Assembly (NCBI GenBank): GCA_943354555.1
Contig: CALRCM010000010.1
Coordinates: 1-32,040, forward strand
Source: Candidatus Peribacteria bacterium
GTDB lineage: Bacteria; Patescibacteriota; Gracilibacteria; Peribacterales; Peribacteraceae
Reading direction: 5' to 3'
DNA length: 32,040 nucleotides
Shown here: one piece after another, positions 1-32,040 of the stretch
How the letters are laid out: each line of letters starts with the position of its first letter
How positions within the stretch are numbered: the stretch's first letter is position 1
The notes under the pieces: generated by a model
What the model was told of the DNA's origin: nothing
Database searches by the model: none
The model's input: only the letters and a program-made list of their open reading frames with translations
Made by a program: the position numbers and the translations under genes

Positions 1-1104
1 GGGGGATACATTCAGGAAAAAGATGAGGAGTACTTCCAGAAGCATCTCAAGCATTCAATGATCACGTTCGATGGTGCTTTGTATACACAGAAGGACGCAC
101 AGGCATGTATTCAGCTTTTTCGCGGTCTCAATTACGGCGAGTGGTTTCCTGTAGTCGAAGGAGTGCGGGCTCAGTTTCTCGATGCTGGTCATATCGTCGG
201 GTCTTCCATGATCGTCATCGAAGCGACGGAGAACGGCCATACGCATCGTATCGGATTCTCCGGCGATCTCGGACGCAAGCATCTCCCGATCATCCGTGAT
301 CCTGAGGCTATGCCTCCGGTAGAGACGCTGATCTGCGAGAGTACCTACGGTAACCGCACGCACGACGACATAGCAACTGCGCGTGAGAAACTGCGAGACA
401 TCATTGTGAAGACTGCGCGCCGAGGAGGCAAAGTCCTCATCCCAGCGTTTTCTCTCGAACGCACGCAGGAGATTATCTACGATCTCCATCTCCTTTGGGA
501 CAGCAAACAGATTCCAGCTCTTCCTATCATCATTGACTCGCCACTGGCGCAGCGCGTGACGGACGTCTTTATGAAGCACCCGGAGTGCTACGACAAACAT
601 ATCTATGATGATTTTCTCAGTCGCGCGCATAATCCCTTCCAGTTTTCTCTCGTTCGCTATACAGGCACCACGGATGAGAGCAAGGCGCTCAATGGCACCC
701 CTGGGCCGATGATCATCATGGCGGGATCGGGTATGTGCGAAGCAGGTCGCATCCGTCACCACCTGAAAAATGAATTACCCGATGCAAGAAACTCTGTAGT
801 GGCTGTCGGATACATGGCGGAAAATACCTTAGGTCGTCGGGTAATCGATCCGACACTTTCTGAAGTGAAGATTTTTGACGAACTCGTCGCCAAGAAAGCC
901 GAAGTGATCTACATCCACGCGTACTCCGGACACGCGGATATGGCAGATCTCGACACATTTGTTTTGCCTATTCAAGGACTCAAGCGTGCGATTTTTGTAC
1001 ACGGAGAACCTATTCAGATGGAGCCGTTTGCCCGTCGACTGCAGGCGATACACCCTGAGCTTATTGTCCATATGCCGGAGAGGGAGGAGGAGATAGAGAT
1101 ATAA
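1..1104 (+). CDS. MBL-fold/beta-CASP RNA-processing exonuclease (CPSF/YSH1-like), 5'-truncated by the window edge
   Basis: Frame is open from base 1 (GGYIQEKDEEYFQKHLKHSM...). Motifs: DAGHIVGSSM, GFSGDLGR, CESTYGNRTH, IPAFSLERTQEI, DSPLA, MAGSGMCEAGRIRHHLK, YSGHADMADL. Confidence 0.92.
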   Translation, partial: GGYIQEKDEEYFQKHLKHSMITFDGALYTQKDAQACIQLFRGLNYGEWFPVVEGVRAQFLDAGHIVGSSMIVIEATENGHTHRIGFSGDLGRKHLPIIRDPEAMPPVETLICESTYGNRTHDDIATAREKLRDIIVKTARRGGKVLIPAFSLERTQEIIYDLHLLWDSKQIPALPIIIDSPLAQRVTDVFMKHPECYDKHIYDDFLSRAHNPFQFSLVRYTGTTDESKALNGTPGPMIIMAGSGMCEAGRIRHHLKNELPDARNSVVAVGYMAENTLGRRVIDPTLSEVKIFDELVAKKAEVIYIHAYSGHADMADLDTFVLPIQGLKRAIFVHGEPIQMEPFARRLQAIHPELIVHMPEREEEIEI

Positions 1105-1146
1105 ATTGAGAATTGCAGTTGGGATTACGAGCTATATGCTGGTTCT

Positions 1147-1989
1147 ATGGTCTCTTCGCGCTACACATTTTCCCAGATGGTCCGCATTGTGTTGGCTGTA
1201 GGGTGGTCGGATTTTGTCTTGAAATACAGAGGCTCTGTGCTTGGATACCTGTGGTCACTGCTCGCTCCGCTCGCCAAGTTTCTCGTTATCTATTACGTCT
1301 TCAAGCCGCTTGTCGGCGGCGCCATCCCGCAGTATTCACTCTACCTGTTTCTGGGAATCATCATGTGGGAACACTTCACGGTGACGACGACGCACTGCAT
1401 GTCAGCTCTGCAGGAGAAACAGGCGTTCTTTCTAAAAATTCCCTTTCCACGTCTTGTGATCATGTTCATCGTCGGATGGACAAATATGATCATATTTCTC
1501 ACACACTTTTTCATCTTCATAGTTTTTCTTCTTTTCACAGGTGATATCTACATTATGCCCTGGCTCTACGTACCGGTTATTCTTTTGCATATGACGCTGC
1601 TTGCACTTGGGGTGGGGATGCTCCTTGCATCGTACTGCCTGAAGTATCGGGATCTTCTTCATTTGTGGGGCATCCTGTCGCAGGTGCTGTTCTGGCTGAC
1701 TCCTATTACGTACGCATACAAGCTTGATACACCAATTTCTCAGCAGTGGAGGAGCATGCTCAGCATGATGTATCATCCATCACTCCATACGGCGTTTGAT
1801 CTCTTTGTCCAGTTCCAGCCTTTGAGTCTACTCATTTATGACATGCGACGAGTGACGCTCTATGCCGCTGATCTTGCCTTTCCTTCCGTGGCACACATTG
1901 GCGGAGTCACATTGCTTCTGACTGCGTTCTGTACCGTTGCCGCAGTGATTTTTCAGCGTCGCAGCCGGTATTTCATCGAAGAGTATTAA
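1147..1989 (+). CDS. ABC-2 type polysaccharide export permease (Wzm/TagG-like)
   Basis: 280 aa, multiple hydrophobic segments, 'VLKYRGSVLGYLWSLLAPL' signature of polysaccharide ABC permeases; followed directly by an ATPase gene. Confidence 0.88.
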   Translation: MVSSRYTFSQMVRIVLAVGWSDFVLKYRGSVLGYLWSLLAPLAKFLVIYYVFKPLVGGAIPQYSLYLFLGIIMWEHFTVTTTHCMSALQEKQAFFLKIPFPRLVIMFIVGWTNMIIFLTHFFIFIVFLLFTGDIYIMPWLYVPVILLHMTLLALGVGMLLASYCLKYRDLLHLWGILSQVLFWLTPITYAYKLDTPISQQWRSMLSMMYHPSLHTAFDLFVQFQPLSLLIYDMRRVTLYAADLAFPSVAHIGGVTLLLTAFCTVAAVIFQRRSRYFIEEY

Positions 1990-1997
1990 CGTACACT

Positions 1998-2729
1998 TTG
2001 GTTGTGGCACCGATTACACTCTCCTGCCGGCATCTCATAAAGACCTTTCAGCATATGCGGATTCCTGTTCGGCATCTGCAGGAGCGTATCCTGCTCCCTC
2101 ATCGCAAAAAGGATATGTGGACAACGAAAGCCGTTCACGATGTTTCTTTGGAGCTTTCAGAGGGAGAGTGGGTGGGGATCTACGGCCCGAATGGATGCGG
2201 AAAGACGACACTCCTGCGTATGCTTGCCGGATTGCTTACGCCGGATTCGGGATCAGTACATTGTGATACAGACGCCTCCTGTTTTTTTGAGCTCAGTATT
2301 GGTTTCCATGAGGAGCGAACGGCAGCGGAGAATGTCCGGATGCATGCGATGCTGCAGGGGCTGAATCGCAGGGAAACGGAGGCGGTGCTCCAGAGTGTCT
2401 ATAATTTTGCTGGCATAGAGGATCATTGGGATCTTCCTATGAAGTGCTACTCCACAGGTATGCGCTTTCGTGTCGGGTTTGCCGTCGCAACGGCGGCGCC
2501 TTCGCCGCTGCTTCTTCTGGATGAAATTCTTGCGGTTGGCGATGCTCATTTTCAGGAACGATGCAAAGAGCGACTGGCCCACCTGAAACGCAGCGGCCAC
2601 TCCGCGCTCGTTGTGAGCCACGGAATAGGGGATCTGGAAAGGATGTGTGACCGCATTCTTTTTATGGAAAAAGGTCAGATCGTAGAGGAGAAAAGAGCGT
2701 CACCGTCTCTATCTGGAGTCAAAGAGTAG
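1998..2729 (+). CDS. Polysaccharide ABC transporter ATP-binding protein (Wzt/TagH-like, no C-terminal carbohydrate-binding extension)
   Basis: Walker A GPNGCGKTT, signature YSTGMRFRVGFAVA, Walker B LLLLDEILAVGD, H-loop VVSHG. Non-ATG start in the ORF track. Confidence 0.9.
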   Translation: MVVAPITLSCRHLIKTFQHMRIPVRHLQERILLPHRKKDMWTTKAVHDVSLELSEGEWVGIYGPNGCGKTTLLRMLAGLLTPDSGSVHCDTDASCFFELSIGFHEERTAAENVRMHAMLQGLNRRETEAVLQSVYNFAGIEDHWDLPMKCYSTGMRFRVGFAVATAAPSPLLLLDEILAVGDAHFQERCKERLAHLKRSGHSALVVSHGIGDLERMCDRILFMEKGQIVEEKRASPSLSGVKE

Positions 2730-2743
2730 GCACCTGTGGAAGG

Positions 2744-3436
2744 CTATTGTTTTTGCAGGATGCAGAGAATTTCATTCCCATCCTGAAGGGTCCATAGTTT
2801 TTCCAAAGGTACAATGCTGCATGCATAATCCAAGAACTCCAGAAATTCCCTCTCAGTCCAGACATGGAAGTGGATGCTATAGGACATCTTCATAAGCTCC
2901 ATAGACTTTTTTTTACATACATGCTCATCGGTGATCTGACACACATATTTTGTCCATTCATCGTAGTGCGCTTCTCTTGAGCGCTCGGCTCCGAACGCGT
3001 GATCATCGATGATATGTTGGAGAGAGGTAACCGGGCGCGCATGGTCAAATGTAAAGCGTTTATCTGGAACGGCCATGTACAGCATTCCTCCGGATTGCAA
3101 AACGCGTGCAAACGCTTGAAGTGTAGTAATAGGATCTTCACAATGCTCCAAAAAATGGTTGGCGATAACAAAACTTTGTGAGGAGTCCGCGAACGTGAGA
3201 AGAGTTTCTCCATCGTCGACAATATCGACATAGAATGGCGAATTTTGGAGGTCGGGATAGTGTTTGCGCAGTTCCTGCATCGGCAGTCGGTCGACATAGA
3301 CTGCATGTGCATATGGTGGAAGTGGAAGAGGGCCGTGGAGTGCGCCGATCTCCAGCCCCTTACCGCGCAAGCACGCGGCTGCAAGTGGAGGGCGAAACCG
3401 CGACGGGTGCTTTGTTTCCGGAGTGAGAGTGTTCAT
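2744..3436 (-). CDS. SAM-dependent methyltransferase (class I)
   Basis: KGLEIGALHGPLPLP, FVIANHFLEHCEDPITTLQAFARVLQSGGMLYMAVPDKRFTFD. Internal Met (MNTLTPETKHPSRF) preferred to the ORF start at 3490 to limit overlap with asnB. Confidence 0.82.
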   Translation of the reverse strand: MNTLTPETKHPSRFRPPLAAACLRGKGLEIGALHGPLPLPPYAHAVYVDRLPMQELRKHYPDLQNSPFYVDIVDDGETLLTFADSSQSFVIANHFLEHCEDPITTLQAFARVLQSGGMLYMAVPDKRFTFDHARPVTSLQHIIDDHAFGAERSREAHYDEWTKYVCQITDEHVCKKKSMELMKMSYSIHFHVWTEREFLEFLDYACSIVPLEKLWTLQDGNEILCILQKQ

Positions 3437-5153
3437 GGAACCACAGGCGGTAGGCAAGAATAGCGTACAACAGTCGTGCGCAATCAGCACCTTTCATATG
3501 CTCTTGCAGCAGCGCTATGCAAGCATTCGGCCTACATCCATCATCCTGTTGTAATCGAAAAACATCCTCCGCAAATGATCGCCAGTGACCACGGAGCCAT
3601 GTACCTATGGGCACTGCGAATGCCTGCTTTGGACGACGATAGATCTCTGGAGGAAGAAGATCACAAAACGCTTCGCGCAAAACCACTTTGCTTACAGTTC
3701 CCGTGCGTTTGTAATGCGAAGGAAGACCGAGAGCGTACTCGGCAAGTGGAACGGAGAGAAATGGACATCGGGCCTCTATGGATGAGGCCATAGTCATTTT
3801 GTCTGTTTTCATAAGAAGATCATCGGGGAGCCATGTACGTATGTCCTCTTCTTGCGCCATGAGCAATGCGTCGTTTCGTCGGAAGTTTGGCATCCGGAAG
3901 CGATGGTACTTTTTGGGCGCAGAAAGAAGGAATTGCCTTTGCGCTACGCTCGACACCAGTGGGAAGCCACTGTCTGTGACCTCTTTTTCTCTCCAAAGAT
4001 TTTGTAGAAAATTTTGCGTTTGACCCGCGTGCGCATAGTACGCATAGCCACCAAAAATTTCATCTGCGCCATCTCCCGTAAGGAGTACGCGTACGGTTGT
4101 TTTGGCATCATGGGCAAGGAGATAGAGTGGCAGAAGTGCTTGATCGCCGCATGGCTCATCCATGGAAGCGATCACCTTGGGCAGCGTACGCAGTCCCTCT
4201 TCCGGTGTAAGAGTATGAGGATGCAATACGGCACCCACATGTTGCGCAAGAGTGCGGGCTGCAGAGGATTCATCGAATGCTTCCTCAGAAAATCCCATGT
4301 TGAATACCGGAATACCGGGTATTTCTTTTGCAGCGATTGCCGTGATGATGCTTGAGTCCAGACCTCCACTGAGCACTGTTCCCACGGGCACATCGGCCCG
4401 AAGCCGGTCCATAACACTTTTTGTAACAAGCGCACGCACTGTTGTAGCAGCATCTGGGAGACTGTCTTGCGTTTTTACCGGATGGATCTTGGCAAAGCAC
4501 CGTGAATGCCATACTCCTGTATTCCCATCTATAGTGATCACATGTCCTGGCTGGAGTTTATGGACACTCTGAAGAATGGTTGAAGGACCGGGGACATAAT
4601 GCAGGCGGAAATAATCATGAAGACTGGCAGCATCGATCTGCATGGGGATGACTCTGGCAGACAGCATCGCCTGCATTTCCGATGCGAATGCAAAATATTT
4701 CTGGCCGGCTATGTAGTAAAGGGGCTTTTCTCCAAAGACATCACGCGCGATGAATGCGCGGCGCTTGTGTATATCGAGCAAGGCGAAGGAAAACATTCCA
4801 TCGAGGCGCTGTAGCAATCCGTCGATACCCCATTGTTCATAGCCATGAACAAGAACTTCCGTGTCACAGCGACTAAAAAATGTATGACCACAAGATTGCA
4901 GCGTATGACGCAGATCGGTGTCGTTATATATTTCTCCATTAAGTACGGCGATTACGGAGCCATCTTCATTCTTTATCGGCTGATCACCACGTTCATGGTC
5001 GACGATTCGGAGCCGTCGTACAGCGAGACTTGCCCATGCATTATGAAAGCAGCCTTCACTATCCGGCCCTCTATGCACCATGCACTGCTGCATAGATCTG
5101 GCGAGGTCTTGCGCGTGAGGGTGAAAGCCGATAATGCCAGCTATACCGCACAT
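3360..5153 (-). CDS. asnB: Asparagine synthase (glutamine-hydrolysing) / AsnB-type amidotransferase
   Basis: N-terminal MCGIAGIIGF (Cys2 nucleophile), VHRGPDSEG, LNGEIYN, PP-loop VGTVLSGGLDSSIITA, LTGDGADEIFGGY. Confidence 0.93.
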   Translation of the reverse strand: MCGIAGIIGFHPHAQDLARSMQQCMVHRGPDSEGCFHNAWASLAVRRLRIVDHERGDQPIKNEDGSVIAVLNGEIYNDTDLRHTLQSCGHTFFSRCDTEVLVHGYEQWGIDGLLQRLDGMFSFALLDIHKRRAFIARDVFGEKPLYYIAGQKYFAFASEMQAMLSARVIPMQIDAASLHDYFRLHYVPGPSTILQSVHKLQPGHVITIDGNTGVWHSRCFAKIHPVKTQDSLPDAATTVRALVTKSVMDRLRADVPVGTVLSGGLDSSIITAIAAKEIPGIPVFNMGFSEEAFDESSAARTLAQHVGAVLHPHTLTPEEGLRTLPKVIASMDEPCGDQALLPLYLLAHDAKTTVRVLLTGDGADEIFGGYAYYAHAGQTQNFLQNLWREKEVTDSGFPLVSSVAQRQFLLSAPKKYHRFRMPNFRRNDALLMAQEEDIRTWLPDDLLMKTDKMTMASSIEARCPFLSVPLAEYALGLPSHYKRTGTVSKVVLREAFCDLLPPEIYRRPKQAFAVPIGTWLRGHWRSFAEDVFRLQQDDGCRPNACIALLQEHMKGADCARLLYAILAYRLWFHEHSHSGNKAPVAVSPSTCSRVLAR

Positions 5154-7390
5154 ACGGTGGCAGAATTTTTCTGCAGTGAGGAAGCCAATATTTGTAGAAG
5201 GAGATGGGAAAGTTCTTTGCCCCGTATTTCGGTTGTATAGCGCTGCAGCATATCTTTTTTGGCATTCTCCCCCATAGTCTTTCGTAGGCTTGCATTGCGC
5301 AGTAGAAGCTCAAGTGATGCATACCACTCCTGAGGAGTTTTACAGAGAAATCCATTATCCCCTGATGTGATTGCTTCTGTGTACCCATCTGTAGCGGATG
5401 CAATGGTTGGAATGCCTACCATAGCTGCTTCCAGATATTTTAATTCACTCTTTGCTTCCGCAAAAGGATTCCCGTATTCCAGTGGAGCGAGATTGATGGA
5501 TGTCTTTGCCAGTATGGATGGCACTTGTTGCCAGGGGACAAAAGATATGCGTTCGATCTGCGCATCTACACTCAGAAGTAGTGATGGTACTTGCAGAAAT
5601 CCACAAACACGCAACCTCACAAAAGGATAGTTCTCAAGAATTTTTTTAAGACTACTTGCGCAGGCAAGAAAATCGACATCATGTGACGGCGTTCCGCTGA
5701 AATAGCCGATGGTGATGATATTCGGGTTTTCATTTTCTCGTTCGTATATTGCTTGCTCTGCATACTGACGCATCTCGATGCTGGTAGCATTTTTGCAGAT
5801 GAATGTCGGCATCTGCGGAAAACGATTCTGTATGCATCGTTGGAGCGCATGTGTGGTGACCATTGCGGCATTGCACAGGGCAAGGACCTTGCCGTAGTCA
5901 TGCAGAGATTCCTTCAGCCCCATTTCCCTGTTGTTTTGCATGGCAATTTTTCCATGAAGGTGCGCATCATCTTTTTCCTCAAAAAGGAGGTCATCGATAT
6001 CGAAAATAACAATCTTTCCTTTCGCTTGTACTGTACGGATAAACGAAGCTACTTTCTGGGAATAGGAGACGCGATGGAGAATAAACATGGAAAAACTATC
6101 GTCAGCATAACGCTCTTCCAAAGCTTCTACAGGCAGGGTTTTCGTATGCCACCCTTGCAAGCGCAGTGCTTCTGCCTGATGACAGACGCGATAGCGAAAT
6201 GTATCTCCTGATGCCTCGCTTAAAAAAAGCACAGAAGGATTGCGTACTGGTTTTTTTTGAGGTGGGAGAACAGATGGCGACGGAGCGAGGAGATCTGCAA
6301 AAGCGTTCGTCATTTTCTCCTCGGTAAATTGCTCCTGCACGCGTTTATATGCATTGCTTGCGAGGTTTTGTGCCAAGGCGGGGATTTCCAACATTGAAAG
6401 AATGTTTTGTGCAAGCATAGTTGTATTTCCGGGGAGCGTGAGCAGGCCATGACGCATGTGCTGTATTTGCTCGGGGATTCCATAGATGTTTGTGGCAACT
6501 ATGGGGACTTCAAATGCCATAGCTTCGAGAATGACACGGGGAAAGGATTCAATGAACGAATTGCAGACTAATACATCCGAAAGTCTGAAAAAATCAAAAA
6601 CATCCGCCGTTTCATCGAAGAGGAAAAAGGCTTCTCTTACACCACTCCATTCCGCCTTCTGAAGCACATTGTTGATGTATCGCTGCGCAGCTTCATTGGG
6701 GATTTTTCCGACGAGGACAAATGTTGTTTTCCGATCAGATCGTTTTCCTTGAACTTGTAGCGCGCTTTCTACAAATTCCGCTTGTCCCTTTCGAGGCGTG
6801 ATCGTTCCGATGCAGGAAATAATTTTCCCATCAGGAGGGAGTCGGTACTTTTGGCGTAGAGCCATTTTCGTATGACTGGCTTTGTACGTATCGATTAGAT
6901 CTGTATCTACTCCATTGTGGATGACACAAAACTGTCCTTTGTCGAATGCTGCATAGCGTTCTTTGGTTGCGCGTGCGACAAAGACGACATGATGTGCAAG
7001 ATCAAAATGTTTTTGGGAGATGCCAGGGTACTTGCGAAAGTACGATTCTTTTTCAGATTCTCTGATGACCCATATGACCCGTGCACGAGGCATCTGCTTG
7101 CGGATATACGGGACAAGATGGAATCCTGTAATGGTATTAATGATGGTAGCATCAACATGTGTCTCATCAAGATGTGCATGCAGCACATTTGCTCTTTCCG
7201 GTTGATCAAAACAACAGGGATCGACAACAAACTTAATATGCAGAGCTTCGTATTTTTCCCGTATGGGTCCATCTATTGCGGAAAATACAATGCAGGTATG
7301 CCCGCGACTGCGCAAATTTTTTGCCAGCGCGAAGAGAGAGAGCGTGGCGCCCTCCAGTGCAGCATTGTGTGTGAAGAGAGCTATGGTCAT
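5141..7390 (-). CDS. Fused double glycosyltransferase (GT4-like + second GT-B domain)
   Basis: 749 aa. First half: GTITPRKGQAEFVESALQ, SFIESFPRVILEAMAFEVPIVATNIYGIPEQI. Second half starts near SVLFLSEASGDTFRYRV and has NPFAEAKSELKYLEAAMVGIPTIASATDGYTEAI. Confidence 0.87.
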   Translation of the reverse strand: MTIALFTHNAALEGATLSLFALAKNLRSRGHTCIVFSAIDGPIREKYEALHIKFVVDPCCFDQPERANVLHAHLDETHVDATIINTITGFHLVPYIRKQMPRARVIWVIRESEKESYFRKYPGISQKHFDLAHHVVFVARATKERYAAFDKGQFCVIHNGVDTDLIDTYKASHTKMALRQKYRLPPDGKIISCIGTITPRKGQAEFVESALQVQGKRSDRKTTFVLVGKIPNEAAQRYINNVLQKAEWSGVREAFFLFDETADVFDFFRLSDVLVCNSFIESFPRVILEAMAFEVPIVATNIYGIPEQIQHMRHGLLTLPGNTTMLAQNILSMLEIPALAQNLASNAYKRVQEQFTEEKMTNAFADLLAPSPSVLPPQKKPVRNPSVLFLSEASGDTFRYRVCHQAEALRLQGWHTKTLPVEALEERYADDSFSMFILHRVSYSQKVASFIRTVQAKGKIVIFDIDDLLFEEKDDAHLHGKIAMQNNREMGLKESLHDYGKVLALCNAAMVTTHALQRCIQNRFPQMPTFICKNATSIEMRQYAEQAIYERENENPNIITIGYFSGTPSHDVDFLACASSLKKILENYPFVRLRVCGFLQVPSLLLSVDAQIERISFVPWQQVPSILAKTSINLAPLEYGNPFAEAKSELKYLEAAMVGIPTIASATDGYTEAITSGDNGFLCKTPQEWYASLELLLRNASLRKTMGENAKKDMLQRYTTEIRGKELSHLLLQILASSLQKNSATVCAV

Positions 7391-10173
7391 ACGTCCGCAG
7401 AGAGAACAAATCGCTCACTTTTCCGGGAGAAGTGTGGATTCACATAAGGGTCATTTTGCATAAGCATTGGCCACTTTTTCAGTAATGCCAGATGTGACCG
7501 ATCGTGTGGGCAGTATTTGGGACGTGTGGCCGATTCATGGTGGTACAAGACCGCATGCGGGGTCCAGGCAGTACGGTATCCCTTTTCCCTGATCTTCAGG
7601 CAGTAGTCCACGTCGTTGTAGCCAACGGGGAAGCATTCTTCATCCAGCCCTCCTACCTCTTGAAAGCATGTTTTTCGCGTGAGCATACATGCGGCAGTAA
7701 CAGCAGCGCAGTTTCGCAATACACGGTTGCTGTAGCGGTACCCCCAGGCGTTGCCTGGGATATATTTGTTGGTATTGGCAGCAGTGGTTTCTAGAAGTGA
7801 CACTCCTCCATGCTGAATGGTGTGATCCGGATAGAGTAATTTTGCGCCAACAGCACCAATGTGCTTGTCCATCAAGAGAACTCCCACCATTTCTTCCAAC
7901 CATGTTGGCGTGATGATTTCCGTGTCGTCATTCAGGAAGAGCAGTAGCTCTGTTGGTGATTTTTCCACTGCGGCATTGATAAGACGGGAAAAATTGAATT
8001 CGGGAGTGTTGATGTTGATAACGTGAAGTGATTGTTTATGCAAAAACTTCAGTGTAGCGGGATCCGATATCCCGTTATCGACGATCAGAAATGTGAACGG
8101 TACTGCAGATGTAGTTTTTTGGATGGATTGTATGCATTGCTGGAGAAGATTTCCTTTTCCTTTCGTAGGAATGATGATGGTTACGGGATTCTTTGGGGGA
8201 GGAGTGAATGCAATGCGATATATACCCAAACCCGCAGCTTCGGCGCTTTCGGCATACTCCGCAGACGCCGGTGCTCCTCTGCGTATCAGCGCTTCCTGTA
8301 CCGCGAGGCGTCCACGCTCAAGACTTATGGGATTTTTGGATGCAGATTGCGGTACATTCCGCCAATGGTAAAGAATTTCGGGAATGTGGGCGATGCGCTG
8401 GGTTGTCTCGGAGAGGCGCAGAAAAAAATCATAGTCTTGTGCCCCATCAAAAGCTGTTCGATAGCCATCGAGTTCCTGGAATAGGGTTCTTCGTATGATT
8501 TTCCAATGACCGACATAGCAAAAAGAAAGGAGAAGCTCGGGGCTCCAGTCCGGTTTAAATGCCGGCGCATATCGCCAGCCCTTTTCATCCATCAGATCAT
8601 CATCTGTATAGAGGGCGTCCAAAGGCACCGCTGCGTTTTGCAAAAAAGATGCTACTTTTTCCAGTGCATTAAGTTCCAGTACATCGTCGTGATCGAGAAA
8701 CGCGACATACTCGCCTGTAGCAAGAGAAGCACCGACATTCGTTGCAGTACTGATACCACCGCGTATATGTAGCCTTTTGAAGCGAATTTTATGTGGAAAT
8801 ACTTCTGCAAATTCCTTAGCAATTTTTTCTGGGAGAGGGGAGCTTGAACCATCGTCAACCAGAATGAGTTCCCAGTGGAGGTATGTTTGCTCCACGACGG
8901 AATTCAGCGCTTTGCGCAGGAAAATTTCGTCGGAGTTATACAGAGTCACGATGATGGAAATAGTCGGCGTTGAGGAAAGTTCGTTTGCAGCTCTTCTGCT
9001 TGAGGCTACGCGTTGTGGAGAGAGCCAGTGCATCTGTTGCCATTTTGTATAATCCTCATCTGAAATATTTTCAGGGATGAAGGTTTGTGGTTGCTCCATT
9101 ATTTTTTCAGGTTTGGCATCTGTTTTCTTTGTAAAAAAAGATCGCAGAAAATATTCTGCTTGCCGGATCGGATGTGTGAATCTCCAGCTTTTTGAGTGCA
9201 TGATTCGTTCCAAGGTTTGCTCTTTGATGGATAGATGGTGGATGTTCTCTTCAAGCGCTATACGGGTTTGCTCATACTCTTGTTCAAGCGCTATATGAGC
9301 GTGCTTCATACGCTCCAGATCTCTTTCGGCTTCCTTCCATTTTTCCTCAAATGCTTTTGCAAGGTTTTCAGCCACCTGCGCTTGATGCAGGACATCATTA
9401 CACTGATTTTCGAAATACCCCCGTGTCAGCATCTCGCGCACTCGATCCATTTCGAGGGATTCCATATGCGCAAAGTGATTGCCAGTGCACTGCAGAGACA
9501 TGCAAAAATCTTTCAGTCGGGTGTTTTTTGCAAGGAGTTGCTTAGAAACAATAATAGTCAAACCGTGAAAGCCGGGGATGCGGATGCAGAGCATTTCTTG
9601 CTCTGATTTCTTCATAAAGTCTTCGACAGCCGCATGTACTCCATTTTGGGGGCCACCTTCTTCGATCGCATTACAGTGCGATGGATTAATCTTTCCAAGA
9701 GCTCCATCTAATTGGACGCCCTTTTTGGCATACGGTTTACGGTATGCATGCGGGATATCAGAAGGATCATAATAGAGATCGCGGTGTGCATATGGCCAGC
9801 CGGTATCATGCAGGAACATCACCGGAGGAAATCCGGATTGTCCGATTTTTTTCTGTAAAAGAAGAAGCTCATGGTAGACGGTGTACCAATTGTGGTCTCC
9901 GTCGATCAGTACGGCGTCGCACTTTGGAAGGAGGGGGAGTACCTCCAGGCTCTTTTTCCTGTGAAAAGTGCATATCTGATAGTGCTCTTGCTCCCACTCT
10001 GCAAGAGAACAGCTTGGATTCGGGTCAATCGCATGGAGAAAGCCATCATGTTCCTTGCAGTACTGCAGGATGTTTTTTGTATTCTTTCCTTCTCCAATGC
10101 CGATTTCCACGATGGTACGGGTGCAGGAAAGATCCAGTGTCGGCCTGATAACAGTGTCCCAAAATCTATACAT
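7387..10173 (-). CDS. Trifunctional polysaccharide protein: N-terminal methyltransferase (Methyltransf_24-like), coiled coil, two GT2 domains
   Basis: IVEIGIGEGKNTKNILQYC and AVLIDGDHNWYTVYHEL (MTase); ISIIVTLYNSDEIFLRKALNSVVEQTYLHWELILVDDGSS and LDHDDVLE (GT2); VTIIIPTKGKGNLLQQCIQSI and LFLNDDTEIITPTWLEEM (second GT2). Start placed at MYRFWDTV; the ORF track extends to 10374. Confidence 0.87.
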   Translation of the reverse strand: MYRFWDTVIRPTLDLSCTRTIVEIGIGEGKNTKNILQYCKEHDGFLHAIDPNPSCSLAEWEQEHYQICTFHRKKSLEVLPLLPKCDAVLIDGDHNWYTVYHELLLLQKKIGQSGFPPVMFLHDTGWPYAHRDLYYDPSDIPHAYRKPYAKKGVQLDGALGKINPSHCNAIEEGGPQNGVHAAVEDFMKKSEQEMLCIRIPGFHGLTIIVSKQLLAKNTRLKDFCMSLQCTGNHFAHMESLEMDRVREMLTRGYFENQCNDVLHQAQVAENLAKAFEEKWKEAERDLERMKHAHIALEQEYEQTRIALEENIHHLSIKEQTLERIMHSKSWRFTHPIRQAEYFLRSFFTKKTDAKPEKIMEQPQTFIPENISDEDYTKWQQMHWLSPQRVASSRRAANELSSTPTISIIVTLYNSDEIFLRKALNSVVEQTYLHWELILVDDGSSSPLPEKIAKEFAEVFPHKIRFKRLHIRGGISTATNVGASLATGEYVAFLDHDDVLELNALEKVASFLQNAAVPLDALYTDDDLMDEKGWRYAPAFKPDWSPELLLSFCYVGHWKIIRRTLFQELDGYRTAFDGAQDYDFFLRLSETTQRIAHIPEILYHWRNVPQSASKNPISLERGRLAVQEALIRRGAPASAEYAESAEAAGLGIYRIAFTPPPKNPVTIIIPTKGKGNLLQQCIQSIQKTTSAVPFTFLIVDNGISDPATLKFLHKQSLHVININTPEFNFSRLINAAVEKSPTELLLFLNDDTEIITPTWLEEMVGVLLMDKHIGAVGAKLLYPDHTIQHGGVSLLETTAANTNKYIPGNAWGYRYSNRVLRNCAAVTAACMLTRKTCFQEVGGLDEECFPVGYNDVDYCLKIREKGYRTAWTPHAVLYHHESATRPKYCPHDRSHLALLKKWPMLMQNDPYVNPHFSRKSERFVLSADV

Positions 10174-10215
10174 AGAGGAGGCAAAGCGTAACAGAGAGTA
10201 TGGTAGACTAGTATC

Positions 10216-11127
10216 ATGAGTTCGGCTTTGAGCAAGAAAGACATCGTTTGTTCGAAAAAAAGCATTATTGATCGCTATGGCGAATGGGTTGGATACAATA
10301 TTCATCTTTCCCATGGTATTTATACGAAGGGCGCGGACGTATCTGCTGGTGTGCAGGAGCGGAGATACCTCCAAGTGATCGCGGATCTGTTGCGTAAGCC
10401 TTTTGCCGACTTACGCATTCTTGATCTTGGGTGTCTGGAAGACGGAGTGGCCATTGAATGTGGAATGCAAGGGGCGGAGGTAGTTGGCATCGATGGACGG
10501 GCAGCACACATCGCAAAAGCTCGCTGGACTGCGGAAGTCCTTGGTTTAGAACGCGTGCAGCTTTGGCAGGATGATGTTCGCAATATCACGCTTCAGAAGT
10601 ATGGATCTTTTGATGTGATTTTTTGCCTGGGTCTTTTGTATCACTTGGATGCTCCATCGCTTCTGCCGTTTCTTCGCAGTATCTATGGCATGACGGATAG
10701 CATTGCTATGTTCGATACACATGTAAGTCTTGGGCCGGAAACTTCCTTTGAAGATGGAGGGAAAACGTACTACGGGAGGATTATGTCAGAACATCGTGAG
10801 GGCGCATCGGATGAGGAAAAACTGTCGAGTGTATGGGCATCTCTCAATAATCATGAGAGTTTTTGGTTCACGCGTACTTCACTCTTTAATGCATTGTGTC
10901 ATGCAGGTTTTTCATCGGCATATGAGAATCACGTTCCTATTATTCCTGCGGCACTCTATCTCGATCGGTGCACTGTACTTGCACTAAAGAGAAGTCCCGT
11001 TACGCTGCGATCGGTTCCTCCTGCGTGTGTATCTTGCGTGTGTGAGGGGGCGCCAGAGATAGATTCCTCAAGCAGACACCAGCTTCCACCGCAGCCCCTC
11101 TACGCATACCCGCCCTATAGTGGGTAA
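10216..11127 (+). CDS. SAM-dependent methyltransferase
   Basis: LRILDLGCLEDGVAIECGMQGAEVVGIDGR, FDVIFCLGLLYHLDAPS. Confidence 0.85.
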   Translation: MSSALSKKDIVCSKKSIIDRYGEWVGYNIHLSHGIYTKGADVSAGVQERRYLQVIADLLRKPFADLRILDLGCLEDGVAIECGMQGAEVVGIDGRAAHIAKARWTAEVLGLERVQLWQDDVRNITLQKYGSFDVIFCLGLLYHLDAPSLLPFLRSIYGMTDSIAMFDTHVSLGPETSFEDGGKTYYGRIMSEHREGASDEEKLSSVWASLNNHESFWFTRTSLFNALCHAGFSSAYENHVPIIPAALYLDRCTVLALKRSPVTLRSVPPACVSCVCEGAPEIDSSSRHQLPPQPLYAYPPYSG

Positions 11128-11160
11128 TTGCTGAGAATTACCGCAAGGATCCAACGGATA

Positions 11161-13365
11161 TCACAATCCGATACTTGCAGAGGCTCCCTTCATTGCTTCA
11201 AGAGTAATGCCCACAAATTCGTCGAGTGGGATCCCCAATAATGTGTCGCATTGTTTGATCTGTTCACGATCGACCTGTGCTGCGAAGGATTTATCCTTTA
11301 GTTTCTTGGTCACGCTCTTTACTTCGACATCGGCGATCTTCTTACTTGGCCTAACGTACGTCACCGCGATGATAAAGCCCGTAAGCTCGTCGACACAGTA
11401 GAGGCATTTTCGCAGCATCGTATCCAGTGGATACGTAGCTCCATACTTGCTCTGGTAGTGTGCACGGATATCCCCGAGGAGCTCATCCGGCGCCTTTATT
11501 GTCTTCAGAAGATGAGCAAGTGTGTCTCCGCAGTGCGCTTCATAGTCTTTGTCGAGCTTGTCCCAGTCGAGATCATGGAGCATGCCGGCGACTTTCCACG
11601 TCTGCGAGTCTCCACCGAATTTTTTGGCGAGGGCTTCCATTGCGGCACCTGTCGCAACAAGATGAGCACGGGTCTGGTCTGTATGTTCTTCCAAAAGTCC
11701 ATGTGCAGCAGGAAGAAGATGGCCGTAGTCGGCGTGCTGGAGGAGGGGAGTGGTAGATGCATCCATAGGTGTGGTTGAAGAAGACGAAGAAGACGAAGAA
11801 GACGAAGAGGACGAAGAGGACGAAGAGGACGAAGAGGAATCCGTCTTTTTATTCTTCTTCGTCTTTTTCGTCCTATTATCAATATTTTTATTACCATCTT
11901 CCTGCTTTCCCAACGGCTTCATGAGCGGGAACAGCACCACATCCCGCAAATTACTTTGCTGCGTAAGAAGGGCCACGATACGGTCGATGCCCATGCCCCA
12001 GCCCGAACACGGTGGGCAGCCGTACGAGAGTGCTGTGACGAAGTCATCGTCTTTACGATGTGCGTCTCCGTCCCCGCCGGCCGAAGCTTTGGCTTGCTGG
12101 GAAAATCGCTCGTCTTGGTCGACGGGATCGACGAGCTCGCTATAGGCGTTAACGATTTCCCATCCTCCGACGACGAGCTGGAAGCGGTCGGTGATGAGTG
12201 GGTTTTCATCATTGCGGCGCGCAAGAGGGGAGAGATCGATCGGGTGACCGGTGATAAATGTCGGTTGGATGAGCTTTGGACGGCTGACCTTCTTATATAA
12301 CTGGTCGATGAGATTTCCGCGTCCGAGTTTTTCTACGGGGACATCGAGCTGTATCCATTTTTCTTTCATGGCTCGTCGGAGATCATCTGCAGTGGTACAC
12401 GTGTCAAAGTCGATGCCACAAGATTGAAGGATCGCTTCCCTGAGTGTTAGGCGGGGCCACGGGGGTTGGAAGTGGACCTCGGTGAGCTTCCCTTCACGAT
12501 CGGGGATTTTTACGGATGTTGTCCCGAGGAGCTCTGTCAGAACGGATTGCAGCATCTGCTCCGTAAATGCCATGTTGCGCTGGTAGTCCCAGTATGCAGC
12601 GTAGTGCTCGACCATGGTGAAATCTTGGAGATGTGATGGATCCAGTCCTTCATTGCGAAAGACCCGTCCAAGTTCAAAGACTCTGTCGAAACCTCCAACG
12701 AGACATTCCTTTAAATACGTTTCAGGGGCGATGCGCAGGTAGACATCAAGATCGTATGCGGCGTGGTGCGTTTGGAATGGTGATGCAAGTGCACCCGATG
12801 CGGCGTTGGTAAGGATGGGCGTTTCCATCTCCAAAAATCCGTGTTGCCAATAAAATTCCCGGATCTTGCGTATGAAATTACTACGAAAGGTGAAGCGTTC
12901 GAGAGTCGCGCGGTTGCTTAGAAGATCGAGATACCGCTGGCGCCAGAGCGTTTCCTGATCTGCGACTCCATGCCATTTCTCCGGCGGTTGACGGAGTGAT
13001 TTACTGAGCATCTGCAGCGTTGTGACAAGCACTGTCGGCTCGCCTTTTTGTGTCGTGAATCTCTCACCCGCAATACCGACGATGTCTCCAAGATCGATGG
13101 ATTTCATCGCATCCTTATAGATTTCTTTCCCGAGACGGTCTTCCTGCAAAAGAATCTGCACTCTGCCTGTGTGATCCTGGATCTGCCCGAATGCCATTTT
13201 TCCCATGTCGCGCCACAGCATGATCCGTCCCGCAATAGTTGCTGTTGTTCCGTCAGCAATGGAAGGGATTTCACTCGCTGTATGTGTTCGTTCAAACCGT
13301 GCAGCGTAGGGATTGATGCCCCGCTTGCGCAGCTCCGCTACTTTTTTGAGACGAAAGGGATCCAT
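11161..13365 (-). CDS. lysS: Lysyl-tRNA synthetase (class II) fused through poly-Ser to a C-terminal HD-domain hydrolase
   Basis: MDPFRLKKVAELRKRGINPYAARF; motif 2 FELGRVFRNEGLDPSHLQDFTMVE; motif 3 GWGMGIDRIVALLTQQSNLRDVVLFPLMKP. Then KTKKNKKTD-S21-TTP, then an HD domain (TRAHLVATGAAMEAL, WKVAGMLHDLDWDKL, CLYCVDELTGFIIAVTYVRPSKKI). Confidence 0.93.
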   Translation of the reverse strand: MDPFRLKKVAELRKRGINPYAARFERTHTASEIPSIADGTTATIAGRIMLWRDMGKMAFGQIQDHTGRVQILLQEDRLGKEIYKDAMKSIDLGDIVGIAGERFTTQKGEPTVLVTTLQMLSKSLRQPPEKWHGVADQETLWRQRYLDLLSNRATLERFTFRSNFIRKIREFYWQHGFLEMETPILTNAASGALASPFQTHHAAYDLDVYLRIAPETYLKECLVGGFDRVFELGRVFRNEGLDPSHLQDFTMVEHYAAYWDYQRNMAFTEQMLQSVLTELLGTTSVKIPDREGKLTEVHFQPPWPRLTLREAILQSCGIDFDTCTTADDLRRAMKEKWIQLDVPVEKLGRGNLIDQLYKKVSRPKLIQPTFITGHPIDLSPLARRNDENPLITDRFQLVVGGWEIVNAYSELVDPVDQDERFSQQAKASAGGDGDAHRKDDDFVTALSYGCPPCSGWGMGIDRIVALLTQQSNLRDVVLFPLMKPLGKQEDGNKNIDNRTKKTKKNKKTDSSSSSSSSSSSSSSSSSSSSSTTPMDASTTPLLQHADYGHLLPAAHGLLEEHTDQTRAHLVATGAAMEALAKKFGGDSQTWKVAGMLHDLDWDKLDKDYEAHCGDTLAHLLKTIKAPDELLGDIRAHYQSKYGATYPLDTMLRKCLYCVDELTGFIIAVTYVRPSKKIADVEVKSVTKKLKDKSFAAQVDREQIKQCDTLLGIPLDEFVGITLEAMKGASASIGL
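11777..11839 (-). repeat. 9-bp imperfect tandem repeat (TCTTCGTCY)n encoding 21 consecutive serines
   Basis: Plus strand gaagaagac gaagaagac gaagaagac gaagaggac gaagaggac gaagaggac gaagagga. Confidence 0.95.
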
Positions 13366-13441
13366 AAGCGTTGCCAGAATAGCGTTTTTTCTGCGGTAGT
13401 CATATGTGATCGTTCTGTGGCGGACGGAGGTCGGTTTACAC

Positions 13442-14767
13442 ATGATATGGTTACTCTTTGTTACACTGGCGTTCATGTTCCGTGTTCAGCGTGTATGTCA
13501 TTGGTGCACCATGCTTATTCTCATGGTCTTCATCGCAGAAGCTGGGAGTTTTTTTGCATTGTCGATCATTCAGCGTGAGTTGTATTCCCTCCGCGACATA
13601 GAAGCAGCGCGACAGAAAAGAACAGGGGAAGAAAACATGATACCTCTCGAGGAGAAGGTTGATATCACCGCTAGTTTTGGTGAAGAACCAACTTCCCTTC
13701 ATCCCTATCTTGGGTTTTCTCTGACTCCACGAGTAGACGAACAGATTGGCTCTGGTACGGTCACCATGGATGAAATCGGGTTTTCCCCCTATGGAGGAGA
13801 GGTCTTCCGTTCAAGGGATCCGGATACTGTCATTGTGGGAATCGTTGGCGGATCCGTTGCCCATAATTTCGGGGCAGGAAACGGCGCCACTATTCTTTCG
13901 CAGATGTTGCAGCGGGATGAGCACTTCAAAGGAAAAGCATTTCGCTTTACGACAATGGCACTCGGCGGCTACAAGCAGCCACAGCAATTGATTGCGCTCA
14001 ACTATCTCCTCGTACTTGGGGCACAGTTTGATATCGTCATTGACCTCAGCGGTTTCAATGAAGTGACACTACCCTTCCACGAAAATATCCCTGTTGGTTT
14101 GCATCCCCTCTATCCGAGAAGTTGGCATTTGCTTGCTGGAGATCTTTCCTCCCATCATCTGGGTCTCATTGGGCGTATTGCTTGGCTCCGTCAACTTCGC
14201 AGTACTATTGCACAGTGGAGCAGATGGGGGATTTGTAATAAGAGTTATGTCTGTGGATTGGTATGGCATGTCTTCGACCATGGCATAGCGCAGGGTATAC
14301 TTTCGGCGAATGTCGCATTGATGATTCCTGATGGCGACGAAGGTGTAGATCCTATGTTTGCCGGTCCACCGTATGGCAAAAGTGGTACGGGTGCTGCTCT
14401 TAAAGTGATCGTAGCTAGCTGGAAAAACGGAGCGCAGCTTATGCAGGATCTCGGTCGGGCGCATAGTTTTCGTACATTCACATTCCTCCAGCCCAGTCCG
14501 TATTTTGGTAGTAAGCCGCGATCATCTCAAGAGCGTGAAATTCTTGTTCCTGGCAATTGGGCGGACATGCATGGTTCCCGGGGCTACCCGTTGCTGCAGG
14601 ATGCCGTAAAAGAGCTTGCGGATGCCGGATATTCTGCCGTTGATCTGACGGATGTTTTTCATGATCACCCCGAGCAGATCTACGTGGATTCCTGTTGCCA
14701 TGTTGGCGCTCGAGGTAATGAGATTCTTGCAGAGGCAATAGCAAGGGAGATTTTGAAAAGATGGTGA
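13442..14767 (+). CDS. Membrane-anchored SGNH/GDSL-hydrolase-like protein
   Basis: N-terminal hydrophobic segment MIWLLFVTLAFMFRVQ; block I-like VIVGIVGGSVAHNFGAGNG; C-terminal block V-like DSCCHVGARGNEILAEAIA. ORF track starts at 13406. Confidence 0.65.
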   Translation: MIWLLFVTLAFMFRVQRVCHWCTMLILMVFIAEAGSFFALSIIQRELYSLRDIEAARQKRTGEENMIPLEEKVDITASFGEEPTSLHPYLGFSLTPRVDEQIGSGTVTMDEIGFSPYGGEVFRSRDPDTVIVGIVGGSVAHNFGAGNGATILSQMLQRDEHFKGKAFRFTTMALGGYKQPQQLIALNYLLVLGAQFDIVIDLSGFNEVTLPFHENIPVGLHPLYPRSWHLLAGDLSSHHLGLIGRIAWLRQLRSTIAQWSRWGICNKSYVCGLVWHVFDHGIAQGILSANVALMIPDGDEGVDPMFAGPPYGKSGTGAALKVIVASWKNGAQLMQDLGRAHSFRTFTFLQPSPYFGSKPRSSQEREILVPGNWADMHGSRGYPLLQDAVKELADAGYSAVDLTDVFHDHPEQIYVDSCCHVGARGNEILAEAIAREILKRW

Positions 14768-14773
14768 TACGTA

Positions 14774-14802
14774 TTGACGGCATTGGTGTTTGTCCCCACA
14801 AT
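14774..14802 (+). promoter_or_regulatory. Candidate sigma70-type promoter for the ribosomal-protein cluster
   Basis: TTGACG - 17 nt - CACAAT, located between the upstream gene and rplC. Confidence 0.5.
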
Positions 14803-14820
14803 GCCCGCGCTTACGTTCCA

Positions 14821-14849
14821 GTTCGGTGTTGTGTAGCAACGAGCCGAAC
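14821..14849 (+). promoter_or_regulatory. Leader hairpin upstream of rplC
   Basis: GTTCGG-T-GTTG-TGTAG-CAAC-GAG-CCGAAC; 20 nt upstream of the rplC start codon. Confidence 0.5.
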
Positions 14850-14868
14850 CCAATGAACCTCCAAGCTT

Positions 14869-15474
14869 ATGTCAGGACTTATCGCCCGCAAACTCGGCAT
14901 GTCACGTGTGTTCCTCGATGGAGCAGCCGTTGCTGTCACCTACCTTCAGGTAGAGCCGAATATCATCGTCCGTACCAAGAACACAGAGAAGGACGGTTAC
15001 AACGCAATCATCCTCGGTATTGGCTTAAAGAAGATCAAAACGCGTAAAGGAAATGAATTAAAGAAGTTTGCACATCAAAAGGAGTGGCGTGTGGATTCTC
15101 TGGAAGGACTCGATACAGGAAAGGAGGTCACTATCGAGACGATCCCTGCAAAAACACTCGTTACGATTACCTCTATCAGCAAGGGAAAGGGTTTCCAGGG
15201 CACGATCAAGCGTCACCATTTCGCAGGAGGCCCCGCTTCACACGGATCGCACTTCAAACGCGAGCCGGGTTCTGTAGGAATGAGAGAAATGCCGGGACGC
15301 ATCCATAAAGGCAAGCGCATGGCAGGACACATGGGAAGCGAGCAGGTGACCGTTCACGGTCGTCCGGTTGTTGTTTGTGATACAGAAAAACGCGTTCTTG
15401 CCGTCAGAGGCCCTGTTCCGGGCCCAAATGGTTCCGCCGTTTTCCTTACTGTTGAATCCTTGCCCACCACATGA
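14869..15474 (+). CDS. rplC: 50S ribosomal protein L3
   Basis: SKGKGFQGTIKRHHFAGGPASHGS...GSVGMREMPGRIHKGKRMAGHMGSEQVTV. Confidence 0.97.
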   Translation: MSGLIARKLGMSRVFLDGAAVAVTYLQVEPNIIVRTKNTEKDGYNAIILGIGLKKIKTRKGNELKKFAHQKEWRVDSLEGLDTGKEVTIETIPAKTLVTITSISKGKGFQGTIKRHHFAGGPASHGSHFKREPGSVGMREMPGRIHKGKRMAGHMGSEQVTVHGRPVVVCDTEKRVLAVRGPVPGPNGSAVFLTVESLPTT

Positions 15475-16220
15475 AAATCGATGTCTACACCTCTGCCGGC
15501 GTAAAGAAGGGCTCTGCGGAGCTCCCTGCGGTGTTGTTTGAAGCAACCGTGAATCATGGTCTCATGCATCAGGCCGTTGTGCTTCAGCAGAGCAACCGTC
15601 GTCACCCGATCGCGCACGCAAAAAACCGATCAGAAGTCATCGGTTCTACCAAGAAAGCATACCAGCAGAAGGGTACGGGGCGCGCCCGTCGCGGTCCGAT
15701 TCGTTCGCCACTTCTTCGTGGAGGAGGTAAGGCATTTGGGCCGAAGTCTGTTCGTAATTTTAGCAAGGATATGCCAAAAAACATGCGTCGCAATGCCCTT
15801 CTTTCTTCGTTGACGTCACAGGCCAAAGTCGGTGCCATCGTCGGTCTGGAGAGCTATCCGGATACGGTGAAGACAAAGGATGCTGCGTTGTGTCTTTCCA
15901 AAATGCCCCTCGTTGCCGGTAAGCGCCTCCTTATTGTTACGCCTGCAAAGCACCGCGGCATAGCTCTGTCCACCCGCAATATTCCTCTGGTGCGCGTTAT
16001 TACCGCAGCCTATCTCAATCCGGAGGATGTTCTTGCTGCTCGCCACATCATCTTCTTTGTCGACGCCATCGCTGAAGCAGAGAAGATCTTCGGTAGCAGA
16101 AAAGATCGCACAGAGCGGGATGCACGGGAGGATAAGGGTGACAAGATTCAGAAGAGTCCGAAGATCCAAAAAAGCCCCAAAAAGAAGTCATCCAAGCCCG
16201 CTCCTTCCTCTGCAAAATAA
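15471..16220 (+). CDS. rplD: 50S ribosomal protein L4 with Lys/Ser-rich C-terminal tail
   Basis: QKGTGRARRGPIRSPLLRGGGKAFGPK; tail DKIQKSPKIQKSPKKKSSK. Confidence 0.96.
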   Translation: MKIDVYTSAGVKKGSAELPAVLFEATVNHGLMHQAVVLQQSNRRHPIAHAKNRSEVIGSTKKAYQQKGTGRARRGPIRSPLLRGGGKAFGPKSVRNFSKDMPKNMRRNALLSSLTSQAKVGAIVGLESYPDTVKTKDAALCLSKMPLVAGKRLLIVTPAKHRGIALSTRNIPLVRVITAAYLNPEDVLAARHIIFFVDAIAEAEKIFGSRKDRTERDAREDKGDKIQKSPKIQKSPKKKSSKPAPSSAK

Positions 16221-16519
16221 TGGACCTCTCTCGCGTCATTCTCGGCAGTATCGTAACCGAAAAGGCTGAACGTCTGAAGGCTACGGGAAAGACGTATACG
16301 CTTCGTGTGGCTCAGGCTGCTACCAAGATTGAGGTGAAGAAAGCAATTAAAGAATTCTACGATATTGATGTCGTCAGTGTTCGGGTCATGAGGACACGCG
16401 GCAAGAAGCGCATTCTCGGACAAGGAAAAGTCATGGAGAAGCGCCATCCAATCAAGAAAATGATGGTCACGCTAGCATCCGGTAGCAAGCCGCTCGATTT
16501 AGCCGCATTCACCAACTGA
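16220..16519 (+). CDS. rplW: 50S ribosomal protein L23
   Basis: VTEKAERLKATGKTYTLRVAQAATKIEVKKAIKEFYDIDVVSVRVM. Confidence 0.95.
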   Translation: MDLSRVILGSIVTEKAERLKATGKTYTLRVAQAATKIEVKKAIKEFYDIDVVSVRVMRTRGKKRILGQGKVMEKRHPIKKMMVTLASGSKPLDLAAFTN

Positions 16520-16532
16520 TAACCTCTGCATC

Positions 16533-17378
16533 ATGCCTATGAAGATTTGCCGCCCAACGACTCCCGCCAGACGTCAGATGACGATAGCGGACTTCTCTGG
16601 CCTCACAAAAAAGAAGCCAGAAAAATCCCTGCGCCGTGGCAAGCAACGCATTTCCGGTCGTGGCCACGGCGGTCGCGTTACCGTGCGGCATCGCGGAGGA
16701 GGGCACAAACGCCTTTTGCGTTTCATCGATTTTAAGCGTCGCGATAAAACCGGTGTTCCGGGTATCATCGCCGCGCTTGAGTACGATCCCAACCGTTCAT
16801 CTCGTATCGCTCTCGTGCACTATAGCGACGGTGAGAAGCGCTATATCCTCGCTCCTGAAGGACTCACGATCGGAGAGACCGTCGTCTCTGCAGAGCGCAC
16901 AAAGGTAAAAGTAGGGAACTGCATGCAGCTCAAGCACATTCCGGTTGGTTACAAGATCCATAATCTTGAAGTGACTCTCGGACGTGGTGGGCAGATCGTT
17001 CGTTCCGCAGGAACGTCGGCTACTCTCGTCGGTATCGACGGTGTGCATGCAATTGTGGAGCTTCCAAGTGGTGAGATCCGCAGACTGCGGTGCGAGTGTA
17101 TGGCGACGATCGGAACAGTGAGCAATCCGGAGCACAACCTCATTACTATCGGCAAAGCTGGACGTATGCGTTGGATGGGAAAGAAGCCACAGGTGCTCGG
17201 TAAGTCCATGAACGCGTGTGATCACCCGCATGGAGGAGGAGAGGGCCACGCACCGATCGGTTTGAAGCACCCGAAGACTCCGTGGGGCAAAAATGCCATC
17301 GGTGTCAAAACTCGCCGCAAAAAGAAATCAAAGGCTCATCTTTTGCGCCCCCGCGTGAAGCGTCTCCGCAAGAAATAA
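16533..17378 (+). CDS. rplB: 50S ribosomal protein L2
   Basis: GRGHGGRVTVRHRGGGHKRLLRFIDFKR; HPHGGGEGHAPIG. Confidence 0.97.
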   Translation: MPMKICRPTTPARRQMTIADFSGLTKKKPEKSLRRGKQRISGRGHGGRVTVRHRGGGHKRLLRFIDFKRRDKTGVPGIIAALEYDPNRSSRIALVHYSDGEKRYILAPEGLTIGETVVSAERTKVKVGNCMQLKHIPVGYKIHNLEVTLGRGGQIVRSAGTSATLVGIDGVHAIVELPSGEIRRLRCECMATIGTVSNPEHNLITIGKAGRMRWMGKKPQVLGKSMNACDHPHGGGEGHAPIGLKHPKTPWGKNAIGVKTRRKKKSKAHLLRPRVKRLRKK

Positions 17379-17411
17379 TTTTCAATTCTCAATTTTCAAT
17401 TCTCAATTTCT
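17379..17411. repeat. AT-rich spacer repeat (TTTTCAATTCTCAATT)n
   Basis: ttttcaattctcaattttcaattctcaatttct between rplB and rpsS. Confidence 0.7.
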
Positions 17412-17750
17412 ATGTCCCGTTCCATCAAAAAAGGCCCTTACGTTGATCCCAGGCTTATGGCCAAGGTGATGAAAATGATCGAAAAGAGTGAAAAGAAGAT
17501 CATCAAGACCTGGGCTCGAGATTGCGATATTCCGCCGGAGTTCGTTGGGTTTACCTTCGCTGTCCATAATGGCAAAGAATTCACGCCAGTCTACGTCACC
17601 GAGCAGATGGTCGGACATAAGCTTGGCGAGTTCTCATGGACCACCAAGTTTAAGGGTCACGGCGGAAAGATGGCTGACTCACAGGCCAAAGGTGCTGTCG
17701 CATCCGGCCCCCCCGCCTCTGCCCCGGCCGCTCCCGCAAAAGCGAAGTAG
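17412..17750 (+). CDS. rpsS: 30S ribosomal protein S19 with Ala/Pro-rich tail
   Basis: [18 protein letters not shown]...[35 protein letters not shown]; terminates with TAG. Confidence 0.96.
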
Positions 17751-17793
17751 TCTTTAGCAACCAATCCTTAGCAATCAGCAATTCCTCCCTATC

Positions 17794-18324
17794 ATGAAAG
17801 CCTCTCTCCACTCCGTTCGCATCGCTCCTAAGAAGGCAAACCTCATCGCCAAGATGATTCGCGGCATGACGACTGCACAGGCCATGAACGTGCTGGAGCG
17901 CACGAACAAGAAAGCTGCCCGTCTCCTTGAAGAGCTTTTGCGATCAGCGATGGCGAATGCTTCGCACAACGAGAAACAGGATGCGCAGACGCTCGTCATC
18001 CGTACCATTATTGTGAATCAGGGAACGGCGTACCACCGTGGAGTACCGATGGCGCGCGGACGTGTGCGCCCTATGCGCAAATTCCTGAGTCATATCGATA
18101 TGGAGCTTGGGCTTCCTGAGGATGAAGAAGAGAAGATGCAAAGAATTCAAAAGAGTCAGAGGAAGCAGAAGAGTGCAGATTCCACTTCACAGAAAGCAGC
18201 TTCTACTGTAAAAAAGAGCAACGCGAAGGCAAAAAATCAGAAGGTCTCCAAAAAGACTTCCTCTGAGTCACCTGCCCTGAGCCCTGTCGAAGGGTCTGCA
18301 TCTTCCTCCTCTGTCTCCTCTTAA
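17794..18324 (+). CDS. rplV: 50S ribosomal protein L22 with a long Lys/Ser-rich tail
   Basis: MKASLHSVRIAPKKANLIAKMIRG...YHRGVPMARGRVRPMRKFLSHI; about 60-residue low-complexity tail. Confidence 0.95.
   Translation: MKASLHSVRIAPKKANLIAKMIRGMTTAQAMNVLERTNKKAARLLEELLRSAMANASHNEKQDAQTLVIRTIIVNQGTAYHRGVPMARGRVRPMRKFLSHIDMELGLPEDEEEKMQRIQKSQRKQKSADSTSQKAASTVKKSNAKAKNQKVSKKTSSESPALSPVEGSASSSSVSS
18276..18294 (-). repeat. Dispersed 19-bp repeat copy A (inside the rplV tail)
   Basis: Minus strand CCCTTCGACAGGGCTCAGG; encodes ALSPVEG on the plus strand. Confidence 0.7.
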
Positions 18325-18326
18325 TT

Positions 18327-19004
18327 ATGGGTCAAAAGGTCAACCCCAACGGCATTCGTATCGGTATCACGCACTCGTGGGCATCGACATGGTTTGCGAA
18401 GGGCAAGAAGTACCGCGAGCTTTTCATTCAGGACGTGAAGATCCGCCGCTACATTACTGAGCGCATGAAAGATGCGGGTATCTGTCAGATTGATATCGAT
18501 CGCAACAAGAAGACAACGGTGGTCATCCATTCGAGCAAGCCTGGTGTGATCATCGGTAAGCAGGGTGCCGCCATCGAAGATCTTCGCAAGGATCTTGAGA
18601 GACGTTTCGGCGGTTCCTTTGAAGTGAACATTCAGGAAATTCGCAGCCCGGACAGCGAGCCTGCAGTAATCGCCGAAAATATTCAGGGGCAAATCGAGCG
18701 CCGCATGCCCTATCGCCGTGCCGCGAAGATGGCTATGGAAAAGGCGATGCAGGCGGGCGCACTTGGTGTAAAGATCACGGTCTCTGGACGTTTGAATGGC
18801 GCAGAAATCGCCCGCTCCGACACCTTCCGCGAAGGAAACGTTCCCCTGCAGACGCTTCGCGCAAATATTACGATGGCAACCCGCCATGCCGTGACGACGT
18901 ACGGCACTATCGGTGTGCAGGTGTGTGTCTATAAGGGGATGGTCTTCAAAAAGATTCAACAAATCCAGTCCGCAACTCTTACCACCAAGAAATCCGCAGA
19001 GTGA
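18327..19004 (+). CDS. rpsC: 30S ribosomal protein S3
   Basis: MGQKVNPNGIRIGITHSWAS; KH region HSSKPGVIIGKQGAAIEDLRKDL. Confidence 0.97.
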   Translation: MGQKVNPNGIRIGITHSWASTWFAKGKKYRELFIQDVKIRRYITERMKDAGICQIDIDRNKKTTVVIHSSKPGVIIGKQGAAIEDLRKDLERRFGGSFEVNIQEIRSPDSEPAVIAENIQGQIERRMPYRRAAKMAMEKAMQAGALGVKITVSGRLNGAEIARSDTFREGNVPLQTLRANITMATRHAVTTYGTIGVQVCVYKGMVFKKIQQIQSATLTTKKSAE

Positions 19005-19018
19005 TTTTCCTCTAACCC

Positions 19019-19438
19019 ATGCTCGAACCCCAGAAATTAAAGCACAGGAAGCAGCATCGCAGGCGCGGTGCCTTCGGAGGGACTGCTACCCGCGGTCACC
19101 AGCTCGCCTTTGGCTCTGTAGCTTTGAAGGCCATGACCGGAGGAGAGCTTACGGCTAGACAGCTCGAGGCTGCCCGCCGCGCTATGACGCACTCCGTCGC
19201 CCGTGGAGGAAAGATCTGGGTACGCGTATTTCCGCATAACCCTGTTACCAAGAAAGCTGCAGAGGTGCCGATGGGATCCGGAAAGGGTTCCGTGGAGTAT
19301 TTTGCTGCCATCATCAAGCGAGGCACCATCCTCTTCGAAATGGATGGTCTCCCGGAGCCTGCTGCCCGTGAGGCCCTTCGCCTTGCCGGTCACAAGCTTC
19401 CTTTCAAGACACGTATTATCACCCGTTCCCTCATCTAA
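19019..19438 (+). CDS. rplP: 50S ribosomal protein L16
   Basis: MLEPQKLKHRKQHR...KIWVRVFPHNPVTKKAAEVPMGSGKGSVEYF...LAGHKLPFKTRII. Confidence 0.97.
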   Translation: MLEPQKLKHRKQHRRRGAFGGTATRGHQLAFGSVALKAMTGGELTARQLEAARRAMTHSVARGGKIWVRVFPHNPVTKKAAEVPMGSGKGSVEYFAAIIKRGTILFEMDGLPEPAAREALRLAGHKLPFKTRIITRSLI

Positions 19439-19441
19439 TCC

Positions 19442-19750
19442 GTGGCAGCCCTCCCCACCATCACCGAAATTCGCAAGATGAGCACAGAGGACATTCAGGC
19501 CGAAGTGACTTCCGTTCGTCGTGAAGCTGCTGAGACCCGTCTCAGTGTCGAGCTCAGCAAAGAGAAGAATACTTCGAAGATGAAAAATTTCCGCAAGCAC
19601 ATGGCGAGGTTACTGACGGTACTGCAGGAAAAGAGTCAGAAAGAGGGGATCCAGAAGAGCCAGACGAAGCAAAAGAGTGCTGCTCCTGAATCCTCCAAGA
19701 AATCTTTGTCTAAGAAGACCAAAGCCTCTAAAATCCCCGCTCAATCATGA
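19442..19750 (+). CDS. rpmC: 50S ribosomal protein L29 with Lys/Ser-rich tail (GTG start)
   Basis: ITEIRKMSTEDIQAEVTSVRREAAETRLSVELSKEKNTSKMKNFRKHMARLLTVL; correct position between L16 and S17. Confidence 0.9.
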   Translation: MAALPTITEIRKMSTEDIQAEVTSVRREAAETRLSVELSKEKNTSKMKNFRKHMARLLTVLQEKSQKEGIQKSQTKQKSAAPESSKKSLSKKTKASKIPAQS

Positions 19751-20085
19751 GAACCAAGCAAGGACTCATCACTTCGGCAAAGATGCAACGCACGGTAACC
19801 GTGACGGTGCACCGCCTAGTGTTCCACGCTCTGTATAAAAAGCGTTTCCGCCGCAGCAAGAAATTCCTTGCGGATAGCGGAGAGTTCACGGATCTTCATG
19901 AAGGAGACATGGTGGTGATTACGGAGTGCCGCCCTTTGAGTAAGCGCAAGTGTTTCCGTGTTACAGAAGTGGTGAAGCGCGCACCGCGCGTGAGTGAGAT
20001 TGCCGAAGACAAAGCTGTTGCCGGTGTCCTGCGTCAGCGCAAAAAAGGTGAAAAGACTGAAGATTCCGTTTCCTCCGCCAAATGA
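19747..20085 (+). CDS. rpsQ: 30S ribosomal protein S17
   Basis: [41 protein letters not shown]...[26 protein letters not shown]. Confidence 0.95.
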
Positions 20086-20450
20086 TTCAGCAGCAAAGCA
20101 TCCTCAATGTGGCCGATAATACGGGAGCGAAGACCGCCATGTGCATCAAAGTGCTCGGTGGCACCCGCCGTCGCTACGCGCGGATCGGTGACATCATTGT
20201 GGTTGCAGTAAAGACAGCCACGCCACGAGGCACTGTGCATAAGAAGGCCATTGAACAAGCTGTTGTTGTCCGCATCCGCCAGATGACGAGACGCAAGGAT
20301 GGCAGCGGTATCCGCTTTGATGACAATGCTTGCGTCATCATTCAGAAAGACGGTATGCCGAAAGGCACACGTGTTTTCGGTCCGGTTGCCCGTGAGCTAC
20401 GTGCCAAGGGTTACCAGAAGATCATCTCCCTCGCCCCCGACGTACTATGA
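20082..20450 (+). CDS. rplN: 50S ribosomal protein L14
   Basis: [27 protein letters not shown]...[34 protein letters not shown]. Confidence 0.97.
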
Positions 20451-20983
20451 GAAAAATTCGTACCGGCGACACTGTCGTCGTCATTACCGGCAAGGATAAG
20501 GGGAAGACGGGAGTCATCCTCAAGGTTATGGCCGAGCAGCAGCGCGTCGTCGTTGCAGACATCAACATGCGCACAAGGCATATGCCCAAGACCCAGAGTC
20601 GTGCAGGCCAGATTATGAAGTACGAGGCCTCTATCCACTGGAGCAATGTGATGCTTCTCGACCCTAAAACCAAGAAGCGTACGCGTGTTGGTTTCCTATT
20701 CGATGAAAAGGGTAAAGCCACGCGTATTGCCAAGCGCAGCGGCGAGGCTATCGTTGCGGTGAAGGCTGCCGCTCAGTCCAAAAAGAAACCGATTGCAGAT
20801 GCAGAGTCCGTGAAGGCTCCTGCAGCTTCCAAGAAAGGCCCATTCTGGAAGAAAATTGGCTTCGGTTCTGCAGAAATGAATGATCGTGCTGAAGTAGAAG
20901 GACCCACGCATATGCAGGTCGATCACTCTGTTCCCGATCAGCTCGAGCGCCAGACAGGCCGCTCTGCTTCCCGTGGTACATAA
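20447..20983 (+). CDS. rplX: 50S ribosomal protein L24 with a long C-terminal extension
   Basis: [46 protein letters not shown]; about 75 extra residues after the KOW-type core. Confidence 0.93.
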
Positions 20984-20989
20984 TCTCTC

Positions 20990-21613
20990 ATGACAAAAGC
21001 TCCCTCCTCATCGGCCACCCCCTCCCCAAAAGCTGTGGCAGGAAAGTACGTTACCCTTCACGATCGCTTGCGCGGTCCCATCCTGCAGGCGCTCAAGACG
21101 GATCTGAAGATCGACAATTCGATGGCTCTTCCTAAAATCGACAAAGTCATCGTCAACGTCGGTATCAATAAGACGAAGATGGATGGTAAAGAAATTCATG
21201 CGTATATCGGTGAGTGTCTCTCTACGATCACCGGACTCAAGCCTGTCTACACAAAGGCGCGTATCGCTATTTCCAACTTTAAGACCCGCGAAGGTCTTGT
21301 TGTTGGAGCGAAGGTAACGTTGCGCGGGCGGCGTATGGAAGAGTTCCTTGATCGTCTTATCAGCATCGCCCTACCCCGCATTCGTGATTTCCGTGGCCTT
21401 CCTACTCGTTTGGATGGTCATGGTAACTACGCCATTGGGCTCCGCGATCACACGATTTTCCCCGAGATCGCACCACCCGAAGCCGGCAAAATCTTTGGTA
21501 TGCAGATCCAAATCTCCATTAAGAATGCTACCGATGCCTCTGCAACGACCCTTCTCAAGCATATGGGTATGCCCTTTAAGCCTGAGCGCCAGCCTTCTAC
21601 CAAGCGCTCCTAA
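20990..21613 (+). CDS. rplE: 50S ribosomal protein L5
   Basis: ITGLKPVYTKARIAISNFKTREGLVVGAKVTLRGRRMEEFLDRLISIALPRIRDFRG. Confidence 0.96.
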   Translation: MTKAPSSSATPSPKAVAGKYVTLHDRLRGPILQALKTDLKIDNSMALPKIDKVIVNVGINKTKMDGKEIHAYIGECLSTITGLKPVYTKARIAISNFKTREGLVVGAKVTLRGRRMEEFLDRLISIALPRIRDFRGLPTRLDGHGNYAIGLRDHTIFPEIAPPEAGKIFGMQIQISIKNATDASATTLLKHMGMPFKPERQPSTKRS

Positions 21614-21628
21614 CCATCCCTCTTTTCC

Positions 21629-21853
21629 ATGGCCCGCAAAGCTCTCATCAACAGTCAGCGTAGTCGCCTCAATGCGTACCTCGAAGCAAAGGCGCAGGGA
21701 AAGAAGCCAGAGTTTCCTACGCGCATCTACAACCGCTGCACGCTTTGTAGCCGTCGCCATGGCTTCATGCGTTTCTTCGGTGTTTGCCGCATTTGCTTTC
21801 GTGAGCTTGCTACCGAAGGGCTTATTCCGGGAATCACAAAATCCTCTTGGTAA
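21629..21853 (+). CDS. rpsN: 30S ribosomal protein S14, zinc-ribbon type
   Basis: RCTLCSRRHGFMRFFGVCRICFRELATEGLIPGITKSSW (two CxxC pairs). Confidence 0.94.
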   Translation: MARKALINSQRSRLNAYLEAKAQGKKPEFPTRIYNRCTLCSRRHGFMRFFGVCRICFRELATEGLIPGITKSSW

Positions 21854-21892
21854 TCTTTCCTCTTTTTCTTTTTCTCTCTACTCTTCGCACTC

Positions 21893-22282
21893 GTGTCCCC
21901 TGTAAATGACCCCATCGGCGATCTCCTCACCCGCATCCGCAATGCACAGTCTGCGCGGCGAACCTCATGTTGTGCTTCACATTCTGGCATCAAGCTTGAG
22001 CTTCTCACGCTTCTGAAGAAGGAAGGATGGATCAGTGATGTGACCGTTGAGGGGGAAGCTCCGTTTCAGGAGCTCACCGTTACATTTGCAGCAGACAAGC
22101 CCCGCCTTACCATTGCCCGCATCAGCAAGCCCGGTCGTAGGGTATATAGCCCGGCTGAGGAGCTGCGCCCCGTTCTGAGTGGGTTTGGTATCGCCGTCCT
22201 TACAACAAGCAAGGGGCTTATGACTGACGTAGAAGCCCGCAAGCAGAACGTTGGCGGCGAAGTTCTCTGTACGATTTCCTAA
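21893..22282 (+). CDS. rpsH: 30S ribosomal protein S8 (GTG start)
   Basis: DPIGDLLTRIRNAQSARR...ISKPGRRVYSPAEELRPVLSGFGIAVLTTSKGLMTDVEARKQNVGGEVLCTI. Confidence 0.95.
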   Translation: MSPVNDPIGDLLTRIRNAQSARRTSCCASHSGIKLELLTLLKKEGWISDVTVEGEAPFQELTVTFAADKPRLTIARISKPGRRVYSPAEELRPVLSGFGIAVLTTSKGLMTDVEARKQNVGGEVLCTIS

Positions 22283-22308
22283 TTCTTCATTCCTAATTCT
22301 TCATTCCG

Positions 22309-22866
22309 ATGTCCCGTATTGGACGCAAACCAGTGGCACTTCCCGGAGGCGTAGCGGCGACCATCACCGGTCGTACGGTGAAGGTGAAGGGCCCGAAGGG
22401 CGAGCTCTCGTATACGTTTTTGCCGGAGGTGTCCGTCACCATTGATGGAAGTACGGTGACGATCACCCGTATAGATGATTCTCCTACCGCCAAGGCCCGT
22501 CATGGTCTTACGCGACAGCTTGTTGAGAATATGGCGATCGGCGTCAGTACGGGCTACAGCAAGAAACTGGAAATCATCGGTGTAGGCTACAAAGCTGCCG
22601 TGAAGGGAAAGGTCCTCGTCTTGAACCTTGGCCACAGTCACCCGATCGATTTTAAAATTCCCGAAGGCATCACCATTACTCCCGATGAAAAGAACAAGAA
22701 CATCCTCACGATCTCCGGTTGCGATAAGCAGCTTGTCGGTCAGGCATCCGCTGTCATCCGCGGTCTTCGTCCCCCCGAGCCTTACAAGGGCAAGGGCATC
22801 CGCTACAGCGATGAAATTGTTCGTCGCAAGCCAGGTAAGTCTGCTGTAAAGGCAGGCGCTGCTTAA
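22309..22866 (+). CDS. rplF: 50S ribosomal protein L6
   Basis: MSRIGRKPVALPGGV...VKGPKGELSYTF...VGYKAAVKGKVLVLNLGHSHP...IRGLRPPEPYKGKGIRY. Confidence 0.97.
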   Translation: MSRIGRKPVALPGGVAATITGRTVKVKGPKGELSYTFLPEVSVTIDGSTVTITRIDDSPTAKARHGLTRQLVENMAIGVSTGYSKKLEIIGVGYKAAVKGKVLVLNLGHSHPIDFKIPEGITITPDEKNKNILTISGCDKQLVGQASAVIRGLRPPEPYKGKGIRYSDEIVRRKPGKSAVKAGAA

Positions 22867-22878
22867 ATCTCTCTCCTC

Positions 22879-23223
22879 ATGCGTCACCCCACGTTCACCC
22901 ACCGGCTCCAGAGAAAGCGTCGCATCCGCGCTAGGATCAGCGGTACGCAGGAGCGTCCGCGTCTCACGGTGTTCCGTTCCCACACGCAGATCACGGCGCA
23001 GGTCGTCGATGATATTTCCGGAAAGACCATCGTTGCCGGATCCACACGGGAAGCCAAAGGAAAGCCGAATAAGGAAGGAGCCAAGAAACTTGGCACCTTG
23101 ATTGCGGCTAAAGCGAAGGACAAGAAGATTGCTACAGTGGTCTTCGACCGTAACGGTTACAAGTATCACGGTTGCATCAAAGAAGTTGCCGATGCCGCGC
23201 GTGAAGCTGGTTTGAAATTCTAA
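22879..23223 (+). CDS. rplR: 50S ribosomal protein L18
   Basis: [34 protein letters not shown]...[28 protein letters not shown]. Confidence 0.96.
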
Positions 23224-23274
23224 TTCCTGTCCCAGATTCCATTCTTCCCATGGTTGCCAAGTCCTCCCGCCCCG

Positions 23275-23293
23275 CCCTTCGACTCCGCTCAGG
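23275..23293 (+). repeat. Dispersed 19-bp repeat copy B (rplR-rpsE intergenic)
   Basis: CCCTTCGACTCCGCTCAGG; differs from copy A only in the central residues. Confidence 0.7.
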
Positions 23294-23332
23294 ATCTGGC
23301 ATTTGTTTCACTTCTCTTATCCAAGCGTAATC

Positions 23333-23953
23333 ATGGCTAAAAGTTCCCGTCCCGACCGCAAGCGCAATGATCGCCGCCAGCGCGAACCCTCCGAGTTCGA
23401 GGAGACGACGCTCAGCGTAGACCGCGTTACACGCGTGGTAAAAGGAGGCCGCCGCATGCGTTTCCGCGCGATCGTTGTAGCTGGAAACAAGAAGGGCAAA
23501 GTGGGTCTCGGTACCGGAAAGGCTGCTGAAGTGCAGGCTGCCGTGCAGAAAGCTTCCAAGGCCGCACGCAGGAACATGATCCGCATTCCTCTCAATAAAG
23601 GAACGATTCCCCATGCTGTTGACCTGAAATTCAAGTCCGCCAAGATCCGCATCATGCCCGCTAGTCCGGGTACAGGGCTCATTGCTGGTGGGGCTTTGCG
23701 CGTTGTGTTTGAAGCTGCAGGCGTCAAAGATGTCCTCTCCAAGCGCTATGGAACCCGCAACAAGCTGGTGAATGCGCAGGCAATCATTCTGGCTCTGCAA
23801 AAGCTCCATGCTCGCCCGGAGCATTTCAAAGAGGAAGTGAAGCCGACGGTAGCTAATCCTGATGCTGCAGCACTCGAAGTCGAACGTGGTAATGCGGGCG
23901 TGAAGGAAATCAGCCGCAGCCAGATTGATAAAGAGGGGAATCTTACGGCATGA
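23333..23953 (+). CDS. rpsE: 30S ribosomal protein S5
   Basis: RVTRVVKGGRRMRFRAIVVAGNKKGKVGLGTGKAAEVQAAVQKA; start MAKSSRPDRK chosen over the ORF-track start at 23303. Confidence 0.96.
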   Translation: MAKSSRPDRKRNDRRQREPSEFEETTLSVDRVTRVVKGGRRMRFRAIVVAGNKKGKVGLGTGKAAEVQAAVQKASKAARRNMIRIPLNKGTIPHAVDLKFKSAKIRIMPASPGTGLIAGGALRVVFEAAGVKDVLSKRYGTRNKLVNAQAIILALQKLHARPEHFKEEVKPTVANPDAAALEVERGNAGVKEISRSQIDKEGNLTA

Positions 23954-23954
23954 A

Positions 23955-23975
23955 AGGAAACCCTCCGGGTTTCCT
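23955..23975 (+). terminator. Hairpin immediately after rpsE (possible first part of a terminator pair)
   Basis: AGGAAACCC-TCC-GGGTTTCCT; no strong T-tract. Confidence 0.45.
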
Positions 23976-24002
23976 CTCATGGGCTCTCTTTCCGGCAAAG
24001 TG

Positions 24003-24045
24003 GCCGCTCCAGGCAAGCGGAGCTTGCCTTCGCGGCGTTTTTTTT
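24003..24045 (+). terminator. Intrinsic terminator closing the rplC-rpsE run
   Basis: GCCGC/AGGCAAGC-GGA-GCTTGCCT/GCGGC followed by G and eight Ts. Confidence 0.85.
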
Positions 24046-24150
24046 ATGGGATGATTTGGAGAAAGAATAATCATAGTGCAATGGTATGGAAAAACGATGC
24101 ACAATTGTCTTTAGGAGAGTCCGTCTATTGCGTAGGCAGGGTCTGGGTAC

Positions 24151-24159
24151 TGCTACAAT
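24151..24159 (+). promoter_or_regulatory. Extended -10 promoter of the DJ-1/PfpI gene
   Basis: TGC-TACAAT ending 6 nt before the ATG at 24166. Confidence 0.5.
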
Positions 24160-24165
24160 TCCCCT

Positions 24166-24684
24166 ATGCGCACCGCCCTTCTCATTCTGGCTCAGCAAGG
24201 ATTTCAGGATCTCGAGTACGAAGGTACGCGTAAGGGTCTTGAAGATGCAGGATTCGCCGTCGTTATCGGCAGCAAAGCAAAAGGCCCATGCGTGGGAAAA
24301 TTTGGTGAGAAGATCGATGCCACTGTCGCATTGAAAGACGTTGTCGTAGAAGATTACGACCGTATTGCGTTCATCGGCGGGCCGGGGGCTTTTGCTTATG
24401 CATCCGATGCAGATGCTCTCAAGATTGCCAACGATACAGTTAGGGCTGGTATTCCTATCGGAGCAATCTGCATCGCGCCGACGATCCTTGCCAAGGCTAG
24501 AGTTCTCGATGGAAAAAAAGCAACGACGTGGGATGATGGACAGGGAACGCAGATCGCATTGCTTGAAAAAATGGGTGCGATCTATACAGGAGATTCTGTT
24601 ACGGTCGATGGATTGATTGTTACGGGAAATGGACCAGAGGCAGCGGAGGAATTTGGGAGGGCGTTTGTTTCGATTGCACATTAA
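24166..24684 (+). CDS. DJ-1/PfpI family protein
   Basis: ALLILAQQGFQDLEYEGTRKGLEDAGF; IAFIGGPGAFAY; nucleophile-elbow region IGAICIAPTILAKARVLDGKKATTW. Confidence 0.9.
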   Translation: MRTALLILAQQGFQDLEYEGTRKGLEDAGFAVVIGSKAKGPCVGKFGEKIDATVALKDVVVEDYDRIAFIGGPGAFAYASDADALKIANDTVRAGIPIGAICIAPTILAKARVLDGKKATTWDDGQGTQIALLEKMGAIYTGDSVTVDGLIVTGNGPEAAEEFGRAFVSIAH

Positions 24685-24687
24685 AAA

Positions 24688-24711
24688 ACCCCACAAGGGG
24701 GTGGGGTTCGA
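24688..24711 (+). terminator. Hairpin after the DJ-1/PfpI gene, possibly bidirectional
   Basis: AACCCCAC-AAGGGG-GTGGGGTT; A-tract on the 5' side gives a U-tract on the minus strand. Confidence 0.55.
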
Positions 24712-24841
24712 TTTCCAGTGACTACCAACGGCTCGACAGAGCAATTTTAACCCCCTTAAAACGCAAAATCAAGTATTGGTTGTACGTTTGTACACCTGGT
24801 AAATTTGTAATTTATGGCTAATTCTAGCCAAGCCTTATCGT

Positions 24842-24911
24842 GGGGCGCGGCTAGGTGGCGCCGACGGCTCGACACCTGTCGGCTGGGGTTCGATTCCCCC
24901 GCGCTCCACCA
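24842..24911 (+). ncRNA. tRNA-like structured element with encoded CCA (non-canonical; not assignable to an isoacceptor)
   Basis: GGGGCGC pairs GCGCTCC (7 bp; 9 bp with flanking GT/AC), TGGGG-TTCGATT-CCCCC T-arm-like hairpin with consensus T-loop, 3' ACCA. Replacing the D and anticodon arms: an 11-nt linker and an 8-bp hairpin GCCGACGG-CTCGACAC-CTGTCGGC. Confidence 0.45.
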
Positions 24912-24932
24912 AGGCTTGATAAATATTAATCG

Positions 24933-26156
24933 TTAATCCTCTATCTTCCCAAACTCCTGCGACCACAGATCACCGAAGATGCCGATGCCAATTTCGTCGA
25001 AGGCGCCGCTCAGGATATTTTTCCGGTGATTCTCAGATTTCATCCAGTCGTCCATCACCTGCGTGGGGGTCAGCTGTCCCTTGGCAATATTTTCTCCGAG
25101 AGCGAAGCGTGCGAGACATGCACACTGGTCACCGGATTTGATCATGATGTAGTCCGGTCCAATCTCGCGGCGGTTTTGCAGCAGATCCATGGTGTTTACC
25201 GTAGTTGTGCACGGGCAGAGAGCTGCATTTTTGTCGAGGTAGCCTGCATCACGGATACGGTCGACGTAGGAAAGTCCCTCCGGCGTAAAATGACTGAAGT
25301 ACCCGCGCTTATGCATGTCTTTTGAGTGAAGCTGTGCCGCATCCGCGAGGAGTGCGTTGTGCCGGAGGATATGGAGGCCTGCATTACGACGTTCTGCATT
25401 CACGCGTTGCAGGATTTCGAGACGTACGGCGTCGAGCGTGTTGCTGCGTTTTGCAAGATTCATTCGCAGAGATTGTTTTACTGTTGACGGCCGCAGAGCG
25501 TAGGCCGATCTCTGCGGAGGGCTGACCGACTGCGACTGCGTAGGTGACGGGTTTGGTGCCGGATTCGAGGTCAGGATCGGCGGTAGTGATTGCTCCGCGC
25601 GCTTGAGTTCTTTTTTCATGAGCGTGGTACTTACGGATTTTCCCTGAAAATTAGCCTTGAGAATTTTTGCGATACCGTCGACGGCTTCGTCTTGTGTTAC
25701 ACGGGCATCTGGATGCAGGAGCAGAGGGGAATTTTTATTACGGAATATTCCTGTCTTTTGCGCGATTCCTACATAGTTTCGATAGGGGGTGTTTGCTGGG
25801 ACATCGGTAAATGGAAACGGAATATTCGTTTCGAGTGCAAATGTGACGGTAAGCATCTTTAAAAACTCTCCCCGGCTTACGGATCCATGCGGATGAAGGA
25901 GTCCATTTGTAGGATCTGGACCGATCATGTTCATGCGCACGGCGGTCTTTAGGTAGGGGATGTACCACTCACCCTCGAGAACATCGGGGTAGAGCAAAGG
26001 CTGGTCGTCGAGTAGGAGTGGAATGTCGGCGCTATTCAGGAGAAGCATCGTAGCTTCGGCCCGTTTCAGGTACAGAGGCGGCCGGTCCAGAACAGACGCT
26101 ATAGGCGCAGAAGTGCCTAGTAATGTAGCGGTGATGATGGCGAGAGTGCGGAGCAT
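24933..26156 (-). CDS. Secreted SLH-repeat + CAP (SCP/PR-1) domain protein
   Basis: Signal-like N-terminus; SLH-like repeats (YPDVLEGEWYIPYLKTAVRMNMIGPD...VSRGEFLKML, FTDVPANTPYRNYVGIAQKTGIF); CAP motifs LHSKDMHKRGYFSH, GENIAKG, WMKSENHRKNILSGAFDEIGIG. Confidence 0.9.
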   Translation of the reverse strand: MLRTLAIITATLLGTSAPIASVLDRPPLYLKRAEATMLLLNSADIPLLLDDQPLLYPDVLEGEWYIPYLKTAVRMNMIGPDPTNGLLHPHGSVSRGEFLKMLTVTFALETNIPFPFTDVPANTPYRNYVGIAQKTGIFRNKNSPLLLHPDARVTQDEAVDGIAKILKANFQGKSVSTTLMKKELKRAEQSLPPILTSNPAPNPSPTQSQSVSPPQRSAYALRPSTVKQSLRMNLAKRSNTLDAVRLEILQRVNAERRNAGLHILRHNALLADAAQLHSKDMHKRGYFSHFTPEGLSYVDRIRDAGYLDKNAALCPCTTTVNTMDLLQNRREIGPDYIMIKSGDQCACLARFALGENIAKGQLTPTQVMDDWMKSENHRKNILSGAFDEIGIGIFGDLWSQEFGKIED

Positions 26157-26170
26157 AGGAAATCCAGCTA

Positions 26171-26181
26171 TTATAGCACAT
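26171..26181 (-). promoter_or_regulatory. Extended -10 promoter of the SLH+CAP gene
   Basis: Minus strand TGTGC-TATAAT, 13 nt before the ATG. Confidence 0.6.
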
Positions 26182-26372
26182 TTTGAGGGCTTTTGCTGCA
26201 GAGATTGGATTTGTAGATTGCTTGGGTTTATGGGGTTTATGTTTCATGCATTTTTCTTACATTGGTACAACTGCCTACTCTACAAACCCTGCAAACCTCA
26301 AAAACCCAATAAACCCACTTTCTCTCACAGATTTCCTTTGACCCTTCGCCTCTTTTCGCTAAGCTGCCCCAC

Positions 26373-26825
26373 GTGCTTCACACACTACGACCATCACGGG
26401 GTGCCGTAACCCGACGCAAGCGCGTCGCACGTGGCAATAGCGCCGGAGGAGGAACAACAGCCGGTCGTGGGACCAAGGGTCAGCAGTCGCGCGTGGGAAA
26501 AGGCCACAACTTTGGTTTTGAAGGAGGTCAGACGCCGCTTGTTCGCCGCCAACCCAAGCTCGGCGGATTTACGCGTCCGCGCTCACTTCGTTACGAAGTG
26601 GTTACCCTCGGAAAGATGGAGAGCCTTCTCGATGCAGGCAGCTACGACGCTGTAGCTCTGCGCCGCAGAGGTCTCGTGCGCTCCGGACGCCCGGTGAAAG
26701 TTCTCGGCAATACTGTTTCCAAGAAGTTCACCCTCACTGTTCAAGCCGCTTCCAAAGGAGCGAGGGCTGCCGTACAGAAGGCAGGAGGCAGTGTTACTAT
26801 CGTTAAGCTGACAGCGCAGAGCTGA
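26373..26825 (+). CDS. rplO: 50S ribosomal protein L15 (GTG start)
   Basis: ARGNSAGGGTTAGRGTKGQQSRVGKGHNFGFEGGQTPLVRRQPKLGGF. Confidence 0.95.
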   Translation: MLHTLRPSRGAVTRRKRVARGNSAGGGTTAGRGTKGQQSRVGKGHNFGFEGGQTPLVRRQPKLGGFTRPRSLRYEVVTLGKMESLLDAGSYDAVALRRRGLVRSGRPVKVLGNTVSKKFTLTVQAASKGARAAVQKAGGSVTIVKLTAQS

Positions 26826-26841
26826 AAGCTGATCGCTCTGC

Positions 26842-28119
26842 ATGTTCACCTACCTCCGCCAACTCTGGCACTCTGAAGAACTCCGCAAGAGGATTCTTGT
26901 TACACTCGGTCTTCTTTTGGCATATCGCGTTGCCGCGCACATCTCCATCCCAGGGGCAGATTCTTTTGCCCTCAAACAGTTCCTCGACTCGCGCCAGGCC
27001 GGCGGTGTGATGGGGGTCTTTGCAGCACTTACCGGTGGTGCGCTCGATAACTTCTCCATCGTTCTTCTCGGACTTTCTCCGTACATCAATGCCAGCATTA
27101 TCGTACAGCTCTGTACCGTGATCTTCCCGAGACTCGAGGCACTAAGCAAAGAAGGAGTAAGTGGTCAGCAGACCATCAACCGCTATACGCGCTGGCTTAG
27201 TCTTCCGCTTACGTTCGTACAGAGCTATGGATTCCTCATCCTTCTCGGTCGTGGGGGCATCCAACTCCTCGACACATCGTTTCCCGCAGTCATCCTCCCG
27301 ATGATCTACGTGACTGCAGGGTCCATCTTCCTCATGTGGATCGGTGAGCTCATCACGGAGAAGGGCATCGGCAATGGTATCTCCCTTATCATCTTCGCCG
27401 GAATCGTCTCCGGAATGCCGGCTTCACTCAGCGCAATGTTTATCGCAGGGGAGGGGAAGCTTGCGGCGTTCTACCTCTTTGCCATCACTTCGATCGCTAT
27501 GCTTGTCGGTGTTGTGCTCTTTACCGACGCGCATCGTCTCATACCTATTACGTACGCTAACCAAGGATCCGGTCGCGGGGTACAGGCAAATATTCCGATT
27601 CGCTTAAACCAGGCAGGCATGATCCCAATCATCTTTGCAATCTCCCTCATCACCCTTCCTGCTATTTTTGCGCAGTTCCTTCAGACGGCGCCGCGCTTCG
27701 CCGGTGTTGTGCGTTTCATTACGACGTATCTCAATCCGCAGTCTCCTAGCTTCACGTACATCATTGGGTACTTCCTGCTCGTGATCGGCTTCACCTACTT
27801 CTACGTCTCCGTCACCTTCAAGCCCGATGAGCTTGCCGAGAGCATCCAGAAGCGTGGCGGCTTTATCCCCGGTATCCGCCCGGGTCGAGCAACTGCGGAG
27901 ATCCTTGCGAAAGTCAGTAACCGCCTGAATCTCTGGGGTGGTGTATTCCTTGGAATCGTTGCGGTCATTCCGCTTTTCTTTACGAAGTATTCCAATCTCT
28001 CGAGTCAGGATCTGCTCATCTCCGGATCAGGATTGATCATCATTGTCGGCGTCGTTATGGAATTGATTAGACAAGTGAATGCGCAGTTGCTTGCACATGA
28101 TTATGAGAAGTTGGTGTGA
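26842..28119 (+). CDS. secY: Preprotein translocase subunit SecY
   Basis: RVAAHISIPGAD, GLSPYINASIIVQL, GNGISLIIFAGIV, ANIPIRLNQAGMIPIIFA, RPGRATAEIL. Confidence 0.97.
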   Translation: MFTYLRQLWHSEELRKRILVTLGLLLAYRVAAHISIPGADSFALKQFLDSRQAGGVMGVFAALTGGALDNFSIVLLGLSPYINASIIVQLCTVIFPRLEALSKEGVSGQQTINRYTRWLSLPLTFVQSYGFLILLGRGGIQLLDTSFPAVILPMIYVTAGSIFLMWIGELITEKGIGNGISLIIFAGIVSGMPASLSAMFIAGEGKLAAFYLFAITSIAMLVGVVLFTDAHRLIPITYANQGSGRGVQANIPIRLNQAGMIPIIFAISLITLPAIFAQFLQTAPRFAGVVRFITTYLNPQSPSFTYIIGYFLLVIGFTYFYVSVTFKPDELAESIQKRGGFIPGIRPGRATAEILAKVSNRLNLWGGVFLGIVAVIPLFFTKYSNLSSQDLLISGSGLIIIVGVVMELIRQVNAQLLAHDYEKLV

Positions 28120-28164
28120 TGGTGTGGTGGTTTTGTGATTTCATGTCGCCCATCGCTTGCGGTA

Positions 28165-28186
28165 GAGACGGCACGTGTGCCGTCTC
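28165..28186. repeat. REP-like palindrome copy 1
   Basis: GAGACGGCAC-GT-GTGCCGTCTC, preceded by GTA. Confidence 0.85.
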
Positions 28187-28197
28187 CAATACGATTA

Positions 28198-28800
28198 TCA
28201 GGCCGGATCATTTGAGACGCCACGCGTGGCGTCTCTACGGGGATGCATCTGCATGAAATTCCGATCACGCTCCCATGTTCTTGGATTTTCCCGAATATAC
28301 GATCGTATATTTTCCAATGCACGGTCAGATCGAATAATGTGATCATAGAATCGGGTTTGCCATCCGAAATCATGGTGACCAATTTCATGAATGCGTTTTG
28401 TGGATGCGCCTTTAATGCGTCCGATGATAGAACCGATGGAAGATGGTTTTAATCGGGGAAGGGGGATGATTGTCGCGACATCGGTTGAGACGGCACAACG
28501 TGCCGTCTCTACAGGATCCACATTATCCCATGGGCAAATTTCTATGATGGCGTGCATATGATTCGGCATCACCACCCATTCATTCAGGATGATGTTTTGC
28601 CGAAGGCACGATGTGCGTGCAATTTCCTGTGCGACAATGCACCCCGCATCCGACAATCCCATTACCCCACTACGGATTTCTCCGAACCATGGATACTGGC
28701 CATGCGTACACGCCGTCACGAAATACATCCCCGCCTCCGCGTAATCCCGCCCTATGAGGCGCGCGGATTCCACCCGATAGCGATCGCGAAACATGGTCAT
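28198..28800 (-). CDS. REP-associated tyrosine transposase (RAYT; IS200/IS605-like Y1 transposase)
   Basis: Y1_Tnp features: AGMYFVTACTHGQ, NEWVVMPNHMHAIIEI (HUH), SIGSIIGRIKGASTKRIHE, WQTRFYDHIIRSDRALENIRSYIRENPRTWERD. Confidence 0.9.
   Translation of the reverse strand: MTMFRDRYRVESARLIGRDYAEAGMYFVTACTHGQYPWFGEIRSGVMGLSDAGCIVAQEIARTSCLRQNIILNEWVVMPNHMHAIIEICPWDNVDPVETARCAVSTDVATIIPLPRLKPSSIGSIIGRIKGASTKRIHEIGHHDFGWQTRFYDHIIRSDRALENIRSYIRENPRTWERDRNFMQMHPRRDATRGVSNDPA
28214..28235. repeat. REP-like palindrome copy 2, inside the RAYT ORF C-terminus
   Basis: GAGACGCCACGCGTGGCGTCTC; encodes RRDATRGVSN before the stop. Confidence 0.85.
28487..28509. repeat. REP-like palindrome copy 3, internal to the RAYT ORF
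   Basis: GAGACGGCACAACGTGCCGTCTC; encodes VETARCAVST. Confidence 0.85.
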
Positions 28801-28870
28801 CTACCGATGATCGTCGAGGTGGGACGGATTGTCAGCTGTACGTACGTCCACCCGAGGATACGTCGACCTC

Positions 28871-28898
28871 GTAGAGACGCCACGCGTGGCGTCTCTAC
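28871..28898. repeat. REP-like palindrome copy 4
   Basis: GTAGAGACGCCACGCGTGGCGTCTCTAC, perfect 28-bp palindrome. Confidence 0.9.
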
Positions 28899-28967
28899 AC
28901 GTTTAACGCCACCAAAATTCCCCACACAAACCATTGCATTTTCTGTGTTTTATTGGAAAATATCTGT

Positions 28968-28988
28968 CCTAGGTCCTATGGACTTAGG
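28968..28988. repeat. Hairpin-forming inverted repeat
   Basis: CCTAGGTCC-TAT-GGACTTAGG, 9 bp with one G.T pair. Confidence 0.6.
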
Positions 28989-29027
28989 ATCGGTCTTTGA
29001 CAGTACAGTGCATTACTTTTCCCTGTG

Positions 29028-29066
29028 CGTAGCACGTTGTTCGCCTTAGGCGGATAGCGCGCTACG
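29028..29066. repeat. Long interrupted hairpin
   Basis: CGTAGCACG-TTGTT-CGCC-TTA-GGCG-GATAG-CGCGCTACG. Confidence 0.6.
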
Positions 29067-29203
29067 TATAGGTGGGAAGATGTTCTTCCCGCTCGCCATT
29101 TTTTCCTCGCGCTTTAGAAAGGAACAACCGCGCATCTATCTGGAAATGCAAACTTCACTCGAGAGGGTTTTCATTTCGTCTCTTGGCAGCGACACGTAGC
29201 AAC

Positions 29204-29217
29204 GTTTGGTACCAAAC
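29204..29217. promoter_or_regulatory. Operator-like perfect palindrome upstream of the isomerase
   Basis: GTTTGGTACCAAAC, 14 bp, about 50 bp before the ATG. Confidence 0.4.
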
Positions 29218-29265
29218 CTATTTCAGTTCTTGGGGCACCTGCCCCGCAGTTGAAGGAACCCGATC

Positions 29266-30414
29266 ATGACTTTGAAGTTTTCCGATGGAGCGCAGGACAA
29301 GCCTGCAATCTTCCTTGCACAATTTCGTTGCAAGAAAGATCCATGGCTTACCCCTGACTCGTGTGCGCAGTGGGCGGTGAAGTTGGGATACGGCGGTGTC
29401 CAGATTCCCGCTTGGGATGATGGGCTCATCGATCTCGCTCGTGCAGCCCAATCGAAGGACTATTGCCAGAATGTCGCTATGCGTCCGTTCACGGATGCAA
29501 AACTGGCGATCACGCATTTGGCCAATCATATCCATGGTCAGTGCGTGGCGATCAACCCGACGCTGTTGCCACTCTTTGAGTGCTTCGCACCCGAGGGGCT
29601 TGCTGGGAATCTCTCGGCGATCAGCGAGTGGGCGGTTGGGCAGATGAAGCTCACCGTCCTGGCGTCGGCGAACATGGGACTCAAAACCGTGTTCGCTTTC
29701 CCAGGAAGCTTCGCCTGGCCCTTCGTGTACCCGTGGCCGCAGCGGCCGCAGGTGCTCATCGCCGCTGCCATGTAGGAGCTGGCTGCTCGCTGGCTTCCCG
29801 TGTTGGATCTCGCCGAGGAGTGCGGTCAGAAAATGGCGTTTGAAGTGCATCCCGGAGAAGACATTTTCGACGGGCGTACCTTCGAGATGTTTTTGGAGGC
29901 TGTGGGGAATCACCCCGCGGTCGGGATCGCCTTCGATCCCAGTCACTTCATCCTGCAAGGGTTGGACTACCTCGACTTCGTCGATACCTATGCCGACCGG
30001 ATTTTCGGTTGCCATTGGAAGGATGCGGAGTTTAAGCCCACGGGATCGCAGGGCGTGTACTCCGGCTACGAGGCGTGGCCGAATCGCGCGGGGCGTTTCC
30101 GCTCGCTCGGCGATGGCCAACTGAATCTTGGCGGGCTGGAGGAACGCTTGCAAGAAAACGGCCTCTCGCTCTGGCGGGTGCTCGAGTGGGAGGATGTCGT
30201 GAAGGGCCGTCAACAGGGTGCCGAGGAAGGTGCCCAAGTGCTCCAAGGCGTCATCGATGGTGATGATGTGTTGCCGAACTTCTTGGAAGTCCGTCCGCAC
30301 AGCGATGTCTTCGATAATTTCGCGGGAGTGAAGTTCAGCCGCGCGACGCTCCAGCGGTGTCTGGGCTTTGCCATCTCTCCGCAGATGGCGACGAAGCTCG
30401 GTCTCTCGGAGTAA
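29266..30414 (+). pseudogene. TIM-barrel sugar phosphate isomerase/epimerase interrupted by one in-frame TAG (29773-29775)
   Basis: ORFs 29266-29775 and 29800-30414 are in the same frame; read-through gives ...LIAAAM-*-ELAARWLPVLDLAEECGQKMAFEVHPGEDIFDGRTFEMFLEAV..., a continuous family-like sequence. Confidence 0.8.
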
Positions 30415-30448
30415 CATCTCTGCACTGTTTCTCTGTCAAAACCACTGT

Positions 30449-30480
30449 CCCGCAGCCGGCAACGGCTGCGGGATTTCTTT
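30449..30480 (+). terminator. Intrinsic terminator after the isomerase
   Basis: CCCGCAGCC-GGCAAC-GGCTGCGGG-ATTTCTTT. Confidence 0.75.
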
Positions 30481-30487
30481 GTATATT

Positions 30488-30520
30488 CGCGCACGAAGAA
30501 TCGTGCGCGTGGTTTTTGTT
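30488..30520 (+). terminator. Second tandem terminator-like hairpin
   Basis: CGCGCACGA-AGAA-TCGTGCGCG-TGGTTTTTGTT. Confidence 0.65.
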
Positions 30521-30525
30521 GTAGA

Positions 30526-30550
30526 GCCGCATCGCCTGCTGGCGTGCGGC
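30526..30550. repeat. Diverged REP-like palindrome
   Basis: GTAGA-GCCGCATCGCC-TGCT-GGCGTGCGGC; shares the GTAGAG lead-in. Confidence 0.5.
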
Positions 30551-30588
30551 AGATTGATTGTTGTATCGATTGTGAAACGCAATAACAG

Positions 30589-30611
30589 GAGACGCAACAG
30601 CGTTGCGTCTC
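30589..30611. repeat. REP-like palindrome copy 5, upstream of adk
   Basis: GAGACGCAAC-AGC-GTTGCGTCTC followed by TAC. Confidence 0.8.
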
Positions 30612-30664
30612 TACCGCAGGCGATTGTCTTGCTTCATTTTGGAAAATTCTCGATTCTATGTTCG

Positions 30665-31228
30665 ATGGACATCGTTTTATTTGGCATCCAAGGAAGTGGC
30701 AAAGGAACCCAAGCCCGAAAACTGGCCGAAGAATTTGGTTACATTCTCTTTGAAACGGGAGGGGCACTGCGAGCCATTGCAGCAACGGATAGCGATCTCG
30801 GGCGGCAGGTGAAGGGCATCATCAATTCCGGTCATCACGTATCACCGGAGATCGTGATGGATGTCGTGAAAGCCGCCGTGAAAGGTTGCCCCAAGGATCG
30901 CCCAATCATTTTTGATGGCATTCCCCGAAACATGGATCAGATGGAGCCATTCGATAAGGTTCTTCGGGAGGCCGGCAGGGAATTTCGCTGCATAGAGATT
31001 CTTGTCGATGAAGAAGCAGCGGTGAAACGTATTCTCAAGCGTGCGGAGATCGAAGGTCGTGCCGATGATGCATCGGAGGAATCCATCCGTCGCCGCATGC
31101 AGCTCTTCCATGAAAAAACAGAGCCGGTGATCGAAGTGTATCGGTCTCGTGGGATTGTCAGCGATGTGAAAGGAGAGGGTGATGTGGAGAAGGTGTATAA
31201 GAGGCTGAAAAAGGCAATTGAAAATTGA
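30665..31228 (+). CDS. adk: Adenylate kinase
   Basis: MDIVLFGIQGSGKGTQARKLAEEFGYILFETGGALR...DRPIIFDGIPRNMDQ...EGRADDASEESIRRRMQLFHEKTEPVIEVY; short-LID form. Confidence 0.95.
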   Translation: MDIVLFGIQGSGKGTQARKLAEEFGYILFETGGALRAIAATDSDLGRQVKGIINSGHHVSPEIVMDVVKAAVKGCPKDRPIIFDGIPRNMDQMEPFDKVLREAGREFRCIEILVDEEAAVKRILKRAEIEGRADDASEESIRRRMQLFHEKTEPVIEVYRSRGIVSDVKGEGDVEKVYKRLKKAIEN

Positions 31229-31315
31229 AAATGGAAAATTGAAAATTAATAGAAACAGAAGTCAATGGTCTGGAATGTTTTATTTTCAATTCTCAATTCT
31301 CAATTTTCAATTTAG
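31215..31315. repeat. Inverted pair of the same AT-rich repeat between adk and map
   Basis: aattgaaaattgaaaatggaaaattgaaaattaat ... ttttcaattctcaattctcaattttcaattt. Confidence 0.7.
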
Positions 31316-31324
31316 TCTGTGTCT

Positions 31325-32040
31325 ATGCCCCAGTGCCAGATCTTCACGGCCAAAGAAATCGAAGCATTCCGCCGCAGCGGTGCCATTCTTCGTGATTGCC
31401 TGCAGTATCTCTCTACGAAGTCCGTCGCCGGCATTGCCACCATCGAACTCGATCAACTTGCGGAATCATTCATTCGAAAGGCCGGCGGACTTCCTGCGTT
31501 TAAAGGATACAAAGGATTCCCCCATACGCTCTGCACATCCATCAATGATGAAGTTGTGCACGGCATGCCCTGTAGTCGTGTACTTCTCGATGGTGACATT
31601 ATCTCTCTCGATTGCGGTGTGACCTACGACGGTATCATCACCGATGCATGTGTCACTGTAGGCGTCGGGCCTATTTCCGAAACTGCGCAGCGATTATTGG
31701 ACACGACAAAAAAAGCGCTTGATGACGGAGTGGCTGCAGTGCGCGGAGGCGGCAGAGTGGGGGATATCTCTTCTGCCGTGCAGAAGGTCGTCGAAGGAGG
31801 GGGATTTCGTTGTGTTTCGGCTCTTACAGGTCATGGTCTCGGGTATACCGTCCACCAGTTTCCCGATGTGCCGAATATTGGCAAGGCGGGAACAGGCCCC
31901 ACTCTTCCTGTTGGCACGGCGATCGCCATTGAACCGATTGTCACCTCAGGAAGAAGTATAGAGATTACGCAGGCGGATGACGGCTGGACGCTGTCTATGG
32001 AAGATGGGGCATTATCCGCGCATTTCGAACATACGGTAGT
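31325..32040 (+). CDS. map: Methionine aminopeptidase type I, 3' truncated by the window (absent from the ORF track)
   Basis: My translation from 31325: MPQCQIFTAKEIEAFRRSGAILRDCLQ...CTSINDEVVHGMP...DGDIISLDCGVTYDGIITDACVTVGVG...GHGLGYTVHQFPDVPNIG...AIAIEPIV...DGWTLSMEDGALSAHFEHTVV. Confidence 0.93.
   Translation, partial: MPQCQIFTAKEIEAFRRSGAILRDCLQYLSTKSVAGIATIELDQLAESFIRKAGGLPAFKGYKGFPHTLCTSINDEVVHGMPCSRVLLDGDIISLDCGVTYDGIITDACVTVGVGPISETAQRLLDTTKKALDDGVAAVRGGGRVGDISSAVQKVVEGGGFRCVSALTGHGLGYTVHQFPDVPNIGKAGTGPTLPVGTAIAIEPIVTSGRSIEITQADDGWTLSMEDGALSAHFEHTV

What the first reader, a model, noticed from the sequence alone, without database searches (positions are those of the whole stretch)
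24842..24911. tRNA-like RNA with encoded CCA and T-arm but no recognisable D-arm and an 8-bp 'anticodon-position' hairpin
The 70-nt element has a perfect acceptor-like stem (GGGGCGC/GCGCTCC, one G.T), a T-loop TTCGATT on a GC stem, and 3' ACCA. Only 35 nt separate acceptor and T-arm. They form an 11-nt linker plus an 8-bp, 8-nt-loop hairpin (GCCGACGG-CTCGACAC-CTGTCGGC), unlike a 5-bp/7-nt anticodon arm. The GGGG...CUCCACCA ends and missing D-stem recall the tRNA-like domain of tmRNA, with the mRNA-like part absent. Possibilities: a decayed or minimal tmRNA, a degenerate tRNA left as an integration scar, or a new aminoacylatable small RNA. It lies exactly where the spc operon has been interrupted.
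Basis: partly seen in the sequence, partly recalled or inferred. Interest (0 to 1): 0.72.

Follow-up and report, generated by a model that had tools for sequence, protein, structure and literature searches.

The report
tRNA mimic with antisense partner RNA
The odd 70-base element belongs to a real, previously unnamed family of small tRNA look-alikes in ultra-small environmental bacteria; each carries the signals for charging with alanine, usually sits next to a tiny antisense RNA matched to it, and appears from its promoter to be switched on by stress, so it looks like an RNA-only switch acting on protein synthesis.

Summary
The element at 24842-24911 is real, but two things were misread or missed. 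First, it has a D-arm: a 3-bp stem with an AGGT loop (24850-24859), so it is a compact cloverleaf with an 8-bp, 8-nt-loop anticodon arm. Second, it has a partner: a small RNA on the opposite strand (about 24738-24681), with its own promoter and terminator, whose 5' end pairs with the loop and the whole 5' strand of that arm.

I collected 96 distinct family members, essentially all in Patescibacteria, up to six per genome. G3.U70 (alanine identity) is kept in 95/96 and A73 in 96/96 while acceptor pairs 4-7 covary. In 75/96 loci a flank is complementary to that locus's own arm over >=9 nt (4.5% for arms of other loci), with the partner divergent, convergent or tandem.

In the window's family most copies carry the LexA box that also precedes lexA. 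Sister species have a normal tmRNA, so this is not a decayed tmRNA.

Best reading: a stress-induced, alanine-charged tRNA mimic restrained by a constitutive antisense RNA, with the logic of tisB/istR but an RNA effector. Anatomy is strongly supported; charging and the effect on translation are inferred; no expression data exist.

The parts
24842..24911 (+). tRNA-like RNA (70 nt, compact cloverleaf, encoded CCA)
   Evidence: ARAGORN tRNA-???; family with covariation; minimum-energy cloverleaf
24842..24848 (+). acceptor stem, 5' strand (pairs with 24901-24907; third pair is G3.U70)
   Evidence: G3.U70 in 95/96 members, pairs 4-7 covary
   Evidence: fold; 3-5 bp D-stem in 82/96 members
24860..24883 (+). 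anticodon-position arm, 8 bp with 8-nt loop
   Evidence: helix 2, 7 of 8 pairs with changes on both sides
24868..24875 (+). 8-nt loop CTCGACAC; family consensus N-U-Y-G-W-S-A-N (U-turn type)
   Evidence: loop counts
24885..24899 (+). T-arm GGGG-TTCGATT-CCCC
   Evidence: invariant columns
24901..24911 (+). acceptor 3' strand, discriminator A73 (24908) and encoded CCA
   Evidence: A73 96/96, CCA 84/96
24829..24836 (+). 5' arm of outer inverted repeat, CAAGCCTT (leader)
   Evidence: precursor folds with z = -5.15; similar outer repeats flank most members
24911..24918 (+). 3' arm of outer inverted repeat, AAGGCTTG, starting at the last A of CCA
24781..24794 (.). LexA box TGTACGTTTGTACA
   Evidence: 16 sites of the pattern in the genome, none for the reversed control pattern; same box precedes lexA
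24681..24738 (-). antisense small RNA (approximate ends); its 5' end pairs over 15 bp with the loop and 5' strand of the anticodon-position arm
24728..24738 (-). antisense segment: reverse complement of ACGGCTCGACA of the tRNA-like arm and loop
24744..24772 (-). sigma-70-type promoter of the antisense RNA, TTGATT-17-TAAAAT
   Evidence: 70/72 family loci have one
24686..24709 (-). intrinsic terminator of the antisense RNA
   Evidence: 59/72 family loci

Best explanation
The locus is a two-RNA module. RNA 1 (24842-24911) is a compact tRNA mimic with the features needed for charging with alanine: G3.U70, A73, CCA, an intact T-arm and a mini D-arm. RNA 2 (about 24738-24681, minus) is a small, probably constitutive antisense RNA that meets the exposed U-turn loop of RNA 1 and then displaces the 5' strand of its anticodon-position arm, so unfolding it or marking it for decay. 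RNA 1 is under stress control: a LexA box in the window's family, 11-bp-phased direct repeats of OmpR/PhoB type in other families. In unstressed cells RNA 2 keeps RNA 1 inactive. Under DNA damage or another stress RNA 1 outruns its antisense, is alanylated, and acts on the translation machinery (AlaRS, EF-Tu, ribosomal A site; possibly miscoding or frameshifting), slowing growth. Shown by comparison: RNA 1 structure and alanine identity; a matched antisense with promoter and terminator; a LexA box near the promoter. Inferred: expression, charging, duplex formation in the cell, and the effect on translation.
For: Structure and covariation. G3.U70 95/96 and A73 96/96 while pairs 4-7 change. Own-arm complementarity of at least 9 nt in 75/96 loci against 4.5% for other loci's arms. 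Pairing covers the loop (first six positions in at least 73/75 loci) and a median of 9 nt of the 5' strand, hardly the 3' strand. Antisense promoter in 70/72 loci against 12 expected, terminator in 59/72 against 6, the -10 ending right before the antisense segment. Partner convergent (43), divergent (21) or tandem (8). Window pair: 15 bp, -29.5 kcal/mol; much weaker with the genome's other copy. lexA of the same genome is preceded by the same box. 11-bp repeats in 16/67 other loci against 0.4 expected. No conserved protein neighbour. tisB/istR-1 of E. coli has the same logic (PMC8145889, PMC2826370).
Against: No expression, charging or phenotype data. 21 of 96 loci lack a match of 9 nt or more and several have none that is convincing. 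A growth-slowing effect is inferred only from the wiring. In the window's genus the LexA box lies about 60 bp upstream of the RNA and no clear -10 of its own was found.
Confidence: 0.6

Rival explanations
1. A specialised decoding tRNA: the 8-nt loop carries a four-base anticodon (CGAC, UGAC, UGUC, CGUC, UGAG and others) and the alanyl-RNA reads particular codons or shifts frame under stress in a programmed, useful way.
For: A U33-like U and an A37-like A flank four bases in the loop (position 2 is U in 83/92, position 7 is A in 92/92); ARAGORN reads a 4-nt anticodon; alanine identity is nearly invariant.
Against: The 8-9 bp arm and lack of a variable region put the loop at an unusual distance; the four bases differ between copies of one genome; the loop sequence tracks the antisense RNA and fits the UNR U-turn of antisense targets.
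Confidence: 0.15
2. A non-translational alanine donor, for example for FemX-type peptidoglycan cross-bridges, adjusted by antisense RNA.
For: FemAB-type genes are abundant in the class (270 of 288 genomes), and one lies next to the copy in G003 with a homologue next to the copy in G033; dedicated cell-wall tRNAs are known for glycine in staphylococci (own knowledge).
Against: FemAB is nearly universal in the class, so its presence does not discriminate; no general neighbourhood link; LexA control and antisense restraint are not expected for a cell-wall supplier.
Confidence: 0.1
3. A decayed or minimal tmRNA.
For: Weak tmRNA covariance score (22.8 bits), shared GGGG...CUCCACCA ends, alanine identity, SmpB present in the genome.
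Against: Full tmRNA genes coexist in the same genus and most of the class; the element has its own anticodon-position arm and no coding part; the genome's ordinary tRNA-Ala scores higher with the tmRNA model than the element does.
Confidence: 0.03
4. A DNA-level feature: a recombinase attachment site or tRNA integration scar, the repeated loop being a crossover core.
For: The loop sequence recurs in the flank as a direct repeat in many loci.
Against: The repeats are only 50-130 bp away, the partner can lie in either orientation and carries promoter and terminator; G3.U70 and the T-loop are conserved as RNA features; no conserved protein neighbour.
Confidence: 0.02

Closest known systems
tmRNA (SsrA), tRNA-like domain
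   Same: Alanine identity G3.U70, A73, encoded CCA, T-arm, reduced D region
   Different: No coding part, complete anticodon-position arm with 8-nt loop, coexists with true tmRNA, has an antisense partner
tRNA-Ala
   Same: Acceptor identity, T-arm, CCA
   Different: 70 nt, mini D-arm, 8-bp anticodon stem, 8-nt loop without an alanine anticodon, no variable region; the genome has ordinary tRNA-Ala as well
tisB/istR-1 of E. coli
   Same: LexA-controlled effector next to a constitutive antisense RNA ending in a terminator
   Different: The effector here is a tRNA-like RNA and not a peptide mRNA; partner position and orientation vary
RNA-RNA toxin-antitoxins (SdsR/RyeA type; CreTA)
   Same: Both components are RNAs; CreT toxins sequester tRNAs (PMC8501985)
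   Different: No CRISPR involvement; the effector is itself tRNA-shaped; the partner acts by direct pairing with it
Allo-tRNAs and other bacterial tRNAs of unusual cloverleaf (own knowledge)
   Same: Unusual arm lengths
   Different: Those keep ordinary 7-nt anticodon loops and have no known antisense RNA

Membership tests
tmRNA (RF00023) | score above the family's gathering threshold | tested here: not met
   22.8 bits against 47
tmRNA (RF00023) | mRNA-like tag reading frame and pseudoknots between the tRNA-like halves | tested here: not met
   only 70 nt between the matched ends; ARAGORN finds no tmRNA here
tmRNA (RF00023) | alanine identity in the acceptor stem | tested here: met
   G3.U70 in 95/96
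tmRNA (RF00023) | SmpB binding | not testable with these tools
   SmpB gene present in the genome
canonical tRNA | 5-bp anticodon stem with 7-nt loop | tested here: not met
   8-bp stem, 8-nt loop
canonical tRNA | cloverleaf with acceptor, D-arm, T-arm and CCA | tested here: met
   including a mini D-arm
canonical tRNA | aminoacylation and decoding | not testable with these tools
   needs biochemistry
RNA-RNA (type VIII) toxin-antitoxin | effector RNA with an adjacent RNA complementary to it | tested here: met
RNA-RNA (type VIII) toxin-antitoxin | effector RNA inhibits growth and the partner RNA relieves it | not testable with these tools
   needs an experiment
tisB/istR-like SOS antisense module | effector promoter region carries a LexA box | tested here: met
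   20 loci with the box; lexA carries the same box
tisB/istR-like SOS antisense module | effector is a small membrane peptide mRNA | tested here: not met
   the effector is a tRNA-like RNA

The most novel reading that the evidence does not exclude
A new class of RNA-only stress switch: an alanine-charged tRNA mimic that blocks or miscodes translation when released, neutralised by a dedicated antisense RNA that recognises its anticodon-like loop, with copies in one genome kept apart by different loop sequences.
Probability: 0.4. Interest if true: 0.92.

Novelty: categorically new. Interest (0 to 1): 0.85.

Why it matters
No Rfam 15 family covers it, and I know of no natural tRNA-like RNA controlled by its own antisense RNA. 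If true, a charged tRNA mimic can be a regulated effector and not only a translation adaptor, and the SOS response (and perhaps another stress circuit) of Patescibacteria is wired to it. Both RNAs are short, so charging, pairing and effect can be tested in vitro and in a laboratory strain.

Tried and rejected
tmRNA remnant: rejected because tmRNA coexists. Alanine tailing by RqcH: no NFACT_N protein over its cut-off in 288 genomes of the class. Cell-wall donor: FemAB is nearly universal, so presence does not discriminate. Phage origin: a pattern scan of viral contigs gave only matches below 33 bits, several of them ARAGORN-called tmRNAs. Presence outside Patescibacteria: such pattern matches were tmRNAs or low-scoring, with one exception, L228. 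The first genome contigs pattern was wrong (spacing and one missing T-loop base) and found nothing. A second contact of the antisense RNA with the T-loop: clear in the window's genus (24703-24713) but not kept in other families, so not relied on. The first automatic loop assignment was unreliable and was replaced; a few loops there (L026, L118, L098, L129) are still misplaced, which weakens rather than inflates the statistics.

Full report
What is there. The 70-nt element lies exactly where stated, 24842-24911 on the plus strand. ARAGORN finds the same boundaries and labels it tRNA-??? with a four-base anticodon cgac. Rfam gives nothing over threshold in the window; at relaxed settings the best match is tmRNA at 22.8 bits, gathering score 47. 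The unconstrained minimum-energy fold is a small cloverleaf: acceptor stem, a 3-bp D-stem with loop AGGT (24850-24859), an 8-bp arm with an 8-nt loop, a T-arm, and ACCA. With leader and trailer an outer 8-bp stem forms directly outside the RNA (24829-24836 with 24911-24918), and the precursor folds far better than shuffles (z = -5.15).

It is a family. The same genome has a second copy, 77% identical. Relatives were found by DNA and with a covariance model, R1. I gathered 96 distinct sequences. Strong-scoring members occur in about 50 of 288 genomes sampled from the class, up to six per genome (my count), and in other Patescibacteria lineages. Named records are Peribacteria, Peregrinibacteria, Gracilibacteria, Magasanikbacteria and Uhrbacteria. 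Matches of the search pattern outside Patescibacteria were true tmRNAs or low-scoring, with one exception (L228). Canonical tRNA-Ala genes of 75-77 nt also score with R1 and were set aside by length and by ARAGORN.

Selection on RNA structure. On 20 aligned members 92.4% of cells pair, 11 of 19 pairs show double changes, and the covariation score is 0.455, against 0.139 when 3' letters are shuffled and at most 0.105 when partners are slid. Across 96 members the third acceptor pair is G.U in 95, the discriminator is A in 96 and CCA is encoded in 84, while acceptor pairs 4-7 change freely between pair types. G3.U70 with A73 is the established identity set for alanyl-tRNA synthetase (own knowledge), so charging with alanine is the natural inference. 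The loop consensus is N-U-Y-G-W-S-A-N. A D-stem of at least 3 bp around a GG-containing loop occurs in 82/96, against about 45% in a permissive shuffle control.

The partner RNA. In many loci the loop and the 5' strand of the anticodon-position arm recur in the flank as a direct repeat of 8-19 nt. Read on the opposite strand this is an antisense segment at the 5' end of a small transcription unit: sigma-70 promoter, antisense segment, intrinsic terminator. In an unselected test, 75 of 96 loci had at least 9 nt of complementarity to their own arm within 260 bp, against 4.5% when arms from other loci were tried on the same flanks. The partner is convergent downstream in 43, divergent upstream in 21 and tandem downstream in 8. 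That freedom argues for pairing between two RNAs and against one cis structure. Among loci with a match, 70 of 72 have a promoter with at most 4 mismatches (12.3 expected from shuffles), 59 have a terminator (6 expected), and the -10 element mostly ends immediately before the antisense segment. Duplex energies average -46 kcal/mol for matched and -30.5 for swapped pairs, and the own partner ranks first in 55 of 75 (this set was chosen for complementarity, so it illustrates rather than proves). Pairing covers most of the loop and a median of 9 nt of the 5' strand but hardly the 3' strand, as if the antisense RNA enters at the loop and displaces one side of the arm. In the window the antisense RNA runs from about 24738 to 24681 on the minus strand, with promoter TTGATT-17-TAAAAT and a terminator at 24709-24686. 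It pairs over 15 bp with GCCGACGGCUCGACA and much more weakly with the genome's other tRNA-like RNA.

Regulation. A palindrome TGTACGnnnGTACA lies at 24781-24794. The pattern occurs at 15 other places in this genome, and the reversed control pattern at none. The LexA-domain match of this genome begins 43 bp from one of these sites, and its promoter region holds a second, near-identical box. I therefore read the box as the LexA box of this lineage. Other sites precede dprA, comM, a metallo-beta-lactamase-fold gene and topA, or lie near carA and a ComF-like gene; a dinB-type polymerase gene follows lexA. Twenty tRNA-like loci of the window's family carry the box, most at -24 to -27 overlapping a possible -10 (TACGAT), and in the window's genus at about -58 to -71. 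In other families the region upstream of the tRNA-like RNA has direct repeats of TTTAAG/TGTCAG type with an 11-bp period (16 of 67 loci, 0.4 expected, none in a downstream control region), which resembles OmpR/PhoB-type sites; that regulator is not identified.

What it does. The wiring matches tisB/istR-1 of E. coli, where LexA controls the effector and an antisense RNA restrains it (PMC8145889, PMC2826370). Here the effector is a tRNA-like RNA with strictly kept alanine identity. The simplest mechanism is that stress lets the mimic escape its antisense RNA, become alanylated and act on the translation machinery. Expression, charging and effect are inferred. Whether the mimic blocks, miscodes, shifts frame or only sequesters factors cannot be decided from sequence. 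RqcH-type alanine tailing is unlikely because no NFACT protein over the cut-off was found in the class. A cell-wall alanine donor cannot be excluded because FemAB proteins are nearly universal there. No protein neighbour is conserved.

Limits. All genomes are draft assemblies; promoters, terminators and RNA ends are predictions; loci are phylogenetically related, so shuffled controls overstate independence, although the partner's changing position and orientation and the locus-specific matching are hard to explain by descent alone. Some loci have no recognisable partner. The paper library holds only open-access papers, and full-text searches found no description of such an RNA; absence there is not proof of novelty.

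Noticed in passing
window 28198-28800 (-): IS200-like Y1 transposase gene (REP-associated type by look) between secY and the adenylate kinase gene.
   Followed up: no
window 24166-24684 and 24933-26156: A DJ-1/PfpI gene and a CAP/S-layer-homology gene sit with the two-RNA module between the S5 and L15 genes, splitting the spc operon.
   Followed up: partly
L001 and L018: Two genera share the same genomic site (S5 and neighbouring genes) for the module, yet the antisense gene is upstream in one and downstream in the other and the loops differ.
   Followed up: partly
L022 and L121 (both genome G004): Two tRNA-like copies of one species are each interrupted at nearly the same point of the acceptor 3' strand by different short palindromic inserts.
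   Followed up: no
L048, L051, L053, L054, L056, L057: LexA-box neighbours in this genome include DNA-uptake genes (dprA, comM, a ComEC-like metallo-beta-lactamase-fold gene, a ComF-like gene), suggesting that SOS and competence are joined in this lineage.
   Followed up: partly
upstream of copies outside the window's family, e.g. L119, L149, L150: 11-bp-phased TTTAAG/TGTCAG repeats, an OmpR/PhoB-like operator of unknown regulator.
   Followed up: partly
genome G000: No tmRNA over the Rfam cut-off in the window's own assembly although SmpB is present; probably an assembly gap since sister species have one.
   Followed up: partly
L228: A strong family member (53.3 bits) in a contig labelled Nitrospirota; possibly mis-binned, not checked.
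   Followed up: no
L129, L139, L157: These copies have 7-nt loops ending in CGAA in place of the 8-nt UYGWSA loop.
   Followed up: no

Follow-up and report, generated by a model that had tools for sequence, protein, structure and literature searches.

Quentin, Siguier, Chandler and Fichant (2018) described REPs inside the tnpA_REP genes of subclass 2.4, with the reading frame kept intact (PMC6006769). These insertions generally lie between the HuH motif and the catalytic tyrosine (Y), in a variable region placed away from the catalytic site, and involve double-foot REPs of the form GT[AG]G...C[TC]AC; the proteins are about 194 aa long and carry the motifs NH[IFV]H, WQ and YIxNNP (PMC6006769). 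According to the parts of two further papers drawn on here, REPs can occur within ORFs and at ORF ends and can supply stop codons (Di Nocera et al. 2013, PMC3733652), and orthologous RAYTs of Pseudomonas and Stenotrophomonas can be flanked by different cognate REPs, a pattern called 'orthoswitch', with cis preference of RAYTs proposed in the same work (Nunvar et al. 2013, PMC3686654).

We analysed a 32,040-nt stretch of DNA (the window) from a Patescibacteria genome that is kin to Ca. Peribacteria/Peregrinibacteria. The features relevant to the present analysis are as follows.

26842-28119, forward strand: secY, convergent with the window RAYT gene; it also adjoins the orthologous RAYT in genome G001
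28162-28186, forward strand: 3'-flanking REP (palindrome 28165-28186)
28198-28800, reverse strand: RAYT/TnpA_REP gene, 200 aa, with a match to Pfam Y1_Tnp
28214-28238, reverse strand: REP at the 3' end of the ORF (palindrome 28214-28235), encoding RRDATRGVSN at the extreme C-terminus
28444-28533, reverse strand: variable loop of aa 90-119, modelled with low confidence, that links the HuH strand to the helix after it
28487-28512, reverse strand: internal in-frame REP (palindrome 28487-28509), with its GTAG foot on the coding strand
28807-28847, reverse strand: shared upstream element ACGTNCGTACAGCTGACAA (28829-28847) and sigma-70-like promoter
28871-28898, no strand assigned: 5'-flanking double-foot REP GTAGAGACGCCACGCGTGGCGTCTCTAC, also upstream of the orthologue L080
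30589-30614, reverse strand: further REP of the same family (palindrome 30589-30611), intergenic, upstream of adenylate kinase

The ORF at 28198-28800 is a REP-associated tyrosine transposase. It scored above the Pfam cut-off for Y1_Tnp (E 1e-7), while its match to NCBIfam REP_Tyr_transpos (E 4e-17, 62.6 bits) fell under the curated cut-off of 80, which is an annotation threshold and no biological definition. This second match was divided into two stretches, the best of which covered residues 120-173, past the loop. The HuH motif was located at N80-H81-M82-H83, WQ at 147-148, and the catalytic Tyr168 within YIRENP; H81, H83 and Y168 are invariant. Both by profile and by the fold of an AlphaFold model, the closest solved structure was 4er8, the E. 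coli REP-associated tyrosine transposase with a bound REP hairpin. GTAG-tagged REPs that are repeated across the genome flank the gene.

The four palindromes listed by the initial annotation all lie where it had placed them, and its identification of the gene as a RAYT, of the two encoded peptides, and of an internal palindrome held in frame between the HuH histidines and the catalytic tyrosine was borne out; a further palindrome at 30589-30611, the fifth of the window, was missing from its list. On the coding strand the internal REP reads GTAGAGACGGCAC-GTT-GTGCCGTCTC, encoding VETARCAVS, and the palindrome as a whole corresponds to residues VETARCAVST (aa 97-106). The 3'-flanking REP and the REP at the ORF end are oppositely oriented and form an inverted doublet with a REPIN-like layout. 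In the AlphaFold model, the predicted order around the internal copy is strand 81-88, loop 89-121 and helix 122-139, with pLDDT of ~97 in the core, 53-66 in residues 90-119 and 60-73 in the C-terminal tail. Both coding REPs are thus predicted to lie in flexible parts of the protein, and the initial annotation was right to see a loop insertion in the internal palindrome.

Pattern searches of the 1.16-Mb genome returned 32 matches for GAGACGN{4,24}CGTCTC versus four for the reversed pattern. The class GTAGAGACG...CGTCTC with a GTAG foot occurred at ~30 distinct places versus none in the reversed control, so that the palindrome is not unique to this locus. Nearly all REPs of this genome are intergenic, the clear coding cases being its two RAYT genes of the same type; the second of these (C2:52594-53145) has a palindrome of another sequence at the corresponding place in its loop. 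A few other REPs fall inside ORFs without a supported gene or ahead of a likely true start. At adenylate kinase, for example, automatic ORF calls run across the REP at 30589-30614, and the Pfam ADK match begins after it. Elsewhere in the window (11161-13476), a 771-aa ORF was read by eye as having a lysyl-tRNA synthetase-like N-terminal part and an HD-domain-like C-terminal part, joined through a run of ~20 Ser.

RAYT loci were collected from 59 related genomes and from a one-genome-per-species scan of other Patescibacteria, Bacteroidota, Chloroflexota, Cyanobacteria and others, giving a sample of 110 non-redundant RAYT genes with HuH and Tyr motifs. None of the scan patterns covered the loop; they were placed in the HuH and WQ regions. 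A loop hairpin, defined as at least 9 bp between HuH and the following helix, was present in 79 of the 110 relatives, in a sample where most queries themselves bear REPs; codon-shuffled loops gave a mean of 0.6 (max 3). Hairpins elsewhere in the RAYT core were seen in five of the 110 genes. Although short palindromes do arise randomly, no result here points to chance or codon bias as the source of the internal palindrome; the excess over shuffled loops and the match to flanking copies described below refute this explanation, which retains virtually no credibility. In the same way, the 110 relatives rule out a unique local curiosity. A viral origin was also considered and set aside, relatives being found on only two viral contigs.

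The site at which the relatives' REPs sit is the aa 90-119 loop of the window RAYT. Loops contain from zero to three hairpins, at several positions and in two phases. In 31 of the 110 relatives the loop hairpin is absent and the gene intact (for example L083, L102, L108, L109 and L140); a near-identical empty/filled gene pair for the loop site was not found among the compared loci. The GTAG foot contains TAG, and the 66 scorable loop REPs were distributed between GTA-G.. (54) and xGT-AG. (12), with none in the stop frame. On a tree built from 144 columns without the loop, in which support is weak and 55 of 107 inner branches are unresolved, a minimum of 23 changes in REP presence and eight in phase was counted. 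Single-hairpin loops comprised 11 with a single foot on the coding strand, nine with a single foot on the template strand and 41 double-foot cases. Nine loops held two or three hairpins, and in most of them a GTAG-tagged copy faced a CTAC-tagged one, which is the inverted doublet (REPIN) layout (L114, L120, L147, L157, L177 and L208). As a separate observation, an additional in-frame REP lies outside the usual loop of one RAYT, close to residue 34 (L123:1115-1142, locus reverse strand). The loops of some other RAYTs (L106, L130, L131, L132, L149, L152, L156 and L169) hold tandemly expanded short peptide repeats of up to >100 aa, some of which resemble pieces of REP-encoded residues.

The internal copy was found to resemble the REPs around its own gene. 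Across 36 loci, the mean similarity of the internal arm to the flanking REPs of the same gene was 0.93, versus 0.60 (sd 0.02) after permutation of the flanks. Among 18 disjoint nearest pairs, the internal arm fitted its own flank better in 15 and less well in one, with two ties (p = 5e-4), and within the GAGACG class the observed internal-flank match was reached in 0 of 5000 permutations. L080 is the orthologue of the window RAYT, and both genes are convergent with secY; between them, the internal and 3' REPs have altered together (GGCAC to GCACC), and the 5' REP is identical. The REP at the C-terminus of the window protein lies within an extra stretch that is absent from the orthologue (L080/L241) and that shifted the stop codon. 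Judged from this sequence comparison, it is a young insertion, the orthologue beside secY stopping before the REP.

At the six loci of the genus, the internal REP occupies the same site in the same phase and at the same length. Pairing is intact at each of the ten stem positions in every one of the six sequences, with compensated changes on both sides at four of them. The encoded peptide varies at the same time (ARCA, HRWC, HCQC, QRCC). As the peptide shifts along with the paired stem, it is the DNA palindrome that has been kept, not the peptide. In relatives, VETxxxxVS-type residues go with palindromic DNA, and the outcome that the initial annotation had named as contrary to its reading, homologues with these residues over non-palindromic DNA, did not appear. 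Its suggestion that the REP had been exapted is not favoured for a required protein segment, given the intact relatives without the palindrome and residues that follow the palindromic DNA. A single ancestral insertion, passed on by vertical descent and later homogenised by gene conversion among neighbouring REPs, with no repeated insertion, would account for the uniformity of the six genus loci. Across the wider family, however, loops hold from none to three hairpins at several positions, and the phase is one of two and has changed at least eight times; we regard such a history as unlikely.

The explanation that we consider probable is that a RAYT of the subclass 2.4 kind inserts or exchanges cognate REPs and REPINs near its own gene, and that the protein tolerates such insertions in its loop and tail. 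The REPs inside and beside the window gene would then be cognate to its RAYT. By analogy with published work on E. coli and S. maltophilia, the enzyme would recognise single-stranded GTAG-tagged REP hairpins, and may relocate or swap REPs, singly or as inverted doublets, with a preference for sites close to its own gene. Insertions into the flexible loop from the HuH strand to the helix, or at the very C-terminus, would survive when the frame is kept, because the catalytic core is left untouched; the loop copy may subsequently decay, duplicate or be replaced in step with the flanking REPs. The comparisons establish position, frame, recurrence, flank match and compensation, and they support insertion, tolerance and concerted change; that the RAYT drives insertion and exchange, that it has a cis preference and that the loop copy serves no needed function we infer. 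Its absence in 31 of the 110 relatives and its varied positions and phases elsewhere fit repeated insertion and tolerance. Against this, an occupancy of ~70% together with perfect stems is high for an insertion that is merely tolerated, and given these two observations selection for the hairpin is possible.

If the internal REP were a kept regulatory element, the RAYT would bind the hairpin in its own mRNA or gene and limit its own expression. The high loop occupancy, the perfect and compensated stems, the tracking of the flanks by the internal copy and the stable RNA hairpin (the 61 nt around the internal REP fold at -23.7 kcal/mol, z -2.8) are all consistent with autoregulation of this sort, but a regulatory element sits poorly with the relatives that have no hairpin, with the mixture of coding-strand, template-strand and double-foot orientations, and with a position and phase that vary. 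To our knowledge, moreover, RAYTs are known for binding ssDNA, not RNA. We therefore hold autoregulation to be quite unlikely.

Upstream of the gene, a predicted sigma-70-like promoter (CTGACA-17-GATCAT, 28835-28807) overlaps ACGTNCGTACAGCTGACAA. Upstream of RAYT genes of the genus, this 19-bp element ends 27-28 nt from the start codon, and in some RAYT copies it is extended to the dyad TTGTCAnnTGTACGnnCGTACAnnTGACAA. At the same distance it precedes a ComF-like phosphoribosyltransferase gene, with no more than three mismatches, in four of five genomes, and the reversed pattern gave no matches; besides the window copy, it was located at L238, L239, L240 and L246. Other genera of the family yielded no match to its core, CGTACAGCTGACAA. 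A weaker variant with three mismatches, ACGTTTGTACACCTGACAA, was observed before a tRNA-like stretch (L242:1248, L243:1306, L244:1257) that was read by eye in L243 and was not called by ARAGORN or Rfam. With the element before RAYT and comF-like genes and its weaker copy before the tRNA-like stretch, a competence regulon is not claimed. ComFC handles single-stranded DNA in natural transformation of Helicobacter pylori, according to the part of the source used here (PMC9005727), and a link between the RAYT and DNA uptake is no more than a lead; the promoter element shared by RAYT and comF-like genes gives a clue to when this kind of RAYT is expressed. A more far-reaching reading treats the internal palindrome as an identity tag that selection retains: each RAYT would carry its cognate hairpin within its own coding sequence, selection on the hairpin, as ssDNA or mRNA, would override the encoded peptide, and in this genus a promoter element shared with a ComF-type gene that handles ssDNA would tie RAYT activity to DNA uptake. 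We rate this reading as very unlikely.

An in-frame REP in its own RAYT gene was already published in 2018 for subclass 2.4 (PMC6006769), so that the novelty attributed to coding REPs by the initial annotation does not hold and the window case is a further instance. The correspondence with subclass 2.4 (group 4 of Bertels) lies in an in-frame REP between HuH and Y and in a variable beta3-alphaC insertion, the latter predicted for the window RAYT from its model. The motifs of the window protein are NHMH (M for I/F/V), WQ and YIRENP (E for N) in 200 aa, its close relatives having YIRNNP, and the double-foot REPs typical of the subclass are seen at 28871-28898 and in the 41 single-hairpin loops of relatives noted above. 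In the portions of PMC3733652 considered, intragenic GTAG/CGTC REPs are described from uvrA, recB and other unrelated genes, and not from the cognate transposase gene as in the window; Rickettsia palindromic elements, cited there, likewise lie in frame in coding genes but are spread over many unrelated ones, with no link to a transposase of their own described. Flank switching is shared with the RAYT/REP orthoswitch, whereas an internal REP is not described in the portions of PMC3686654 used. In the open-access papers searched, no precedent was found for a promoter element common to RAYT and comF-like genes, nor, in their main texts, for the co-turnover statistics and the Patescibacteria set. 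The host also differs, since a term search of PMC6006769 shows that Patescibacteria are not named there. The window locus thus supports, in Patescibacteria, a published oddity, namely transposase genes that contain their own recognition hairpins, and it goes beyond the description of subclass 2.4 in two respects, the concerted change of internal and flanking copies and the lengthening of the C-terminus by a REP. With this co-turnover, two usable frames and no copies in the stop frame, the question of how the specificities of RAYT and REP change jointly becomes directly testable.
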